From Salisaeta longa DSM 21114 (lineage in GTDB: Bacteria > Bacteroidota > Rhodothermia > Rhodothermales > Salinibacteraceae), in contig NZ_ATTH01000001.1 in the NCBI RefSeq assembly GCF_000419585.1, positions 1,386,005-1,450,004 of the forward strand: DNA of 64,000 bases, written 5' to 3'. Both the position numbers and the translations under genes were made by a program. How positions within the stretch are numbered: the stretch's first letter is position 1; each line of letters begins with the position of its first letter. Below the pieces are notes generated by a model, which saw only the letters and a list, made by a program, of their open reading frames with translations, was not told the origin of the DNA and did no database searches. Shown here one piece after another: positions 1 through 64,000 of this stretch.

Positions 1-1562
1 AGGATGGAACTGCGTTTACCTTCGACACCCGCCATTCGCAGGGATTGGCCGCATCGACGACGGCCAACGCGTCTGTCCAATCGTTTCGGTGGTACCACAT
101 CGCCGCCGTGTACGACCGCGATGCAGGCCAGAAGCGCCTGTACGTGAACGGGGTGCTCTCGGGTAGTTCTGCCGAAACCCGCGCTGTCAACCAGAATGAC
201 AACCCCGTGTGGCTGGGCAGCAATGCCGATTTCCCGGAGCGGACCATCGGCGGCGCGCTGGATAACGTTTCCATTTGGAACCGCGTGATCTCGCTGGAGC
301 GCATCCGGGCGCATGCCCACGAGTACGCACCGTCCTACTGGGACATTTACAGTACGGCCTCCGCCGAGCGCCTTCGTGCTTCGAACGACGTGCCTCCGAA
401 CGAAGGATTGGTGGCGGCCTATCGCTTCGACCACAACGCCGACGCCGACGCCTACGATATTGCTGTTGCCGATGCGGGCGGCGCGCAAAATGGCACCTCG
501 CCCGGCACGCCCACGCTGCAAACTGATATCCCCGTGCCTGTGGGCGATGAGAGCGCCATTCTAACCGATGGGCAGCCCGGTAGCGTCGGCGGAACCGGCG
601 CATCGATGACCGTGAATCCCATCTCGTTCGCAAGCAACGCGTATGTGGCGGCTTACCGGCAAGGACGCGCCGATGGTGCCTTGGTCGATGGTACAGCTCC
701 AGAAGAAGACTTCTCCGATGTCTCCGTTACGCGGCGCCTGAATCCGGTGTGGGGCGTGTGGGTTGGCCCCGAAGATGCCGAAGGCGAGGTGACTCTCGCC
801 ATCGACTTCAGCAACGTCTCGGGAATCGCCGATCCGTCGCAGGCCATTTTGCTGGGGCGGACCGCTCCGGGCGAACCGTGGCTTGAGGTTTCGTTGGCCA
901 CACTCGACCCCGACGCCCGCACCTTCACGTACACGTTTCTCCGGGGCGAAGACGAATCCCAAGGATTTCAGTTTGCCGTCGCAGCGCCGAATGATGCCCT
1001 CCCCGTCGAACTGACGGCCTTCACCGCCACCCGCGACGGCGAGGGGGCGCTGCTGGAATGGACCACGGCCAGCGAGCAGAACAACGCCGGGTTTGAGATC
1101 CAGCGGCGCTCCGGCGAAACCGAGACGTGGACGGCCCTCGGCTTCGTCGAAGGCGCCGGCACCACCCAAGAGGCCCAGACCTACCGCTTCCGCGTCGAGG
1201 ATCTGCCGGTGGGCACGCACCGCTTCCGCCTGAAGCAGACGGACACCGACGGATCGGCGCACTACAGCGACGTGGTTGCCCTGGACGTGACGATGGCCGA
1301 GGCCTACCGCCTTGTGGCTCCGCATCCGAACCCGGCTCCCGATGGCGCCACGCTCCGCCTTTCCGTTGCGCAGTCGCAACAGGTCCGGATTGCGGTGTAC
1401 GACCTGTTGGGCCGTGAAGTGGCGACGGCGTTCCGCGGCACCGTCCCGGCGCAGACCGAGCGGTCGATCCGCATCGGCGACGGGCTGCCGTCCGGAAGCT
1501 ACTTCATTCGCGTAACCGGCGAGCAGTTCAGCGCCACCGAGCGGCTGACCGTGGTGCAGTGA
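1..1562 (+). CDS. Secreted LamG-domain protein with T9SS sorting domain (5' partial)
   Basis: The reading frame (codons in phase from base 3) is open to the window edge, so the N-terminus is missing. The first ~100 visible residues look like the end of a LamG/concanavalin-like jelly roll (WYHIAAVYD, LYVNG, ALDNVSIWNR). The middle has a fibronectin-like stretch common in secreted proteins of this group (PVELTAFTA, LLEWTTASEQNNAGFEIQ). The last ~80 residues form a type IX secretion C-terminal domain: PHPNPAPDGATLRLSV, VYDLLGREVA, LPSGSYFIRV. By family knowledge such proteins cross the outer membrane through T9SS and stay on the surface or are released. The ligand is unknown; LamG domains often bind glycans or other proteins. 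An apparent TTG start near base 45 is internal and should not be used. Confidence 0.85.
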   Translation, partial: DGTAFTFDTRHSQGLAASTTANASVQSFRWYHIAAVYDRDAGQKRLYVNGVLSGSSAETRAVNQNDNPVWLGSNADFPERTIGGALDNVSIWNRVISLERIRAHAHEYAPSYWDIYSTASAERLRASNDVPPNEGLVAAYRFDHNADADAYDIAVADAGGAQNGTSPGTPTLQTDIPVPVGDESAILTDGQPGSVGGTGASMTVNPISFASNAYVAAYRQGRADGALVDGTAPEEDFSDVSVTRRLNPVWGVWVGPEDAEGEVTLAIDFSNVSGIADPSQAILLGRTAPGEPWLEVSLATLDPDARTFTYTFLRGEDESQGFQFAVAAPNDALPVELTAFTATRDGEGALLEWTTASEQNNAGFEIQRRSGETETWTALGFVEGAGTTQEAQTYRFRVEDLPVGTHRFRLKQTDTDGSAHYSDVVALDVTMAEAYRLVAPHPNPAPDGATLRLSVAQSQQVRIAVYDLLGREVATAFRGTVPAQTERSIRIGDGLPSGSYFIRVTGEQFSATERLTVVQ

Positions 1563-1594
1563 CGCATGGGCGTTTGACTCCGTTCTGCATCTCC

Positions 1595-1630
1595 AGACCT
1601 GTCAGGTTTTAGCAACCTGACAGGTCTTGT
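1595..1630. terminator. Strong bidirectional hairpin terminator
   Basis: Perfect 14-bp inverted repeat (1595-1608 with 1614-1627) around a 5-base loop, T-rich on both sides. It lies between the end of the rightward T9SS gene and the end of the leftward permease gene, so it can serve both convergent transcripts. Confidence 0.8.
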
Positions 1631-1672
1631 TATTGGTACCGCGTTATTGGCAGCGAACCCCACCGTCAGTGA

Positions 1673-2899
<1,227 letters not shown>

Positions 2900-2945
2900 G
2901 CAAACCGGTTTATCAGAAAAGGAGAACGCGGAGGATGGGACGCGC

Positions 2946-3668
2946 TTAGCGCCAGAGGCGCACGCCAAAGACGAGCGCGCCGGTGCTGACGTCGCCCCCG
3001 GCAAGATCGGCCGTCTCGCCAAAGCGCCAGGTGTGGTCGTAGCCAATGTACGGGGCCACCTTGCGATGCACCTCGTAGCGCAGCCGCACCCCGGCGTTAA
3101 CGTTGTTTAGGCCGCTGCCTACGCCCCACGCAGGCACGTCTTGCACGGCCGCGTTGAGCTCCACCTCGGGCTCTAGCACGAGCCGTTGCGTGAATAGAAA
3201 TCCGTAGGCCGCCACGAAACGTGCCGAGACATGGCCTTCATCGCTTACGTAGAGCGTAGGCGAAACCTCAAATTTGTACGGCGCCAGTCCCTGAACGCCC
3301 ACCGCAAGATGGCCGCGCGTTTGCCCGCCGCCCTCCCAGCTCCGATCGACGCGCGCGCCCACCACCGCGTCGAAGAATGGCGTGATGAGGCGGCCGTAGA
3401 GTGCTTCGACCTCGACCTCGCCGGCGTGCTCTACGGTCGACTGCGCGCCCTCGGCCCGCAGCCACAGCCGGTTGACGTCGCCGCCCACCCAGCCCACGGC
3501 TTCCATGCTGATGGGCTGCCCGGCGGGCGCAGGGGCGTACTCCAGTTGGTCGAAGAGCACCTTCGCAAAGAGTTTGGCGTCGCTGGTTTGGGCGCGCACG
3601 GCCTGCGGGAGAAAGGCAAGCAGTAGCGCCACTATGATGGTTCCGGAGGTATACTCGTGGATCTTCAT
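2946..3668 (-). CDS. copB: Copper resistance protein B (outer-membrane CopB)
   Basis: 240 residues: signal peptide (hydrophobic stretch ending AVRAQ, about residues 8-26), then an all-beta outer-membrane protein matching the CopB family. Recognisable segments are KVLFDQLEYAP, WLRAEGAQS, EVEALYGRLITPFFD, GVQGLAPYKFEVSPTLYVSD and the C-terminal GVRLW. Family knowledge: CopB is made with the multicopper oxidase CopA and contributes to copper sequestration or passage at the outer membrane. It follows the copA-like gene by 71 bases and precedes the permease. Like many CopB proteins outside Proteobacteria it has no long N-terminal Met-rich repeat; that role may be taken by the Met/His-rich insert of the neighbouring oxidase. 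Confidence 0.85.
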   Translation of the reverse strand: MKIHEYTSGTIIVALLLAFLPQAVRAQTSDAKLFAKVLFDQLEYAPAPAGQPISMEAVGWVGGDVNRLWLRAEGAQSTVEHAGEVEVEALYGRLITPFFDAVVGARVDRSWEGGGQTRGHLAVGVQGLAPYKFEVSPTLYVSDEGHVSARFVAAYGFLFTQRLVLEPEVELNAAVQDVPAWGVGSGLNNVNAGVRLRYEVHRKVAPYIGYDHTWRFGETADLAGGDVSTGALVFGVRLWR

Positions 3669-3739
3669 TATTTAGCGGAATTGATATGTGGGTTGACGGC
3701 ATGCGGGCCCCGCCGTTGGGAGCCCCGTGTAGGGGTTTC

Positions 3740-5758
3740 CTACGTCAAGGACGGGTGGTCGTAGTAAAAGTCCTCGTCGGAGCCTTCCGGCGGCTCCACG
3801 TAGAAGACCCGCGCCATGCCCGCCTTCATGTGCCAGATGATGTGGCAGTGGAAGAACCACGGCCCCGGCTCGTTGGCCGTTACCAATAGGGAAACGCGCT
3901 CGGCGGGCTTTACGAGCACGGTGTCGACGAGCGGACTCTTCCGGCCGTGCCCGTTCTCCAGCTCCATAAACATCCCATGGAGGTGCATTGGGTGGTTCAT
4001 CATCGTATCGTTGACCAGGATGAGCCGCACCCGCTCGCCGTACTGGAGGCGAACAAGCTCGTCCTCGGAGAACTCTTTTCCGTCGATCGACCAGATGAAC
4101 CGCTCCATGTTGCCCGTCAGGTGCAGCTCAATCTCTCGCGTGGGCGCCGCAAATGACTCCTTCGCGTCGCGCGCCTTCAGGTGGCTGTAGGTGAGCACGC
4201 GCCAGCCGTCGTCGCCCAGCCCCACGCCGGGCTCATCCAGCCGCGAGCGCGTCATCATGGGAATGCCTGCTTCTTTGGGGCCATGGTCGTTGTCGGGGTC
4301 GTGCATGACCGGCTCGGGGAGCGTGCCGGGTGCGCGCAGGCCGCGCTCGTTCGAGGCCATCATGCCGCCTGCCATCGCGCCCTCCTTCATCGGGCCGTGA
4401 TCCATCGAGCCGTGCTTCATCTCGCCATGGGCCATTCCGCCATGATCCATTCCCCCGGTGCTGGAAGCTGCTCCAGCGCCGGCCGCTGCGCCCATGGCCA
4501 TGCCGCCGTGGTCCATGCTGCCACTTCCGTGCTTCATGCCCATATCGGCCATGGTAAGCAGCGGACGCTCGCGCTCGTCGGGCACCGGGGCCTCCATGCC
4601 CGCGCGAGGCGCGAGTGTGCCGCGTGCGTAGCCGCTGCGGCTGAGCGATTCCGCAAAGACCGTGTAAGCGCGGTCCTCCGTCGGCTCAACGATGACGTCG
4701 TAGCGCTCGGCCGTGCCGATCCGGAACTCGTCGGTCATCACCGGCTCCACGTGCTGCCCGCTCACCTGCACCACCTCCATAGGCAGCCCCGGCACGCGCA
4801 CATCGAAGATGGTGGAAAAGCTGGCATTGATGAAGCGCAGCCGCACGCGCTCGCCGGGCGCAAAAAGCCCCGTCCAGTTCGCCCCGGGCGCGTGGCCGTT
4901 CATGAGGTAGGTGTATTCCGTACCGCGCACCGCCTGCAGGTCCGTGCGGCTCATGCGCATCCGCTTCCAGGCCAAACGGTCCTTCAGCGTATCGAGAAAG
5001 CCCTCATCGAACACGTCCCGCCAGAAGTCGCCCACGGTGCGCTTCTGGAAGTTGTAGTAGTCCTCGCCCTTCTTCAGGTTAGCGAAGATCTGGTGCGGGT
5101 CGTTAAAGGTCCAGTCCGTGAGGACGACCACCAGCTCGCGGTCGTAGTCGATGGGATCGCCGCCCGCCGGGTCGATGAGCAGCGGACCGAGATGGCCGAG
5201 CTGCTCTTGCACGCCCGAGTGGCTGTGGTACCAGTAGGTGCCGTACTGGCGGACCGGAAAGCGCACCTCGAACGTCTCGCCGGGTGCAACGCCGGGGTAG
5301 TTGACGCCGGGCACGCCGTCGAAGCGGTTGGGGAGAATCAGCCCGTGCCAGTGGATGGACGATGTTTCGTTGAGGCTGTTGTGATACCGCAAGACGGCCT
5401 CTTCGCCCTCTTGCAGGCGAATGAGCGGGCCGGGTACGGTGCCGTTTACCGTGATGGCCTCGGCGCGGCGACCCGCCACTTCAAAGGCGGTGCGGGCAAT
5501 CTCCAGGTCGTACTCGACGCGCCCGTTGCCCCGGTAGGTGGGCTGCAGCGCATGTACGCCCGGAGCCGCGGTCGGCCCGTTGGGCATGGCGCGGGCCCAG
5601 CCCGGCAGGAGGGTTTGGAGGCCGGCGTAGGCCGCGAGGGCCCCGGCGCCTTTTACGAAGTCGCGCCGCGAGACGCCAGGGGTAGCGGACGGCTGGGGGT
5701 GTGCAGATGAAGAGACGGCAGGGGCAGCTTCCGCTGCCGAAGAAGGATGCGTAGACAT
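3740..5758 (-). CDS. copA: CopA-type multicopper oxidase, Tat-exported
   Basis: A 672-residue periplasmic multicopper oxidase. The N-terminus has a twin-arginine signal (SRRDFVKGAGALAAYAG, about residues 28-45). All four copper-ligand blocks are present: HWHG (~134), WYHSHSG (~175), HPMHLHG (~587) and FFHCHIIWHMKAGM (~633), giving type 1, 2 and 3 copper sites. Between cupredoxin domains 2 and 3 (~400-465) lies a Met/His-rich insert (SMDHGGMAMG, MKHGSMDHGPMKEG) of the kind proposed to bind extra copper. Expected role: oxidation of Cu(I) and protection of the periplasm. ATG 5758 is preferred because it puts the Tat motif at a usual distance; an in-frame ATG at 5821 would add 21 residues. It is transcribed ahead of copB and the permease. 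Confidence 0.92.
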   Translation of the reverse strand: MSTHPSSAAEAAPAVSSSAHPQPSATPGVSRRDFVKGAGALAAYAGLQTLLPGWARAMPNGPTAAPGVHALQPTYRGNGRVEYDLEIARTAFEVAGRRAEAITVNGTVPGPLIRLQEGEEAVLRYHNSLNETSSIHWHGLILPNRFDGVPGVNYPGVAPGETFEVRFPVRQYGTYWYHSHSGVQEQLGHLGPLLIDPAGGDPIDYDRELVVVLTDWTFNDPHQIFANLKKGEDYYNFQKRTVGDFWRDVFDEGFLDTLKDRLAWKRMRMSRTDLQAVRGTEYTYLMNGHAPGANWTGLFAPGERVRLRFINASFSTIFDVRVPGLPMEVVQVSGQHVEPVMTDEFRIGTAERYDVIVEPTEDRAYTVFAESLSRSGYARGTLAPRAGMEAPVPDERERPLLTMADMGMKHGSGSMDHGGMAMGAAAGAGAASSTGGMDHGGMAHGEMKHGSMDHGPMKEGAMAGGMMASNERGLRAPGTLPEPVMHDPDNDHGPKEAGIPMMTRSRLDEPGVGLGDDGWRVLTYSHLKARDAKESFAAPTREIELHLTGNMERFIWSIDGKEFSEDELVRLQYGERVRLILVNDTMMNHPMHLHGMFMELENGHGRKSPLVDTVLVKPAERVSLLVTANEPGPWFFHCHIIWHMKAGMARVFYVEPPEGSDEDFYYDHPSLT

Positions 5759-5884
5759 AGGGATCGCAATCGGATGAAGCAGACCAAACACTGGCTTAAC
5801 GAGAAGCAGCCCGCGCGCCATCGGACGCGCGCCCTTCGCACGGAAGAGGCAGCGCCGAACGGTGCATCGCGGGCCCCGATGCGA

Positions 5885-6265
5885 TCAATTCAGCCAGACG
5901 TTCAACAAGAGATGACGGGCTGTGCCGGATGTAGGAGGCACAGGGCCGCTATGCGCGCCGGTGCCGGTATGCCATGAAGCGGCCGGCGTGGAAGCGGGGA
6001 GGTGGGCGTGTCCCGCGTCGGCACTGCCGTGGCCCTCGTCGGAGGGGACATGCGTGCGCGAGCCCTCGGCGCGGAGCGCAGCGTCGGCGGGCGGTGTACA
6101 CGCGGGCCGATCGTGCTCTACTTGATGGTGCGGACATGTGTGCGCGGCGGGGGCGTCGGCACAGCCGTTTCCATGCGCCGCCGCTGCAGGACACCACACC
6201 CCGGCGTACCCGAGGGCGCATCCCACCGCCACAAGTAGCACTTTCCACGAGCTCATGCCGCGCAA
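5885..6265 (-). CDS. Small exported His/Cys-rich protein, possible metal-binding leader of copper operon
   Basis: 126 residues with an N-terminal hydrophobic signal (SSWKVLLVAVGCALGYAG, ending AAAAHG) followed by a His- and Cys-rich tail (CADAPAAHTCPHHQVEHDRP, CTPP, HVPSDEGHG, HAHLP). No family recognised. It sits immediately upstream of copA on the same strand with a 126-base gap, and this composition fits a periplasmic metal chaperone or buffer. An alternative start is the ATG three codons in. A shorter, spurious ORF cannot be excluded; what supports a gene is the signal peptide plus metal-ligand composition in exactly the copper frame and strand. Confidence 0.5.
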   Translation of the reverse strand: MRGMSSWKVLLVAVGCALGYAGVWCPAAAAHGNGCADAPAAHTCPHHQVEHDRPACTPPADAALRAEGSRTHVPSDEGHGSADAGHAHLPASTPAASWHTGTGAHSGPVPPTSGTARHLLLNVWLN

Positions 6266-6392
6266 TTACGATTTCATAGGTCCAATGCCGCGCGTCGCTT
6301 GTAGCAGAAGGCCTCACCACCGTTCCCCAAATAGAGCACGCTATACCAGGGTACAGCCTTTTATCGAGGCATAAGTTTCAAACATTTTCACA

Positions 6393-7466
6393 CTACAGGC
6401 GCGCCAGTCGCTCCGCGTTTTCCTCAGCCTTTAGCGACTCAATAATGGGGTCGATATTGCCTTCGATAATGTCCTGCAGCGCGTAGTTTTTTAGGTCGCC
6501 CTCCAGCCGGTGGTCGGTTACGCGGTCTTGGGGGAAGTTGTACGTACGAATCTTGCCGGAACGGTCGCCGCTGCCAATCATGGACTGCCGCGCCTCGTCG
6601 CGCTCTTTGCGCTGCTCCTCCAGCTTTCGTTCGTAGAGACGCGAGCGCAGCACCCGCATGGCCTTGGCTTTGTTCTTGTGCTGGCTCTTCTCGTCTTGGC
6701 ACGTAACCACCAGCTTGGTGGGCATGTGCGTGATGCGAACGGCCGAGTCGGTGGTGTTCACCGACTGCCCGCCCGGCCCGCTCGACCGGTAGTAGTCGAT
6801 GTTTATGTCGTTCGGACTAATGTCGATGTCCACTTCTTCGGCCTCGGGCAACACCGCCACGGTAGCCGCCGACGTGTGGATACGTCCGCTCGACTCGGTT
6901 TCGGGGACGCGCTGCACGCGATGCACGCCGCTTTCGTACTTGAGCGTCCCAAACACCTCGGGGCCGCTCACGCCGAAGATGATCTCTTTAAAGCCGCCGT
7001 GGCTGCCGTACGAAGCATCCATCACCTCGTAGCTCCAGTTGTGCTTCTCGGCAAACTTGGTGTACATGCGGTACAAATCGCCCGCAAAAAGCGCTGCCTC
7101 ATCGCCGCCCGTGCCCGCCCGAATCTCGACGATGGCATCTTTCTTATCTTCGGGATCTTTGGGGATCAGCTTGGTCTTTAGGTCGGCCTCAACGGCCGGT
7201 AGCTTCTCCTCAATCGTATCGAGCTCGTCTTGCGCGAGGGCCGCCATCTCCCCCGACTCGTCTTCTACCATCTCGCGGAGGTCGGCCCGCTCCTGCAGCA
7301 AGTTCTCATACCGTTCAATGGCTGCCACCACGTCCCGCAGCTCGCCATGCTCCTGGCCCAGCTCCGACATACGCTGCGCATCGGTGGCAATGGCCGGATC
7401 GGCCATCATCTGCTCAATCTCTTCAAAACGATGCTTTATCTTTTCGAGCTTTTCCAGTTCAATCAT
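6393..7466 (-). CDS. prfA: Peptide chain release factor 1
   Basis: 357 residues, normal RF1 length. The catalytic GGQ loop is present ([20 protein letters not shown]) and is needed for peptidyl-tRNA hydrolysis. The codon-recognition region reads [15 protein letters not shown], i.e. a P-x-T tripeptide as in RF1 (UAA/UAG) and not the SPF of RF2. The N-terminal coiled coil ([19 protein letters not shown]) is intact. The prmC methylase gene that often follows prfA is not adjacent. Start ATG 7466. Confidence 0.95.
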
Positions 7467-7546
7467 GTACGCAAATGCAAAGCGGGGAACGAGAAAACGA
7501 CAACCGTCGCCTGTACGACGCGCGCTGCGGCAGGGTTCAAGCGCCG

Positions 7547-7786
7547 CTACTCATCCATCAACTCGCTGAGGTGCTTTACACCCAGCTTTTCGCGAATGCG
7601 CTTGTACACCTCCCAGTCGATGAGCACCGCGTGCGGCGCGTTGTTGCGCTGAATGAGGATGCCGCCTTTGTTCTCGCGCACGTGGTCAACCAGCTCCGAC
7701 GTGTCGGAACGGAGTTCGGTGATGGTAGCGATGGCATCAACGCCTTCGGTTTGATACATATGTGCTTTTTCATGCAATGAGTACAA
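7547..7786 (-). CDS. Phd/YefM-family antitoxin-like protein, no partner toxin
   Basis: 79 residues. The core ([20 protein letters not shown], then [22 protein letters not shown]) matches the Phd/YefM fold: N-terminal DNA-binding dimer followed by a toxin-neutralising helix. ATG 7759 (MYQTEG...) is an equally good start and gives 70 residues. Neither side carries a RelE, Doc or PIN toxin: prfA lies downstream and a YkvA-like gene is divergent upstream. It may therefore be an orphan antitoxin or a stand-alone transcriptional regulator. It precedes prfA by about 80 bases in the same direction. Confidence 0.75.
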
Positions 7787-7972
7787 TTCCGCTCGCAGGC
7801 CACACCCGTGAACCTGTAGACCGTCTAAACCACAAATAAAGCCGTTTTGTTTTCCAGAAGCACCGCCCGGGGGTGGGCGGGGCTAACAGATTTTCCGTGT
7901 ACGGGATCTTCCGCCCGGTTTTATTCTTCGCATACTGTACCATTGCTTCCATTCATTGATGTGCATGAGTTT

Positions 7973-8428
7973 ATGGGATCCTCTTCTTCTGACGCGGCCC
8001 GCGATAAAACCCTGGCCGATCGCTTTCGGCAGCGCCTCAACGACCTCAGCGAAGCGTATGTGGCCAATGGCGCCGAGGACGTTTCGGACGACAACGTGGA
8101 GCAGGTGGTGGACAACGCGGCGGCGATTAAGCAGCGCATGCGCGAGAAGGGGCCGCTGCGTCGGCTCGCGAGCGACGGGATGTTGCTCCTGCGCCTGGTG
8201 CGCGACTACTGGAAGCGCCGCTACCGCCGCCTGCCGTTTTGGACGGTGGCCGCCATTGTCTTTTCACTGCTGTACGTGCTTAACCCGGTCGACCTCATCC
8301 CCGATGCCATTCCTGGCGTAGGCGCAATCGACGATGCCTTGGTCCTCTCGGCCTGCCTGCGCCTGGTTGAAAAGGACTTGGTGAAGTACGAGCAGTGGCG
8401 CCAGGAACGCAAGGCCCTCGCCACCTAA
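7973..8428 (+). CDS. YkvA-like DUF1232 small membrane protein
   Basis: 151 residues. The C-terminal half carries the DUF1232 signature: a hydrophobic helix (FWTVAAIVFSLLYVL) running into NPVDLIPDAIPGVGAIDDA, then a helix with LVEKDL. The function of this widespread family is unknown; it is predicted to be membrane-associated. ATG 7973 is chosen over an upstream in-frame ATG (7847) because the added stretch is not protein-like. It is transcribed away from the antitoxin-like gene. Confidence 0.8.
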   Translation: MGSSSSDAARDKTLADRFRQRLNDLSEAYVANGAEDVSDDNVEQVVDNAAAIKQRMREKGPLRRLASDGMLLLRLVRDYWKRRYRRLPFWTVAAIVFSLLYVLNPVDLIPDAIPGVGAIDDALVLSACLRLVEKDLVKYEQWRQERKALAT

Positions 8429-8444
8429 CGCCCGCCGCCATAAC

Positions 8445-9206
8445 TTACAGGCTACGGGGCCGCGACGTGCGCGGCTGCGCGGGCGGGTCGGGGGCGTCGA
8501 TCAGGGCGCGCAGCCCCAACGCAAGGAGCACGCCCAGCACGAAGCCGCCAATGTGCGCGCCATAGGCCACCCCGCCCACCGATTGCGTGTAGGCTACCGC
8601 GCCAATGCCGTTCACAAACTGAAGCAACACCCACACGCCAATGGCGAGCGACGCGGGGATGGACACCACCGTGTACAGGAGCAGCGCGTGCACCTTGTTC
8701 TTCGGAAAGAACACGAGGTATGCCCCCAACACGCCCGAAATGGCCCCCGATGCGCCCAGCATGGGCACCACGCTGGTGGGGTTCAGCCAAATCTGCACCA
8801 GGACGCCGGCGGCCCCCGAGAGCAAGTAAAAGCCCAGAAACCCCCAGGCGCCCAGGCGGTGCTCCACATTATCGCCAAAAATCCAGAGGTACAGCAGGTT
8901 GCCAAACAGGTGCCCGTACCCGCCGTGCATAAACAGCGACGTGACCACGGTGAGGTAAATGGGCTCCGGGCCCGGCGCCTGCGGAATAGCGATGGTCGTT
9001 GAGCCCAACGAGGCCACCTGCTGCGCAATCAGGTCGATGCCCGCGTAAATCTCGTACGGAATGACGCTCCACCCATACGTGAACGAGGGCCGGCCGCCGG
9101 CCTGCTGCACCAGGAAAAATACGCCCAGGTTGAGCAGCATGAGCGCCAGCGTCACGAACGCCGGACCGCTCAGGTGCTGGTCGTCATCGCCAATGGGAAT
9201 AAGCAT
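8445..9206 (-). CDS. Rhomboid-family intramembrane serine protease
   Basis: 253 residues with at least six hydrophobic helices. Rhomboid landmarks: HGGYGHLFGNLLYLWIFG (conserved His/Asn and the loop), the catalytic serine in MLGASGAISGVLG (~150), and the catalytic His in YGAHIGGFVLG (~217). Cleaves transmembrane substrates within the bilayer; targets unknown. The region between TM1 and TM2 is long, as in many bacterial rhomboids. The open frame continues upstream to 10505, but that part is antisense to tyrA; ATG 9206 gives the usual N-terminus (MLIPIGDDDQHL). Divergent from tyrA and convergent with the DUF1232 gene. Confidence 0.92.
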   Translation of the reverse strand: MLIPIGDDDQHLSGPAFVTLALMLLNLGVFFLVQQAGGRPSFTYGWSVIPYEIYAGIDLIAQQVASLGSTTIAIPQAPGPEPIYLTVVTSLFMHGGYGHLFGNLLYLWIFGDNVEHRLGAWGFLGFYLLSGAAGVLVQIWLNPTSVVPMLGASGAISGVLGAYLVFFPKNKVHALLLYTVVSIPASLAIGVWVLLQFVNGIGAVAYTQSVGGVAYGAHIGGFVLGVLLALGLRALIDAPDPPAQPRTSRPRSL

Positions 9207-9383
9207 ACGCAGATCAACGGATGCATGGGGAAGCAGGGATCTACTGCTGCCCTGCTGTACGAAGCATTTCGTTTTCGGTTCTTTCACAAGAGAATGACCT
9301 GCGGCACTTGCTCGCCTTGCCCAACAACCGCTTGCTGACGAGCGTATGGGGCGTCCCGTTTTCTTCCCATGCTCCTTTGTCCC

Positions 9384-10478
9384 ATGCCTACCCCTCCCTC
9401 GCGCATTGCCCTGCTTGGCACCGGACTCATTGGCGGATCGATGGGCCTGGCGCTGCACGACCGCGCGCCCACCGTTTCGGTGGTGGGGCACGACCGCCCC
9501 GACGTGCTGGAGCGCGCCGCGGCCCGCGAAGCAATTGACGCGAAGGCTGCCGATCCGCAAACCGCTGTAGCCGCGGCCGACCTCGTCGTGCTGGCCACGC
9601 CGCCGGCCGTAACGCTGCGCCTGCTCGACACCATCGCCGACGCCCTGCCGCCCGACGCGGTGGTAACGGACGTAGCCTCGATCAAGGAGCCGGTCATGGA
9701 CCAGGCCCGCGACGTGCTGCCAGCGGGCGTCTCGTTTGTGGGTGGTCATCCCATGGCCGGTGCGGAGCATGCGGGCATCGACCATGCCGACGCTCTTCTG
9801 TTTGAGAACGCCACGTACGTGCTGTGTCCGGCCGCCACGGCATCGGAGGCGGCGCTGGATACGGTGCGGTGGCTTACGGAAACGGTGGGGGCCCGTCCGC
9901 TGCGCATGGAGGCTGCGCGCCACGACCGCATCGCGGCCGCCGTGAGTCATCTGCCGCAGCTTCTGGCCGTCGCCCTCACCAACACCGCAGCAGCCCACGA
10001 TGACGGTGCGATGCACCTCGCGGCCGGCGGCTTTCGGGACATGACCCGCATTGCCGCGTCGCCGTTCGAGCTGTGGCGCGACATCCTGGTGGGCAACCAG
10101 GGCTACGTGCTGGACGCGCTCAGCCGGTTCTCGAATCAGCTGCAGCGGCTCCGCTCGCGGTTGGCCGCCGACCTGATGGACGACATCGAAGCGGCATTTG
10201 GGCAGGCCCGCGCCGCACGCGCGTCCATTCCCGAGGGCATGAAGGGCTTCCTCACGCCGCAGCACGACCTGTACGTGCAGGCTCCCGATACACCCGGCAC
10301 CCTGCATCGCCTCACCGGCGCGCTGTCTTCGGCCGACCTCAACATCAAGGATATCGAGCTGCTGAAGGTGCGCGAAGGAGCCGCCGGCACCTTCCGCCTG
10401 GGCTTCGCCTCTGCTGCGGATGCCCAAGCCGCCCGCACCGTGCTCGAAGACGCCGGCTTTTCCGCCCGCCGCCCGTGA
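9384..10478 (+). CDS. tyrA: Prephenate dehydrogenase with C-terminal ACT domain
   Basis: About 364 residues. The N-terminal Rossmann motif is IALLGTGLIGGSMGLAL. Family landmarks follow: VTDVASIKEPV, FVGGHPMAGAEHAGI (with the conserved HPMAG histidine), ISHLPQ-like VSHLPQLLAVAL, and the helical dimerisation region GGFRDMTRIA. A C-terminal ACT domain (~285-362: DLYVQAPDTPGTLHRLTGAL, NIKDIELLKVREG) probably gives feedback control by tyrosine. Converts prephenate to 4-hydroxyphenylpyruvate with NAD. ATG 9384 preferred; ATG 9369 would add five residues. Confidence 0.92.
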   Translation: MPTPPSRIALLGTGLIGGSMGLALHDRAPTVSVVGHDRPDVLERAAAREAIDAKAADPQTAVAAADLVVLATPPAVTLRLLDTIADALPPDAVVTDVASIKEPVMDQARDVLPAGVSFVGGHPMAGAEHAGIDHADALLFENATYVLCPAATASEAALDTVRWLTETVGARPLRMEAARHDRIAAAVSHLPQLLAVALTNTAAAHDDGAMHLAAGGFRDMTRIAASPFELWRDILVGNQGYVLDALSRFSNQLQRLRSRLAADLMDDIEAAFGQARAARASIPEGMKGFLTPQHDLYVQAPDTPGTLHRLTGALSSADLNIKDIELLKVREGAAGTFRLGFASAADAQAARTVLEDAGFSARRP

Positions 10479-10514
10479 TGTTCTGAAGGCTATAGGACTG
10501 CGCACGCGGTCGCC

Positions 10515-11246
10515 TCAGCTCTCCATCAGGCCCCGCTCGGCAAGCGATGTGAACGTTTCGCCGGCGATGATGAGGTGATCGTGCACCGGAATCCCCATGA
10601 GCTTGCCGGCGTCCACCAGCTGGCGCGTAATCTGGATATCTTGCCGGCTGGGCTCCGGGTTGCCCGACGGGTGGTTGTGCAGGCAAATCACGGCCGCCGC
10701 GTTCTCCAGAATGGCCTGCTCAAACACGGCCCGCGGCTCCACAATGCTCGCGGCCAGCCCACCTTCGCTTATCGTAAAGTCGTTCAGAATGACGTTGGCC
10801 GTATTCAGGTGCACGACCTTAAATATTTCCTTCTTTAGGTCACGCATCAGCGGGCCATAGACCGCCGCTACGTCGGCTGGGGCGCTCACCTGTACGCGCT
10901 CGCCGCCCTGTTGCGACTCCACGCGCCGCCCCACCTCAAACGCAGCCATCAGCTTGGTGGCCTTGGCCGGCCCGATGCCGCGCACACGCTCCAGCTCTTT
11001 CAACGCCCGCTGCGCTACGTCGCCCAGCGTCCCATAGGTTTGCAGCAACGATCGCCCCAGATCGACCGCGGAGAGGGTGCCCTCTTCCACCCGGATGCCA
11101 CTCCCCAGCAATATGGCGACGAGTTCGGCATCCGACAGCACCTGCGGGCCGTGCTTGCGGAGCTTCTCGCGCGGCTGATCGGACGGGTCCCACGCGTGGA
11201 TGGGCGAATTGTATGCGATGGGCGGCTCTTGCGAAGCGTCGGGCAT
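10515..11246 (-). CDS. radC: RadC-family JAMM-domain protein
   Basis: 243 residues. The N-terminal UPF0758 helical region (REKLRKHGPQVLSDAELVAI, LLGSG) contains a helix-hairpin-helix (VRGIGPAKATKLMAAFEVGRR). A C-terminal JAB/MPN metal site follows: HNHPSGNPEPSRQD with an upstream conserved Glu. The name is historical; a role in DNA repair is not firmly established. Start ATG 11246 removes an improbable N-terminal extension. Divergent from egtB with about 260 bases between them. Confidence 0.9.
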   Translation of the reverse strand: MPDASQEPPIAYNSPIHAWDPSDQPREKLRKHGPQVLSDAELVAILLGSGIRVEEGTLSAVDLGRSLLQTYGTLGDVAQRALKELERVRGIGPAKATKLMAAFEVGRRVESQQGGERVQVSAPADVAAVYGPLMRDLKKEIFKVVHLNTANVILNDFTISEGGLAASIVEPRAVFEQAILENAAAVICLHNHPSGNPEPSRQDIQITRQLVDAGKLMGIPVHDHLIIAGETFTSLAERGLMES

Positions 11247-11505
11247 GGGCGTTGGGATCTGCTGAGGCTGTGGACTGCGTAGACACGCGGCCGCTGCAAA
11301 GCGCAACGTCTCCTCTGCTGCAGCGCCATCCGGCCCAGCGCGCCGGCGCACGCCGCTGCGCGTGTAACATTCTCCGAACGCCGCCCACAAACATCCAAAC
11401 ACCGTTGCGTTGGCGCATGCCTCCCCATTACATAGTACGTGTAGCCTGCTTCATGCGCGCTGCGCAGTGTATCAGTTGCTTGCCTCAAGGACCACGCGCT
11501 TACAT

Positions 11506-12846
11506 ATGCCTACACTCACCTCTCCCGACGCGCCCGCTCGCGGCCCGCGCCTGCAAACCACCGATCGCGGAAGCATTGCCGAGCGCTACCGCATCACCCG
11601 CCGGTTTACCACGGACTTCTGTCGGCCCCTGAACACGGAAGACTACGTGGTGCAAACCAAGGAATTCGTAAGCCCTACCAAGTGGCATCTGGCGCACACA
11701 ACTTGGTTCTTTGAGACGTTCGTGCTGCGTGAGCACGACCCCAGTTACACACTGCTCAACGACCAGTATCCGTACCTCTTTAACTCGTACTACATTCAGG
11801 CCGGCGAGCGCCACTGCCGCGACCGGCGGGGGTACATCTCGCGGCCCACGGTGGAGCAGGTGTACGAGTACCGCGCCTACGTGGACGAGCACGTGGAGGC
11901 CTTGCTCGCCACTGCCTCGGCCGACGACCTCGACACCCTTGCGCCGCTGGTGGAGCTGGGCATTCACCACGAGCAGCAGCACCAGGAGCTGATGGTGACC
12001 GACCTGAAGCACGTCCTGTCGGTCAACCCGCTGCGGCCGGCCTACCGCGACGATCTTGCGCCGCCCACCGTGGACGCGATCCCTGCACTGGACTGGGTGG
12101 CTTTTGCAGACGAAGGCGTGTACGAGGTGGGCTATGACGGCGACGGCTTCTACTACGACAATGAAGGGCCCCGCCACAAGGAATACCGCCGGCCGTTTGC
12201 CCTGGCCAATCGGCTCGTAACGTGCGGAGAGTACCGCGCCTTTATGGAAGACGGCGGCTACGAGCGTCCCGAGCTGTGGCTTTCGGCCGGGTGGGCCACC
12301 GTGCAAGAACGCGACTGGACCGAGCCGTTCTACTGGGAGGAGCGCGAGGGCGAGTGGTACGTGTACACGCTGGGCGGCCTGCGCCCCTTGAACCCGCATG
12401 AGCCGGTGGCGCACCTCAGCTACTTCGAGGCCGAAGCGTATGCCCGCTGGGCCGGCGCCCGCTTGCCTGAAGAAGGCGAATGGGAGCTCGCGGCCCGCGA
12501 TGCGACCATCGAAGGCAATACCGTCGACGCCGGATACTTTCATCCCATTCCGCTCACCGACGACACGCCCGCCCACACGCCAGCCGCGGGCGACGGCGGC
12601 GCGCTCTACCAACTGTACGGCGACGTGTGGGAGTGGACCCGCTCGGCCTACAGCCCCTACCCGGGCTACGAGCCCCTGCCCGGCGCCATTGGCGAGTACA
12701 ACGGCAAGTTCATGTGCGGGCAGTACGTGCTGCGCGGCGGCTCGTGTGCCACCTCGCAATCGCACCTGCGGCCTACCTACCGCAACTACTTCCACCCCGA
12801 CGAAGCCTGGCAATTTATGGGACTGCGCCTCGCACAAGACCTCTGA
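11506..12846 (+). CDS. egtB: Ergothioneine biosynthesis sulfoxide synthase EgtB
   Basis: 446 residues. The N-terminal DinB-like bundle provides the iron ligands (HLAHTTWFFETFVLREHDP, then HHEQQHQELMVTDLKH). A central/C-terminal formylglycine-generating-enzyme-like domain follows (VGYDGDGFYYDNEGPRHKEY, GARLPEEGEWELAARDA, YGDVWEWTRSAYSPYPGY, LRGGSCATSQSHLRPTYRN). The enzyme couples hercynine to a thiol with O2. Mycobacterial EgtB uses gamma-glutamylcysteine made by EgtA and needs EgtC; neither is present nearby, so direct use of cysteine (as reported for other EgtB types) is likely. It is followed, after a structured 166-base spacer, by egtD on the same strand. Confidence 0.92.
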   Translation: MPTLTSPDAPARGPRLQTTDRGSIAERYRITRRFTTDFCRPLNTEDYVVQTKEFVSPTKWHLAHTTWFFETFVLREHDPSYTLLNDQYPYLFNSYYIQAGERHCRDRRGYISRPTVEQVYEYRAYVDEHVEALLATASADDLDTLAPLVELGIHHEQQHQELMVTDLKHVLSVNPLRPAYRDDLAPPTVDAIPALDWVAFADEGVYEVGYDGDGFYYDNEGPRHKEYRRPFALANRLVTCGEYRAFMEDGGYERPELWLSAGWATVQERDWTEPFYWEEREGEWYVYTLGGLRPLNPHEPVAHLSYFEAEAYARWAGARLPEEGEWELAARDATIEGNTVDAGYFHPIPLTDDTPAHTPAAGDGGALYQLYGDVWEWTRSAYSPYPGYEPLPGAIGEYNGKFMCGQYVLRGGSCATSQSHLRPTYRNYFHPDEAWQFMGLRLAQDL

Positions 12847-12969
12847 GAGCCTGTTTTAATCCTTGCCCTCGGGCTTGGGCCGTAGCCCCACTACGGACCG
12901 GCCCGAGGTCCGATATTTGCGCCATCGTTGCTGGCGCTCGCCGTCTGATGCAACATCAAAGCAGGTTCT
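12846..12969. repeat. MITE-like or REP-like structured insert between egtB and egtD
   Basis: Imperfect 15-bp terminal inverted repeats (12846-12860 and 12955-12969; 12 of 15 match, all three differences are transitions) enclose an 8-bp stem (12867-12874 with 12901-12908) nested around a 6-bp stem (12880-12885 with 12891-12896), and a second hairpin (12919-12924 with 12932-12937). The left end begins exactly at the egtB stop codon. No ORF inside. It may be a non-autonomous mobile element or an intergenic RNA structure controlling egtD. Confidence 0.45.
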
Positions 12970-13012
12970 AACACACGGCCCCGCACGTGCTTTCTACCAA
13001 CCACCTCTTTTT

Positions 13013-13987
13013 ATGACCGCCCCACCCGACGCGCTGCCCCTCATCGACTGCAACCCAGATCGGGGCTCCTTCCGAGACGATGTGCTGAACGGGTTGCAGC
13101 AATCGCCCAAGGACATTCCCTCGAAGTACCTGTACGACCGGCGCGGCTCGCAGCTGTTTGACGAGATTTGCACGCTGGACGCCTACTATCCCACCCGCAC
13201 CGAGCGCGCCATCATGCAAACGCACGGCAGCGCCATGACCGATGCCGTGGGCGCTGGCGTACAGCTCGTGGAATACGGCAGCGGAAGTAGCCTGAAGACG
13301 CGTGAGCTGCTCGACCGCCTCGACGGGCCCGCGCAGTACGTGCCGGTAGACATCTCGAAAGAGCATTTGCTGGAAGCCGCCGCCGCGATCGCAGAGGACT
13401 ACCCGCACATTCCCGTTCGTCCGGTGTGCGCCGACTACACCGCGCCGTTTCCGCTACCCGAAGCTCCTGCGGCCCAACGAACGGTGGTCTACTTTCCCGG
13501 CTCCACCATCGGCAACTTTCTGCCGGCGGAGGCGCAGGCCTTTCTGGAACATATCGCCGCGGTGATTGCGCCATCGGGCGGGCTGCTTGTGGGCGTCGAT
13601 TTGCGCAAGGACCCGGCGGTTCTTCGCCGCGCCTACAACGATCCAGAAGGCGTTACGGCCGCCTTCAACAAGAACCTGCTGCGTCGCATCAACCGAGAGC
13701 TCGAAGGTACCTTTGCGCTCGATCAGTTCCGCCACGATGCCCCCTGGATCGCCGACAAAAGCCGTATCGAGATGCACCTCGTTAGCACAATGGCCCAAAC
13801 GGCAACGGTCGCCGGACAGTCGTTTTCCTTTGCAGAAGGCGAGGTGATCCGCACGGAGTACTCGCACAAATACACGCTGGACGCGTTTGCACAGCGGGCG
13901 CAGCGGGCCGGACTGGCCGTGCGCGACGTATGGACCGACGCCCGCGACTGGTTCAGCGTGCAGTACCTTACACCCGTTTCCTCGTGA
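13013..13987 (+). CDS. egtD: L-histidine N-alpha-methyltransferase EgtD
   Basis: 324 residues. SAM-dependent trimethylation of histidine to hercynine, the first step of ergothioneine synthesis. Family features: PSKYLYDRRGSQLFDEIC, LDAYYPTRTERAIM, the SAM-binding block LVEYGSGSSLKTRELLDRL, YVPVDISKEHL, VVYFPGSTIGNFLP, GVDLRKDPAVL, and the C-terminal histidine-binding segment RIEMHLVS ... YSHKYTLDAF. ATG 13013 gives the normal length; the longer frame enters the structured spacer. It works with egtB upstream. Confidence 0.95.
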   Translation: MTAPPDALPLIDCNPDRGSFRDDVLNGLQQSPKDIPSKYLYDRRGSQLFDEICTLDAYYPTRTERAIMQTHGSAMTDAVGAGVQLVEYGSGSSLKTRELLDRLDGPAQYVPVDISKEHLLEAAAAIAEDYPHIPVRPVCADYTAPFPLPEAPAAQRTVVYFPGSTIGNFLPAEAQAFLEHIAAVIAPSGGLLVGVDLRKDPAVLRRAYNDPEGVTAAFNKNLLRRINRELEGTFALDQFRHDAPWIADKSRIEMHLVSTMAQTATVAGQSFSFAEGEVIRTEYSHKYTLDAFAQRAQRAGLAVRDVWTDARDWFSVQYLTPVSS

Positions 13988-14011
13988 CCGCGTCGCGCCG
14001 TGCCGCTGCAG

Positions 14012-15328
14012 CTACGCGGCGGAAGCTAGATCGACGGCCGCCTCGTGACGCGCCTGTGGGCGTGCCACGCGCGGGGCCCACTCGGCCGCATGACGCCGCG
14101 ACCGCCAGTAGACGATCCCACTCTTGAGCGCGCCGCGCACTTCGCAGGCCACCAGCTGCTGCTGGACCGCATCGCCCGCGCGCCACGCCTGCAGCCAGCG
14201 GCTCACCCGATGGCGCAGCCACCAGGGCACGATGGCCGCAAAGCTCTTCCACTGCCCGGGGTACGCCGCCAGGCTGCGGAAGGCAAAGCTCCAAAACCCC
14301 GTGCCCCACGTGGTGAGCTGTCGCTGCAGCGCCTCCAGCGTCGCGCGGTGCTGATGCCACACAAGGGCTCGCGGCTCATACACGAGCGTGTGGCCTTCCT
14401 GGATGATGCGGAAGTACATCTCCAGGTCGCCGCCGCCTTGCGTGGGGGTGCCTACATCGAGTGCCGGGTCGAAGCCGCCGACGTGATCAAAGACCTCCGC
14501 TCGAAACGCCATGTTGGCCCCCGTGCCAAAGCGGCCGGCGTTGTGGTGATAGATTCGCGGCGGCGTCTCGCCAAAGAAGCGCAGCGCATACCGCCGACGC
14601 TTGTACCCGCGCTCAAAGCCGCCGTACGACTCAAACAGTTGTTGCGCCGGCGTATCGAGCGCCTCAGGCACCACCAGTCCACACACCGCCATGGCCTCGG
14701 GCGTGTCGGCAAACGCACCCACCAGCGCAGTCACCCACAGCGGGTCGACGCGCACGTCGTCATCGGTGTACGCCACAATGCTTCCGCGGGCTTCGGCGAG
14801 GGCCCTGTTGCGGGCATTGTTGAGCCCCGGACGCGGTTCACGCACGTAACGAACGGAGGGGAAACGCGTGCGCACCAGCCGTTCGGTGGCATCGCTCGAT
14901 GGCGCATTGTCCACTACGAGCAGATCTACGGCCGGATACCGGAGCCGCTGCAGCGCTGCCAGGCAGGCCGCGAGGGCGTCGGGACGGTCGCGGGTGCACA
15001 CGGCCACCGTAACGAGTGGTTGCGTGCCGGTTGTCGTGAGCCGGTGCGCCGCGGCTCCTACCAGCCCTTCATGCTGAAGCTGCGAATCCGTCGGCGGCGG
15101 CGTTCCGTCGGGCAGGTGGTCGCGCCAAATGATCGTTGTATCGGCGGCAATGGCTCCTGCGAGCGTCTCCGCTGCACAGGTTCCCGCTGCAAGGGGCACA
15201 TCCACCCGGCCGACCGGCTGCAGCCCAAGACACACCAAAACGTGGAGCGACGCGTAGCCGTGCAATCCGTGGAAGGAGGGCACCGGCGCGGACAGGTCGA
15301 CGCGTGTTACGTACGCAGGGGCAGACAT
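14012..15328 (-). CDS. Family 2 glycosyltransferase
   Basis: 438 residues. The GT-A fold begins near residue 100 (VTVAVCTRDRPDALAACLAAL, LLVVDNAPSSD) and has a DDD divalent-metal motif (GSIVAYTDDDVRVDPLW). The later ED-like block is replaced by GGGDLEMYFRIIQEGHTLVYEP. The N-terminal ~95 residues are not a standard GT2 part and start with a repeated-looking VTRVDLSAPVPSF. The C-terminal region is basic and amphipathic (WWLRHRVSRWLQAWRAG), so it may touch the membrane. Sugar donor and acceptor are unknown. Convergent with egtD, 24 bases apart. Confidence 0.85.
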   Translation of the reverse strand: MSAPAYVTRVDLSAPVPSFHGLHGYASLHVLVCLGLQPVGRVDVPLAAGTCAAETLAGAIAADTTIIWRDHLPDGTPPPTDSQLQHEGLVGAAAHRLTTTGTQPLVTVAVCTRDRPDALAACLAALQRLRYPAVDLLVVDNAPSSDATERLVRTRFPSVRYVREPRPGLNNARNRALAEARGSIVAYTDDDVRVDPLWVTALVGAFADTPEAMAVCGLVVPEALDTPAQQLFESYGGFERGYKRRRYALRFFGETPPRIYHHNAGRFGTGANMAFRAEVFDHVGGFDPALDVGTPTQGGGDLEMYFRIIQEGHTLVYEPRALVWHQHRATLEALQRQLTTWGTGFWSFAFRSLAAYPGQWKSFAAIVPWWLRHRVSRWLQAWRAGDAVQQQLVACEVRGALKSGIVYWRSRRHAAEWAPRVARPQARHEAAVDLASAA

Positions 15329-15580
15329 AGGCGGAGGATACGGGCCATCGGAAAAGGGGTGACCGCCAATATCGCCCACACGCCCAAGGCCCCAACACCC
15401 AAACCGGCGCGGGGACTATGCGCCTTTGGCGCAATCCCAAACCGATGTGCGCCGTACAAGCGCATGCGAGATCCGGCGCTGCCAGTCGAATGGCTGTCTC
15501 CTTGATCGCCCCACAGGGAGCTGGACCATATCTGCACCACCTCACATCCCGTTACCGCGGACGTTTCAGGCAAGCCGTTG

Positions 15581-16069
15581 TCAAGCCTCGGAGGTTGAAC
15601 CGGGCGTCGCAAACACCGCCTCCCACTCTACTGCAATATCCGTCACCGGATCGGTAATCGTGCCGCTGGAATACGTCGTCGATTCCATCCCCGCAGTGAA
15701 TACGGTGATGGTTTTCAGCGGCGGCAGCACCAACCAACACGACTGCACCCCGTGCTCCAACAGATCACGAATTTTGTCCAGCAGGTCTTGCATGCCCTGG
15801 GTGGGCGAAGCGATTTCGACAGCGGTTAGCGGCGGCTCGGTTACGCGCACTTCATCGACCGAAAAGTCAACAGACAGATCGCGATACACAACCAAATCTG
15901 GCGTAACGTCAAGGTCGCCGAGACGAAGCGTCAGTTCGCTGAGCACCTGATACTTTGGACGATATCCAGAGAGAGTAACGATCAGGTTGGTTTGAGCAAT
16001 GCTATGCAGTTTGCTTGGCATGGGCTTGCCGCGCTCTTCTTCGTAAGCGGAACGTGTGACGGTCTCCAT
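15581..16069 (-). CDS. Uma2-family (DUF820) PD-(D/E)XK nuclease-like protein
   Basis: 162 residues. The Uma2 core is visible: LTLRLGDLDVTPDLVVY, then PPLTAVEIASPTQGMQDLLDKIRDLLEHGVQSCWLVLP, which corresponds to the D...ExS...K...Y/W pattern of this restriction-endonuclease-like fold. These proteins are abundant in cyanobacteria and Rhodothermota and usually stand alone; biological role unresolved. ATG 16069 chosen; a longer frame to 16129 adds a basic leader that looks non-native. No methyltransferase partner adjacent. Confidence 0.75.
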   Translation of the reverse strand: METVTRSAYEEERGKPMPSKLHSIAQTNLIVTLSGYRPKYQVLSELTLRLGDLDVTPDLVVYRDLSVDFSVDEVRVTEPPLTAVEIASPTQGMQDLLDKIRDLLEHGVQSCWLVLPPLKTITVFTAGMESTTYSSGTITDPVTDIAVEWEAVFATPGSTSEA

Positions 16070-16261
16070 GGCACGCAGGGCAATTCGGTGGAGAAAGGGT
16101 GAACCGGTGATGGTGGTACGCGGAGACACTCGGGATGTGCCGACACGCCGCGCGCGCGATCATCCAGGGCTCATTGCTGGACGCCCCCCGCAAACGACTG
16201 TCCCCACGGCACTCGGAACGTCGCCTCGTTGCGCCAACCACCCAACCAGGAGCCACAAACG

Positions 16262-16296
16262 CGGGCAGGATCCGGCGATGTGCCGAACCCTGCCCG
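16262..16296. terminator. Stem-loop downstream of aceA
   Basis: A 15-base arm (16262-16276) pairs with 16282-16296 with a few mismatches around a 5-base loop. It lies 36 bases beyond the aceA stop. There is no clear U-run on the aceA side, so it may be an mRNA 3'-end stabiliser instead of an intrinsic terminator. Confidence 0.45.
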
Positions 16297-16332
16297 TGCT
16301 CCTTTCACGCAATGAACGACGCCGCCTGCAGA

Positions 16333-17628
16333 TCAGGCGAATTGCGCGTTCTCGGTCGATCCTTCCATGGCGCCGGTGCTCGCCGTACCGCCGGTGATGA
16401 CGTTCTTTACGGCATCGAAGTAACCGGTGCCCACTTCGCGCTGGTGCTTGGTGGCCGTATAGCCGTCGTCCTCCGAGGCAAACTCGGCCTCCTGCAGCTC
16501 GGCGTAGGCCGCCATGCCGCGTTCGCTGTAGCCTTTGGCCAGCGTAAACATGCTGTGGTTGAGCGCATGAAAGCCTGCCAGGGTAACGAACTGGAACGCG
16601 TAGCCCATGGCGCCCAGCTCGCGCTGAAACGTTGCGATCTCCGCATCCGTGAGGTGCGCTTTCCAGTTGAAGCTCGGCGAACAATTGTACGCCAGCTTCT
16701 TGCCGGGGAACCGCTCGTGAATCGCTTCGGCAAACTGACGCGCCTCGTCGAGGTCGGGCCGCGAGGTTTCAAACCACAGCAGATCGGCGTAGGGCGCGTA
16801 CGCTAAGCTCCGCATCGTGGCCATCTCCAGGCCGCCGCTGATGCGGTGGAAGCCTTCGCTTGTACGCTCCTCATCGGTGATAAACGGACGGTCGCGGGCG
16901 TCGATGTCGCTCGTCAGCAGCTTGGCGCTGTCGGCGTCGGTGCGCGCGATCAGTACCGTGGGCACGCCGAGCACGTCGGCCGCCAAGCGGGCGCTGGTGA
17001 GCACCTCAATGAACTGCTGCGTGGGCACGAGCACCTTGCCGCCCAGGTGTCCGCATTTCTTTTCGGCGGCCAGCTGATCTTCGAAGTGCACGCCCCCGGC
17101 GCCGGCTTCAATCATGGCTTTCATCAGCTCGTACGCGTGCAGCACGCCGCCGTGGCCCGCCTCGGCATCGGCCACAATGGGCGCCATCCAGTGGACGCTA
17201 TCGTCGCCTTCGGCATGATGCAACTCATCGGCCCGCTTCAGCGCGTTGTTGATGCGGCGAATGACGTCGGGCACGCTGTTCGACGCGTACAGGCTTTGGT
17301 CGGGGTACATCTGCCGGCTGAGGTTCGCGTCGGCCGCCACCTGCCAGCCGCTTAGGTAGATGGCTTTCAGGCCCGCCTTTACTTGCTGCATGGCCTGATT
17401 TCCGGTGAGCGCGCCCAGGGCGTTCACGTACGGCTCGTCGTCCATCAGCGCCCAGAGGCGTTCAGCGCCCATGCGGGCGAGCGTGTGCTCCACTTGAAAT
17501 GAGCCGCGTAGGCGCAGTACATCTTCGCCGGTGTACGGACGCTTGATGCCGTTCCATCGCGCCTCCTGGCGCCATTGGCGCTCCAACGTGGCGGCTTCGG
17601 TTCGGTCGTTGGTGTGTTCGGTAGTCAT
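16333..17628 (-). CDS. aceA: Isocitrate lyase
   Basis: 431 residues, typical prokaryotic length. The catalytic loop KKCGHLGGK lies near residue 189. Other active-site segments: the Mg-binding [49 protein letters not shown] and [17 protein letters not shown]. Cleaves isocitrate to glyoxylate and succinate. It lies 45 bases downstream of aceB on the same strand, forming a glyoxylate-shunt operon divergent from a RamB/ScfR-type regulator. Confidence 0.96.
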
Positions 17629-17673
17629 GGGATGTCCTGTCAGGTTATTCGTGAGCAACAAACCTATGATTGG

Positions 17674-19413
17674 TTAGCACGAGGACTGCTCAATGAGCCA
17701 GCGCTTGTGGTCGGGGTGCCCAAAGAGCTCCGATGCACAGGCCAAAAACGGCCGGAAGCGCTCCTCGGTAAAGATGTGTTCGGCGTCGTGCCGGGCCTGA
17801 CGATAGCGCGCGACTTCTTGCTCGATGAAGGCTTCGGAGCGATCGGCAAACGCATCGCGCACTTCGGCTTCGATGGTTGCCATCTCCTCGTCAAACACCT
17901 GCTTGATGAGCGGGCGGTCTACCGTTTCGCCGTCGTCGAGCGTCACGCCATGATGCAGCCATTGCCACGTCTGCGCCCGCGAGATCTCGAACGTGGCCAG
18001 GTCCTCCATCCGGTGGTCCCACGCCACGCAGCCAATGTCCTGATTCCAGCCCTTCATGTAGCCGATGGAGACGCGCACGTTTACGCGCAGCCCGTCGAGC
18101 GTTTTGGGCCCCGTGGCCTTCGGGAGCAGATCGGGCCGCTCCGGGATGTCGGGGCGCACATCGAGCTGGTGCGTGCTGCCCTTGGCCTCCAGCACGTCGT
18201 TGAAGGGCTGCATGGCCGGACCAATGAAGTACGGGTGCGAGACCCAGCATCCATCGTGGCCAATGGACGCCTCAAACTCTTTGTCTTCAACCACCTTTGC
18301 CACCTGCTCCTGACGGAGGGCTTCGGTCCGCCCCGGTGTTTGCGGGGCCATGCCGCCCATTCCAAACGCGCCGTGCTTGTGGCACACGTCGATGAGGTGC
18401 TTAACGTAGGCTTCCATCCACGGGCGGTTCATGCCAATGGAGTTGCGGTCGGCCAGCACGCGGTCGTCGTGGGTGCGCAGGCACTTGATGTCGCTAAAGA
18501 TTTTATCCCAGCGCCCGCCATTGAGTCCGGCGGCATGCGCGCGGAATTCGTAGAGGATCTCCTCCATTTGAAAGGCCGCGGGCAGCGTCTCAATCAGAAA
18601 CGTGGCCTTGAACGTGCCCGTGGGGATGTCGAGCGCGTCTTGGAGGGCCACAAACAGCCGGTTGAACCAGCGGGCCTCGGTGTAATGCTCCACCTTGGGC
18701 ACGTAGTACTTGGGCGTTTTGCCCTGTTCGATGAGCGTGTGCGCCGAGTGGAACGCCACGAGTGCCAGGTCGATGATGGCCCCTGCAACGGGCTCACCGT
18801 CGACCCGCACATTGCTCTCGTCCAGATGCAACCCCCGAATGCGCACCATCAGCAGGGGCATGTCGTCGGGGTCGAGGGTGTACGTTTTGAGGACGTTGCC
18901 GCTTGCGTCGGTCTTTTCATGGCGCAGGGTGCCCGCAGCGGCCGCTTTCACGTTCAGCACCCCCTGCATGACGTTGTCCCACGAGGGCTTCATCGAGTCC
19001 TCGAAGTCGAGCATGGCCGCATCGGCCCGGTGGCCGTCGTCGGTGCGGCTGAGCATGTTAATGACCATCTTGGGATCGCTGACCGGGCCGGTAATTTCCA
19101 CGCGGCGCGGGCGACAATCGGACGGAAGCGGTTCCACCTGCCAATCTGTGTGGGCCTCGGGGTGGGCGTCAGGCGGCAAGTAGCCCGGCACGTCGCCCGC
19201 GGCGTACGCAGCGTAGCGCTCGTCGCGCGCCGCCAGGAGGGCCTTGCGGTCGGCATTGAGCGCGCGATGCAGCGAAGCGATCAGCGCCACCGCTTCGTCG
19301 GTGAGCACCTGACGGGCCTGCGGGGTCCAGGCAGCCGCATTGATGGTAACGCCGTCGGCCAAGGCGTGCCACGACACGTCGGCCGTGGGCGGAGGGGCGG
19401 TTATGGAAGTCAT
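17674..19413 (-). CDS. aceB: Malate synthase A
   Basis: 579 residues. Malate synthase A landmarks include RRVEITGPVSDPKMVINML, AMLDFEDSMKPSWDN (catalytic-loop Asp/Glu), YYVPKVEHYTEARWFN, FKATFLIETLPAAFQMEEIL, GLNGGRWDKIFS, and the C-terminal SIGYMKGWNQDIGCVAWDHRMEDLATFEISR with the general-base Asp region. Condenses glyoxylate with acetyl-CoA. ATG 19413 preferred over an in-frame TTG at 19443. First gene of aceB-aceA. Confidence 0.96.
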   Translation of the reverse strand: MTSITAPPPTADVSWHALADGVTINAAAWTPQARQVLTDEAVALIASLHRALNADRKALLAARDERYAAYAAGDVPGYLPPDAHPEAHTDWQVEPLPSDCRPRRVEITGPVSDPKMVINMLSRTDDGHRADAAMLDFEDSMKPSWDNVMQGVLNVKAAAAGTLRHEKTDASGNVLKTYTLDPDDMPLLMVRIRGLHLDESNVRVDGEPVAGAIIDLALVAFHSAHTLIEQGKTPKYYVPKVEHYTEARWFNRLFVALQDALDIPTGTFKATFLIETLPAAFQMEEILYEFRAHAAGLNGGRWDKIFSDIKCLRTHDDRVLADRNSIGMNRPWMEAYVKHLIDVCHKHGAFGMGGMAPQTPGRTEALRQEQVAKVVEDKEFEASIGHDGCWVSHPYFIGPAMQPFNDVLEAKGSTHQLDVRPDIPERPDLLPKATGPKTLDGLRVNVRVSIGYMKGWNQDIGCVAWDHRMEDLATFEISRAQTWQWLHHGVTLDDGETVDRPLIKQVFDEEMATIEAEVRDAFADRSEAFIEQEVARYRQARHDAEHIFTEERFRPFLACASELFGHPDHKRWLIEQSSC

Positions 19414-19479
19414 GAGCACGTTGGGGTCTGATGTACGCGACAACTGCCTAACAATAGGTTTGAGCGAATATACTTGTCA

Positions 19480-19493
19480 AGCGAAATTTCGCT
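19480..19493. promoter_or_regulatory. Perfect 14-bp palindrome, candidate operator of aceB regulator
   Basis: AGCGAAATTTCGCT is its own reverse complement and lies 67 bases upstream of the aceB start codon, in the region shared with the divergent regulator gene. The half-site AGCGAA recurs at 19463-19468 and in the second inverted repeat at 19549-19563. Likely bound by the adjacent RamB/ScfR-type protein (inference). Confidence 0.55.
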
Positions 19494-19548
19494 ATTTGGG
19501 AATTTAGTGAACCGCCCAGCGCACGTCTTTACGTTTTGTTCATGAACT

Positions 19549-19563
19549 TTCGCTAAAAGCGAA
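19549..19563. promoter_or_regulatory. Second inverted repeat with the same half-site
   Basis: TTCGCT-AAA-AGCGAA, a 6-bp inverted repeat with a 3-base spacer. Same half-site as the palindrome at 19480 but in the opposite arm order. It is centred 63 bases from the other repeat and about 110 bases before the regulator start, a position suited to autoregulation. Confidence 0.5.
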
Positions 19564-19672
19564 GAATTGAAGCGACGGCTGATGCAATATCTTTCCTTGG
19601 GTGTTGCGGCGCTTACGGCCTTTGGCGCACCGGTCCTTCGCTTTTGTTTCTGTTTCCCTGCTCCTTTGCACG

Positions 19673-21193
19673 ATGCCTGTTCGTGGCGACAACCTCCGCT
19701 TTATCCTTGGCCTCAAGCTGCGCGCCCTGCGGCAGGACTGCGGGGCATCGCTCCGGGAAATCTCTGAGCGGTCGGGGCTCTCCATTTCTTACCTGAGCGA
19801 GATTGAGAAGGGGAAAAAGTATCCGAAGCCCGACAAACTGCTCGACCTCGCCCGCGCCTTCGACGTGCCCTACGACGACCTCGTGTCGCTCCACGTCGAC
19901 GAGTCGATGGGACCGCTCAAGGAGGTCTTCTCGTCGACCTTCATGCAGGAATTTCCCTTCGACGTGTTTGGCCTTCAGCCACACGATTTGTTCGCGCTTG
20001 TGGCCGATCAGCCGTCGCAGGCGGGTGCGCTCATCCGCACGTTTTTGGAGGTGGCCCGCACCTACGACATGCAGGTGGAGCACTTTCTGTTTGCCGCGCT
20101 ACGCTCGTACCAGCAGATGCACGGCAACTATTTTCCGGAGTTGGAGCAGATGGCAGCGAAATTACGCCAGCGCTATCAGTGGGCGCGCGGCACGCGCCTC
20201 ACGGCTTCGGATCTGCGGGCGGTGCTCACCACCCACCACAACTACACCATCGATACCGAACAACTTGCTGACGACCCGGCGCTGCGCGACCTGCGGTCGG
20301 TGCTTAAGGGGGAAGAAGAGGCGCCGCAGCTCTTTATCAACCGCCGGCTCATGGACAACCAGCGGGCCTTCATCTATGCACGCGAGCTGGCGTACTGCGC
20401 CATGGATGTGGACGAGCGCGCCACCACGTCCTCGTGGATTGAGGTGACGTCGTACGAACAGGTCCTCAACAATTTTCGGGCGTCGTATGTCGCGGGTGCT
20501 CTGCTCATCGACCGCGAACCGCTTCTTGAGGACCTGGACGGCTTCTTTGACGCCCCGACATGGGACCCGGCGCCGCTGCACGCGTGCATGGATCGCTTTG
20601 GCGCGACCCCCGAGATGTTCTTCTACCGCCTCACCGAACTCGTCCCGCACCACTTTGGCCTCGACGACTTCTTCTTTCTGCGCTTCCATCACGGCGCGGG
20701 CGCCGCGGGCTTTCGTCTCACCAAGGTGCTCAACCTGTCGCAGGTCCCCGTGCCGCACGGCATTGGCCTTCAGGAATCGTACTGCCGGCGGTGGCCGGCC
20801 ATGCGCCTGTTGAAGCGGCTCAGCGGCGCGCAGTATTCCGACGAGGCACCGTCCGCGCCCGATGCCGCCTACATCCGCGCGCAACGGTCGCATTTCATGG
20901 ACGAGGATTCCACGTTTCTGGTTTTTTCGGCCGCCCGCCCGCTGGCGCTCCAGCCCCACACCAACTCGTGCGTCTCCATCGGATTCTTGCGTGACGATGC
21001 CTTTCAGTCGACGGTTGCGTTTGCCGACGACCCAGCCATTCCGTCCGTTGATGTCAACCTCACCTGCGAGCGCTGCCCGCTGCCCGAAGCGGCGTGCCAC
21101 GAGCGCGTGGCGCCCCCCACGGCGCACCATCGGGCCCAAACGCTGAAGCAAAAGAAAAAGGCCCTGCGCCATCTCGGCACATCGGATGACTAG
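19673..21193 (+). CDS. XRE-family regulator of RamB/ScfR type (DUF2083)
   Basis: 506 residues. N-terminal Cro/XRE helix-turn-helix (~8-65: LGLKLRALRQDCGASLREIS, SGLSISYLSEIEKGKKYPKP). The long middle region corresponds to the IrrE/ImmA-like domain of the family, with RAFIYARELAYCAMD. The C-terminal DUF2083 has two Cys clusters (LTCERCPLPEAACHERVAPP). Family knowledge: RamB, MccR and ScfR proteins sense acyl-CoA-type metabolites and control glyoxylate, acetate and propionate genes. Here it is divergent from aceB-aceA with matching inverted repeats between, a strong contextual fit. ATG 19673 gives the HTH a normal N-terminal position. Confidence 0.85.
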   Translation: MPVRGDNLRFILGLKLRALRQDCGASLREISERSGLSISYLSEIEKGKKYPKPDKLLDLARAFDVPYDDLVSLHVDESMGPLKEVFSSTFMQEFPFDVFGLQPHDLFALVADQPSQAGALIRTFLEVARTYDMQVEHFLFAALRSYQQMHGNYFPELEQMAAKLRQRYQWARGTRLTASDLRAVLTTHHNYTIDTEQLADDPALRDLRSVLKGEEEAPQLFINRRLMDNQRAFIYARELAYCAMDVDERATTSSWIEVTSYEQVLNNFRASYVAGALLIDREPLLEDLDGFFDAPTWDPAPLHACMDRFGATPEMFFYRLTELVPHHFGLDDFFFLRFHHGAGAAGFRLTKVLNLSQVPVPHGIGLQESYCRRWPAMRLLKRLSGAQYSDEAPSAPDAAYIRAQRSHFMDEDSTFLVFSAARPLALQPHTNSCVSIGFLRDDAFQSTVAFADDPAIPSVDVNLTCERCPLPEAACHERVAPPTAHHRAQTLKQKKKALRHLGTSDD

Positions 21194-21368
21194 GCGCTGT
21201 GCGGCAGGGCGAATCCACACCGAAGCGGTATCTGCTCAGAAAAACCGCGCTGCGCGCCACAGCAAACAATCCCGTTACATTTCAAGGATGCATTTCCGGA
21301 ACACCATCCGGTATGTTACGGCATGTCGTTCCGTTGCCTCGCCGCCCCGTCTTCATCGCCCTGTGCTC

Positions 21369-22229
21369 ATGCGTTTATCTCATCTGTTGTGCGCTGCCTT
21401 CCTCGGCAGCCTTCTGGTTGTTGGCTGCCAGCAAACCACCACGCCCCCTCCTGCATCGGAGAAAGCGCCCGACGGCGTGCTGCCCGACACGTTTGCGCTA
21501 GCGTCTACGGCCGACTCCATCGCCTTCCGGATGTACCGCGCCCATGGCGCGGCCGGGTGGAATGTGGTGCCGTATCTGCGCTTCAGCTTTGGCGTAGGTC
21601 GGGGCGACACCTCGCAGGTGGTTGCGCAGCATCTGTGGAATAAGGAAACGGGCGCGTACCGGGTGGAATGGGACGTCGCGCCCGAATCGACGCTCGTCGC
21701 GCTGTTCGACGTCGATGAGGTCTCGAACGGCCTGCCCACCACGGGCGCCGTGTACGGCAACGGCGAACCGGTGGATAGCGCCCGTGCCGATTCGCTCTTG
21801 CGCGTGGCGTACCAGCGCTTCATCAACGACAGCTACTGGCTGCTGGCCCCGCTGAAGGTCTTTGATGAAGGCGTGCAGCGCACCTACGTGCCCGATTCGT
21901 CGACGTCCGAGCACGCCGTCATCCGCCTGTCGTTTGGCGACGTGGGCCTTACGCCCGGCGATCGGTATTGGCTGTACGTCGACCGCGCCACGGGTCTGCT
22001 CGACCGCTGGGCGTTTCACCTGCAGGGCATGCCCGATACGGCAGCCGCCCGCGCCTTCGACTGGACCCAGACGCAGCCGCTGGAGACGAGCAAGGGGCCG
22101 GTGCTGCTTTCTACGCGCAAGGAAGCCGCGCAGGGCAACATGGCCATCGTCTTTTCGGACCTTTCGCTTCCGGATTCCGTTGGGCAGTCGCTCTTTTCGG
22201 CCCCGGCTCCGTGGATGGTTTCACGCTGA
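21369..22229 (+). CDS. Putative lipoprotein of unknown function
   Basis: 286 residues with a lipoprotein signal peptide (LLCAAFLGSLLVVGC; lipobox cysteine at ~20). The mature part is mostly beta (YRVEWDV, DRYWLYVDRATGLLDRWAF, SKGPVLLSTRKEA), reminiscent of the LolA/outer-membrane lipoprotein-sorting fold often seen in this phylum, but I cannot assign it firmly. It ends 34 bases before the LolC/E-like permease gene, which supports an envelope or lipoprotein-trafficking link. Confidence 0.65.
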   Translation: MRLSHLLCAAFLGSLLVVGCQQTTTPPPASEKAPDGVLPDTFALASTADSIAFRMYRAHGAAGWNVVPYLRFSFGVGRGDTSQVVAQHLWNKETGAYRVEWDVAPESTLVALFDVDEVSNGLPTTGAVYGNGEPVDSARADSLLRVAYQRFINDSYWLLAPLKVFDEGVQRTYVPDSSTSEHAVIRLSFGDVGLTPGDRYWLYVDRATGLLDRWAFHLQGMPDTAAARAFDWTQTQPLETSKGPVLLSTRKEAAQGNMAIVFSDLSLPDSVGQSLFSAPAPWMVSR

Positions 22230-22263
22230 GGGGCTCGTGCTCCTGCTGTAAGATGCTGGCTTC

Positions 22264-23529
22264 ATGGACTACCGCTTGCAGATTGCGCGCCGCTACCTGC
22301 TGGGGCGGCGCAACGTCTCGCTCATCTCAATCATCACCGGCATTTCGTCGCTCGGCGTGATGCTGGGCGTGGCGGCGCTCATCGTGGTCCTTTCGGTGAT
22401 GAACGGCTTCTACGACTTTGTGCGCGACCTGCTGGTATCGCTCGACCCGCACGTGCGCATTGTGCGGGCCGACGGCGCCCCGATGGCTCGCGCCGACTCG
22501 GTGGCGCAGGTGGCGCGGCGGCTTCCCATGGTTGCCAGCGCCGCCCCGTACGTGGCGGGCAAGGCCCTGCTCGTGACCGACAACGGCATAACTGGGCCCA
22601 CGCCGGTGGTGCAAGTGCACGGCGTGGGTGCGCAGGCGGCCCTCCGCACCGGCGCCCACGAGCACCCGATGGCCTACGGCCGGTTCGATGTGTCGACAGA
22701 CAGCGCAGGCGCCGGGGCCGTGGTGAGCCTCGGGATGGGGCAGCGCCTTGGGTTGCTTCCCGCGGGCACCGGCCGGGCAGGGGCCACCGTTGGACTGCTG
22801 TCTGCGCCCGCCCTTGAGCAGGCCCTTACGAGCGTCTTTGGCGGACCGTCGATTCAGCAATTTACCGTGCGCGGCCTGTACCGCCCGCAGGCGGCTGGAA
22901 CGGCCGAGCGCGTGTTTATTGGCCTGGAGCCTGCGCAGCGGTTGTTCAATCTCGCGGGCCGCGCCTCGGGGGTCGACCTCCGGCTGCAGCGGCTTGCCGC
23001 CGCCCCCGCCGCGAAAGATGCGTTGCAGCAGCGCCTCGGCGCGCGCTTCGCGGTGCGTACCTGGTACGACCTGCAAGAATCGCTCTACGACGTGATGCGC
23101 CTCGAAAAGTGGGGCGCATCGGCCATCCTCCTCCTCATCGTCATTGTGGCGGCCTTCAACATTGTGGGATCGCTCACCATGGTCGTCATTGAGAAGCGAA
23201 GCGACGTTGGCGCCCTCATGACCATGGGCGTATCCCGGCGAAACATTCAGAAAATTTTTCTGCTGGAAGGAGCGATCATTGGCGCCGTCGGTACAGGCGG
23301 TGGCGTACTTTTAGGACTGGGGCTGGCGCTTATCCAACAATACTTCAAGGTTGTACCCATGGCGCAGGCAGAATCCTTCCTGATTGATGCTTACCCTGTC
23401 ATGATACGGGCATCCGACATTCTACTGATTGCGGGCGTTGCGTTTGTGATGTGCATCGCCGCGGCCTGGTATCCGGCAACCCGCGCCGCCCGCATTGTGC
23501 CGGCCGAGGCCGTTCACCTGGATGCCTGA
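22264..23529 (+). CDS. LolC/LolE-like FtsX-family permease
   Basis: 421 residues. The N-terminal membrane segment follows the LolC/E start pattern (FRLQIARRYL-like YRLQIARRYLLGRR, then ISIITGISSLGVMLGVAALIVVLSVMNGF). A large periplasmic domain (~50-275) and three C-terminal helices follow (ASAILLLIVIVAAFNIVGSL, GAIIGAVGTGGGVLLGLGLA, DILLIAGVAFVMCIAAAWYP) with the ending YPATRAARIVPAEAVH. Expected to extract lipoproteins from the inner membrane together with a LolD ATPase, which is not in this window. Confidence 0.88.
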   Translation: MDYRLQIARRYLLGRRNVSLISIITGISSLGVMLGVAALIVVLSVMNGFYDFVRDLLVSLDPHVRIVRADGAPMARADSVAQVARRLPMVASAAPYVAGKALLVTDNGITGPTPVVQVHGVGAQAALRTGAHEHPMAYGRFDVSTDSAGAGAVVSLGMGQRLGLLPAGTGRAGATVGLLSAPALEQALTSVFGGPSIQQFTVRGLYRPQAAGTAERVFIGLEPAQRLFNLAGRASGVDLRLQRLAAAPAAKDALQQRLGARFAVRTWYDLQESLYDVMRLEKWGASAILLLIVIVAAFNIVGSLTMVVIEKRSDVGALMTMGVSRRNIQKIFLLEGAIIGAVGTGGGVLLGLGLALIQQYFKVVPMAQAESFLIDAYPVMIRASDILLIAGVAFVMCIAAAWYPATRAARIVPAEAVHLDA

Positions 23530-23570
23530 GGCCTTGCATCGTTTTTTGTTTTCCCAACCGCTTCGCTGCT

Positions 23571-24395
23571 ATGATCCGCGACGACTTCGACATTCTCGGC
23601 CTTCCCGACCGCCAAGAAAAGCCCCGCACGAAAGGGCTGACCCACGTGCTTGACAAGGCGCTTTCGATCCGGCAGGTGGAGAATATGCTGGACGTAGCGG
23701 CGGAGTACATCGACGTGGTGAAGCTGGGCTGGGGCACGGCCGTCATCACGCCCAACCTGGAAGAGAAGCTCGACCTGTACCGCGCTGCGGACATTCCCTT
23801 CTATTTTGGCGGCACGCTCTTCGAGGCGTTCTTCCTGCGCGATCAGCTGGATGTGTACCGCCGCCTGATGGACGACCTGGGCGTGCAGTCGCTCGAAATC
23901 TCGGACGGCTCGGTGTCGATGGCCCACGACGAGAAGCTGGAGCTGATTGCCGACTTCTCGAAAGATTACCAGGTGCTCAGCGAGGTGGGCTCGAAGGACG
24001 CCAACAACATCATGCCGCCGTACCGCTGGGTGGAGGCGATGCAGGCCGAGCTGAACGCCGGAAGCTGGAAAGTTATTGCGGAGTCGCGCGAGACGGGCAC
24101 GGCCGGGCTCTTTCGCCCCAACGGCGAAGTGCGCACCGGGTTGGTCGACGAAATCGTGGCCCGCGTGGATCCCGGAAAGATTATCTTTGAGGCCCCCAAT
24201 AAAGCGCAGCAGGTGTGGTTCATCAAGCAGCTTGGGGCCAACGTAAACCTTGGCAACATCGCCCCCGAGGAAGTCATTCCCGTCGAAACGCTGCGGCTGG
24301 GGCTGCGCGGCGACACGCTCTTTGAGTTCCTCACGCCCGGCGTCACCACGCACGCCAGCGGGCAGCCCGCAGGCGACGGGCGCTCGGGCGCGTAA
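23571..24395 (+). CDS. comA: Phosphosulfolactate synthase (ComA family)
   Basis: 274 residues, TIM-barrel family that adds sulfite to phosphoenolpyruvate. Diagnostic segments: GLTHVLDKALSIRQVENML, DVVKLGWGTAVI, IPFYFGGTLFEAFF, LEISDGSVSM, VLSEVGSKD, KVIAESRETGTAGLF, and IIFEAPNKAQQVWFIKQLG. In methanogens it starts coenzyme M synthesis. In Salinibacter-like bacteria it is linked to sulfolactate or sulfonolipid synthesis. No other pathway gene is adjacent. ATG 23571; the open frame upstream overlaps the permease and is not real. Confidence 0.92.
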   Translation: MIRDDFDILGLPDRQEKPRTKGLTHVLDKALSIRQVENMLDVAAEYIDVVKLGWGTAVITPNLEEKLDLYRAADIPFYFGGTLFEAFFLRDQLDVYRRLMDDLGVQSLEISDGSVSMAHDEKLELIADFSKDYQVLSEVGSKDANNIMPPYRWVEAMQAELNAGSWKVIAESRETGTAGLFRPNGEVRTGLVDEIVARVDPGKIIFEAPNKAQQVWFIKQLGANVNLGNIAPEEVIPVETLRLGLRGDTLFEFLTPGVTTHASGQPAGDGRSGA

Positions 24396-24556
24396 AGCGT
24401 CTATCGGGGGTCCCCTATCGCGGGCGGCGGCGCGTTTGTGCAACATATTCAAGAACCTCGACGTGCCGCTGCTTCTATAAAGAGACTGTGGTTGCGGCGC
24501 ATGCATGCCGCGAGCCATCCTCCGTTGTTATTGACTGCGAAGACCTTCCCGCTGCC

Positions 24557-24793
24557 ATGGCACGCAAAGACGACTTAACCGGTAAGGGCCCTGTATCGGG
24601 CAACACCGTTTCGCCCTCCAACAAAAAGGAGAAGCGCCGCTTCCAACGCAACCTTCAGAAGAAGCGATTCTACATTCCCTCTGAAGACCGCTGGATCACC
24701 CTGAAGGTGTCTGCCAAGACCCTCAAGACCATCAACAAGAAAGGGATTGAGGCCGTTTTGAAAGAAGCGCGGAAGCAAGGCATCAACGTATAA
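24557..24793 (+). CDS. rpmB: 50S ribosomal protein L28
   Basis: 78 residues, very basic. DDLTGKGPVSGNTVSPSN matches the conserved L28 start, followed by KKEKRRFQRNLQKKRF and the C-terminal VSAKTLKTINKKGIEAV. First of three small genes (L28, L33, DUF4295), the usual Bacteroidota order. The N-terminal C-x-x-C pair found in some L28 proteins is absent, so it is a zinc-independent form. Confidence 0.95.
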   Translation: MARKDDLTGKGPVSGNTVSPSNKKEKRRFQRNLQKKRFYIPSEDRWITLKVSAKTLKTINKKGIEAVLKEARKQGINV

Positions 24794-24826
24794 TCCACTC
24801 CCTGTTCACCGGCAGCCGCTTTTGCT

Positions 24827-24991
24827 ATGGCTAAAGGCAACCGCATCAAGATTACGCTAGAGTGCACGGAAGCTCCGGGTACGTCGCGCTACCATACCAC
24901 GAAGAATCGACGCAACACCACGGAACGGTTGGAGCTGAAAAAGTATAACCCCGTTCTGCGCAAGCATACCATTCACCGTGAGAAGAAGTAG
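24827..24991 (+). CDS. rpmG: 50S ribosomal protein L33
   Basis: 54 residues ([18 protein letters not shown] ... [14 protein letters not shown]). Conserved L33 pattern with the [17 protein letters not shown] core. Only one Cys of the zinc ribbon remains, so it is the zinc-free paralogue type. Lies 33 bases after rpmB and 6 bases before the DUF4295 gene. Confidence 0.93.
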
Positions 24992-24997
24992 AGCGTC

Positions 24998-25156
24998 ATG
25001 GCCAAGAAACGAAAGCAAAACAAAGGAGCGGCATCGCGCAAGATGGCCCGTATCGTCGTTGCCGAGAAGCGCAACGGCGGGCAGTACGGCTTTCGCCAGA
25101 AGATGGTGCCGCTGGACAACGTAAAAGAGGAGCTGAAGGCCGCGCGCAAGAATTAA
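24998..25156 (+). CDS. DUF4295 small basic protein
   Basis: 52 residues (MAKKRKQNKGAASRKMARIV ... VKEELKAARKN). A short lysine-rich family found almost only in Bacteroidota-type genomes directly after rpmG; probably ribosome-associated, function not established. It starts 6 bases after the rpmG stop, so translational coupling is likely. Confidence 0.85.
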   Translation: MAKKRKQNKGAASRKMARIVVAEKRNGGQYGFRQKMVPLDNVKEELKAARKN

Positions 25157-25170
25157 GCGCGTGGTAGCAT

Positions 25171-25244
<74 letters not shown>

Positions 25245-25256
25245 CACACATATGAT

Positions 25257-25589
25257 GCGCCCGTAGCTCAGTTGGATAGAGCATCGGACTTTAGAAACGG
25301 AGCCTGCGCCGGGAAACCCAACCGGCGCAGTGGATGGTGCTGTATCGGGGAACCCGCAGCGGCCTGGCCGGCGGCAACCCCGAGGAAACCGACTGCTTTC
25401 CGAAGGGTCGTGCCGGTGCAACGACGGTAGGCGAGCATGTGCAATGCACACGGGATCCGTAGAGGCCATACGCACCACGCCTGCAACGGCGAAGAGATGG
25501 TCCATCCGCAACGCTCCCTGCGAGTGGTGACGAAAGTCACACGGCGGACGCTAATCCGGAGGTCGCAGGTTCGAATCCTGCCGGGCGTG
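25257..25589 (+). tRNA. tRNA-Arg (anticodon UCU) interrupted by an intron
   Basis: The 5' exon (25257-25291) has acceptor GCGCCCG, D arm GCTCAGTTGGATAGAGC and the 5' half of the anticodon arm. The 3' exon (25551-25589) has CTAATCCGG, the T arm GCAGGTTCGAATCCTGC and acceptor CGGGCGT. Joined, they give anticodon loop CTTCTAA (UCU) on a 5-bp stem. The intervening 259 bases resemble a group I intron. The acceptor closes with a G-U pair; CCA is not encoded. Without splicing the tRNA would be non-functional, unless another copy exists. Confidence 0.88.
25292..25550 (+). ncRNA. Group I intron (probable subgroup IC3) in tRNA-Arg anticodon
   Basis: The 5' junction follows a U and the last intron base is G, as group I splicing requires. 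P1 can form between exon GGACUU and intron GAGCCU with the U-G pair at the splice site. Several blocks resemble those I remember from the Azoarcus tRNA-Ile intron: TGCGCCGGGAAACC, GGATGGTG, GTAGAG..., and near the 3' end GAGTGG followed by CGAAAGTCACAC. No endonuclease ORF lies inside. Length fits small bacterial tRNA introns (about 200-300 nt). Splits the anticodon between positions 34 and 35. Confidence 0.85.
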
Positions 25590-25696
25590 CGGGCACCGAT
25601 GCGTTCTGTCATGCTTGCGCTGTCTTCACACGGACCGCCGCGCATGGTTGGAACAGTCGATGCAGGGCAGCATCCAACACAACCCTCCATTTTTGT

Positions 25697-25770
25697 GGTG
25701 ACGTGGCCGAGGGGTTAGGCAGAGGCCTGCAAAGCCTCCTACGGCGGTTCGAATCCGCCCGTCACCTCCA
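25697..25770 (+). tRNA. tRNA-Cys (anticodon GCA)
   Basis: Acceptor GGTGACG pairs with CGTCACC; anticodon stem GAGGC/GCCTC encloses loop CTGCAAA (GCA); T arm GGCGGTTCGAATCCGCC. Discriminator U (25767) is typical of tRNA-Cys, and CCA is encoded (25768-25770), unlike the two preceding tRNAs. Confidence 0.95.
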
Positions 25771-25773
25771 TAA

Positions 25774-25812
25774 GCCCCACACTTGATGGCATTCAAGGGT
25801 GGGGTTTCCTTT
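25774..25812 (+). terminator. Intrinsic terminator after tRNA cluster
   Basis: CCCCAC (25775-25780) pairs with GTGGGG (25799-25804), extended by CTTGA/TCAAG after one mismatch, with a 6-base loop, then TTTCCTTTT. It ends the tRNA transcript. Confidence 0.85.
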
Positions 25813-25863
25813 TGCTGGCTGCCGTAGATGTCTGCCGTGCCGTTGCATGCATGCTCGCTCGGC

Positions 25864-26301
25864 CTACGCGGCGCGCCACCAGTACCATCCCGTCAGGCGT
25901 ACGGCCTTTACGGCCAACCAGCGGCGCCACGGCGTGACCCCTTGCACCTTGAGGATGCGTCCGAAGAAGCGATCGGCGTTGCGACGGGTGACGCGGGCAC
26001 GATACGGCTGCCAGGTCCCATCGTCGAAGATCAGCAGCTGCCCGTCCGGATCGTCCGGCGGGATGAGCCCCTGCCGGTCGTAGAGCCAGTCGTGCGGGGC
26101 ACTGGCCGTGAGCGTTTCCACCGGACTCACCAGCGCCCATGCCCACCGCGGCACGCTCGGTGCAAACGGATACCCCTCGCGCAAGATGACGCGCCATCGT
26201 TCCCCTTCCGCCCGCCAGGTGTACACCCATCGCTCGCGCAGTTCCCACCGGTTGCCCCCGCCGGGGCGCTGGCCAAGCGACGGGTAGAGGTTGTTCTTCA
26301 T
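25864..26301 (-). CDS. DUF1353-family protein
   Basis: 145 residues. The middle resembles DUF1353 (FAPSVPRWAWALVSP ... SAPHDWLYDRQGLIP), a family with a conserved ASVP/HDWLY pair first seen in phage genomes. The C-terminus is rich in Trp and Arg (TPWRRWLAVKAVRLTGWYWW). Function unknown. ATG 26301 (MKNNLYPSLG) is used; the longer frame overlaps the neighbouring stop region. Sits just after the tRNA cluster, facing it. Confidence 0.6.
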   Translation of the reverse strand: MKNNLYPSLGQRPGGGNRWELRERWVYTWRAEGERWRVILREGYPFAPSVPRWAWALVSPVETLTASAPHDWLYDRQGLIPPDDPDGQLLIFDDGTWQPYRARVTRRNADRFFGRILKVQGVTPWRRWLAVKAVRLTGWYWWRAA

Positions 26302-26341
26302 CAGAGCGCGCTCCGGCAGATGCTTCGGCAAGCTGTATGAC

Positions 26342-27280
26342 TTAACGCGGCGGCTGCCATACGTAGCGCAGCGCAATGGGGCCGCCGTCTTGTAGGTTTA
26401 TCGCATCGGCTACGGCGCGCGAGACGTCCATGACCCGGTCGCGCTGCAGCGGGCCGCGGTCGGCAATGCGGACGAAGGCGTGGGCGTCGTTGGCCGACAC
26501 CAGCACGAGACTGCCCAGGGGCAGGGTGCGGTGGCTCCCCACAAACGCCGATGGCTGATACGGCTGCCCGCTCGCCATCAGACGTCCAGCATATGCCGCC
26601 GGGTAGATCGCCGCCGCACCGGTGGTGTCGGGCGGCGCGAGCGTACCGCGCGGGGGCCGCTGCGCCGGGCGCCCCGGAATGATGAGCCGCTGTCCCGCCC
26701 GCACCGCAGTCGTGTCCAGGGCGTTTGCCGTCTGCAAAACCCGCGTGCTCACGCCGTATTGCCCAGCGATGGCGTACAGCGTCTCGTCCGGCTGCACCAA
26801 GTGCGTGGGCCGCGCAAAACGCGGGGGAAGCCGCAGGGTGTCGCCAACACCCAACGGCGCGACGTCTGTGAGCATGCGCAGCGTATCCACCGTCGTGCCC
26901 AGCCATAGGGCCACGTTGACGAGCGTGTCGCCGGGCCGTAGCACGTAGCGGCCGTACGGCTTGGGCTCGGGGCGCGCCAGCGGCTCCAGCGCCGGACTAG
27001 CTGTTGCGGGCGGCACCAGGCGCAGGCGCTGTCCAATCGACAGCACCGCGGTATCGAGGTTATTCCACCGCTGCAGCGCGGCCACCGAGAGGTTGTACTG
27101 CCGCGCAATGCTGTACAAGGTATCGCCCTTTTTCACCACGTACACCGTATCCGTAGCCGTCGTGTCGGCACGCCCCTGAGCATGCGTGACGCTACCGGAC
27201 GTAGCCACGACAAGGAGTACAATCCACGCAGCACACCTCCACAGGCAGAAGGTGCAGCGTCGGGCGCGCGCGTCAATCAA
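26342..27280 (-). CDS. LysM-repeat RlpA-like lytic transglycosylase domain protein
   Basis: 312 residues: N-terminal hydrophobic signal (WIVLLVVATSGSVTHAQ), three LysM repeats at ~50-93, ~114-155 and ~160-205 (YVVKKGDTLYSIARQYNLS; YVLRPGDTLVNVALWL; HLVQPDETLYAIAGQYGVS), then an RlpA-type double-psi barrel (YAGRLMASGQPYQPSAFVGS, SLVLVSANDAHAFVRIADRG). Predicted to act on peptidoglycan. No ATG suits; TTG 27280 is the likely start and overlaps the TGA of the upstream TPR gene, implying translational coupling. Confidence 0.8.
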   Translation of the reverse strand: MIDARARRCTFCLWRCAAWIVLLVVATSGSVTHAQGRADTTATDTVYVVKKGDTLYSIARQYNLSVAALQRWNNLDTAVLSIGQRLRLVPPATASPALEPLARPEPKPYGRYVLRPGDTLVNVALWLGTTVDTLRMLTDVAPLGVGDTLRLPPRFARPTHLVQPDETLYAIAGQYGVSTRVLQTANALDTTAVRAGQRLIIPGRPAQRPPRGTLAPPDTTGAAAIYPAAYAGRLMASGQPYQPSAFVGSHRTLPLGSLVLVSANDAHAFVRIADRGPLQRDRVMDVSRAVADAINLQDGGPIALRYVWQPPR

Positions 27281-27596
27281 AGCCCACCCCCTGCGCCTGC
27301 AACAGCGCGTCTTGCAGCTCCGAGAGGTCTTTGGTTTGCTTCTGCGCACGCGCATGCTCAATCCCCTGCTCATAGGTGGCGATGGCATCCTCGGTACGGC
27401 CCATGCGCTCGTACAACTTGCCCAGGTGGTAGTAGGTGCCCACGTAGCCCGGGTCGGTGGCCACGAGGTCTTCGAAGTAGGCCAGCGCGCGCTCGGGCGC
27501 ATCCTGCTTCAGGTGCTCCTGTGCCAGGGCAAACCGCGTAAACGTGTCGTCCGGGTCTTCGGCCAAAAAGGCTTCAAGTTGTTCGATGCGATCCAT
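27273..27596 (-). CDS. Short TPR protein
   Basis: 107 residues with two to three tetratricopeptide repeats (RFALAQEHLKQDAPERALAYFEDLV; GTYYHLGKLYERMGRTEDAIATYEQGI). Acidic and soluble. The stop overlaps the start of the RlpA-like gene by 8 bases, and the TPM gene precedes it by 40 bases, so all three probably form one operon. Likely a protein-protein adaptor; partner unknown. Confidence 0.75.
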   Translation of the reverse strand: MDRIEQLEAFLAEDPDDTFTRFALAQEHLKQDAPERALAYFEDLVATDPGYVGTYYHLGKLYERMGRTEDAIATYEQGIEHARAQKQTKDLSELQDALLQAQGVGFD

Positions 27597-27636
27597 GGGT
27601 GCAATGCTTGTGTGTGCTGAATCCGATGAAGGTGTG

Positions 27637-28437
27637 CTACCAATCGCCGCCCGCGCCCCCACCACCGAAGCCGCCGCCACCGAAGCCGCCAAAGCCACCG
27701 CCGCCGCCAAGGCCGCCCCCGCCCGATCCGCCGCCGAAGCCGCCGCCCCAAAAGATGATGGGCACATCCATGTCGCGGTGCCGGTGCTTGCCCCGCTTGC
27801 CGCCGCCCTTGCCGCCCCGGCGCTTGTTGGTAAACACAAAGTAGAGAATAATGAGCACCGTAAAGATGAGGCCGGGTGGAAGGTCGAAGCCGTCCCCTGC
27901 GGCGTCCTCTGTTGCCGAGGCCGTGTACGTACCGGCCGCCGCCTGGATGATGGCATCGGTGGCCCGGTCGAGGCCCGCGTAAAACTGCCCCTCCCGAAAG
28001 GATGGGGTAAGGATGGTGCGCACGATGCGGTTGGCAATGGCATCGGGCAGCACGCCCTCCATCCCGTAGCCCGTCGCAATGAACACCTTTCGCTCCTCGC
28101 GGGCCACCAGCAGCACCACCCCGTTGTCTTGTCCCGCCTGCCCCACGCCCCACTGCCGCCCGATGGCGGTCGCGTAATCGGCAATGGCCTGCCCGTCCAG
28201 CGTGGGCACCGTAACCACCGCAATCTGGGTGGACGTGGTGTCGGCATAGCGGCGGAGCTTCGCCTCCAGACGCTGCGCCTCCGTAGCACTCAGAAAGTTG
28301 CCCTGATCGACGACGAGTCGGTTATCGGACGGAATGACGTCGGCAAGTTGTGCCTGAGCCTGCACTTGCATCGTGCTCCCCCCAACCAGGAGGAGGCACA
28401 GCACAAGCCAGCGAAGCACGGGGGGCAGACGTTTCAT
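27637..28437 (-). CDS. TPM-domain (YgcG-like) membrane protein
   Basis: 266 residues: signal peptide (~1-30), TPM domain (~45-175: LVVDQGNFLSATEAQRLEAKL, TSTQIAVVTVPTLDG, NGVVLLVAREERKVFIATGYGMEG), a transmembrane helix (LIFTVLIILYFVF), then a basic His-containing stretch and a glycine-rich tail (GGGFGG repeats). TPM proteins are extracytoplasmic and linked to photosystem repair in plants; bacterial role is unclear. ATG 28437 places the signal at the N-terminus. Confidence 0.85.
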   Translation of the reverse strand: MKRLPPVLRWLVLCLLLVGGSTMQVQAQAQLADVIPSDNRLVVDQGNFLSATEAQRLEAKLRRYADTTSTQIAVVTVPTLDGQAIADYATAIGRQWGVGQAGQDNGVVLLVAREERKVFIATGYGMEGVLPDAIANRIVRTILTPSFREGQFYAGLDRATDAIIQAAAGTYTASATEDAAGDGFDLPPGLIFTVLIILYFVFTNKRRGGKGGGKRGKHRHRDMDVPIIFWGGGFGGGSGGGGLGGGGGFGGFGGGGFGGGGAGGDW

Positions 28438-28506
28438 AACAGACGAAGTACGATCAACAAGACGCGCCATGAACGAGCCGGTCAATGGGGAAGTTCGGTG
28501 CGAGCA

Positions 28507-29154
28507 CTACAGCGCTTCAAAGCGCCAGCCGGCCGCGGTCAGCGTTTCCAGCATGCGCTTGAGCGCGGGGAGGGCCACTTGGTCACAGATGGGATTGTCG
28601 TGCAGCACAATCACCGATCCGGGCCGAACGGTCCGCTCCACGAAACGGGCCACACCGTCCGCCGTCGCGGTTTTGAGGAAGTCGCCCGGCATCACGTCCC
28701 ACAGCACCATGCGTTGGCGGTGCGTGGCACACCACTGCCGCATCGGTCCGGTAAGGTGGCCGTAGGGCGGACGCATGTGGCGCACCCGCGCACCGATGCA
28801 GTCTTCAATGACCCGCGTCGTCCGCACCAACTCGCCGGCCACCCGCTCGTGGGGCGTGCGCCACGCATCGGGATGGGTGTAGGTGTGGTTGCCGAGCGTA
28901 TGCCCCGCCGCGTGCAAATCACGTACGAGCGCCGGATGCGCCTCGGCATGGCGTCCAACCAAAAAGCACGTAGCTTTTGCCTCGTAGCGCGCCAACAGAT
29001 CGAGCAGCTTCGGGGTGATGTCGGGCGTAGGGCCGTCATCGAACGTGAGATAGGCGACACGCTCGCGGTCATCGGTGCGCCACAGCACATCCGGAAAGAA
29101 ACGATGCACCAGGCGCAGGCCGTGCGTGGCCAGGGGCGGAATGAGAAAGCGCAT
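28507..29154 (-). CDS. Polysaccharide deacetylase (carbohydrate esterase 4)
   Basis: 215 residues, NodB homology. Motif 1 LTFDDGPTPDITP (metal and catalytic Asp), motif 2 GNHTYTHPDAW (metal His pair), motif 3 RPPYGHLTGP, motif 4/5 VMPGDFLK and SVIVLHDNP. Removes acetyl groups from an N-acetylglucosamine polymer, possibly peptidoglycan. No clear signal peptide; the N-terminus (MRFLIPPLATHGLRLVHRFF) is amphipathic. Divergent from the methyltransferase gene. Confidence 0.9.
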   Translation of the reverse strand: MRFLIPPLATHGLRLVHRFFPDVLWRTDDRERVAYLTFDDGPTPDITPKLLDLLARYEAKATCFLVGRHAEAHPALVRDLHAAGHTLGNHTYTHPDAWRTPHERVAGELVRTTRVIEDCIGARVRHMRPPYGHLTGPMRQWCATHRQRMVLWDVMPGDFLKTATADGVARFVERTVRPGSVIVLHDNPICDQVALPALKRMLETLTAAGWRFEAL

Positions 29155-29238
29155 GCAGCACGTAACAAGTCGAGACAAATGCGTGGGACGGATGTACGTG
29201 TGCGTACGCACACAAGTTACGAACGGCCCACCGTCCCA

Positions 29239-29853
29239 ATGAGCTGGTACCACAAAGCATTTGCCCACGGATTGGCCCGGGGCGACGACGCGCAGCATCG
29301 CATCTACGGTGCGCGGAAACGCGAACTGCTTGGCCCCTTGCGCGGCACGGTGGTGGAAATTGGGCCCGGCACAGGACTCAACTTCCGCTACCTTTCGCCC
29401 AACATCACGTGGATCGGCCTGGAGCCCAACCCGCACATGCATTCGTTCATACGGCGTGCAGCGGCGGCCCGCGGGGTATCGGACCTCGACCTGCGCCCGG
29501 CGCCGCTGGAGACGGCCCTGCTGCCCGATGGCACCGCAGACGCCGTGGTGAGCACGCTGGTACTATGCTCGGTGCCCGATGTCGACGACGCCCTGCGGCG
29601 CATTCACCGATGGTTACGACCCGGCGGGCGGCTCGTGTTCATCGAGCATGTGATTGCGCCCGAACGTACCGCGCAGCGGCTGGTGCAGCGCGGCCTACGG
29701 CCCTGCTGGTCGTGCCTCGCCGACGGCTGCCACCCCGACCGCGACACGGCGGCCGCGCTTCATCGCAGCCCATTTGCCAAGGTCGCCATCGAACGCTTCA
29801 ACGCCCCGCTGCCCGTGGTGCGCCCACACATTGCCGGGCACGCCATTGCCTGA
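29239..29853 (+). CDS. Class I SAM-dependent methyltransferase
   Basis: 204 residues with methyltransferase motifs: I VVEIGPGTGLNFRYLSP, acidic LEPN, motif II/III ADAVVSTLVLCSVPDVDDAL, LRPGGRLVFIEHVIAPE. C-terminal Cys/His cluster (WSCLADGCHPDRDT) is typical of the METTL7/ubiE-like subgroup. Substrate unknown. ATG 29239 follows the divergent promoter region; the long open frame further upstream is antisense to the two preceding genes. Confidence 0.85.
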   Translation: MSWYHKAFAHGLARGDDAQHRIYGARKRELLGPLRGTVVEIGPGTGLNFRYLSPNITWIGLEPNPHMHSFIRRAAAARGVSDLDLRPAPLETALLPDGTADAVVSTLVLCSVPDVDDALRRIHRWLRPGGRLVFIEHVIAPERTAQRLVQRGLRPCWSCLADGCHPDRDTAAALHRSPFAKVAIERFNAPLPVVRPHIAGHAIA

Positions 29854-29874
29854 AACCATCACTTGCGCACGGCC

Positions 29875-30573
29875 CTACACATCGCCCGCTTGCGGCCGCA
29901 GGATCAGCTCCTCGAGCACCGTGCGGTCCGACAGCCGGTACGCGTCAACCACCGACTGCGCAACATCCTCGGGCGGCATAAAGCGGTCCTCGGGCAGGTC
30001 GATGCCTTCCCACGTGGGCGTGTACGTAGCGCCCGGGATGACCGTCGTCACGCGCACGCCGTCCTCTTTCGTTTCCTCGCGCACCACCCGGGCAAAGCCG
30101 CGCAGTCCGTGCTTCGCGGCGCAGTAGCCGGCATTGCCCGGATACGCCTGGATGGACGCCACCGAGCCGGTAAAAAAGATGTGGCCACGACCGGCAGCGC
30201 GCAACGCGGGCAGAAACTGCTGCGTGACGACAAACGCAGACGTCAGGTTGACGTCGATCTGATCGCGGAAGCCGTCGGCGGTGAGCTCGTCGAGGGGCGC
30301 GTAGGTGAACGCGCCGGCGTTGTTCACGAGCACATGCGGCGCGCCCCAGGTGTCGTGCACGCGCTCGGCCATCGCCGCGACGGCCGCGTCATCCGTCACG
30401 TCGCAGGGGCACACCAGCGCCTCGGCGCCTTCGGCCCGGCACGCCTCGGCGACGGCCTCCAGCTTGTGGGTCGTGCGGGCCACGAGCGCCACGCGGGCGT
30501 CGGGCAGCGTGGCAAAGGCTTCGGCGATGGCTTGGCCAATGCCGTGGCTGGCACCGGTAACGACAACAATCAT
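29875..30573 (-). CDS. Short-chain dehydrogenase/reductase
   Basis: 232 residues. Rossmann motif VVVTGASHGIGQAIAEAF, NNAG motif, catalytic Ser in FFTGSVAS, and YCAAKHGL giving the Tyr-x-x-x-Lys pair. Basic residues after beta-2 (ARTTHK) suggest NADP preference. Substrate unknown. ATG 30573 lies 21 bases after the stop of the arsR-like gene on the same strand, so the two are probably co-transcribed. Confidence 0.9.
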   Translation of the reverse strand: MIVVVTGASHGIGQAIAEAFATLPDARVALVARTTHKLEAVAEACRAEGAEALVCPCDVTDDAAVAAMAERVHDTWGAPHVLVNNAGAFTYAPLDELTADGFRDQIDVNLTSAFVVTQQFLPALRAAGRGHIFFTGSVASIQAYPGNAGYCAAKHGLRGFARVVREETKEDGVRVTTVIPGATYTPTWEGIDLPEDRFMPPEDVAQSVVDAYRLSDRTVLEELILRPQAGDV

Positions 30574-30593
30574 AGAATATGGGCGGTGAGCAG

Positions 30594-30926
30594 TTAGCAG
30601 CAATCGGCGGGCGCCGGCGCATCAAGGGTCGTCCAAAACGACAGGAACGCCCCGCGCTGTTCATCAATGGCCGGACGGTTTAGGCAGTAACAGGAGCGCG
30701 GCCCGTCCGCAGTCACACGCACGAGGCCCGCTTCCACCAAACTTTTCAGGTGCCGCGAGACCGTGGCCTGCGCCAGCGGCAGCTCCTCGACCACGTCGCC
30801 ACAGATGCACTCGCCGCGCTCGGCGAGCAACCGCAAGATGTGCAGCCGCGCCGGATGCGCAAGCACCTTGGCCTGCGCCGCAAGGGCGCGCACGTCTGCT
30901 GGAAATTGATTGGAAGAAGAAGGCAT
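30594..30926 (-). CDS. ArsR/SmtB-family transcriptional regulator
   Basis: 110 residues: winged helix (ALAAQAKVLAHPARLHILRLL, QATVSRHLKSLVEAGLVRVT). The ECICGDV segment places a Cys-x-Cys pair at the alpha-3 position used by ArsR for As(III). An additional cysteine follows (SCYCLN) and the protein ends in Cys-Cys. Probably a thiol-binding metal or metalloid sensor. It heads a two-gene operon with the reductase and is divergent from the aldo/keto reductase. Confidence 0.88.
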   Translation of the reverse strand: MPSSSNQFPADVRALAAQAKVLAHPARLHILRLLAERGECICGDVVEELPLAQATVSRHLKSLVEAGLVRVTADGPRSCYCLNRPAIDEQRGAFLSFWTTLDAPAPADCC

Positions 30927-31158
30927 GTTAACAGCCGTATAACGAAGGCGTAGGGCATGGCATTCGATGAAACCCGCCGGCAGATGTTTCTACAGCCGCA
31001 ACGGCCCCGCGCGTGTCGCTAGCAGTGGACGTCGTCAACAAATGGTTACGCACGTTGCCGCAGAGATCACAGGTTATAAAAAACCGCAGCGGCCGTGCAG
31101 CAGTTGTTCGTGTACGGTATATCTCATGCACTCCCTGCCACAGACGCCAATAACTTGT

Positions 31159-32109
31159 ATGAAAACCCTCTCGTTCAGCAACGGCGACGAACTGCCCATC
31201 ATTGGACTTGGCACCTGGAAGTCGGACCCCGGCAAGGTGCAGCGCGCCGTGCAGGTTGCCCTGGAAGCCGGCTACCGGCACATCGACTGTGCGGCCATTT
31301 ACGGCAACGAGGCAGAAGTGGGCGCCGGGTTGCAAGCGGCCATCGACGCCGGCACCGTGGCCCGCGACGACGTGTGGATCACCTCGAAGCTCTGGAACGA
31401 CGCCCACGCCCCGTCGGACGTGCGCCCCGCCCTGGAGGACACGCTGGACGATCTTCAGCTTGACTACCTCGATCTGTACCTGATGCACTGGCCCGTAGCG
31501 CTGGCGCCTGGCACCGGCATGCCCTCGGGCCCCGAGGACTTCCGGTCGCTCGATGAGCACCCCATCGCGGAGACGTGGGCGGCGATGGAGGATCTTGTAG
31601 ACGCGGGCCTCGTGCGCCACATTGGCGTCTCGAACTTCAAGGTGGAGCGCCTGGAAGCATTGGTTGACGCGGCCGACCACGCGCCCGAGATGAATCAGAT
31701 TGAGCTGCACCCGTACCTGCAGCAGCCCGAGATGCTGGAAGCCGCCGACGCGCTGGGCGTTCACCTCACCGCCTACTCGCCCCTCGGCTCCTCAGACCGC
31801 CCCGAGGCCATGAAGGCCGACGACGAGCCGGTGCTGATGGACGACCCAACGATTGCCGAGATTGCCGAGCGGCACGAGGCGACCCCGGCGCAGGTGCTGA
31901 TCCGCTGGGCCATCGAGCGCGGCACGGCCGTCATTCCGAAGTCGGTAACGCCCGAGTACATCCGCCAGAACCTGGCCGCGGCCGAGCTCTCGCTGACGGA
32001 GGACGACATGGAGCAGATCGCCGCACTCAATCGCGGGCGGCGGTATGTGGACGGCTCGTTCTGGGCGATGGAGGGCAGCCCCTACACGATGGAAGACCTG
32101 TGGGGCTAG
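31159..32109 (+). CDS. Aldo/keto reductase
   Basis: 316 residues with the AKR (beta/alpha)8 signatures: GYRHIDCAAIYGNEAEVG (catalytic Asp and Tyr), WITSKLWN (Lys), LDLYLMHWPV (His), GVSNFKVERLE, MNQIELHPYLQQ, and the NADPH loop IPKSVTPEYIRQNL. Reduces aldehydes or sugars; natural substrate unknown. It ends 34 bases before the left 74-bp repeat of the island. Confidence 0.92.
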   Translation: MKTLSFSNGDELPIIGLGTWKSDPGKVQRAVQVALEAGYRHIDCAAIYGNEAEVGAGLQAAIDAGTVARDDVWITSKLWNDAHAPSDVRPALEDTLDDLQLDYLDLYLMHWPVALAPGTGMPSGPEDFRSLDEHPIAETWAAMEDLVDAGLVRHIGVSNFKVERLEALVDAADHAPEMNQIELHPYLQQPEMLEAADALGVHLTAYSPLGSSDRPEAMKADDEPVLMDDPTIAEIAERHEATPAQVLIRWAIERGTAVIPKSVTPEYIRQNLAAAELSLTEDDMEQIAALNRGRRYVDGSFWAMEGSPYTMEDLWG

Positions 32110-32143
32110 CCGCATCGGCCGAGGCCCACATCGCATGTTGCGT

Positions 32144-32217
32144 ATGTCGCGGCGCGCCGCCGCTTCTCAGATCCGAGGGGCGGCGGCGCTGCATGTTGCG
32201 CCTGTAATTTACGCGGG
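32144..32217 (+). repeat. Left 74-bp direct repeat bounding an ~8-kb island
   Basis: Identical to 40283-40356 except for two positions. It contains a 10-bp perfect inverted repeat (GCGCCGCCGC ... GCGGCGGCGC) around CTTCTCAGATCCGAGG and ends in TAATTTACGCGGG. No other copy noticed in the window. Candidate left attachment or recombination site. Confidence 0.85.
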
Positions 32218-32451
32218 CGGTCGGAAGCCTCCACGAACCTGTTTCACCACAGACTGCGAGAAGTCCTTGTCTAGAATCTCCAGGCAGGTGGGCTACGCTA
32301 TCTTTTGAAGAATAAAGCTTTCCTACTTTCTTTCTCCATAAATTCGCCCAAGACCACGATTTGTGCCCCCCGACGGTTACCACGATTGCCTTCAGGTAGC
32401 ATCAAGCGCATCTCCCTACATCTCGTCGAGTGCATCTGTTGTAATTTGGCA
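32218..32451. other. Gene-free, AT-rich left margin of island
   Basis: About 230 bases with no convincing ORF, RNA or integrase remnant. Base composition is markedly more AT-rich than the core genes to the left. It follows the 3' end of the coiled-coil gene and may hold its terminator, but no clean hairpin was found. Confidence 0.5.
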
Positions 32452-33258
32452 TTATCCCATTACAATCAGAGCCAAGACGATAGTTGTGACTCCAACAATC
32501 AGAATCAGAAGCGTCCGGTGCTGTTTTTCTATCTGCTCTGACAATTCTCTCACTTGTTCTTCGTGCTTATTGAGGCTTTCTTGAAGAGCGTCGGTCCGCT
32601 GTCGGTTGTCGCGAAGCCCTTGTTGTGCTTCGTCTCGAAGCGTTGACACTTTCTTAATGAGGGTCTCGTTCTCCTTCTCCAACTGATCTGCGCGCCTGCT
32701 GGTCGTCTTTTGGCCATCATGTAACCCTTGTCGGGTTTCGCTTCTCAGCGCTGACACCTCTTGACCCAGTGCCTCTTTGAGCTTCTGAAGCTGTTCTGCC
32801 TGCTCGTTTGCATGTTCCCGGTTGTCCTTCGTTACACGGCGCATCTTTGCGTCGAGGCTCTTTTCGACTTCACCGATGAGCCCTCGAACTGTCTTGAACA
32901 GATCGTCCAGATGCTGCTCATTCGACGCTCCTGTCCTTTCCAGTGCCGCATCAATCGCCGCCTCCAGGTCGTCAAGTTGGGTCTCGTGTCGCGACTGAAT
33001 CGTTTCCTGAAACCCACGAAGTGATTCGGCAGCCTCCTGAAGCGCTTTCGACCGCTGCTCCAGCTTCTTGATGCTTTTGTCGGTGGCAGCTTGCAATCGA
33101 GGCACGAACGCTTCCAGCGCCTCCGCAATGTCCGAAACGCGCTCCGCCAATTCCTCGGTTGCCGAGGCGTTCTGGTCGATCTTATCAGTGGCAGACTTCA
33201 GCCGCTGGAGTTCGTCAACCAGGTCTTCGAAATGACGTTGTGTTTGGGTGATTTCCAT
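32452..33258 (-). CDS. Coiled-coil protein with C-terminal membrane anchor, partner of RecQ-like helicase
   Basis: 268 residues, almost entirely charged heptad-type helix (e.g. FEDLVDELQRLKSATDKIDQ, VSTLRDEAQQGLRDNRQRTD), then one hydrophobic segment at the C-terminus (TLLILIVGVTTIVLALIVMG, ~248-267). This is a tail-anchored or type II-like topology with the coiled coil in the cytoplasm. No enzymatic motif. Its ATG is only 5 bases after the stop of the helicase gene, so it is almost certainly co-translated. It could tether the helicase to the membrane, act as a sensor, or be an effector. Base composition is lower in GC than the flanking genome. Confidence 0.75.
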   Translation of the reverse strand: MEITQTQRHFEDLVDELQRLKSATDKIDQNASATEELAERVSDIAEALEAFVPRLQAATDKSIKKLEQRSKALQEAAESLRGFQETIQSRHETQLDDLEAAIDAALERTGASNEQHLDDLFKTVRGLIGEVEKSLDAKMRRVTKDNREHANEQAEQLQKLKEALGQEVSALRSETRQGLHDGQKTTSRRADQLEKENETLIKKVSTLRDEAQQGLRDNRQRTDALQESLNKHEEQVRELSEQIEKQHRTLLILIVGVTTIVLALIVMG

Positions 33259-33263
33259 TGGGA

Positions 33264-36200
33264 TTACAGAATGTCAAGGGTTTCATTGAGCGTGGCGAGA
33301 CGTTTGGCCGTTCGTTCGACCAGAAGCGCATTCCGTTTGGGACGGAGGGAACGCTCGATGTCTGGGCTTATCTTGCGAAGGTGCTCATGGAAGTGCTGAA
33401 TTGTGTCGAGAACATCGGTCCAAGCGACGGACGGCTTTCGCGCGAAGGAACGAAAGCCCTGCTGGTAGGCGTCGAGTGCCTCCTCGGAGGGCTTGACCGC
33501 CTTGCTGTCGTTGTTTGTGGAGTTGTCGTCGTATTGAACCGAGTTAAGGACAAGAATGCTGAAGGCATTCAAGACGTCAAGGACGGCGTTCTGTCCTCTT
33601 AGGCTCGTCTGCAACCGGGCACAGGCGCCTCGAAGATGCTTGGCATTGTCAATCTGTCCACCCATCTCATCGGGCGGGTTGAAGACATAGTTGATGTAGG
33701 TGCGGGCAATTTCGGGAGATTCGATTTTCCCCATATCAAGCGCTGCGGGCAAGTACTTATCCCGAGCGTACTTCGAGGTGAAGTAGTACACGATGCTGTC
33801 GCGAAAGTGCTGCTCGCCCTGCTCGATGGCCTCACGACAAAGGGTATCCATATACTTGATCGACTGCTCCCGCTTTTGTTTAATCTCATCATACACAAAC
33901 TCCGTTTGCGCCCAAAGACAGCGCCGGATCATCGAATCCGTGATGGGCGAATCCGTATCAGGCGGCTCTATTTCCGAGGCTTCCATCTGGCGCAGCCGTT
34001 CGTTGGTGCTTTCCTCTCCCAGGTAGCGTCGGAAATACGTTTCAAGGGACCTACGGTATTCCGAGTCCGGCTTTCCCTGAAACCGTACGTTGTAGACTGA
34101 CGCTGCGTAGTCAATGTCGTAATCGTCGATGATCCCGAGAATAGAAAGCCGGTAGAGCGCGCGCTCCGTGTCGTTTGGGTTGCGGATCTTTAGGTAGTTG
34201 GCACGGAGAAACGCCGCCGTCTCTTCATCTAAGGAAAGAGATCGTTCCAGGTCGCGTACGTCGAAGTACCTCTCGTACTGAAAGTGAAGGCGTCCAGTAA
34301 ACTCATCTTCGCTGTGGCTGAAGTTGTAGGCGGCTCGGACGACTTCATCTTTGATTTCGTACGATTTGCCTCCCTTGAGCGCTCCGATTTCCTCCAGACG
34401 CTTTGTCATCTCCTGAACGGTATTGCTGGTGAAGCCCACCCTGAGTTCGTGCGTCTGCCTGTTTTCTTGCTCTCGCAGGACGCGAAGGATGCCAGGGGCC
34501 TGCACGCGGGTCAGAAAGTCGACGTAGGTGTCGGTGTCGGATTCTTCCTGGATGACCGTTCGGACACATTCAAGGATGTTCTGCGCCGTTTGAGGATCGG
34601 CGTTCTGCGGATACCTTCTCGGTTTAAACTGGGAAAGGTCCCGAAGATGAAGGCAACCGTAACAGACACGGTCGGCTTTTGTATCGCGCCACTTGCCGTT
34701 GACGTACAACAAGAACGGATCGGTGCCGCCCTCGGTGGGAAAGAGATTGAGGCGAACGTACGTATCGGATTGATCTCGGACTTTCTGCTCAACCAACCGG
34801 AGAAAGAACCGGTCTTCGTATCGAACCTCTTCCAGCAGTTCGGTGAGAATTTCTTTCTCGCGGGCAATGCCCTTAAACGAGTTTCGGTGGAAGTCCCGAT
34901 TCATCTCAATGTCCCGCGGATGGTACAGGATGCCGCAGAGAGCCGGTTGCCCATCGCGCCCGGCGCGTCCGGCCTCTTGGTAGAAGTTCTCCACGGAGCC
35001 GGGCGTGCTGTAGTGCAGCGTAAACCGCAGGTTGGGTTTATCAATACCCATCCCAAAGGCCTTCGTGGCGATCATCAGGTTTGCGCGATCCTGGAGGAAG
35101 AGGCGTTGGTTATCCTGCGATTCTTTTGCCGTCTTCTGCACAACCGGTTGTTTGACCGTGTCGTCGTCTTGCCTCCCAAAGAATGTCACAATCTCAAGGC
35201 TGTCGATCCGGTCCACCAGACCTCTCCTTCCTTTTTTTCCATTGCGCAGAGCCAACACGCCATTTGCGAGGGTGGGTGACTTCGTTGGACAGAAAACGAT
35301 CCCAGCGTTCGGATACGTTCCGGCACCATCCGTCCCGAAAAACGTGTCGACATCCGGCGGCAGGTGATCCTCCGAGTCTGGATTGAGCTTATGCAGTTCG
35401 GCCGGCACCGAGCGGATGAACTTCTCCGCTGCCTCGTACTTTGGCCCGCCCAACCTGCGTTCTCGCCTGTAGAACGGAAGACCTTCTCCAACGTCCGCGT
35501 CAATCGGAAGAATACGGAAGTGAAGTTCTTCGCGGTCAATCGCTTCGGCGGGAAGTGTGATGATGGCATCTTCCCCCACGCGAAGCTCCCGCTGCACGTC
35601 GGCCAGCACGTCGAACGACGCTGTTGCCGTTAGCCCGAAAAGAGGCAAACAGGCAGTGCTTTCATCTCCTTCGTCGCCTGTGGCAGAACCGGATGCTGAG
35701 CCTGAGCAGTACCGCTGTAGATTGCTTGCCAGATGCAGGTACACGTGGCGGAAGTCGTGGCCCCACTCCGAGACACAGTGTGCTTCATCTACAACGCCGC
35801 AGGAAAATCGGACGCCATTGCGCTGGCTGTTCTCAAACATCGCTCGGTAGCGAGGCATCTGCAGACGCTCAGGAGCAATGAACAGAAAGCCGAGGCGGCC
35901 CGCTACTACGTCCTCGCGAACGCGCGTCTTTTCGTCTGTGGAGTAAAACGAGTTGATGAAGTCACTCGCGCTTAAACCTTCTTCACAGAGGGCATCGTAC
36001 TGGTCTTTCATGAGCGAATTGAGGGGGTCCACGATGACCGTGGTGCCAGGCTGCAACAGGCCACAGAGCTGAAATGTGAGCGACTTTCCTCCTCCTGTAG
36101 GAAGCAGTCCGATGACGTCTTTGCCCTGCAACGCACGATTGATGATGGGCAACTGACCTGGGTAAAAGTCCCGCTTTCGGAGTGCGTTTTGCAAGAAGTA

Positions 36201-38012
36201 GGTCAAAGCCTCTACGCGAGCCTCATCGGTTCGCACAAACTTCTGGAATACGCTATCTTTTTCTTGCCTCCGTTCAACATGCCCAATGGATGGGTATTCA
36301 ATGCGACGTGCGAACACGCGCCGCTTGGGCCACTGCGGCGCATCGCTCGCTTCTATGTCGTCGGGGTAGGTGAGTGTCAGGCGTAGGGGAGACGATGTAG
36401 AGGAGGCATAGGCTTCAGGAGAGGCGCAGGCTTCAGTGCCGGATGCCGTTTTGCATTCCGGTTCGCCTGCCATCTCAGACGCATTCGACGCAGGAAGCGC
36501 CCAAGGGCCGCGAATGTCAATATCGGCTTCTCCGGGATCTGAAACAGCGCAGATTTGAATCGTGGAGACGTTTTCGCCATCGCGAAGGGTGGCCAACTGG
36601 TGTAGCAGCGTCGTGAGATCGTCGCAGATAAGCCGGGCGATCTCGTCTGCCAATCCTTCGAGATGCACACGCACCTGCTGGCTTCCGTCGCACTCCGTCA
36701 TGGAGGCTTCCTGCTGGAGCAGCCACCAGACCAGGACAATCTGAATGTGCGCGGCGTGGATGAGGCTTCGATTCAGGCGTAGAAGTTGAAGCGGGCGTTG
36801 ACCGATGTTTCCCGCTACTTTTGCTAAATCGGCGGATAGGGGAGTGCTTAACGCATCACGGAGCGCCTCAGCATCCACGTCTTCCCAAGGAACCGCATCG
36901 ATCATGATGCGAATCGTTGGTCCGTCTTCTGAGGACGTAGCACCGGCTTCCGGGATGTAATGATCGAGCATTCCTTCGCTGAGTTGCAGCGACGCCCGAG
37001 TAGGGTACCCACGGCAAAGATAGTTGTAGGCAACCGCAAGAGAAGAATCGACCGGATCCGGTGGCGGAGTCCTCCGCAGTTCCGGCACGTAGAACTGTCC
37101 GACCCGCTGGTAGAACGCATCCAGAGGATGCGAGTCCACTTCTGAATCGCTTTTGACGTCGCCAAGGTCCTCGGTCTGGCCGATGCGCCCAGCGTCCTCA
37201 TCATGCTCGTCCTCCGCATCGCCCATCGGGGCATCCGCTTCGTCGTCATCAAGGGTACGGAGGATCGACCGGATCGTATCATCCACCTCATCGATGATGA
37301 ATGCTTCCTGTGAGGGCAGTCTTTCTTTGACGTCTCTGGAAGAATCGACGTCTGGACCGGCCTCTTTCTCATTGGTTGAGGTCTGATCTATGGCTCCGAC
37401 CGACGCACCTGCTTTCTCCCATGAGGGACCCGGCTGCTCCGGAGTGAGAACATCTCGCGCTACGAGTTTCCAAAAGCACGAAACGAGTCTCTGAACTGCA
37501 GTGCGTGTTCGATGCGTGCTTGACGCGGGCCGGCCTGTGAGTTGTGCATAAAGAGCGATCACGTCGGACGCGCTGTCCTCGTTAGCAGAGAGGAGACCAG
37601 CCCCAATGGACGCATGCTTTGTGCACAGCACGGGAACCTGTGCTAAAGGGGTATCCAGGCCAGCGCGGTGAAACTCCGCGAGCAAAATCCCGAGTTGTGC
37701 GGGAGCATCGTGGACAACAAGAAGGTCAACATCGCGCAGCCGGTCGTTCAGGCGGGTAAGGATGTCTTTTGGCTTTCTTCCGGCCGATACCGCTTGCTCC
37801 ATCGTCATTCCGTGAGCCTTTAGGGTGCATTCTGGAAACTCAAATTCATTGGGCGTTACCAGAAAGGCTTTGCCGTCGAGAGACTTCCGGTCGTCTGAGT
37901 ACGGTTGCCACGCAACTTCCACCAAGTGCGGCCCGTCTTGTAGGTCCTGCCCAAGCGGCACTCCGAACCGGGGGACGCGCGCGGTCGCTTCCGTGGCGAG
38001 GAAAAGAATCAT
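33264..38012 (-). CDS. RecQ-family helicase fused to degenerate DEDDh exonuclease-like domain
   Basis: About 1,582 residues. Residues ~1-190 align with DnaQ-like exonucleases: FLATEATARVP in place of FLDTET, LKAHGMT, LLVVHDAPAQLGIL in place of the HNxxFD motif, VLCTKHAS, and HRTRTAV in place of HxALxD. All three catalytic Asp positions are changed. Residues ~190-600 contain an acidic linker and unknown helical regions. RecQ helicase core ~610-1050: LLPTGGGKSLTFQL, VVDEAHCVSEWGHDFR, GLTATAS, ATKAFGMGIDKPNLRF, QEAGRAGRDG. The ~530-residue C-terminus has CYGC but no recognised RQC or HRDC domain. Start ATG 38012 (a TTG at 38027 is possible). Operon with the coiled-coil gene. Confidence 0.88.
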   Translation of the reverse strand: MILFLATEATARVPRFGVPLGQDLQDGPHLVEVAWQPYSDDRKSLDGKAFLVTPNEFEFPECTLKAHGMTMEQAVSAGRKPKDILTRLNDRLRDVDLLVVHDAPAQLGILLAEFHRAGLDTPLAQVPVLCTKHASIGAGLLSANEDSASDVIALYAQLTGRPASSTHRTRTAVQRLVSCFWKLVARDVLTPEQPGPSWEKAGASVGAIDQTSTNEKEAGPDVDSSRDVKERLPSQEAFIIDEVDDTIRSILRTLDDDEADAPMGDAEDEHDEDAGRIGQTEDLGDVKSDSEVDSHPLDAFYQRVGQFYVPELRRTPPPDPVDSSLAVAYNYLCRGYPTRASLQLSEGMLDHYIPEAGATSSEDGPTIRIMIDAVPWEDVDAEALRDALSTPLSADLAKVAGNIGQRPLQLLRLNRSLIHAAHIQIVLVWWLLQQEASMTECDGSQQVRVHLEGLADEIARLICDDLTTLLHQLATLRDGENVSTIQICAVSDPGEADIDIRGPWALPASNASEMAGEPECKTASGTEACASPEAYASSTSSPLRLTLTYPDDIEASDAPQWPKRRVFARRIEYPSIGHVERRQEKDSVFQKFVRTDEARVEALTYFLQNALRKRDFYPGQLPIINRALQGKDVIGLLPTGGGKSLTFQLCGLLQPGTTVIVDPLNSLMKDQYDALCEEGLSASDFINSFYSTDEKTRVREDVVAGRLGFLFIAPERLQMPRYRAMFENSQRNGVRFSCGVVDEAHCVSEWGHDFRHVYLHLASNLQRYCSGSASGSATGDEGDESTACLPLFGLTATASFDVLADVQRELRVGEDAIITLPAEAIDREELHFRILPIDADVGEGLPFYRRERRLGGPKYEAAEKFIRSVPAELHKLNPDSEDHLPPDVDTFFGTDGAGTYPNAGIVFCPTKSPTLANGVLALRNGKKGRRGLVDRIDSLEIVTFFGRQDDDTVKQPVVQKTAKESQDNQRLFLQDRANLMIATKAFGMGIDKPNLRFTLHYSTPGSVENFYQEAGRAGRDGQPALCGILYHPRDIEMNRDFHRNSFKGIAREKEILTELLEEVRYEDRFFLRLVEQKVRDQSDTYVRLNLFPTEGGTDPFLLYVNGKWRDTKADRVCYGCLHLRDLSQFKPRRYPQNADPQTAQNILECVRTVIQEESDTDTYVDFLTRVQAPGILRVLREQENRQTHELRVGFTSNTVQEMTKRLEEIGALKGGKSYEIKDEVVRAAYNFSHSEDEFTGRLHFQYERYFDVRDLERSLSLDEETAAFLRANYLKIRNPNDTERALYRLSILGIIDDYDIDYAASVYNVRFQGKPDSEYRRSLETYFRRYLGEESTNERLRQMEASEIEPPDTDSPITDSMIRRCLWAQTEFVYDEIKQKREQSIKYMDTLCREAIEQGEQHFRDSIVYYFTSKYARDKYLPAALDMGKIESPEIARTYINYVFNPPDEMGGQIDNAKHLRGACARLQTSLRGQNAVLDVLNAFSILVLNSVQYDDNSTNNDSKAVKPSEEALDAYQQGFRSFARKPSVAWTDVLDTIQHFHEHLRKISPDIERSLRPKRNALLVERTAKRLATLNETLDIL

Positions 38013-38069
38013 GGTCTTCGGTTTCAATCTGCGGCGTACGAAAGGGGCGGCACGTCTATTCCTGCGCGT

Positions 38070-39215
38070 CTACTGTCCCGGCCCCTTTTCCTGAGTGCGG
38101 TTGTGACGTCTGCCCGTCAGGGGCCGCTCCGAAAACCACTGGCGGATCACAGCTTCGGCGGGTTTGCCCTGCGGCGTGTAGTCGATGGCCCGCTCGTCGT
38201 AGAACGCCTCATCGTGGCGGTGCCACTTCCACAGGAGGGCGCCCGAAAACCACGGCTCGTTCCATACCGACTGAAAGAACGCTCGGTAGAGACGCGCTTG
38301 CAGCTTGGGGGCAGGCGTCATCGTTGCTTGTTCGCCGGACGTCGGCCACGCCCACGGTTGCTGGGCGGCATGAGGCGCGCTCCGGTAGCCGATCTCCGTA
38401 AACAGCACCGGTCGACCGTGCGCGCGGGCTTCGACGGCCAGAGCCGCCTTGTAGGGCGTCCATCGACGTTTGAGAGAAGCTACCGAAACGGACCCACGCG
38501 CTGCCGCTAGCGGGAAGTATGCCTGAACGCCGATCCGGTCGAGGGCCTCCCAGAACGGGATCTGGCCGAATGTCCCGAAGTTGGCCGCATACGTCAGTTC
38601 GCCACTGTAGACGTCGCGCACGTCTGCGATCAATTCGCGCCAGAAGCCGGGATGCGACGCGGCCAACCGGTCGGTTTCGGTGCCAACGCAGAACACGTCC
38701 GCCTCCAGCCGTTCGGCCATTCGGGCGTAGTGCATCAGGTGCTCGCGGTACCCGGCTTTCCACTGGTCCCACTCTGGACCCTCTTCAAACGTGATGTTTT
38801 GAAGCCAGCCTTTTGTGTCGTCACGGAGCCAGAGTTGAGGTTTGAGTACCAGGTCGATCCCGCGCTTGTCGAGCGCACGGGCAATCGAACGGATGCCCTG
38901 ATCGTTTTCGGTGGCCCACCCCGATCCGTAGTTGGCCTGAAAGACGGGCGTCTCGGCGTCCTGCTGGAAGATGTAGGGCACAATTGCCACATGACTGATG
39001 CCCAGCCGTTCGAGGTGGTCGTACGTGACCGGGCCGGGGCGGTCTTTGGCATCGAGCGTGACGCCCTGAATGCCTGCGGCCGGGGGCGGGTCATCGGCAA
39101 ACCACGCTTGCACGGGGAGACCAACGGCGAACGAGAGGCCGAGGGCACCGAGCAACAACAGCAGGACCGCACCGAGGATGAACATCGGGATCGTAGTCAG
39201 AGAGCGCAGATTCAT
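38070..39215 (-). CDS. GH113-like TIM-barrel protein, membrane-anchored
   Basis: 381 residues: one N-terminal transmembrane/signal helix (MFILGAVLLLLLGALGLSFAVG), then a glycoside-hydrolase-like barrel resembling family 113 (mannanase-type). Visible features: GVTLDAKDRPGPVTYDHLERL, GIDLVLKPQLWL, VFCVGTETDRLA (candidate acid/base Glu), YAANFGTFGQIPFWEALDRI, VLFTEIGYRS (candidate nucleophile Glu) and SGALLWKWHRHD. Activity not proven. It starts at ATG 39215 and lies just upstream of the helicase gene on the same strand, within the repeat-bounded segment. Confidence 0.7.
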   Translation of the reverse strand: MNLRSLTTIPMFILGAVLLLLLGALGLSFAVGLPVQAWFADDPPPAAGIQGVTLDAKDRPGPVTYDHLERLGISHVAIVPYIFQQDAETPVFQANYGSGWATENDQGIRSIARALDKRGIDLVLKPQLWLRDDTKGWLQNITFEEGPEWDQWKAGYREHLMHYARMAERLEADVFCVGTETDRLAASHPGFWRELIADVRDVYSGELTYAANFGTFGQIPFWEALDRIGVQAYFPLAAARGSVSVASLKRRWTPYKAALAVEARAHGRPVLFTEIGYRSAPHAAQQPWAWPTSGEQATMTPAPKLQARLYRAFFQSVWNEPWFSGALLWKWHRHDEAFYDERAIDYTPQGKPAEAVIRQWFSERPLTGRRHNRTQEKGPGQ

Positions 39216-39310
39216 TGGTAAAAGGCAGATAGAGAGGGAATGGATGCGGAGACAACGGAATGCTACGCACAGGTCCACGTGCGATCAGCGCTTGCTGCCA
39301 GCCTTTGCGA

Positions 39311-40042
39311 TCAATAGGTTGCCCATTCACTCCAGTACAGAACGCGCGATCGACTTTTGTGAAAGGCAATCCCGTAAGCGACTTCGTCCTGCTGTGGTCC
39401 GGCATCCTCGCCATCAAGATCGGGATCCCCGTATCGGTGCGGCTGGGCTTTGAAAAAGTAGCCGACGTAGTTGGACGCAGACGCACTATCGTTCGCGAAC
39501 CTCGGAAGACGTAGCGGCGCCTTGCTTGGCTTCACCCCAGATCGATGCTCCAAAACGACGGGTTTGTTGGACGTGGAGTCTCTCCATGTGACCACGTACG
39601 CTGCCTTCGGGTCGGCTTCTTGGTAGATCGTCTGTGCTCGCTCCGGCGATACGTCGATCACCAGAAGGATCTGGTGGTGAATGTCAGGGAAATGGTATCG
39701 GTACGATCTGAATTGGCGCACCTGCTGTTTGGCAACGGTGGGGGGAAAATGGGCGACTTTTGTCGAGTCGTACCACGCAGCGAGCGTGTCCTCATAGTCT
39801 TCGATGTCCGTGGTACGCGTGTAAGCTCCTCCACCGGAGAGAGCAACGTAGAAAACGATCATAGACACCCCCGTCAACGCTACCACAGGCCACACAAAGG
39901 CACCGAGAGCCTGACGGGCAACGCCTTTCCATGAGAGACTGCCCCACTTCCGGTAGAGCGTCGCCAGCATCCAGAGGCTGGGGCCAAAGCAAACGAGTGC
40001 GGTGCCGACAATGATCGCACCACCAAGAAGCGTATCCATCAT
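39311..40042 (-). CDS. Membrane protein of unknown function (island cargo)
   Basis: 243 residues: two N-terminal transmembrane helices (AIIVGTALVCFGPSLWMLATL; LGAFVWPVVALTGVSMIVFYVAL) followed by a ~170-residue extracytoplasmic domain with WYDSTKVAHFPPTVAKQQVRQF and AYVVTWRDSTS, ending in a Tyr/Trp-rich tail. No family recognised. ATG 40042 or 40039. First gene of a leftward series with the GH113-like protein, helicase and coiled-coil protein (gap 95 bases to the next). Confidence 0.6.
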   Translation of the reverse strand: MMDTLLGGAIIVGTALVCFGPSLWMLATLYRKWGSLSWKGVARQALGAFVWPVVALTGVSMIVFYVALSGGGAYTRTTDIEDYEDTLAAWYDSTKVAHFPPTVAKQQVRQFRSYRYHFPDIHHQILLVIDVSPERAQTIYQEADPKAAYVVTWRDSTSNKPVVLEHRSGVKPSKAPLRLPRFANDSASASNYVGYFFKAQPHRYGDPDLDGEDAGPQQDEVAYGIAFHKSRSRVLYWSEWATY

Positions 40043-40282
40043 GTTGAAACGAAGACCTGTTAACGTTGAAGTGGACTTTGCCGGGAGACGCAATTAGGCG
40101 CCTGGAACCTGGATGCGCAACCCGTACCGAGCGACGTGGACTTGCGAGCAGAGGTAGTCATCTACTTTCGAGCACTCGGCAGATGACATCGAGCGTGATG
40201 TGACGAGTAAGACTGTTGTAGGCCTTTTTGTTTCATATGAGCTCCTCCCCGCCCCATGCTGAAGCCTACACAGCCACACAGA
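40043..40282. other. Gene-free right margin of island
   Basis: Upstream region of the leftward island genes, so it should contain their promoter. A 61-codon open frame (40094-40279, minus) has no protein-like features and was not called. No RNA gene or integrase fragment seen. Confidence 0.45.
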
Positions 40283-40356
40283 ATGTCGCTGCGCGCCGCC
40301 GCTTCTCAGATCCGAGGGGCGGCGGCGCTACATGTTGCGCCTGTAATTTACGCGGG
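40283..40356 (+). repeat. Right 74-bp direct repeat bounding the island
   Basis: Differs from 32144-32217 at two positions. Its last 13 bases, TAATTTACGCGGG (40344-40356), are duplicated immediately again at 40357-40369, where they form the stop-codon end of the brp/blh gene. This arrangement suggests that the junction lies within or beside this 13-mer. Confidence 0.85.
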
Positions 40357-40360
40357 TAAT

Positions 40361-41311
40361 TTACGCGGGCGGCGGGTCGGTGCGGTACAAGCCCTCCACC
40401 ACAAGCATGTGCGGCAGCGTAAGCACGCTAATCAGGATGAACAGCAGCGCAATCATCCGGTGCTGCAGGCCAAACGACTGGGTGACGGCGTAGAGCACGC
40501 CAAGGCCAACAAATGACAGCAGCGTGTACAAAGCCGCCTTCTGGTAAAAGCCGCGGAGCGTCGTGGGCCCTTGGCGCGTTCGAAAGAAACGTAGCAGCTC
40601 CAGGATGTGCCCCAGCGAGTGCCAGAGTCCAAAGTAGACGGCAAACGCGACCAGCGGGTGCACCACCACAAATAGCGCCGTGAGCACCGCCGTATTGAGG
40701 CCTTCGCGCCACCCGCCGGCGGGCGCGTTCAGCGCTGCCGCGAAGCCCAACACCACAACGTGCTGCGCCACGAGTACCACGAGCGTGGTCGTCTGGTACG
40801 TGGTGCAGAGCGCCCACTGGGCCGGGTGCAGCCCCGCGAGGGCCGCGAAGATCGGATCGACGAGCGCCGGATGCGCGGCCACCGGCAGGCCCACCAAGAG
40901 CGCCCCGCGCGACAGGTACAGTGCCACGTCGAGGCCCCGCGGCGCCCGCCAGTACGCCAGGTCGGCCTGCCCAAAGTGGTACATGGTGAGCAGAAAGAAC
41001 AGCGCCAGCGCAGCCACCGGCGCCACATACCACACCGCCCCGTACGCCGCCATCAGCGCCGCGTAGGTGCCATAAAACGCCACGTGGCCCTTCCACGAAC
41101 CACCCGTATCAAACAGGCGAGCGGCCACCAAGTGATCGACCGCCCCGTGCGGAATGCCGGTAAGCACCAGCGCGGCCCCAAGCAGCGCGAGCGTCAAGCC
41201 ATTCAGCACAAACGGCTGCCACAGCGCCCACAGCGTAACAGCTAACGTACACGCAAGCACCCCCGCATACACCGGTGTAGCACGCAGCGAAATCGATTCA
41301 TCAGCAGACAT
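40361..41311 (-). CDS. blh: Brp/Blh-family beta-carotene 15,15'-dioxygenase
   Basis: 316 residues, eight or so transmembrane helices. Conserved iron-ligand histidines: TGIPHGAVDHLV, LTMYHFGQAD, YFGLWHSLGHILE, LTLPHMLVVEGLY. Splits beta-carotene into two retinal molecules, the cofactor of microbial rhodopsins; no rhodopsin gene is in the window. Its last codons lie inside the 13-bp sequence next to the right island repeat, so its 3' end may have been rebuilt by the insertion. Start ATG 41311. Confidence 0.9.
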   Translation of the reverse strand: MSADESISLRATPVYAGVLACTLAVTLWALWQPFVLNGLTLALLGAALVLTGIPHGAVDHLVAARLFDTGGSWKGHVAFYGTYAALMAAYGAVWYVAPVAALALFFLLTMYHFGQADLAYWRAPRGLDVALYLSRGALLVGLPVAAHPALVDPIFAALAGLHPAQWALCTTYQTTTLVVLVAQHVVVLGFAAALNAPAGGWREGLNTAVLTALFVVVHPLVAFAVYFGLWHSLGHILELLRFFRTRQGPTTLRGFYQKAALYTLLSFVGLGVLYAVTQSFGLQHRMIALLFILISVLTLPHMLVVEGLYRTDPPPA

Positions 41312-41503
41312 GGCGTTCTTTCAGAGCCTTCAAGAAATCATGGGCTGCTCGTAGTATAGCAGGCACGGCGCCCGCTTCCAACCGCAGTGACAAGCAAATT
41401 ACAGCCGCCACAGCGCCCGCGAAGCCGCCTCCTCACGAACACGCGGCTGCACGGCGCGTTGCAGCGTAGAGATTCACAATACTGAACCAAATAGCACAGC
41501 ACC

Positions 41504-41974
41504 GTGGCACAAGCGAAGAAAGGAGACGAAGTCTTGGTGCACTACACCGGACGGCTCGAAGACGGCAACGTGTTCGACGAGTCGCAAGACGAGCCCCTGC
41601 GCTTTACGATAGGCGAGCAACGGGTTATTCCGGGCTTTGAAGAGGCCGTGACCGGCATGGAACCCGGTGATTCGAAGACGACAGAAATCCCGCCGAAGGA
41701 GGCCTACGGGGAGCACCGCGAGGACATGGTGATGGAGCTGGAGCGCGAGCAGCTGCCCGACGACCTGGAGCCCGAGGTTGGCGCGCAGCTTACGCTGCGC
41801 CTTGAAGACGGCCGTCAGGTGCCGGTGTTTATCGCGGCCCTCGGCGAAGAGTCCGTTACCATCGACGCGAACCATCCGCTCGCCGGACGCACCCTCACCT
41901 TCGATCTGGAGCTGGTTGACATTGCTTCCAACGGTGAAAGCAGCGATGGCGAATCGAACATCATCACGCCGTGA
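41504..41974 (+). CDS. SlyD-like FKBP-type peptidyl-prolyl isomerase
   Basis: 156 residues, GTG start. FKBP halves (VLVHYTGRLEDGNVFDES, IPGFEEAVTGMEPGDSKTTE) flank an IF-type insert (YGEHREDMVMELEREQLPDD, VPVFIAALGEESVTIDANHPLAG). The residue DxNHPLAG is the SlyD hallmark. No His-rich metal-binding tail is present. Folding helper and chaperone in the cytoplasm. Confidence 0.92.
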   Translation: MAQAKKGDEVLVHYTGRLEDGNVFDESQDEPLRFTIGEQRVIPGFEEAVTGMEPGDSKTTEIPPKEAYGEHREDMVMELEREQLPDDLEPEVGAQLTLRLEDGRQVPVFIAALGEESVTIDANHPLAGRTLTFDLELVDIASNGESSDGESNIITP

Positions 41975-42000
41975 GTCCTTCCCCTGCGTGATGCGACATG

Positions 42001-42035
42001 AGCCTCTGCATCCTTCCGGTGCAGGGGCTTTTTTG
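42001..42035 (+). terminator. Intrinsic terminator after FKBP gene
   Basis: AGCCTCTGCA (42001-42010) pairs with TGCAGGGGCT (42020-42029), with one G-T pair, followed by a run of six T. Starts 27 bases after the stop codon. Confidence 0.9.
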
Positions 42036-42130
42036 TATGATGCTGCACGGCTACGCCCCTCGGAATCTTTTGTGCGGGTTGCTTCGTGCACGTCGCGTAC
42101 CGCTTGTTCATCCAACCCCACGCAACGCTT

Positions 42131-43237
42131 ATGCCTACGATGGAATCTACGCCGGTTGACAAAAGCCAGCGCCTCTACAACTTTTCCGCCGGTCCGGCAG
42201 CGCTTCCAGAAGACGTGCTCCTTGAGGCCCGCGAAGAGCTTCCCGTGTACGACCACGTGGGCGCGTCGGTTATGGAAATCAGCCACCGCTCGGCGGCCTA
42301 CGACGAAATTGAGGCCGGCGCCCGCGCCCACATCCGGGCCTTGCTCGACCTCGACGACGACTGGCACATCCTCTTCCTGCAGGGCGGCGCGTCGATGCAG
42401 TTCTACCAGGTGCCGCTCAACTTCTTGCCCGAAGACGGCGTGGCCGACTACGTCATCACCGGGCGCTGGGGCACGAAGGCCATTAAAGAGGCGAAGCGCG
42501 TGGGCACCGCGCATGTGGCCGCCTCCAGCGAGGACGATAACTTTAGCCACATCCCGGCTCAGGAGACGTGGGACCTGCACCCCGACGCGGCCTACGTGCA
42601 CATCACCACCAACGAAACGGTAAACGGCAACCAGTACGGCTTCGACCCGCAGCTCGACGTGCCCGTCGTCACCGACGCCTCCAGCGAGTTCCTGAGCCGC
42701 CCGATGAACCTCGACAGCTACGGCCTCATCTACGCCGGTGCGCAGAAAAACATCGGCCCGGCCGGCGTCACCATCGTGCTCGTCCACGACGACTTTTTGC
42801 AGCGGCGCAAGCAGCCCCTGCCCACCATGCTCGACTACGGCACCCACGCCGAACGCCGCTTCAACACGCCGCCGGTGTTTCCCATCTACATGGTGGAGAA
42901 GGTGGGCCGCTGGCTGCTCGACCAGGGCGGACTCGACGCCATTGCCGCGCTGAACGAGCGGAAGGCGCAAAAGCTGTACGACCGCCTCGACCGCAACGAC
43001 TTTTACCGCGGCACGGTCGACGAAGGTGCCCGCTCGCGCATGAACGTCACCTTCCGCCTGCACGATGCCGACCTCGAACCGGTCTTCATCAAAGAAGCGT
43101 CCGCTGAAGGGCTCATGAGCCTGAAGGGCCATCGCAGCGTAGGCGGCATGCGCGCGTCCATTTACAACGCCATGCCCGAGGACGGCGTGGATGCCCTGGT
43201 GGCATTCATGGATGAATTTGAGCGCACCCACGGCTGA
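42131..43237 (+). CDS. serC: Phosphoserine aminotransferase
   Basis: 368 residues. SerC landmarks: YNFSAGPAALPEDVL, ISHRSAAYDEI, LFLQGGASMQFYQVPLNFL, TNETVNGNQY, VTDASSEFLSRP, and the PLP lysine in YAGAQKNIGPAGV. C-terminal MSLKGHRSVGGMRASIYNAM. Makes 3-phosphoserine, which could feed the CysM reaction encoded near 61.5 kb if that enzyme uses O-phosphoserine. Start ATG 42131. Confidence 0.95.
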   Translation: MPTMESTPVDKSQRLYNFSAGPAALPEDVLLEAREELPVYDHVGASVMEISHRSAAYDEIEAGARAHIRALLDLDDDWHILFLQGGASMQFYQVPLNFLPEDGVADYVITGRWGTKAIKEAKRVGTAHVAASSEDDNFSHIPAQETWDLHPDAAYVHITTNETVNGNQYGFDPQLDVPVVTDASSEFLSRPMNLDSYGLIYAGAQKNIGPAGVTIVLVHDDFLQRRKQPLPTMLDYGTHAERRFNTPPVFPIYMVEKVGRWLLDQGGLDAIAALNERKAQKLYDRLDRNDFYRGTVDEGARSRMNVTFRLHDADLEPVFIKEASAEGLMSLKGHRSVGGMRASIYNAMPEDGVDALVAFMDEFERTHG

Positions 43238-43360
43238 TCGACACGCAACTTCGACGATGGTGTAAGGGGCATTGCAATCCAATGTCCCTTCACTATTTTA
43301 TAGGCACGGTGCAGCCATTGCCTGCGCCGCCCGTGCCCCTTGCAACGAGCCCCCCGTGTC

Positions 43361-44509
43361 ATGGCAACCACCCTTGGCGTGCCCCGCGAAACCGCAGACG
43401 GCGAAACGCGCGTCGCCCTCACGCCCACCGTGGCGGAGCGGCTCATGGCGCAGCATGGCGTGCAGGTGGTGGTGGAAGAAGGGGCAGGGGCTGCGGCCTT
43501 TCATGACGACGCGGCCTACACCGAGGCCGGGGCGACCGTCACCGATCGTGCGGGCGTGCTGGACGCCGATGTGCTGGCTACCGTAGCGCCCACCGACGCC
43601 CTGCTCGATGCGCTGCGGCCCGCGCACACCCTGGTCGGATTTCTCGCGCCCCTCGAACACCCGCAGCGCGCGCAGCGCCTGGCCGATGCCGGCGTTACGA
43701 GCCTGGCCATGGAGCTCGTGCCGCGCATCTCGCGGGCGCAGAAGATGGATGCGCTCTCGGCCATGAGCTCCTTGGGCGGCTACCGCGCCGCACTGATCGC
43801 GGCCCACGCGTTGCCCAAGTTCTTTCCGCTTCTCACCACCGCCGCGGGCACCATCCGACCGGCCCGCGTGCTCGTGTTGGGCGCTGGCGTCGCCGGCCTG
43901 CAGGCCATTGCCACCGCCAAGCGGCTGGGCGCCAAGGTGTTTGGCTACGACATTCGCGACGCCACGCGCGAGGAGGTGGAAAGCCTGGGCGCAACGTTCG
44001 TCGAGCTTTCGCTCGACACCGAGGGATCGCAAGACGAAGGCGGCTACGCAAGGGCCCTCGAAAAGGCCAAGCAAGAGCGCCAGCCCGAGCTCCTCAAGCC
44101 GCACGTGGCCGAGGCCGACGTCGTCATTACCACCGCGCTCATCCCCGGCCGCCCGGCGCCCGTCCTCATCAACGAGGCGGCGGTGGACGCCATGGAGCCC
44201 GGCAGCGTCATCGTAGACCTCGCCGCGCCGAACGGCGGCAACTGCGTGCACACCGAAGCCAACACCACCCGCACCGTTCACGACGTGCACATCTTCGGCC
44301 CCACCAACCTGCCGGCCGACATGCCGGTGCACGCCAGTCAGCTGTACAGCAAGACGGTGGCGGCCCTCATCGAAGAATTTCTGGACGACGACGGGGCGTT
44401 TGTGCCGGCCCCCGACGACGATGTGTTTGCCGGAGCCTGCCTGACCCACGACGGCGCCGTGCAGAACGACCGCGTGCGCGATCTGCTGAATCAATCATCT
44501 GAGGCGTAA
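43361..44509 (+). CDS. pntAA: NAD(P) transhydrogenase subunit alpha part 1
   Basis: 382 residues, the NAD(H)-binding domain I (GVPRETADGETRVALTP, MELVPRISRAQKMDALSAMS, RVLVLGAGVAGLQAIATAKRLGA, DLAAPNGGNC). The alpha chain is split, as in Rhodospirillum. It leads a three-gene operon; six bases separate it from pntAB. Confidence 0.95.
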   Translation: MATTLGVPRETADGETRVALTPTVAERLMAQHGVQVVVEEGAGAAAFHDDAAYTEAGATVTDRAGVLDADVLATVAPTDALLDALRPAHTLVGFLAPLEHPQRAQRLADAGVTSLAMELVPRISRAQKMDALSAMSSLGGYRAALIAAHALPKFFPLLTTAAGTIRPARVLVLGAGVAGLQAIATAKRLGAKVFGYDIRDATREEVESLGATFVELSLDTEGSQDEGGYARALEKAKQERQPELLKPHVAEADVVITTALIPGRPAPVLINEAAVDAMEPGSVIVDLAAPNGGNCVHTEANTTRTVHDVHIFGPTNLPADMPVHASQLYSKTVAALIEEFLDDDGAFVPAPDDDVFAGACLTHDGAVQNDRVRDLLNQSSEA

Positions 44510-44515
44510 CCTGCC

Positions 44516-44806
44516 ATGCTTGCCAACATCATTCACTTTGTGCTCTCGGCCTTCTTGGGCTCCGAGATCCTGAGCAAAGTCCCGCAAACGCTGCATACCC
44601 CGCTCATGTCGGGCGCCAACGCCATCAGCGGCATCTCCATCGTGGGCGCGCTCGTGGCCGCCGGCATGACCGAAAGTCCGTGGGCGCAATGGCTGGGCTT
44701 TGCCGCGCTCGTCATGGCCACCATCAACGTGGTGGGGGGCTTCCTCGTCACCGACCGCATGCTGGAGATGTTCGTCAAGAAGAAGAAAGCGCCCCCCGCT
44801 GCATAG
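44516..44806 (+). CDS. pntAB: NAD(P) transhydrogenase subunit alpha part 2
   Basis: 96 residues, three membrane helices (FVLSAFLGSEILSKVP, GISIVGALVAAGM, GFAALVMATINVVGGFLVTDRML). TPLMSGANAISGI is the conserved domain II motif. Supplies part of the proton channel. Ends in a Lys-rich tail. Confidence 0.95.
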   Translation: MLANIIHFVLSAFLGSEILSKVPQTLHTPLMSGANAISGISIVGALVAAGMTESPWAQWLGFAALVMATINVVGGFLVTDRMLEMFVKKKKAPPAA

Positions 44807-44848
44807 CCCACGCCCGTTCGCCTCACCTATTCCTGCCCGCTCCCCACT

Positions 44849-46288
44849 ATGGAACGCGCCCTCATCGACCTGGCCTACGTTGCCGCGGCCATTCTTTTCA
44901 TTTTGGGACTCAAGCGCATGCAATCGCCGGTTACGGCCCGCGTGGGAAACGCCTTGGCCGCGTCGGGCATGCTGGTAGCCGTTGTCGCGACGCTCTTTCT
45001 GCAAGAGATCCTGTCGTGGCCCATGATTGTGAGCGGGCTAGCGCTGGGGGGCGCCGTTGGAGGGTGGCTCTCGCAGCGCGTGGAAATGACCGATATGCCC
45101 GAGCTGGTGGCGGTCTTTAACGGCTTTGGGGGCGGCGCCTCGGCGCTGGTGGCTGGGGCCGAGGTGGCCCGGTACGCGCAGCAAGCTTCCGTGCTGAACG
45201 CCGCAACGGTGGCCGGCAGCGACGCCTTCGTCATTGGCCTCAGCATCCTCATTGGCACCGTCACGTTCTCGGGCAGCTTCGTGGCGTATGGCAAGCTCAG
45301 CGGGCGCCTGTCGGGGCAGCCGCTCACCTTTCCGGGCATGCGCGGCTTCACCATCGGCATGTTGCTTGTGGCGGGCGCGGCCCTCGTGCAGATGACGCGC
45401 GGCGCGGGAGGGCTGCTCGTGGAGGGCACCGGCCTGGCCTACCCGGCGCTCGCGCTCTGTCTGGCGGCCCTCGCGCTGGGCGTGCTCCTCGTGGTGCCCA
45501 TCGGCGGGGCCGACATGCCCGTCGTCGTGTCGCTGCTCAACTCCTACTCGGGCCTCGCGGCCACGGCCACCGGCTTCGTGCTCAACAACACCGCCCTCAT
45601 CGTGAGCGGAACGCTGGTGGGCGCTGCAGGCATGATCCTCACCGTCATCATGTGCGACGCCATGAACCGCTCGCTGGCCAACGTCATGCTTGGCGGGTTT
45701 GGCGGCGACGGCGACGCCCCTGGCGCGATTGACGTCCCCGAAGGCAAAACCGTTCAGGAGACCTCGCCCGACGACACCGCCATCCTTACCAGCTACGCCG
45801 AGCAGGTGATCATCGTGCCGGGTTACGGGCTGGCTGTGGCGCAGGCGCAGCACGCCGTGCGCGAGCTGGCCGACCTGTTGCAAGAACAGGGCATCACGGT
45901 GAAGTACGCCATCCATCCCGTGGCGGGCCGCATGCCCGGCCACATGAACGTGCTGCTGGCCGAGGCCAATGTGCCGTACGAACAGCTATACGAGATGGAC
46001 GAGATCAACCCGGAGTTTTCCACGACGGATGTGGCGCTCGTCATTGGGGCCAATGACGTGGTGAACCCTGCCGCGCGCACCGACGAAGGGAGTCCCATTT
46101 ACGGCATGCCGATCCTAAATGTAGACGAAGCCGAGACGGTGGTCGTCTTCAAGCGCAGCCTCAGCCCCGGCTACTCGGGCGTACAAAACGATCTGTTCTT
46201 TGCCGACAACACGAAGATGCTGTTCGGCGACGCGAAGGAGACCGTAAGCGCCCTCGTCGACGAGGTGAAGGCCCTGCAGGCTGCGTAG
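44849..46288 (+). CDS. pntB: NAD(P) transhydrogenase subunit beta
   Basis: 479 residues: nine or so helices of domain II (~1-290) and the NADP-binding domain III (~300-479: VIIVPGYGLAVAQAQHAVRELADLL, YAIHPVAGRMPGHMNVLLAEANVPY, LVIGANDVVNPAARTDEGSPIYGMPIL, VVVFKRSLSPGYSGVQNDLFF). Together with PntAA and PntAB it couples proton entry to NADPH formation. Confidence 0.96.
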   Translation: MERALIDLAYVAAAILFILGLKRMQSPVTARVGNALAASGMLVAVVATLFLQEILSWPMIVSGLALGGAVGGWLSQRVEMTDMPELVAVFNGFGGGASALVAGAEVARYAQQASVLNAATVAGSDAFVIGLSILIGTVTFSGSFVAYGKLSGRLSGQPLTFPGMRGFTIGMLLVAGAALVQMTRGAGGLLVEGTGLAYPALALCLAALALGVLLVVPIGGADMPVVVSLLNSYSGLAATATGFVLNNTALIVSGTLVGAAGMILTVIMCDAMNRSLANVMLGGFGGDGDAPGAIDVPEGKTVQETSPDDTAILTSYAEQVIIVPGYGLAVAQAQHAVRELADLLQEQGITVKYAIHPVAGRMPGHMNVLLAEANVPYEQLYEMDEINPEFSTTDVALVIGANDVVNPAARTDEGSPIYGMPILNVDEAETVVVFKRSLSPGYSGVQNDLFFADNTKMLFGDAKETVSALVDEVKALQAA

Positions 46289-46298
46289 CGCCGCCTCG

Positions 46299-47066
46299 TC
46301 AATCCGCCAGAAAGTCCATCACGAGGCGCGCAAACGCGTCCGGCGCATCGGCATGCACCCAGTGCCCGGCGTCCGCGATAGTTTCGAGGCGCGCGTGCGG
46401 AAACAAGCCGCGGATGGCCGGCAGATCCGCATCGGCCACGTAGTCCGAGCGCCCGCCGCGCACAAACAGCGTGGGCTTGTCGAACGTCCGCCCGCTCGTT
46501 ATCGCCGCATTGATGGCTTCGTAATTGGCCCGAATGGCCCCCAGGTTCATCTGCCACCGGTACGTCCCGTCTTCGTACGCCAGGTTTTTCAGCAAGAACT
46601 GCCGGATCGGAAACGATGGCACATCTTCGGCCAGCGCCTCGTCGATGGCGCTTCGGCTGTCGTAGGCCGACGGATCGATGGCCGCGAGCGCTTCAAGCAG
46701 CTCGGTGTGATGGGGCGGGTACGCCTTCGGCGCCATGTCGGCCACAATCAGCCGATCCACGAGCCCCGGGTACGAGAGCGCCGTCTGCATGGCCGTTTTG
46801 CCGCCCATCGAGTGCCCTAGCAGCGTGACGGTGCCCAGCGCATGGCGGTGGATAAAGTCGCGGATGTCATCGGCCATGGCCTCATACGTCAACGTCTCGT
46901 GGTGAGGCGAGCGGCCGTGGTTGCGCTGATCGACCGCGTACACGGTCGCCTTTTCTTTGAATACGTTGCGGCTTAGCGTATGCCAGTTGCCGCTGGCGCC
47001 CAGCAGGCCGTGCAAGATGATAAGGGGCGGGTTGTGCTTGCCGTACTGCTTGTAGAAAAGATCCAT
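46299..47066 (-). CDS. Alpha/beta-hydrolase (YbfF-like esterase)
   Basis: 255 residues. HGLLGASGNWHTLSRNVF (oxyanion hole), nucleophile elbow LLGHSMGGKTAM (Ser ~100), acid at FVRGGRSDYVADAD, His in IADAGHWVHADAPDAF. Close in pattern to E. coli YbfF acyl-CoA/palmitoyl esterases. Convergent with pntB, 10 bases apart. Confidence 0.9.
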   Translation of the reverse strand: MDLFYKQYGKHNPPLIILHGLLGASGNWHTLSRNVFKEKATVYAVDQRNHGRSPHHETLTYEAMADDIRDFIHRHALGTVTLLGHSMGGKTAMQTALSYPGLVDRLIVADMAPKAYPPHHTELLEALAAIDPSAYDSRSAIDEALAEDVPSFPIRQFLLKNLAYEDGTYRWQMNLGAIRANYEAINAAITSGRTFDKPTLFVRGGRSDYVADADLPAIRGLFPHARLETIADAGHWVHADAPDAFARLVMDFLAD

Positions 47067-47125
47067 GATGGGTTGGTTGTCGGAGAATCTACGCGAAGAA
47101 ACGCGGCACCGTTGGCATAGGTACC

Positions 47126-47782
47126 TTGCCCGTACGCTTGCGTTCGCTTCGGTTCTGTGCCAACTTCTTTCGGCCCGTGTGGCTCCTCCTTGTCGTTCTG
47201 CTATTCACCGGACGTGCGGCCTACGCGCAGCCCGCTGCGCCTCAGCAGGTGGGCGTGTGGGGCGGGGCCTCGGTGGCTTCCGGGGGCCTCATTGCGCCGT
47301 CTACCACCTCGCGCCTTTCGCTCGGCGCCGTGCGGTATCAGCGCCGCCTGCTGCCTGCGTTCACCTCGGCGGCCCTCTTGTACACGCTCGATGCGCTGCC
47401 GTGGGTGGTGCTGCATATTCCCGGACGCAACTTTACGACGCCCCGCACGCCGCCCGGCCGCGTGCCCCCGGCGCGCCGCGTACGGGGGGTGGGCCTCGTG
47501 CCGGCCGGGCTCCAGCTCAATCTTCGCCCGCGCCGGGCCGTGCAACCTTTCATTAGCGGCAGCGTGGGCTTTGTCTACTTCTTTGAGGTGGTGCCCGATA
47601 CCAAGGGCCTGCAGATGAACTTTTCGGCCGACCTGGGCGCCGGTGTTGCGTGGCACCCCACGCGGCCATGGACCCTGCAGCTTGGCTATCGTTACCACCA
47701 CCTATCCAACGGTTTTCGCGGAGTTATCAATCCCGGGTTTGATGTCCACTTTCTCTACGCTGGCGTCCTCGTGGCGCTGTAG
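47126..47782 (+). CDS. PagL-like acyloxyacyl hydrolase
   Basis: 218 residues with a signal peptide (FFRPVWLLLVVLLFTGRAAYAQ) and a small beta-barrel pattern ending in the lipid A deacylase signature (LQLGYRYHHLSNG ... NPGFDVHFLYAGV): His-x-Ser-Asn-Gly holds the catalytic His and Ser. Probably removes the 3-O acyl chain of lipid A. TTG 47126 is the apparent start. The end overlaps the next gene by 41 bases. Confidence 0.8.
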   Translation: MPVRLRSLRFCANFFRPVWLLLVVLLFTGRAAYAQPAAPQQVGVWGGASVASGGLIAPSTTSRLSLGAVRYQRRLLPAFTSAALLYTLDALPWVVLHIPGRNFTTPRTPPGRVPPARRVRGVGLVPAGLQLNLRPRRAVQPFISGSVGFVYFFEVVPDTKGLQMNFSADLGAGVAWHPTRPWTLQLGYRYHHLSNGFRGVINPGFDVHFLYAGVLVAL

Positions 47783-50354
47783 CCTCGTTCTCATCCTGCT
47801 GTGCGGATCGCTAGCGGCGGCCCGCGCCCAACCGCAGCCCACCCCCGTACAAGCCACCGACTTGCTCAAGATCCGCTCCATCGAAGCGGTGCAGCTTTCG
47901 CCCGATGGCCGCTACGCTGCATACGTGCAGAAGCGCATTGTGGAGACGCCCGCGGCCGACGCGCCCTACGCGTATCGCCACCAGCTGTACGTAGTGCCCA
48001 CCAGCGGCCGCGACGCACCGCGCCTGCTTACCCGCACGGCGAGCGCTACGCAGCCCGATTGGCATCCCGACGGCGACCTGATCGCTTTTGTGCGCCCCGT
48101 GGATGGTACGCCCCAAATCTTTGTGATGAGCACCACCGGCGGCGCGCCCTACCAGCTCACCAGCCTTCCGCACGGCGCCACCCGTCCGCGGTGGAGCCCA
48201 AACGGCCAACAGCTGCTGTTTGCCTCCACCCGCCCGGCGCCCGCGGTGGCCCGTGCGCTCCGCCAGGTGCCGTCCTTCAGCGAGCGCCCCGGCCGCTCGC
48301 CGCGCGACACGCTCTGGGCCCCACCCGCCGACACGGTGCTGGTGCTGCGCGACGCCGCCACGCTCGCCCCGCGCGACACGCTCAACCTCCCGCTACGGCC
48401 CGACACCAGCGCGCGCATCTACTCGCAGACGCTCGCGCCGCGCCTCGACACGCTGCGCGCCGTCCCGCCGGACAGCCTGCAGTCCGTCCTCGATTCGCTG
48501 CGCCTCGTGCCCGATACCCTCGCCATCAAACCCCCGCGGCCGCCGGCCACGCCCGATGGTACGCTCCCGCAGGTGCGCCGCTGGCTTGCCCAGCGCCAGG
48601 CCCGCCACAACCCAAAGGTCATCACGCGGCTCGACTTTCAGGGCGAGCATGCGCTCCGGCCCGATGCATCGTTTCGTCACCTCTACACGGTGCGCCTTCC
48701 CAATGACCTGCTGCAGGAGACGCCGCCGCGCCCGCAACCGCGCCTCCTCACGCCCTACTTCCGCAGCTTTTACGATGCCGCGTGGCTCCCCACCGGACGC
48801 CAACTTGTGGTGAGCGCGCCGCCGGCCACCAGCCGCCACCCCGACCGCGTGCGTGCCCGGAGCCTCTACTTTGTCGATGTGCAGGCGCGCACCGTGCGGC
48901 GCCTGCTGCATCTGGAGCACTACGCCCTCAGCGCTCCCCGCGTTACGGCCGATGGCACCCAGCTCGCCTTTGTGGCGCGCGACCTACGCGACGCCGGCTA
49001 TGCCCAAAACGAACTGGGCCTGTTTGCCTTGGATGGGCGGAGCAAGCCGCAGCTCATCACCCGCGCCTTCGACCGCTCCCTGAGCGCTCCGAAGTGGTCG
49101 CCCGCCGGATGGTACCTGTACGCCACCGCTCCTTCCGAGGGCGGCGTTCCCCTGTACCGCTTTGCGCCGTTTGCCCAAGACTCGACGCGCGCGCCCTATC
49201 AACCGCCGACGCTGGCCGTGTCGCGCGACTCGTTTGTGGTCGACAGCACGCTCATCCACGACGTGGCGCCCGAGCAGCTCGTACCCCCCACGCAGGGCGT
49301 GCGCGCCTTCGACGCGACCGACGCGACCGTCGTGTACGCCCGCACCACGCCGCGCAATCCGTACGCCCTGTACGTAAACACCGTCAGCTTTACCGGCGAG
49401 GAGCTCCTGGCCAACCCCAATGCGTGGATCGCCCAGCGGCAGCTGGCTTCCATGCGGCCGTTTACCGTGCAAAGCGACAGTTTTACCATCGACGCCTGGC
49501 TGATGCGCCCGCCCGGCCCGGTGCCCCCTCAGGGCGCTCCGTTGCTGGTTGAAATGCACGGCGGGCCCATGGCCATGTGGGGCCCCGGCGAAGCTACGAT
49601 GTGGCATGAGTTTCAGTACCTCGCGGGCCGCGGCTACGCCATCGTGTTTGCCAACCCGCGGGGCTCTGGCGGCTACGGACGCGCCTTTAAGGCGGCCAAC
49701 TTCCAGAACTGGGGCCCCGGCCCCATGCAGGACGTCTTGGCGGCGGTCGATGCCGTCGTCGACTCGGCGGGCATCGACGCCTCGCGCCAGGTGCTCACCG
49801 GCGGCTCCTACGCGGGCTACCTAACCGCCTGGATGGTGAGCCAAACGGATCGGTTTGACGCGGCCGTCGCGCAGCGTGGCGTGTACGACCTCTCCACCTT
49901 CTTTGGGGAAGGCAATGCGTGGCGCCTGGTGCCTTGGCACTTTGGCGGCTATCCGTGGAACGGCGCCGTGCCGGCCCCGGCCGGCCGCACCGACTCGACC
50001 TTCACCGCCACGGCCGACTCGGCCTACCGCGCCGTCATTGAGCATCCGCCGGTAGATTCGCTCCGCTCCCCCCCGCGGGCCGCGCTCCTTCGCAACAGCC
50101 CGCAAACCTACGCACCGTCCATCCACACGCCGCTCCTCATCATGCACGCCGACGACGACCTGCGCACCGGCGTCGTGCAGAGCGAGATGCTCTACAAAAG
50201 CCTGAAGGTGCTGGGCCGCCCCGTCGAGTACGTCCGCTACCCCAACGCGGGCCACGACCTCTCGCGTACCGGCGCCCCCGCGCAGCGCATCGACCGCCTG
50301 TTGCGCATCTACGAGTTTCTGGCACGCTACGCGCCGCCACGGGCCGCCCCGTAG
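47742..50354 (+). CDS. S9-family (prolyl oligopeptidase-like) serine peptidase, exported
   Basis: 870 residues: signal peptide (SLVLILLCGSLAAARAQ), a beta-propeller built of WD40-like PD40 repeats (IEAVQLSPDGRYAAYVQ, ATQPDWHPDGDLIAFV, ATRPRWSPNGQQLLFAS), and a C-terminal alpha/beta-hydrolase domain with GGSYAGYLTAW (catalytic Ser), HADDDLRTG (Asp) and YPNAGHDLS (His). A Pro-rich, Arg-rich stretch (~230-320) interrupts the propeller. Probably an oligopeptidase for extracellular peptides. Its start lies inside the end of the PagL-like gene. Confidence 0.92.
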   Translation: MSTFSTLASSWRCSLVLILLCGSLAAARAQPQPTPVQATDLLKIRSIEAVQLSPDGRYAAYVQKRIVETPAADAPYAYRHQLYVVPTSGRDAPRLLTRTASATQPDWHPDGDLIAFVRPVDGTPQIFVMSTTGGAPYQLTSLPHGATRPRWSPNGQQLLFASTRPAPAVARALRQVPSFSERPGRSPRDTLWAPPADTVLVLRDAATLAPRDTLNLPLRPDTSARIYSQTLAPRLDTLRAVPPDSLQSVLDSLRLVPDTLAIKPPRPPATPDGTLPQVRRWLAQRQARHNPKVITRLDFQGEHALRPDASFRHLYTVRLPNDLLQETPPRPQPRLLTPYFRSFYDAAWLPTGRQLVVSAPPATSRHPDRVRARSLYFVDVQARTVRRLLHLEHYALSAPRVTADGTQLAFVARDLRDAGYAQNELGLFALDGRSKPQLITRAFDRSLSAPKWSPAGWYLYATAPSEGGVPLYRFAPFAQDSTRAPYQPPTLAVSRDSFVVDSTLIHDVAPEQLVPPTQGVRAFDATDATVVYARTTPRNPYALYVNTVSFTGEELLANPNAWIAQRQLASMRPFTVQSDSFTIDAWLMRPPGPVPPQGAPLLVEMHGGPMAMWGPGEATMWHEFQYLAGRGYAIVFANPRGSGGYGRAFKAANFQNWGPGPMQDVLAAVDAVVDSAGIDASRQVLTGGSYAGYLTAWMVSQTDRFDAAVAQRGVYDLSTFFGEGNAWRLVPWHFGGYPWNGAVPAPAGRTDSTFTATADSAYRAVIEHPPVDSLRSPPRAALLRNSPQTYAPSIHTPLLIMHADDDLRTGVVQSEMLYKSLKVLGRPVEYVRYPNAGHDLSRTGAPAQRIDRLLRIYEFLARYAPPRAAP

Positions 50355-50565
50355 CCTGTCACCTCGTCGCTGACATTCTGTATCGTGTCGCGCATCGCGC
50401 GGGCATCTCTTTCAGGGATGTAACACCTGCCGAGGGAACGCGCCCACCGTGGGCCCACCGTCTGCCAATTGGGCACGGCCGGGCGGCTTGGCATCCTTTT
50501 CGTGGGCATAGAATGCCCGTCGCGCTTGATGCGCGGCGCCCCGCATGTCCTGTTCAGAATGTGTG

Positions 50566-51057
50566 ATGATTATGATTCGTAATGCACATTTTCGCCGACT
50601 CGAAGAATTGTACGCCGGCACCCACAACAACCAGCGCGTATCGATCGCGCACGGCCGCGCCCAGCTCAACGGCGCGCTGCAAGCTGCGTCTACCAGCGAC
50701 CACCACGAGCTGCTAGAGGACGTGGCCATGCTCGCGGCCGGCTCGCTGGAGAAGGAACGCCGCGTCACCGCCGAGCGCTTTACCGTCGATCTGCAAGCAC
50801 CGGATCACGACGGTCCGGTGACGGCCACGGCCCGCGTGGTGATGACGCAGCCGCCGCATGTGGTGGTAGAGGCTGCGCTCCTAACGACCGACGGCGCCGT
50901 CATTGCTACGGCGCGCGGCGTCTACAAACCCGGCACAGAAACGCTGCCGGACGACGTGGAGCTTCCCGAGGAGCCGGTCGATGACAACGAGCGCCCCGAT
51001 CCGGCCCTCTTCATGCCCGTCTTTCCCACGCCGGTGGGCATGATCTGCCTGAACTAG
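50566..51057 (+). CDS. Hotdog-fold thioesterase-like protein
   Basis: 163 residues. The region ~60-120 follows the PaaI/hotdog pattern (ERFTVDLQAPDHDGPVTATARVV, VVVEAALLTTDGAVIATARGVYKP). The N-terminal helix segment lacks a typical HGG nucleotide-binding loop (it has IAHGRAQLNGALQ). The C-terminus is acidic (DDVELPEEPVDDNERPD). Assignment rests on fold pattern only. Starts at 50545 or 50572 are also possible. Confidence 0.55.
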   Translation: MIMIRNAHFRRLEELYAGTHNNQRVSIAHGRAQLNGALQAASTSDHHELLEDVAMLAAGSLEKERRVTAERFTVDLQAPDHDGPVTATARVVMTQPPHVVVEAALLTTDGAVIATARGVYKPGTETLPDDVELPEEPVDDNERPDPALFMPVFPTPVGMICLN

Positions 51058-51072
51058 GCGCTGCGTTAGCCC

Positions 51073-51921
51073 TCAATCATTTACGCGAAAGTCGAGCGGC
51101 TGCTTTGTGGGCGCGCCCGTGCTGGTGCGAAACACCATCATGGAGCCACAGCGCGGGCACGCCGTCTGCTCGATGTCGTAGCGGTCGACATGCGTGGCGG
51201 GCTCGTCGAAATACGTATCGCACGTCCGGCAGAAGTAGCGCCCGGCCTGCGCATTGAGCGCGGGCATCGGGTCGGGGAGGCGCTGGAGGCGGTCGTAGTG
51301 GTCGCAGAAGTCCGTGAGCACGCAGTCGGCGCACTGGGGCGAACGGGCCGTGCAGGTGTAGCGCCCGTGCAAAATCAGTAGGTGGTGCGCATCGCCCCAG
51401 TCGCTGCGCGGGATGATGCGCTTGAGCTGCGCGCTCACCTTCGCCGGGGTGGTCGCGTCCCGCGTTACGAGTCCAATGCGATGCGCCACGCGGTACACGT
51501 GCGTATCCACCGGCAGCGTGGCGCGATCGAAGGCGACGTTGGCCACCACCTCGGCCGTTTTCTGCCCGACGCCCGTCAGGGTTTGCAGCGCCTTCGGCGT
51601 CTCCGGAATCGCGCCATCGAAGCGATCCATCACCTGGCGCGCCATCTTGGCGAGGTAGCCCGCCTTGTTGTTGGGAAAGGTAATCGACTGAATGTACGGA
51701 TAGATGTCTTCCGGCGTCGCCTTGGCCAGGTCGGCCACGGTGGGGTAGGCCGCAAAGAGCGCAGGCGTCTCCTGATTGACGCGGGCATCGGTGCACTGCG
51801 CCGATAAGATGACGGCCACGAGGAGCTGATACGGCGAGGTGTAGTGCAGTTCGGTGGCCGGGCGATCGATGACGTCGCGGAGGCGGTCGAGCGTTTCGCG
51901 TGCACGTTGGGTACGGCCCAC
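51073..51921 (-). CDS. nth: Endonuclease III with C-terminal zinc-ribbon extension
   Basis: 282 residues. HhH-GPD glycosylase (~20-190): LTGVGQKTAEVVANVAF carries the catalytic Lys and LPVDTHVYRVAHRIGL the catalytic Asp. The Fe-S cluster loop is CTARSPQCADCVLTDFC. About 55 extra residues follow (YFCRTCDTYFDEPATHVDRY ... ACPRCGSMMVF), with two C-x-x-C knuckles that should bind zinc; standard Nth ends near residue 215. Removes oxidised pyrimidines from DNA. Confidence 0.93.
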   Translation of the reverse strand: MGRTQRARETLDRLRDVIDRPATELHYTSPYQLLVAVILSAQCTDARVNQETPALFAAYPTVADLAKATPEDIYPYIQSITFPNNKAGYLAKMARQVMDRFDGAIPETPKALQTLTGVGQKTAEVVANVAFDRATLPVDTHVYRVAHRIGLVTRDATTPAKVSAQLKRIIPRSDWGDAHHLLILHGRYTCTARSPQCADCVLTDFCDHYDRLQRLPDPMPALNAQAGRYFCRTCDTYFDEPATHVDRYDIEQTACPRCGSMMVFRTSTGAPTKQPLDFRVND

Positions 51922-52033
51922 AGGCGGTCGGAAATTACGTGGAGGCTGTCAGAAGTTTACCGGCGCGTTGAACCCGCCGGAGCGGGCATCGTTGGAATGC
52001 CGTCTTATGTGTTCCACTACCGAATGTGCGCTC

Positions 52034-53281
52034 ATGCGCTGGGTTTCTGTGCTATGCGTGATCGTCGCGTTTTGCGCGGGCGGCGCGCCGTTGCAACCAT
52101 CGGTGGCCGCGCCGCTCCCCACCGCGGCTTCTACCCGCACGGCTCCGCCAGACACGCTCTCGGCCCAGTCGTCGATCGCCCTGCTTACCATTCGCTCTGG
52201 CGCACCGCTCTATTCGGCCTTCGGGCACAGCGCCCTGCGCGTCTACGATCCCGTGCGCGGCATCGACCGCCTGTACAACTACGGCACCTTTAGCTTCGAA
52301 GACCCCTGGTTTCTGGTCAAGTTCACCTACGGGCAGCTCCGCTATTTTCTGAGCACCACCTCGTTTCCGGGCGCCCTGCGGGCGTATCGCTTCATGAACC
52401 GCCCCGTGATTGCCCAGACCCTCAACCTTACGCGGGCGCAGCGCTCGGCGCTGTTTCGCTTTTTGGAGCACAACGCGCAGCCGGAGCACCGCTACTACCG
52501 CTACGACTTTTTGTACGACAACTGCTCGACGCGCATTCGCGATGCGCTGCGCTACGTGCTGGGCGATACCTTGCGGTGGGGCGCGCGCCCCGATCCCGCG
52601 GCTACGTTTCGCGACCTCTTGGCCCGCTACATGCAAAACCGCCCCCTCACCTGGGCCGGCATGGACCTGGGCCTGGGCCAGCCCGTCGACCAAGACGTGA
52701 ACACCTTCGAATCGATGTTTTTGCCGCGCTACCTGATGGAAGCGGCCGACCACGCGGTGCTGCAAACCGACGGCACCCGGCGCCCCCTCGTGGCCCGCAC
52801 CGACACTCTCCTGTGGATTGAGGGGTACCGCCCAAGCCCCCACGCCGCCAATTGGCCGGTGTGGATGGCGTGGCTCGTCTTTGCCTTGGGCGTAGGCACG
52901 ACGGCCTGGCAACTGCACAAACGCCAGCCCCCGGGCTGGGGCCTCGACGGCACGCTGTTTGGAAGCGCCGGCGTAATAGGGCTCCTGCTTACGTACCTGT
53001 GGATCTCAACCCACGACGTTACCACGCCCAACTGGAACCTGCTGTGGGCTTGGCCCTGGCACGTCCTGCTGCTCAGCCCATCGCTGCGGGCGCGCCTCTC
53101 CCAAACGAACCGCACCCTCTACTGGAGCCTCACCGCCGGCGCCTGCCTGCTAGTGGCTGTGGCGTGGCGCCTCATTCCGCAAGACCTCCCGGCCGCCTTC
53201 TTTCCCATCATCTTGCTGATGGCCGTGCGGGCGATCTGGCGGAGCGCTGCGATGCACATCGACATGGAGGCGTCTGCGTAA
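52034..53281 (+). CDS. DUF4105 membrane protein
   Basis: 415 residues: signal peptide (~1-25), DUF4105 domain (~50-290: IALLTIRSGAPLYSAFGHSALRVYD, LYNYGTFSFEDPWFLVKF, YRYDFLYDNCSTRIRDAL with conserved His/Cys suggesting a papain-like or NlpC-like peptidase fold), then four or five C-terminal membrane helices. Common in Bacteroidota; function unproven, likely envelope. Confidence 0.85.
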   Translation: MRWVSVLCVIVAFCAGGAPLQPSVAAPLPTAASTRTAPPDTLSAQSSIALLTIRSGAPLYSAFGHSALRVYDPVRGIDRLYNYGTFSFEDPWFLVKFTYGQLRYFLSTTSFPGALRAYRFMNRPVIAQTLNLTRAQRSALFRFLEHNAQPEHRYYRYDFLYDNCSTRIRDALRYVLGDTLRWGARPDPAATFRDLLARYMQNRPLTWAGMDLGLGQPVDQDVNTFESMFLPRYLMEAADHAVLQTDGTRRPLVARTDTLLWIEGYRPSPHAANWPVWMAWLVFALGVGTTAWQLHKRQPPGWGLDGTLFGSAGVIGLLLTYLWISTHDVTTPNWNLLWAWPWHVLLLSPSLRARLSQTNRTLYWSLTAGACLLVAVAWRLIPQDLPAAFFPIILLMAVRAIWRSAAMHIDMEASA

Positions 53282-53357
53282 CCCGGCGTAGGCGGTGCAC
53301 TACGCAGATGACGCAGGCACAACATCCAGCAGTTTTGTACAGGCACCGCAGCCTTTG

Positions 53358-53762
53358 TTACGCGTCGGCATCTTCCAGCACATCCGCCGGACGCACGTCC
53401 CACAGCAGCATCGTCTCGATGTCTACGTAATCCTCCTCGCCCTGGTCGTCTGTGAACTTGTAGTCGCCGTACGTCGACCGCTGAAACGGCGGCACGCGCT
53501 CCCACACCATGCCCTCGTGGTCCTTGAAGTGCTTCGGGTAGGGGTTGCGCACCGAGTAGCTCGGGTGATACGAGTGGTACGTCTTCTCGGCCTCGTAGAT
53601 GGCCGCGCGCCGCGCGCCCGCCTTCGTAGCGCTCTCGCCCTTCACCCGAAACGGCGAAATCTCGATGGTGGCCGTCACAAAGCCGTCCTCCTTCTCGTGG
53701 TAATGCGGGCGCATCACCTCAAAATCGGTGGGCTCGGGATATGCACTACTTTCAGCTGCCAT
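53358..53762 (-). CDS. Conserved-looking hypothetical protein
   Basis: 134 residues, soluble, with no family I recognise. Distinct features are FRVKGESATKAGARRAAIYE, a Tyr/His-rich stretch (YHSYHPSYSVRNPYPKHF) and an acidic C-terminus (DYVDIETMLLWDVRPADVLE). Codon choice matches the neighbours. Stands alone between the convergent DUF4105 gene and msrA. Confidence 0.6.
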   Translation of the reverse strand: MAAESSAYPEPTDFEVMRPHYHEKEDGFVTATIEISPFRVKGESATKAGARRAAIYEAEKTYHSYHPSYSVRNPYPKHFKDHEGMVWERVPPFQRSTYGDYKFTDDQGEEDYVDIETMLLWDVRPADVLEDADA

Positions 53763-53918
53763 GGTCGGTCAAAACAATCGGTCAGAGGATAACAGACGAC
53801 AGAGCAGACCCTGTCATGCAAAGCATACCCAACACAAAGCCGATCGTTTAGATTCTGCGCCTGCACAACTTCCCCGAGGATTTGCGCAACGCGCCCGGCC
53901 GCCGGCTGCCACACAACC

Positions 53919-54473
53919 CTACGCGGCGGCTCCTTTCAACTTGTCACGGTGCTTTTGGCGAAGCTTGGCCAGCTTGGGATTGATGACCGCCTGGCAGTAC
54001 GGCAGTTGCGGGTTGCGCTGGTAGTAGTCCTGATGCTTCGCCTCCGCCTCGTAGAAGGTGTCGAGCGGCTCCACCTCGGTAACGATCGGATCGTCGTACA
54101 CCCCTTCTGCCTCCAATGCGTCGATGACGGCCCGCGCCGTCTCGCGCTGTTCCTCGGTGTGGTACAGAATGATGGATCGATACTGCGTGCCTACATCCGC
54201 CCCCTGCCGATTTTTGGTGGTGGGGTTGTGGATCGTGAAAAAGATTTCCAGGATGTCGCGGTAGCTCAAGACCGCCGGGTCGTAGGACAACTGCACCACC
54301 TCGGCATGGCCCGTGGTGCCGTTGCACACCTGTCGGTAGGTGGGGTTGGGGGTGGAGCCGCCGGCGTACCCCGACGTTACCGCAGCCACTCCGTCCACCC
54401 CGTCGTACGCAGCTTCGAGGCACCAGAAGCATCCGCCGCCAAGCGTAGCCTGTTCGAGCGAAGAATCAGCCAT
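53919..54473 (-). CDS. msrA: Peptide methionine sulfoxide reductase A
   Basis: 184 residues. Catalytic GGGCFWCLEAAYD, VTSGYAGG, GHAEVVQLSYDP, FFTIHNPTTKNRQGADVGTQYRS, and a resolving Cys in LPYCQAV. Reduces the S form of methionine sulfoxide. No msrB adjacent. Confidence 0.95.
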   Translation of the reverse strand: MADSSLEQATLGGGCFWCLEAAYDGVDGVAAVTSGYAGGSTPNPTYRQVCNGTTGHAEVVQLSYDPAVLSYRDILEIFFTIHNPTTKNRQGADVGTQYRSIILYHTEEQRETARAVIDALEAEGVYDDPIVTEVEPLDTFYEAEAKHQDYYQRNPQLPYCQAVINPKLAKLRQKHRDKLKGAAA

Positions 54474-54579
54474 TGCGCTGTATCAATCAGTCCAAAAGAA
54501 TGTACGGGATGCTACGCCGCAGCGCGCTCAAAGATTGTGACCACCCCGCAATATGCACAGCACCGCCCCCAAGGCCCGG

Positions 54580-56097
54580 TTAGCCGATGATGGTGCAGGT
54601 ACCGGTTTGGAAGGCATGCTCCAGCGCCTCGGTGGCATCGTCGCGTAGGGCGTCGGGGGTGTCGTGGTGCGGCCCCACGATGGCAATGCCGATGCTCACG
54701 CCGCCCGCGAGCCACCCATCGGCGGCCGACATAGCCTCCTGCAAGTTGCCGCCCCATTGCTCAACGGCGGTTTCGGGCTCGCGCACAAACACCCCGTACA
54801 TCAGCTCGCCGAAGCGTTCCATGCGGTGCGGACCGATGCGCTGGCTCAGGTGGCCACCAAGCGACTGCTCGGCGGCCTGCACCGCCTCGGCGCCTTCATT
54901 GGCAATGGCCTCGGCCCGATTCAGGTAAATGAGCGCCAGGGCCAGTTCGTCGCCCGACTGCCGGGCCTTGTGCATTTCCTCGGCGATGATCTCGCGGCGC
55001 GTGCGCTGGGCGGGGGGCCGAGAGGCCTCGGGGTTTGCATCGGCTGCATCGGGGACGTCCGATTCGGGTGTGGGCTCAGGGGCGGGAGCGGGCGATGCCG
55101 CCTCCGAGGGTTCGGTATCGGGCGCTTCGGCATCGGACGGCGCGGGGGCCGCGTGTGCCTGATCGGCTGGCCGCGCCTCGGCCGCCTGTTGATCGGCCCG
55201 TGCCGCCGACGCTTCGGCCGCCTCCGATGCCGCGTGCGGGCCGTCGATGAGGAGGGCCATGGTTTGCGCAAACGACTTCATGAGACGCTGCGGGCGGCGC
55301 GCGCTTAGCAAGTCGGCCTGACTGGTATCCGCGACGAGGAAATACGTGGTGGGGCCATCGGTGGAAATTGGCGCGAGGGCCGCGTGTTGGAGGGTTGGCG
55401 GGGTGGCGTAGTAGCGCAACACCTCAGAGATTTTGTCGTCGGACGAGCAGAGCGCAAGTTTCTCGCGCGACATCGTAGCGGTAAGCAGCGGGCGGTGGGT
55501 CCGAAACGTGCCCGACACCTGCACGTCCGCAATTTCGCTAACGAGGGCTGCGATTCGGTATTCAAGCGCCACCTCCTCTTGCGCGAGCAGCGCCACCGTT
55601 TGTACCGAGAGGGCCGCGCGCAGGGCTTGCATGTACGGCACCCACACCGGCGCATCCTCAAGGGGGGTGTGCTGAATGGCCTGCACCGGGGGGCGCTCAA
55701 CCACGGGCGCAACAGACGCGGGCCGCGCGTCGTCTGAAGGGCCGTTGTCAACGGGCGTGGGGGCCGCTGCAGCTTCCGACGTCTGTGCAGCAGATGCGTC
55801 TTCGTTCGCTACCGGCGTGGGGCCGGCCGCCGGCGCCGCATCGGGCGCGGCCGGCCGCGCTTCCGAGAGTCCGAGCGATTCAAGCGACTCGGCCGGGCGC
55901 TGTACCGGCGCGCGCGGCGGCTCGCCAATCTCCAGCCAGGCCGCAAGGCCCTGCCCCGTGCCTACCAACGCCAACGTGCCCGCCACCACGTACATCCACG
56001 AGAGGCTTAAGAAATAAGCCAGCATGGCGATGAGAACGCTTGCCGCAACCAACCCGGCAGCCACTTTCCCCTGAAAACTCATGTGTCGTGCGGCCAT
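54580..56097 (-). CDS. Membrane protein with degenerate GGDEF-like domain
   Basis: 505 residues. Two N-terminal helices (AAGLVAASVLIAMLAYFLSL; VVAGTLALVGTGQGLAAW), an Ala/Pro/Asp-rich linker (~60-150), a GAF-like region (~155-280: YRIAALVSEIADVQVSG, TYFLVADTSQADLL), a second Ala/Pro-rich linker, and a C-terminal domain (~370-505) with the outline of a GGDEF domain: ALALIYLNRAEAIANEGAEA, then RFGELMYGVFV where RYGGDEF would be, and GVSIGIA. The catalytic signature is lost. Start ATG 56097 or 56082. Confidence 0.65.
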   Translation of the reverse strand: MAARHMSFQGKVAAGLVAASVLIAMLAYFLSLSWMYVVAGTLALVGTGQGLAAWLEIGEPPRAPVQRPAESLESLGLSEARPAAPDAAPAAGPTPVANEDASAAQTSEAAAAPTPVDNGPSDDARPASVAPVVERPPVQAIQHTPLEDAPVWVPYMQALRAALSVQTVALLAQEEVALEYRIAALVSEIADVQVSGTFRTHRPLLTATMSREKLALCSSDDKISEVLRYYATPPTLQHAALAPISTDGPTTYFLVADTSQADLLSARRPQRLMKSFAQTMALLIDGPHAASEAAEASAARADQQAAEARPADQAHAAPAPSDAEAPDTEPSEAASPAPAPEPTPESDVPDAADANPEASRPPAQRTRREIIAEEMHKARQSGDELALALIYLNRAEAIANEGAEAVQAAEQSLGGHLSQRIGPHRMERFGELMYGVFVREPETAVEQWGGNLQEAMSAADGWLAGGVSIGIAIVGPHHDTPDALRDDATEALEHAFQTGTCTIIG

Positions 56098-56435
56098 GTG
56101 TTTGTGCGTTGTTACTCCGTCACCGATGAGCGTGCCTGCGGCACGTACAAACGAGGAGGCGTGGATGCGCCTTACGGGTTTCTAACGAGCAACCCTTCAG
56201 ATCGATCGAAAATCGTGTGATGGTATGCGATGCATGATCCGGTGTTGCTCCACACAGCCCGTTGGCGCGTTCCACCAGCCATGCAATGCCGCTTCAACGT
56301 CCGGTTTCTTCACGTTGTGGAGGATGGTGAAAGGTACCTACACAGAAACGAAGAGTTTGTGTAGGGTTGCATCTTCGGGCGCTCGTTCCCTTAGCTACCT
56401 CCCGCATGGTACCTTATTCGACTGTCCTTGTGCCC
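56098..56435. other. Divergent intergenic region, promoters only
   Basis: About 340 bases between the GGDEF-like gene and marC. It contains a short inverted repeat (CGTGCC-TGC-GGCACG, ~56130) near the leftward gene. No supported ORF or RNA; it must hold promoters for both sides. Confidence 0.4.
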
Positions 56436-57050
56436 ATGACCATCACCCTTGCGACGTTCACCGAGGCCTTTCTTTCGCTGTTTGTAGCCATGAACGTGCT
56501 AGGCGTTCTGCCGCTGTTTATCGGACTCACCGAGGGCATGAAAACCGGCGAACGGCGGCGGCTGGTGGTGCGCGCGACCACTACGGCGTTCGTCATTGCA
56601 CTCGTTATCCTGCTCACCGGCCGGTTCATCTTCGAGACGCTGGGCATTACCCTTAACGACTTGCGCATTGGCGGGGGCATCATTTTGCTGGTGCTTAGCA
56701 TTACCGACTTGCTCTTTAGCAACCTCACGCGCCAGCCCTCGAGCAACGCCGTGCCAGAGGCAGACCTTGCCGCTGTTCCGTTGGGCACACCGCTCATCGT
56801 GGGCCCTGCCGCTATTACGGCGATTCTGGTGCTTCAGCAGAGCGTCGGGTACGGCCCCACCCTGGCGGCGCTTTTGGTTAACCTGCTCATCACCCTCACG
56901 GTGTTTATCTTTGGCCCCACGCTCATCGGGTACTTGGGCGCAAGCGCCTCCAAAGCTTTTGCGAAGGTCGCAAGCCTCTTTCTGGCGGCTATCTCGGTAG
57001 CGCTCATTCGCACCGGCATCACGGACACCATCATGAGCCTTCCGGGGTAG
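56436..57050 (+). CDS. MarC-family integral membrane protein
   Basis: 204 residues with six hydrophobic helices (FLSLFVAMNVLGVLPLFIGL, TTAFVIALVILLTGRFIFETLGI, GGGIILLVLSITDLLFSNL, VGPAAITAILVLQQSVGY, LLVNLLITLTVFIFGPTLI, ASLFLAAISVALIRTGI). Family function unknown despite the name. ATG 56436 is preferred; ATG 56406 would add ten residues. The end overlaps the convergent 6PGL-like gene by 20 bases. Confidence 0.88.
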   Translation: MTITLATFTEAFLSLFVAMNVLGVLPLFIGLTEGMKTGERRRLVVRATTTAFVIALVILLTGRFIFETLGITLNDLRIGGGIILLVLSITDLLFSNLTRQPSSNAVPEADLAAVPLGTPLIVGPAAITAILVLQQSVGYGPTLAALLVNLLITLTVFIFGPTLIGYLGASASKAFAKVASLFLAAISVALIRTGITDTIMSLPG

Positions 57051-57789
57051 CCCGCGCGCCCAGCCCAAACCGCGCGGCTTCGTCCACGAACCACCCGATG
57101 GCCTGCCGCGGATGAATGCGGGCCGCGGGAAACGTGGGGTCGCCTTGCAAGCTGCCCCGCAGCGCGCGCTCTGTCGCGTGCCCCGTGGCCACGACGGCCA
57201 CTTGCCGTGCGCCGTTGAGCACGGGGATCGTGCACGTCAGGTGCTCCGCAACATCGTATCGGGGCGGCGCCGTCACCGCACGCACCCACTGGGTGTCGTC
57301 GGAGTGCAAATCGTTCTCCGGGAAAAGACCGGCGGTGCGGCCGTCCGGATACAGCGACAACAGCGCCAAATCAAACGTATGCGTCCGCTGATCGAAGTAG
57401 GTGCGCAGCACCTCGGCATAGCGCCGGGCCGCCGCGCGCGGACTGGCGGCGTCGGTCGGGATGGGGTGGATGTTGGGCGGCGGCAGCGGAATGACATCCA
57501 GCAAGGCGTCACGCACCCGCCGCTGCGCACTTGCAGGGTGCGTGGGCGGCACAAGCGCCTCGTGGCTCCAAAAAACATGCACCCGCGACCAGTCGAGCAG
57601 CGCATCCTCAATGGTGCCCAGCAGGTCGTACGTTAGCTGAAGAGGAGCCGCTCCGCTAACGGCCAACGTGTACACCGACTGCCGCGACAGAATGGTTTGG
57701 ATATGCGAAACAACGTGCTGCGCTATCCCTCGACTGAGCACGTCGAGGTTGGGATATACGTAGAGCGACGCCTTTGGCCGATTGGGCAT
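57031..57789 (-). CDS. 6-phosphogluconolactonase-like protein with altered active site
   Basis: 252 residues of the glucosamine-6-P isomerase/6PGL superfamily: LAVSGAAPLQLTYDLLG, PASAQRRVRDALLD, DLALLSLYPDGRTAGLFPEN, IPVLNGARQVAVVATGHATERALRG. The usual DER motif is replaced by SHEALVP, and the GxGxDGHTASLFP signature lacks both the glycines and the catalytic His (DGRTAGLFP). It may have lost lactonase activity or gained another role. ATG 57789. Confidence 0.7.
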   Translation of the reverse strand: MPNRPKASLYVYPNLDVLSRGIAQHVVSHIQTILSRQSVYTLAVSGAAPLQLTYDLLGTIEDALLDWSRVHVFWSHEALVPPTHPASAQRRVRDALLDVIPLPPPNIHPIPTDAASPRAAARRYAEVLRTYFDQRTHTFDLALLSLYPDGRTAGLFPENDLHSDDTQWVRAVTAPPRYDVAEHLTCTIPVLNGARQVAVVATGHATERALRGSLQGDPTFPAARIHPRQAIGWFVDEAARFGLGARATPEGS

Positions 57790-58133
57790 AAAACATTGCT
57801 ACCACTATTTGTGTCGTTCTATAACGCGCAAAAATTATGCCGGTTACTTAAAATGTGCATAGATCGAAGCGGCCAGCCGTTCTCCTTTGCGCATGCAGTT
57901 TATATCGCACGAAGCATTACGATTTGTAGGCAATGTCAGGCAGTCCCACGGCCGCCTGACATGCACCCTGCCCCGCTGAGCAGCAACACGGGGCGCCCCT
58001 GGTTTCGCCAATAGAATTGCCAAATTGAAAGAATTTAACGCATCAGGGACCGCAAATGGGTGATCAGTGTTTTATACTGTCTGTGTTTGCATCTTTACTT
58101 TCGTTCGCTTCTGACTCGACTGCTTCTGTACTT
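57790..58133. other. Structured intergenic region upstream of valS
   Basis: 344 bases between the divergent 6PGL-like and valS genes. A perfect 8-bp stem (TGTCAGGC 57934-57941 with GCCTGACA 57954-57961) is followed closely by a second stem (GCCCCG ... CGGGGC). Could be an mRNA leader for valS or a small RNA; no T-box motif is evident and no U-run follows. Confidence 0.4.
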
Positions 58134-60806
58134 ATGGCTTCCGACGCGCCGATGTCCGATGCGTCTACCGACGCGGCCTACAACCCATCTGCTATTGAGG
58201 AGAAGTGGTACCAGTACTGGGAGGCCAACGATTTCTTCCATGCGGATGAGGCATCGGAGCGCCCGCCGCATACCGTCATGATGCCGCCGCCCAATGTGAC
58301 CGGGCGCCTGCACATCGGCCACGCGCTGCAAGACGCCATCCAGGATGCCATCACCCGCATTCGGCGCATGCAGGGCTACGAAGCGCTCTGGATGCCCGGC
58401 ATCGATCACGCCGGCATTGCCACGCAAAACGTGGTGGAGCGCAAGTTGGAGACGGAAGAAGGGCGCACGCGTCACGATCTGGGCCGCGAGGCCTTTGTGG
58501 AGCGCGTGTACGATTGGAAAGAGGAGTACGGCGACATCATCCTCCAGCAAAAGCGCACCCTGGGCGATTCGTGCGACTGGGAGCGCCAGCGCTTTACGAT
58601 GGATGAGGGGTTTACAAAGGCCGTGCAGGACGTCTTTGTACAGCTCTACGAGCAGGATCTTATCTATCGCGGCGATTACCTCGTCAACTGGGACCCCAAG
58701 AACGAAACGGCCCTCTCGGATGAGGAGGTTGACAATGTGGAGCGCGCGGGCCACTTGTGGCACATCCGCTACGACCTGAAAGACGCCGAGGGTGCCCTTA
58801 CCATTGCCACCACCCGCCCCGAGACGATGATGGGGGACACGGCCATCGCCGTGCATCCCGAGGACGAGCGCTACGCCCACCTGATTGGCGAAACGGCGCT
58901 GTTGCCGCTCTTGGGCCGCGAGCTTCCCATCATTGCCGATGATTACATCGACAGCAGCTTCGGCACGGGCGCGCTTAAGGTTACGCCGGCCCACGACGAA
59001 AACGACTTCGCGATTGGCGAGCGCCACGGGCTCGACACGATCAACATCATGAACCCGGATGGCACCATCAACGAACACGGCGGTCCGTACGCGGGCCTCG
59101 ACCGCTTCGAAGCCCGCGAGCACATCGTGGCCGACCTGCAAGCCGAGGGCCGCATCGTGTCTGTTGCGGACCATGTAAACAACGTCCCCGTCTCCAGCCG
59201 CTCGGGCGCCGTCATCGAACCCCTCATCTCGCGGCAATGGTTTGTGCGTATGGAGCCGCTGGCCGAAAAAGCTAAGGCGGCCGTTGAGGACGGAACGATC
59301 ACGTTCTACCCGCAGCGCTGGGCCAACGAATACTTCCGGTGGATGGACGACATCCGCGACTGGTGCATCAGCCGGCAGCTGTGGTGGGGGCACCGCATTC
59401 CGGTGTGGTACTACACCGACGCCAACGGCGCTGCCGACCCGTCGCAGGGCTACGTGGTGAGCGTTGAGCAGCCCGAGCCGGGCATGGTGCAAGATGAGGA
59501 CGTGCTGGACACGTGGTTTTCGTCCTGGCTCTGGCCCTTTGCCACGCTCGGCTGGCCCGACGATACCGAGGCGCTCGACAAGTTCTACCCCACCGATGTG
59601 CTGGTGTCGGGCTACGACATCCTGTTCTTTTGGATTGCCCGCATGATCATGGCCGGGCTCTGGTTTACCGACGAGCCGCCGTTTAAGCACGTCTTTATCA
59701 CCGGCATGGTGAAGGACGAACAGGGCCGCTGGATGAGCAAGAGCCTCGGCAATGGCATCGATCCGCTGGAGATGGTGGATCAGTACGGCGCCGACGCCAC
59801 CCGCTTCACGCTCGCCATGCTGTGCGCGCAGGGACAAGATATTAAGCTCGCCCCCTCGAAGTTTGAGATGGGGCGCAACTTTGCCAACAAAATCTGGAAC
59901 GCCTTCAACGTCTTCGGGCAGTTCATGGAGGAAGGCACCGACTACCGGCGCACGCGCTCGTTTGAGGAGTTAGAGCTCGCCGAGCAATGGATGCTGCATC
60001 GCCTCAACACGGCCATTGCCGACATTGGCGACGCCCTGGAGCGCTACCGCCTCAACGAGGTCGCGCAGCGCATCTACGATGTGTTCTGGCGCGACTACTG
60101 CGACTGGTACCTGGAGCTCATCAAGCCGCCCTACGGCGAGGCGATGGACGACGAAACCATCGCACTGGCTGTGGAAATCTACGAGGCGCTGCTGAAGCTC
60201 CTGCATCCGTTCATGCCGTTCATCACCGAAGAGCTGTGGTGGCAGTTGCGTCCGCGCGGCGAGGGCGAGGCCTGCATCGTTGCCACGTGGCCCACGGTGG
60301 ATGCCGAGGCGATGGACGATGCGCGGGCGGCGGCGTTTGGCCACCTGCAAGACCTCATCTCGGGTGTGCGGGGCATCAAGAGCGATTACGGCGTGGGCGA
60401 TGGAAAGGCGGTACAGGCCACCATCAGCGTAGCAACACCCGAGGAGGCCGCCATCGTAGAGAAAAACGCGGACTACTTCGAGAAACTGGCGCGCGTTACC
60501 GATCTTACCGTGGCCGTGGAGGCCAGCAAGCCCCCCGCCAGCGCCTCCGCCGTGGTTGAAACGAGTCAGGTGTTTGTGCCACTTAAAGGCATGATCGACC
60601 TCGAACAGGAGCGTGAGCGCTTGCGCAACGATATTGCCTCGAAGGAGGGATTCCTGCAGAGCGTAGAAGCCAAGCTGTCCAACGAACAGTTTGTTGAGAA
60701 GGCCCCGGATGATGTGGTAGAACGGGAGCGGCAGAAGAAACGCGACGCCACCGCCGAGCTCAAGCGCCTGCGCGCCAACTTGGCCGACCTTGAAGACCTG
60801 GAATAG
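58134..60806 (+). CDS. valS: Valyl-tRNA synthetase
   Basis: 890 residues. Class I signatures: PPPNVTGRLHIGHAL (HIGH ~60), editing domain (TIATTRPETMMGDTAIAVHP, GTGALKVTPAHDENDF), GYDILFFWIARMIM, and the KMSKS-equivalent, here WMSKSLGNGIDPLEM. C-terminal anticodon-binding region (WMLHRLNTAIADIGDAL) and the ValRS coiled-coil arm (LEQERERLRNDIASKEGF ...). ATG 58134 selected; ATG 58152 also possible. Confidence 0.96.
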   Translation: MASDAPMSDASTDAAYNPSAIEEKWYQYWEANDFFHADEASERPPHTVMMPPPNVTGRLHIGHALQDAIQDAITRIRRMQGYEALWMPGIDHAGIATQNVVERKLETEEGRTRHDLGREAFVERVYDWKEEYGDIILQQKRTLGDSCDWERQRFTMDEGFTKAVQDVFVQLYEQDLIYRGDYLVNWDPKNETALSDEEVDNVERAGHLWHIRYDLKDAEGALTIATTRPETMMGDTAIAVHPEDERYAHLIGETALLPLLGRELPIIADDYIDSSFGTGALKVTPAHDENDFAIGERHGLDTINIMNPDGTINEHGGPYAGLDRFEAREHIVADLQAEGRIVSVADHVNNVPVSSRSGAVIEPLISRQWFVRMEPLAEKAKAAVEDGTITFYPQRWANEYFRWMDDIRDWCISRQLWWGHRIPVWYYTDANGAADPSQGYVVSVEQPEPGMVQDEDVLDTWFSSWLWPFATLGWPDDTEALDKFYPTDVLVSGYDILFFWIARMIMAGLWFTDEPPFKHVFITGMVKDEQGRWMSKSLGNGIDPLEMVDQYGADATRFTLAMLCAQGQDIKLAPSKFEMGRNFANKIWNAFNVFGQFMEEGTDYRRTRSFEELELAEQWMLHRLNTAIADIGDALERYRLNEVAQRIYDVFWRDYCDWYLELIKPPYGEAMDDETIALAVEIYEALLKLLHPFMPFITEELWWQLRPRGEGEACIVATWPTVDAEAMDDARAAAFGHLQDLISGVRGIKSDYGVGDGKAVQATISVATPEEAAIVEKNADYFEKLARVTDLTVAVEASKPPASASAVVETSQVFVPLKGMIDLEQERERLRNDIASKEGFLQSVEAKLSNEQFVEKAPDDVVERERQKKRDATAELKRLRANLADLEDLE

Positions 60807-60901
60807 ATGGGTTCATGCGTGCATAACACGTCGTGTGGATCTTGTGCCGGGCCTACGCCTTCCACGGATGCATGTTTTTCCTGTACGAATTTTTGCACCA
60901 C

Positions 60902-61261
60902 ATGACCCGCCGATTTTTGCGCCCTGCGGCCGTCCTTGCCGCCTGCGTCTTGCTAAGCATGCTTTCCGGATGTTCGTCGAAAGAGCCGGCCGGCACCCGC
61001 GTGACCGTGAGCGACTTTCGGTACGTGCAGCTGCCCGACGGCGAACGACAGTTCATGGGCCGCCTGCATAACAAAACGAAACAAACCATTCCATACGCTC
61101 AAATTGATGTCGCCCTGTACAACCGGTCGGGCGTACAGGTGGGCCGGCGAAAGATTGCGGTCGAAAAGATTCCTGCGAACGGCAGCGCGCCCTTCAAGCG
61201 CAGCGTGAGCACCGATGCCAGCGTAGACGGGGCCCGCGTGGAAAGCGTGCTGATCCCGTAA
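60902..61261 (+). CDS. Small lipoprotein with FxLYD-like domain
   Basis: 119 residues: lipoprotein signal (AAVLAACVLLSMLSGCSS) followed by one beta-sandwich (RVTVSDFRYVQLPDGERQFMG, NKTKQTIPYAQIDVALYNRS, VGRRKIAVEKIPANGSAPF) of the FxLYD pattern. Periplasmic or outer-membrane; ligand unknown. ATG 60902 gives a correct signal peptide. Confidence 0.75.
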   Translation: MTRRFLRPAAVLAACVLLSMLSGCSSKEPAGTRVTVSDFRYVQLPDGERQFMGRLHNKTKQTIPYAQIDVALYNRSGVQVGRRKIAVEKIPANGSAPFKRSVSTDASVDGARVESVLIP

Positions 61262-61472
61262 CGCGTTGACGATGCGGGAACGCACCCTACCTGCTCATCC
61301 TATAATCGCACAGATTCGATAAACAAGACGCCAGTGCTCGTTATGCCTCGTCGGTCACGCTGTACACAGCCATGTTGTTGTCGGTGTTGTTGCACCGGCC
61401 GGCCGCCGTCGTGGATGCATGCGCTGTGGGGAGTTCCCGCTTAGCACACCGCGCATTGCTGATCGCCTGCTG

Positions 61473-61505
61473 GCCGCTCCGGTTCGTTCCGTGAGCGGCT
61501 TTTCT
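61473..61505 (+). terminator. Hairpin with T-run just before cysM
   Basis: GCCGCTC (61473-61479) pairs with GAGCGGC (61493-61499), followed by TTTTCT. It ends 23 bases before the cysM ATG. Either it ends the lipoprotein transcript with the cysM promoter placed very close, or it is an attenuator in a cysM leader (61262-61472 is gene-free). Confidence 0.6.
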
Positions 61506-61527
61506 ATTGTGTATCACCGTTTATTGC

Positions 61528-62463
61528 ATGACGCCTGTCCCTTCAACGCACACCCCTGATGCCGATGTACGCGCCGCTATCGGCCACACGCCGCTGCTGC
61601 AGTTGTCGCGCATTGCCGCCGACCTGCCGGCCTCGGTAACGCTCTACGCCAAGGCCGAGCACCTCAACCCCGGAGGCTCGGTAAAAGACCGCCCGGCGCG
61701 CGCGATGATCGACGCCGGATTGCAAAGCGGCGCGTTCGATCCGTCCACCCAAACGCTCATCGACGCAACCAGCGGCAACACCGGCATTGCCTATGCCATG
61801 CTGGGCGCAGCCATGGGCTTCGACGTGCTCCTTGCCCTGCCGGCGAACGCCTCCGATGAGCGCAAGCGCATCCTGCAAGCCTACGGCGCCGAGCTGCTGC
61901 TCACCGACCCGATGGACGGCACCGATGGCGCCCAGGCCCGCGTCCGATCGGTCGTGGAGGCGAACCCAACGGCGTACTTCTACCCCGACCAGTACAGCAA
62001 CGCGGCCAACTGGCGCGCGCACTACGCGGGCACCGGCGTCGAGCTTTTAGAACAAACGGAGCACCGGATCACGCACTTTGTGGCCGGGCTGGGCACCTCG
62101 GGCACGTTCATGGGCACCGTGCGCCGCCTCAAAGAAGCGCGGCCCGCGGTGGAAGCCATCGCCATGCAGCCGCAAACGCCGCTGCACGGGCTGGAGGGCC
62201 TAAAGCACATGGACACGGCCCGCGTGCCCGCCATTTACGACGCCTCCCTGGCCGACCGCCACGTGCGCTGCGCCACCGAGGACGCCTTTGCCATGACGCG
62301 CCGCCTCGCTGCCGAAGAGGGGCTGCTCGTTGGCCCTTCCGCCGGTGCCAACGTGGCCACGGCCCTGCGCATCGCCCGCACCCTCGACGCGGGCGTCGTG
62401 TGTACCATCTTGTGCGACACCGGCACGCGCTACCTCAGCGACGACTTCTGGACTTCTTCCTGA
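61528..62463 (+). CDS. cysM: Cysteine synthase of CysM type (carrier-dependent)
   Basis: 311 residues. PLP-binding Lys53 in LNPGGSVKDRPARAMI, the substrate loop TSGNTGIAYAML, the phosphate loop GLGTSGTFMG, and PSAGANVATALRIA. No regulatory CBS domain. The downstream partners (JAMM protease, CysO-like carrier, E1 enzyme) match the mycobacterial CysM-Mec-CysO module, in which CysM takes sulfur from CysO thiocarboxylate and uses O-phosphoserine. The start codon ATG 61528 follows a hairpin. Confidence 0.88.
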   Translation: MTPVPSTHTPDADVRAAIGHTPLLQLSRIAADLPASVTLYAKAEHLNPGGSVKDRPARAMIDAGLQSGAFDPSTQTLIDATSGNTGIAYAMLGAAMGFDVLLALPANASDERKRILQAYGAELLLTDPMDGTDGAQARVRSVVEANPTAYFYPDQYSNAANWRAHYAGTGVELLEQTEHRITHFVAGLGTSGTFMGTVRRLKEARPAVEAIAMQPQTPLHGLEGLKHMDTARVPAIYDASLADRHVRCATEDAFAMTRRLAAEEGLLVGPSAGANVATALRIARTLDAGVVCTILCDTGTRYLSDDFWTSS

Positions 62464-62476
62464 CCCTGACTGCCTT

Positions 62477-62917
62477 ATGCTTACCACCGACGCCGTTCTT
62501 GACGACATTCGCGCCCACGGGGCCGATGCGTACCCCGAGGAGGGATGCGGCTTTTTGCTCGGCCAGCCCACCGCCGCCGGAAACCACGTCGTGCGCATCC
62601 TGCCCGTTACCAACCGGCGCACCGAACAGCGCGAGCGGCGCTACGAAATCACAGCCGAAGACTACCGCGACGCGGCCGCTGTGGCCGACGCGGCAGGCCT
62701 CGACGTGGTGGGGTTCTACCACTCGCACCCCGATCATCCCGCACGCCCGTCGACGACCGACCTCGACGAGGCCACGTTTCCGGGCTACACCTACGTGATC
62801 GTGTCCGTACAAGACGGCACGCCGGGCGACCTTACGGCCTGGACCCTCGCCCCCAACCGCTCACGGTTTGAGGAGGAGTCGATTGCCGACCCGTCCGCGG
62901 CCGAAACGATTGCCTAA
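62477..62917 (+). CDS. mec: Mec-like JAMM metalloprotease
   Basis: 146 residues. Complete JAMM site: Glu21/22 in PEEGCGFLLG and H-x-H-x7-S-x2-D at H82, H84, S92, D95 (YHSHPDHPARPSTTD). In mycobacteria Mec releases cysteine from the CysO-cysteine adduct; in QbsD and HcyD systems a related enzyme trims the carrier's C-terminal tail. Here both roles may be needed, because the carrier downstream has residues after its diglycine. Starts 13 bases after cysM. Confidence 0.88.
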   Translation: MLTTDAVLDDIRAHGADAYPEEGCGFLLGQPTAAGNHVVRILPVTNRRTEQRERRYEITAEDYRDAAAVADAAGLDVVGFYHSHPDHPARPSTTDLDEATFPGYTYVIVSVQDGTPGDLTAWTLAPNRSRFEEESIADPSAAETIA

Positions 62918-62966
62918 CACGCACACCACTCATCGCACTGTTTCACCAACGAACCTGCTTGCTTTT

Positions 62967-63269
62967 ATGGCAACGACCACCGACACCCCAACCGTTACGC
63001 TGCACATTCCAACCCCGCTGCGCTCGTTTACCGACGGGCACGCAACCGTAGACGTGACCGCCGGCACGGTTGATGCCGCGCTGCGCACGCTTGTGGAGCG
63101 TTACCCCGACCTCAAGAGCAATCTGTACACCGACGACGACACGCTGCGGCAGTTCGTGAATGTGTACGTGGGCGACGACGACATCCGCTACCGCGACGGC
63201 GTGGCAACGTCCCTCGACGGCACCGAGGAGGTCTCCATTGTGCCGTCCATCGCCGGGGGCCGCGCCTAA
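62967..63269 (+). CDS. cysO: CysO-like sulfur carrier with C-terminal GG-Arg-Ala
   Basis: 100 residues with ubiquitin-like fold (TLHIPTPLRSFTDGHATVDV, LRQFVNVYVGDDDIRYRDG, EEVSIVPSIAGGRA). Close in layout to mycobacterial CysO, but the diglycine (97-98) is not terminal: Arg99 and Ala100 follow, so it must be cut before adenylation and thiocarboxylation. Lies 49 bases after the JAMM gene and 63 bases before the E1 gene. Confidence 0.88.
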   Translation: MATTTDTPTVTLHIPTPLRSFTDGHATVDVTAGTVDAALRTLVERYPDLKSNLYTDDDTLRQFVNVYVGDDDIRYRDGVATSLDGTEEVSIVPSIAGGRA

Positions 63270-63332
63270 CACGCCCCGCGCCTGCTGGCATCTTCCCTCG
63301 CGCGTTCCACCCACCCCAACCGACCCTTTTGT

Positions 63333-64000
63333 ATGGCTACTTCAACCGCTGATGCGGCCACGCTCTCGCCCGATGAACTGCGGCGTTACAACCGGCACCT
63401 GACCCTCCCAGAATTTGGGCGGGCCGGGCAGGAAAAACTCAAGAACGCTTCCGTCCTTTTGGTGGGCGCCGGCGGCCTGGGCTCGCCCGCGGCGATGTAC
63501 CTCGCCGCTGCCGGCGTGGGCCGCATTGGCCTGGTGGACTTCGACCAGGTGGAGGCCTCTAACCTGCAGCGCCAGATTCTGTACGGCACGAGCGACGTGG
63601 GCCGCCCCAAGCTCGATGCGGCCGCCGAGCGCCTCCACGACCTTAACCCGCACGTGGAGGTGGACGTCCACGAGGTGCGCCTGACGAGCGACAACGCCCT
63701 GGACATCATTGACGGCTACGACGTAGTGGCCGACGGTACGGACAACTTCCCCACGCGCTACCTCGTCAACGACGCGTGCGTAATGACGAACACGCCCAAC
63801 GTGTACGCCTCAATCTTTCGGTTTGAAGGCCAAGTGTCGGTCTTTGCTACCGAGGACGGGCCGTGCTACCGCTGCCTCTACGAGGAGCCCCCACCGCCGG
63901 GGCTGGTGCCATCGTGCGCCGAGGGCGGCGTGCTGGGCGTACTGCCCGGCCTGGTGGGCACGCTCCAGGCCACCGAGGTCATCAAGCTGCTTACGGGCAT
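63333..64000 (+). CDS. MoeB/MoeZ/ThiF-like E1 adenylyltransferase (3' partial)
   Basis: About 222 residues visible. ATP-binding VLLVGAGGLGSPAAMYLAAAG, DFDQVEASNLQRQILY, ADGTDNFPTRYLVNDAC, and a zinc knuckle CYRCLY. It should adenylate the carrier's Gly-Gly end and, if a rhodanese domain follows beyond the window (as in MoeZ), also transfer sulfur. Last visible gene of the cysM operon. Confidence 0.9.
   Translation, partial: MATSTADAATLSPDELRRYNRHLTLPEFGRAGQEKLKNASVLLVGAGGLGSPAAMYLAAAGVGRIGLVDFDQVEASNLQRQILYGTSDVGRPKLDAAAERLHDLNPHVEVDVHEVRLTSDNALDIIDGYDVVADGTDNFPTRYLVNDACVMTNTPNVYASIFRFEGQVSVFATEDGPCYRCLYEEPPPPGLVPSCAEGGVLGVLPGLVGTLQATEVIKLLTG

Follow-up and report, generated by a model that had tools for sequence, protein, structure and literature searches.

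A group I intron in the anticodon of the only tRNA-Arg(UCU) gene found in Salisaeta longa, and its relatives in bacteria and phages

The tRNA-Arg(UCU) gene of Salisaeta longa DSM 21114 is interrupted within its anticodon, between U34 and C35, by a group I intron of 259 nt. The stretch of DNA analysed, called the window here, comprises 64,000 nucleotides of contig NZ_ATTH01000001.1 (positions 1,386,005 to 1,450,004 of the forward strand); all coordinates below are those of the window. In the reading preferred here, the insert is an IC3-type group I intron at site 34/35 of a single-copy tRNA gene, it would remove itself from the transcript, it lacks an endonuclease gene, and it belongs to a lineage that has spread horizontally. 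The probability of this reading as a whole is put at about 0.92. The locus itself represents a new host tRNA and a modest structural variant. The main interest lies in the lineage, which is specific for one tRNA, crosses phyla and is common to bacteria and phages. The literature searched, in which subscription papers were thinly covered, contained no description of a group I intron in a bacterial tRNA-Arg(UCU) gene. This agrees with the original prediction, made from the sequence of the window, that a UCU host in this phylum may be new or poorly documented. A host tRNA, a structural variant in which J3/4 and P6 are exchanged together, and a phylum are thereby added to the bacterial tRNA introns.

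The 5′ exon (25257-25291, forward strand, as are all features described here) ends with U34, and the 3′ exon (25551-25590) begins with C35; the intron occupies 25292-25550. When the exons are joined they form a 75-nt tRNA with regular stems, which ARAGORN calls tRNA-Arg(tct), and the 5′ exon is also defined by the uninterrupted exon of relatives. The split of the anticodon between U34 and C35 had been predicted and is borne out, as is the extent of the gene (25257-25589), whose 3′ end was found at 25589/25590, at most one base off. In the unspliced window, ARAGORN and the Rfam tRNA model at its gathering score report only the flanking tRNA-Pro(UGG) and tRNA-Cys. The intron mode of ARAGORN gives a tRNA-Leu(tag) with a 257-nt intron at the locus, a false solution. 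Matches to YrlA near 25192 and 25541 reflect a resemblance to tRNA arms and score below the YrlA gathering score.

Homologous introns of 205-648 nt (210-631 nt inside the host family) occur at the identical junction in relatives, and other relatives, including near ones, carry this tRNA uninterrupted, with 0 nt at the junction. Cultured relatives that have the intron include Salinivenus iranica, S. lutea and Longimonas halophila, the last with a PDDEXK protein. The insert is therefore not a chance arrangement.

The ends and the guide of the intron are those of a group I intron. The internal guide GGAG (25299-25302) is conserved in all 20 homologues. P1 is formed between GAG of this guide and CUU at the end of the 5′ exon, and has a U.G pair at the splice site. 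For P10, C35 is a possible partner of the first G of the guide. Both the CUU/GAG pairing and the terminal G (25550) are present in 20 of 20 homologues. The predicted U and G ends and the P1 with U-G at the splice site are thus found as described, with the exon ending in U, the intron in G, and P1 formed by 5′-CUU and GAG. P1 of the window copy has only 3 bp and P10 only 1 bp. Downstream of the guide lies a P2 hairpin (25304-25330; folding energy -19.5 kcal/mol, z -3.5). P4 (25345-25350 with 25378-25383) encloses P5, so that this element spans 25345-25383, and P6 (25384-25458) is formed by GGA (25384-25386) and UCC (25456-25458) with an extended variable loop; both were placed by the core alignment and by covariation. 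P3 is formed by 25335-25340 and 25472-25477 and P7 by 25464-25469 and 25497-25502; between the 3′ strands of P3 and P7 lies the P8 hairpin (25478-25491), and all three are supported by covariation. The P9 domain (25505-25548) folds as a three-way junction with a GAAA-capped hairpin at 25527-25540. L5 is short and there is no large P5abc domain.

Covariation was assessed on 17 core sequences. The 28 pairs of P3, P4, P5, P6, P7 and P8 are standard in 99.4% of cells, and 11 core pairs are changed on both sides, compared with 5.6 in shuffles and 0-2 in slid controls. For example, four of the six pairs of P3 are changed on both sides in these 17 sequences, and P7 has compensated pairs, one of which occurs in three states. 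P3 and P7 cross, forming the pseudoknot that group I requires.

The standard Rfam model RF00028 gave no match at the locus even at E 10, none in the whole genome, and none at the gathering score in the 17 tRNA homologues scanned. RF00028 is a detection model and not the definition of group I, and its silence meant that group I identity had to be decided by other means. Two covariance models were used. R1 was built from the tRNA-Arg(UCU) intron family itself and recovers nearly all RF00028-recognised introns tested in the phylum, those of tRNA-Leu(UAA) best. R2 was built from 19 tRNA introns detected by RF00028, none of them from the tRNA-Arg(UCU) 34/35 family, with the alignment fitted to the structure of R1. 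It finds 25331-25511 as its sole match in the 64-kb window (39.7 bits, E 3.3e-7), and homologues of the window intron score up to 72 bits. A search with group I models, proposed with the original prediction, was therefore negative with RF00028 and positive with R2; the independent model and the covariation both show the core, and the predicted group I intron in tRNA-Arg(UCU) is confirmed. The insert belongs to IC3, the subgroup of compact tRNA introns, as seen in its compact core, its GNRA-capped P9 hairpin, and the mutual model matches with tRNA-Leu introns.

In introns recognised by RF00028, J3/4 reads AAAU or close to it and P6 is GCC/GGU. In the tRNA-Arg(UCU) 34/35 family these elements are UGUAU and GGA/UCC, a difference that may explain the failure of RF00028. 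J3/4 and P6 touch in the triple-helix scaffold of group I introns, and for that reason their joint exchange looks like a compensated variant. As this lineage is invisible to the standard Rfam model, any census based on RF00028 undercounts.

The closest known relatives in architecture are the tRNA-Leu(UAA) introns, including those of four genomes examined here. They share with the window family the 34/35 site, the compact architecture and the GAG guide, and are the best outside matches to its model (61-67 bits). They differ in the guide, which is UGAG and pairs with A35, whereas that of the window family is GGAG and pairs with C35. They also have the J3/4 and P6 sequences of the RF00028-recognised introns and form a separate clade. 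The introns of Azoarcus tRNA-Ile(CAU) and Agrobacterium tRNA-Arg(CCU) are other known bacterial tRNA group I introns, and share with the window intron the group I core and a host site in a tRNA anticodon loop. In family f15, Azoarcus-like introns even occupy the same host gene, tRNA-Arg(UCU), but are inserted after U36, between UCU and AA, two bases beyond the 34/35 site. Their terminal sequence is ACAAACCUG, RF00028 detects them, and they make up a clade of their own (99/99). The resemblance to Azoarcus claimed in the original prediction therefore holds for the group I core and fails as to the type of insertion. The Azoarcus-like type has been observed in tRNA-Arg(UCU) of sister families, at seven loci.

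The tRNA inventory of S. longa was drawn up with RF00005 and ARAGORN on fetched stretches of the genome (3.4 Mb in 3 contigs, completeness 98.5%). Among the 45 other tRNAs found, there is no second tRNA-Arg(UCU), and thus no trace of the uninterrupted copy that the original prediction had considered. The other arginine tRNAs are Arg(ACG), Arg(CCG) and Arg(CCU). The 16S rRNA gene, tRNA-Ile(GAU) and tRNA-Ala(UGC) were not found in the genome either, so that the rRNA operon is probably absent from the assembly.

By the decoding rules, tRNA-Arg(UCU) is the expected reader of AGA, and with no other copy found in the genome the split gene is the sole one. AGA is rare and not absent, making up 2 of about 251 arginine codons in nine long open reading frames of the window. 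Decoding of AGA should thus require splicing. Annotation pipelines will list such genomes as lacking tRNA-Arg(UCU). By analogy with the group I family, the intron would leave the precursor by two guanosine-initiated transesterifications. The guide sequence suggests that GAG keeps CUU of the 5′ exon in place, the U.G pair lying at the 5′ splice site, and that C35 can pair with the G preceding GAG for exon joining. Splicing would restore the anticodon and with it the tRNA. A sense-codon tRNA dependent on ribozyme activity in a family of halophiles is a natural setting in which to test how RNA folds at high salt.

When all GTDB contigs were scanned with the core pattern, 18 loci matched. In 17 the host is tRNA-Arg(UCU), interrupted at the junction between CUU and CUAA, in Bacteroidota, Rhodothermota and Chloroflexota. 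Host tRNAs were read from the exon sequences; brute-force splicing gave many spurious anticodons. In Gottesmanbacteria a 23S rRNA gene seems to contain an inserted sequence that fits this core pattern. In a tree of the core (116 columns), the tRNA-Arg(UCU) 34/35 introns form one clade (100/100), apart from every other tRNA intron that was sampled from the phylum.

Several bacterial members of the lineage carry a putative means of homing. A PDDEXK_5 endonuclease gene lies in P6 of six introns, and in these the stop codon TAG falls within the core motif CCGTAGAG. The endonuclease profile matches PDB 2OST, which is I-Ssp6803I; a phmmer search of PDB with one of the endonucleases gave no match. 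The Synechocystis tRNA-fMet intron with I-Ssp6803I is likewise a mobile tRNA intron with a PD-(D/E)XK endonuclease of the PDDEXK_5 family. It is found in another tRNA at another site, in contrast to the window lineage, whose bacterial endonuclease genes lie in P6 with their stop inside the core motif and whose window copy has no such gene. No PDDEXK_5 gene was found in the window's intron or elsewhere in the S. longa genome. As to mobility, then, occupied and empty alleles are present in near relatives, and the window copy has no endonuclease gene. The distribution and gene content suggest that the lineage spread horizontally by homing, that the homing enzyme would be a PD-(D/E)XK protein carried in P6 in bacteria and an HNH protein carried in the 5′ part in phages, and that the window intron is an endonuclease-less member of this lineage specific for tRNA-Arg(UCU). 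Two further PDDEXK_5 genes have been observed. One is located in the 5′ part of an intron in a tRNA-fMet gene, before P3; the other contains an in-frame stop and adjoins a complete tRNA without an intron.

The presence of the intron in several genera of one family could also reflect vertical inheritance within that family combined with frequent loss, and loss of group I introns is plausible. The data do not reject a tree in which all Rhodothermota-like rows are kept together (p 0.135). A tree in which only the introns of the host family are held monophyletic is, however, rejected, if at a modest level (AU p 0.021), two Chloroflexota introns branch beside the group containing the window copy, and endonuclease genes and phage carriers exist. 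Inheritance by descent alone is considered unlikely, and horizontal movement is preferred.

A self-splicing intron is also preferred to a degenerate one, in which the gene would be a pseudogene or splice poorly and AGA would be read otherwise. The branch of the window intron is long (0.33), so that some decay of unaided self-splicing is possible, P10 is reduced, and selection may be weak given the rarity of AGA. Yet every core pair of the window copy is a standard pair, both exons are intact, no other UCU tRNA was found, and AGA still occurs; degeneracy is very improbable on these grounds. The silence of RF00028 would fit an insert that is not group I at all, either an intron spliced by proteins or an inserted element whose ends imitate those of group I. 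This is almost certainly wrong: the P3-P7 pseudoknot has compensated pairs, the slid controls argue against an alignment artefact, and R2 matches the intron independently. The U and G ends, the guide, the P9 domain, and the homing endonucleases of group I type in homologues point the same way. The self-splicing group I intron thus stays the preferred reading of the locus.

The core pattern of the tRNA-Arg(UCU) 34/35 introns has also been detected in 17 viral contigs. In 12 of them, two of which (L174 and L176) look like one sequence, joining the exons yields tRNA-Arg(UCU), and the intron sits at 34/35. One phage locus with a split tRNA-Arg(UCU) includes a T4-like portal gene, and another has genes for DNA ligase, RNA ligase and CCA-adding enzyme. 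Both of the phage introns checked (n=2) contain an HNH_3 endonuclease. Ten phage introns were included in the tree, where they cluster together (100/99), either within the bacterial introns or next to them. A blastn search of phage records with the window locus found no intron, and its matches were mostly to the neighbouring tRNA-Pro.

A 2014 review described phage introns as all located in protein genes and saw little evidence that bacterial introns move horizontally (PMC3984707); the distribution of the present lineage makes both statements directly testable. We tentatively suggest, at somewhat under even odds, that an intron lineage specialised on tRNA-Arg(UCU) moves back and forth between phages and several bacterial phyla, with HNH enzymes in phages and PD-(D/E)XK enzymes in bacteria, and that no phage tRNA gene split by a self-splicing intron was known before these. 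The bridge could be this tRNA, since phages often have a copy of their own.

Four other viral contigs have the core pattern outside tRNA genes, probably in protein genes. A different arrangement, in which the PD-(D/E)XK endonuclease of the intron family is free-standing beside an intact tRNA-Arg(UCU), has been observed at 21 viral loci and in phages Sf-FR1 (PV340855) and Herod (MW316732). At five of these viral loci, the unit of tRNA-Arg(UCU) and endonuclease seems to have inserted into a second tRNA gene and split it in two. It is as if the cassette supplied a replacement for the tRNA it breaks, which would make it a home-and-rescue element. In two of the five (L193 and L194) the broken second tRNA is itself Arg(UCU), split between CUUCU and AA.

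Follow-up and report, generated by a model that had tools for sequence, protein, structure and literature searches.

Among the described systems closest to the locus studied here, PsyrTA/ShosTA (RqlH/RqlI) combines a RecQ-like helicase or a PRTase with a DprA-like partner, and RqlH/RqlI is reported to be a RecQ-like helicase that is held in check by its partner (PMC4670107). In Hachiman (HamAB), a sensor helicase is coupled to an effector (PMC12278908). A RecQ-like motor is also present in DpdF, and in WRN an exonuclease fold precedes the RecQ motor and the RQC and HRDC domains. The window, i.e., the whole 64,000-nucleotide stretch of Salisaeta longa DSM 21114 that was analysed, holds two adjacent genes on the minus strand: a giant RecQ-family helicase gene (33264..38012) and, 5 bp past the helicase stop, a gene for a 268-residue coiled-coil protein with a C-terminal transmembrane (TM) helix (32452..33258). 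The open-access literature searched contains no description of this gene pair. That helicase and partner form a pair, and that the helicase carries a dead exonuclease-like domain, are jointly held with high confidence.

With the RecQ family (TIGR00614; Escherichia coli RecQ, PDB code 1oyw), the helicase shares the motor core and its motifs, and among solved structures the family profile matches 1oyw best. Compared with canonical RecQ, the window family features an N-region of ~350 residues, a C-region of ~540 residues, the signatures SEWGHDFR and TKAFGMG, and an operon with a TM coiled coil, whereas RQC and HRDC are undetected. Membership in Dpd was rejected, as NF041063 scored 140.4 bits against a cut-off of 550, and the neighbours are GH113 and aldo/keto reductase genes, with no dpd genes present. 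The PADLOC model PDLC02868 spans residues 469–1471 of an enterobacterial relative; this model and phrog_33220, with labels of DpdF or unknown function, appear to be built on family members and may misname them. PsyrTA/ShosTA was rejected as well, since the window lacks both the PRTase and the DprA-like partner, which were found only in the enterobacterial relative; the window partner is instead a predicted tail-anchored coiled coil. The concept of Hachiman is the same, but the window has a helicase of another family, a membrane partner, and no HamA-type nuclease.

The helicase family and its membrane partner

The helicase is encoded by a single, unbroken ORF that can be read from TTG 38027 (1587 codons) or from ATG 38012 (1582 residues, the extent assigned from the ORF, Pfam, and family alignment A2); residue numbers refer to the 1587-codon version. 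The product from ATG 38012 begins with MILFLATE, which aligns with MYLIFDTE at the start of homologous exonucleases, and this ATG, also the start assumed in the original prediction, is therefore the better choice. The RecQ motor (RecA1/RecA2; residues 601–1050, 34878..36227, minus strand) was delimited with Pfam, TIGR00614, and the family profile. Its motifs are all intact, as had been claimed earlier: GLLPTGGGKS at residue 640, DEAH at 747, SEWGHDFR at 753, ATKAFGMGIDK at 987, and QEAGRAGRDG at 1017, with Pfam matches to DEAD (residues 623–783) and Helicase_C. A TIGR00614 score of 226.9 bits, above the cut-off of 219.8, identifies a RecQ helicase, but one that departs from the canonical RecQ domain set, as neither RQC nor HRDC was matched by Pfam at E 0.05.

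The segments on either side of the motor had been described as a linker and a C-terminus matching nothing recognisable. This view does not hold, since both can be aligned with relatives and belong to the conserved portion of a distinct family, whose members are giant RecQ-like proteins ~1200–1560 residues long. The N-region (residues 236–600, 36228..37322, minus strand) was defined by this alignment and contains RGxPT at residues 339–343; the C-terminal region (residues 1051–1587, 33267..34877, minus strand), in which RQC and HRDC are not detectable, was defined with Pfam and a C-terminal profile. For the 307-residue profile of the C-terminal region (A1), with Pfam and NCBIfam also searched, no solved relative was found in the PDB. 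RGxPT in the N-region and SEWGHDFR and TKAFGMG in the motor are invariant in the family. The related loci were gathered with the C-terminal family alignment, a whole-protein query having yielded none.

Most relatives contain an internal nuclease motif of the DUF559/Vsr type (QRVDF...EIDGxxH), recognised as DUF559 by Pfam in several of them, that is absent from the window protein. A maximum-likelihood tree places the window protein within a 17-member clade (support 100), all members of which lack the motif; a few rows of the tree, Rmar and G385 among them, were wrongly labelled nuclease-less by the motif regular expression, which leaves the 17-row clade unaffected.

The partner directly follows the helicase here as in the rest of the family, which we define by the conserved N- and C-regions together with an adjacent downstream coiled-coil TM gene, and to which the window pair belongs on both counts. 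Of 66 family helicases whose loci extend far enough downstream, 61 are followed by such a gene, compared with 4 of 318 control genes of the same loci; the set includes a few duplicate loci, from genomes that were reached in two ways. As for the loci without a recognised partner, the downstream ORF in L018 does have a C-terminal hydrophobic helix and was rejected by the composition filter alone, reading frames or contigs look broken in L124, L125, and L126, and L058 lies at a contig end. In L126 (G516 C85), the family helicase is divided over two ORFs and apparently disrupted. The TM helix of the window partner (32455..32514, minus strand) was predicted from hydropathy, and in 57 non-redundant partners the helix ends 0–12 residues (median 2) before the C-terminus. 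An N-terminal head, FExLIxELERLKSINEIT, is conserved in partners of the window's clade. Partner and helicase distances are correlated (Mantel r 0.76, reached in 0 of 2000 permutations; only r 0.27 among distant pairs). Both proteins of the window pair thus share ancestry with their counterparts in relatives.

An exonuclease-like domain without its catalytic aspartates

The N-terminal domain of the helicase (residues 6–198, 37434..38012, minus strand) is a catalytically degenerate DEDDh (DnaQ-type) exonuclease-like domain, assigned with phmmer, alignment A3, AlphaFold2, and Foldseek. Residues 1–200 match DEDDh domains in a phmmer search of 394 Bacteroidota-type genomes with E values down to 4.7e-22, and the resemblance is thus not due to chance. 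The best matches are 28–30% identical over ~195 residues and reside either in stand-alone ORFs of ~200 residues or in ORFs of 1400–1550 residues; judged from their length and the position of the domain, the latter are probably DnaE with a fused exonuclease. An AlphaFold2 model guided by homologues (A3) has a mean pLDDT of 77.7 and a pTM of 0.76, and shows the DnaQ topology with strands and helices in the expected order, whereas a single-sequence prediction was unusable (pLDDT 36). Foldseek matched the model to TREX2/TREX1, RNase T, DnaQ (PDB code 8h18, TMt 0.85), and epsilon (PDB code 2gui, TMt 0.82), with E values of ~1e-7 to 5e-9. A phmmer search of the PDB with the same domain gave a monobody as its sole match (E 1.1). 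The DEDDh/DnaQ-like fold that had been proposed for this region, and for which a structure prediction had been suggested, is thereby borne out.

The aspartates that define an active DEDDh enzyme are lost. In alignment A3, which comprises the window domain and 20 homologues, D11, D111, and D177 are kept in all 20 homologues, and the window protein, with A, Q, and A in these positions, is the sole exception; Glu13 and His172 are invariant, the window included. Where the related Bacteroidota proofreading-type exonucleases have D, E, D, H, and D, the window domain thus has A, E, Q, H, and A. Motif I reads ATE (Ala11, Thr12, Glu13; 37989..37997, minus strand) in place of DTE, and in motif II, FD is replaced by AQ, with Gln111 (37695..37697, minus strand) in the position of the catalytic Asp, both as the original prediction had it. 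In motif III (37497..37514, minus strand), the prediction was right about the aspartate, which is replaced by Ala177, but His172 is retained (HRTRTAV compared with HNATADV). Because all 20 homologues retain the three aspartates, the losses are private to the window protein and not shared; intact residues in homologues had been regarded beforehand as a sign of misalignment, but the alignment was right nonetheless.

The domain is followed by a low-confidence linker (residues 199–235, 37323..37433, minus strand) that joins it to the ancestral family N-terminus. The pLDDT is below 50 over residues 204–234, and residue 236 is the first that aligns with relatives. Proteins of the 17-member clade begin at window residue ~236–245, and all relatives found lack a DEDDh domain. 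The most simple explanation is therefore that the DEDDh domain and linker were added to the ancestral N-terminus after loss of the internal nuclease. The possibility of a stand-alone DEDDh gene beside nuclease-less relatives was considered and rejected, since only locus L059 has such a gene, and L059 has a nuclease motif of its own. This gene (L059:9310-9876), located ~1.4 kb 3′ of the helicase and shortly past the partner, encodes an RNase_T-type exonuclease homologous to the window domain. An RNase H-like gene located 5′ of the family helicase in Rhodothermus gave no match to the window DEDDh domain.

The original prediction described the architecture as WRN-like with an inactivated exonuclease. 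A DEDDh-type fold with lost aspartates is indeed fused ahead of an intact RecQ motor, in the same order as in WRN, but kinship with WRN does not follow from this. By profile, the nearest relatives of the DEDDh domain are Pol III epsilon, PolC, and TREX, WRN exonuclease is absent from the 50 best PDB matches of Foldseek, RQC and HRDC were not detected, and an exonuclease domain is missing from the proteins most closely related to the helicase, so that a bacterial WRN homologue acting as an exonuclease-helicase repair enzyme is highly improbable and was rejected as a class assignment. Since the domain was gained within a clade that lacks it, the resemblance to WRN is convergent. A more serious alternative, still an unlikely one in our estimation, is that a captured exonuclease is decaying without function on an otherwise functional helicase. 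The fusion is a singleton across everything searched (~60 family members), and degeneration has affected the catalytic residues as well as the greater part of motif III, as such decay would predict. It would be at odds with the intact frame of ~235 extra codons and the retention of Glu13, His172, and the HG motif, as well as with the domain profile score of 98.8 bits, compared with 34.4 ± 11.5 bits under simulated neutral decay to equal identity (maximum 60.5 of 200). This score points to conservative substitutions, those made before inactivation included. The wide margin over neutral decay supports retention of the fold, although much of the divergence, and with it most of the constraint, may predate inactivation. 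The sensor or DNA-end-binding role proposed earlier for the DEDDh domain is plausible; binding specifically to 3′ ends is a tentative suggestion.

Exchangeable modules and a possible role in defence

In relatives, other domains occupy the N-terminal position. The enterobacterial version (L020:4690-10777), found on plasmids and chromosomes and in 7 of 5426 E. coli genomes, consists, in this order, of a ShosA-like DprA, a protein with HAD, ShosT-like PRTase, DUF559, and RecQ parts, and the coiled coil. A methyltransferase-like N-terminal domain, with a weak Pfam match, is seen in G076 (L029:4147-9888) and in a viral contig (L098:2660-7873); the two domains are 33% identical to each other, and the gene immediately upstream of the G076 helicase encodes an AlkB-like 2OG-Fe(II) oxygenase. 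In G215 (L124:773-4969), the RecQ motor is preceded within the same protein by a Ser/Thr kinase domain together with an ExoX-like C-terminal motif; the nuclease motif there looks degenerate, and the C-terminus is seemingly frameshifted. The dead DEDDh domain of the window, as read from its sequence, fits a pattern of exchangeable N-terminal modules.

Members of the family occur in 10 of the 394 genomes searched in the phylum and in 10 of 245 in the class, and two peptide patterns from the C-terminal region retrieved 53 loci from ~85,000 species genomes. The family is patchily distributed over Bacteroidota, Rhodothermota, Ignavibacteriota, Bacillota, and Pseudomonadota, and several copies are plasmid-borne. 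The genes around relatives include type I RM, McrBC, IetA, SoFic, DISARM-like DrmE, and PLD proteins. The window copy is flanked by the GH113 and aldo/keto reductase genes and not by defence genes; for GH113 homologues in the family, the aldo/keto reductase was absent from the flanks covered. The GC content is 0.55–0.58 over 32–38 kb, compared with ~0.60–0.67 nearby. In phage records, matches were restricted to the helicase-motor region. Patchiness, plasmid carriage, defence neighbours, and the GC dip together argue for an anti-phage or anti-plasmid role of the pair, which we consider quite probable from context and distribution.

Our preferred reading, with a probability of about 0.6, is that the helicase works with its membrane partner and engages invading DNA, while the dead DEDDh domain serves as an end-binding or docking module. 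The genes at 32452–38012 would constitute a horizontally spread two-component system, probably directed against phages. The coiled coil is predicted to hold the helicase at the inner membrane or to signal through the membrane, serving either as a tether of the complex where DNA enters or as an effector. The helicase would engage free ends or replication intermediates of the invading DNA, and the non-cutting DEDDh domain may bind 3′ ends or single strands, or dock to a partner, thereby adding specificity or regulation in a slot used for other domains by relatives. The broader view of a widespread, undescribed modular defence, in which a giant RecQ helicase acts together with a tail-anchored coiled coil and has an N-terminal slot for interchangeable modules, here filled by an exonuclease turned pure DNA-end sensor, rates slightly below even odds.

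A housekeeping helicase that acts at the membrane in DNA repair or chromosome segregation, with no part in defence, would agree with the classical role of RecQ motors as repair enzymes and with the metabolic genes immediately flanking the window pair. Such a role is improbable given the very patchy occurrence across the phyla named above, the carriage on plasmids, the defence genes near relatives, and the enterobacterial version, in which a ShosT-like PRTase is fused to the helicase and a ShosA-like DprA lies next to it; moreover, the host already carries other RecQ-like genes. Somewhat better placed, if still rather unlikely, is a toxin-antitoxin or abortive-infection pair, in which the helicase or its N-terminal domain would act as sensor or toxin, and membrane damage would be the work of the coiled-coil TM protein as effector. 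The nearly constant presence of a small TM partner and its combination with ShosA/ShosT-like parts in enterobacterial relatives would suit this arrangement, and RqlH/RqlI (PMC4670107) offers a reported precedent for a RecQ-like helicase restrained by its partner. Against it stands G042 C2 (L123:5137-8939), where the motor is destroyed (Walker A, DEAH, and RecA2 are gone; 997 residues), while the adjacent partner is retained and normal. The single tail-anchor helix also fits tethering better than pore formation, tethering being the more typical function of such a helix.

If the pair of the preferred reading, a helicase tied to the membrane, is indeed defensive, the known defence systems would be joined by one with a membrane-linked helicase, which has a constant motor-membrane core and exchangeable N-terminal modules. 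Because the pair can be recognised by sequence, its spread and role are testable. With a dead proofreading domain in the N-terminal slot, recognition of DNA ends would have been uncoupled from cleavage in nature.
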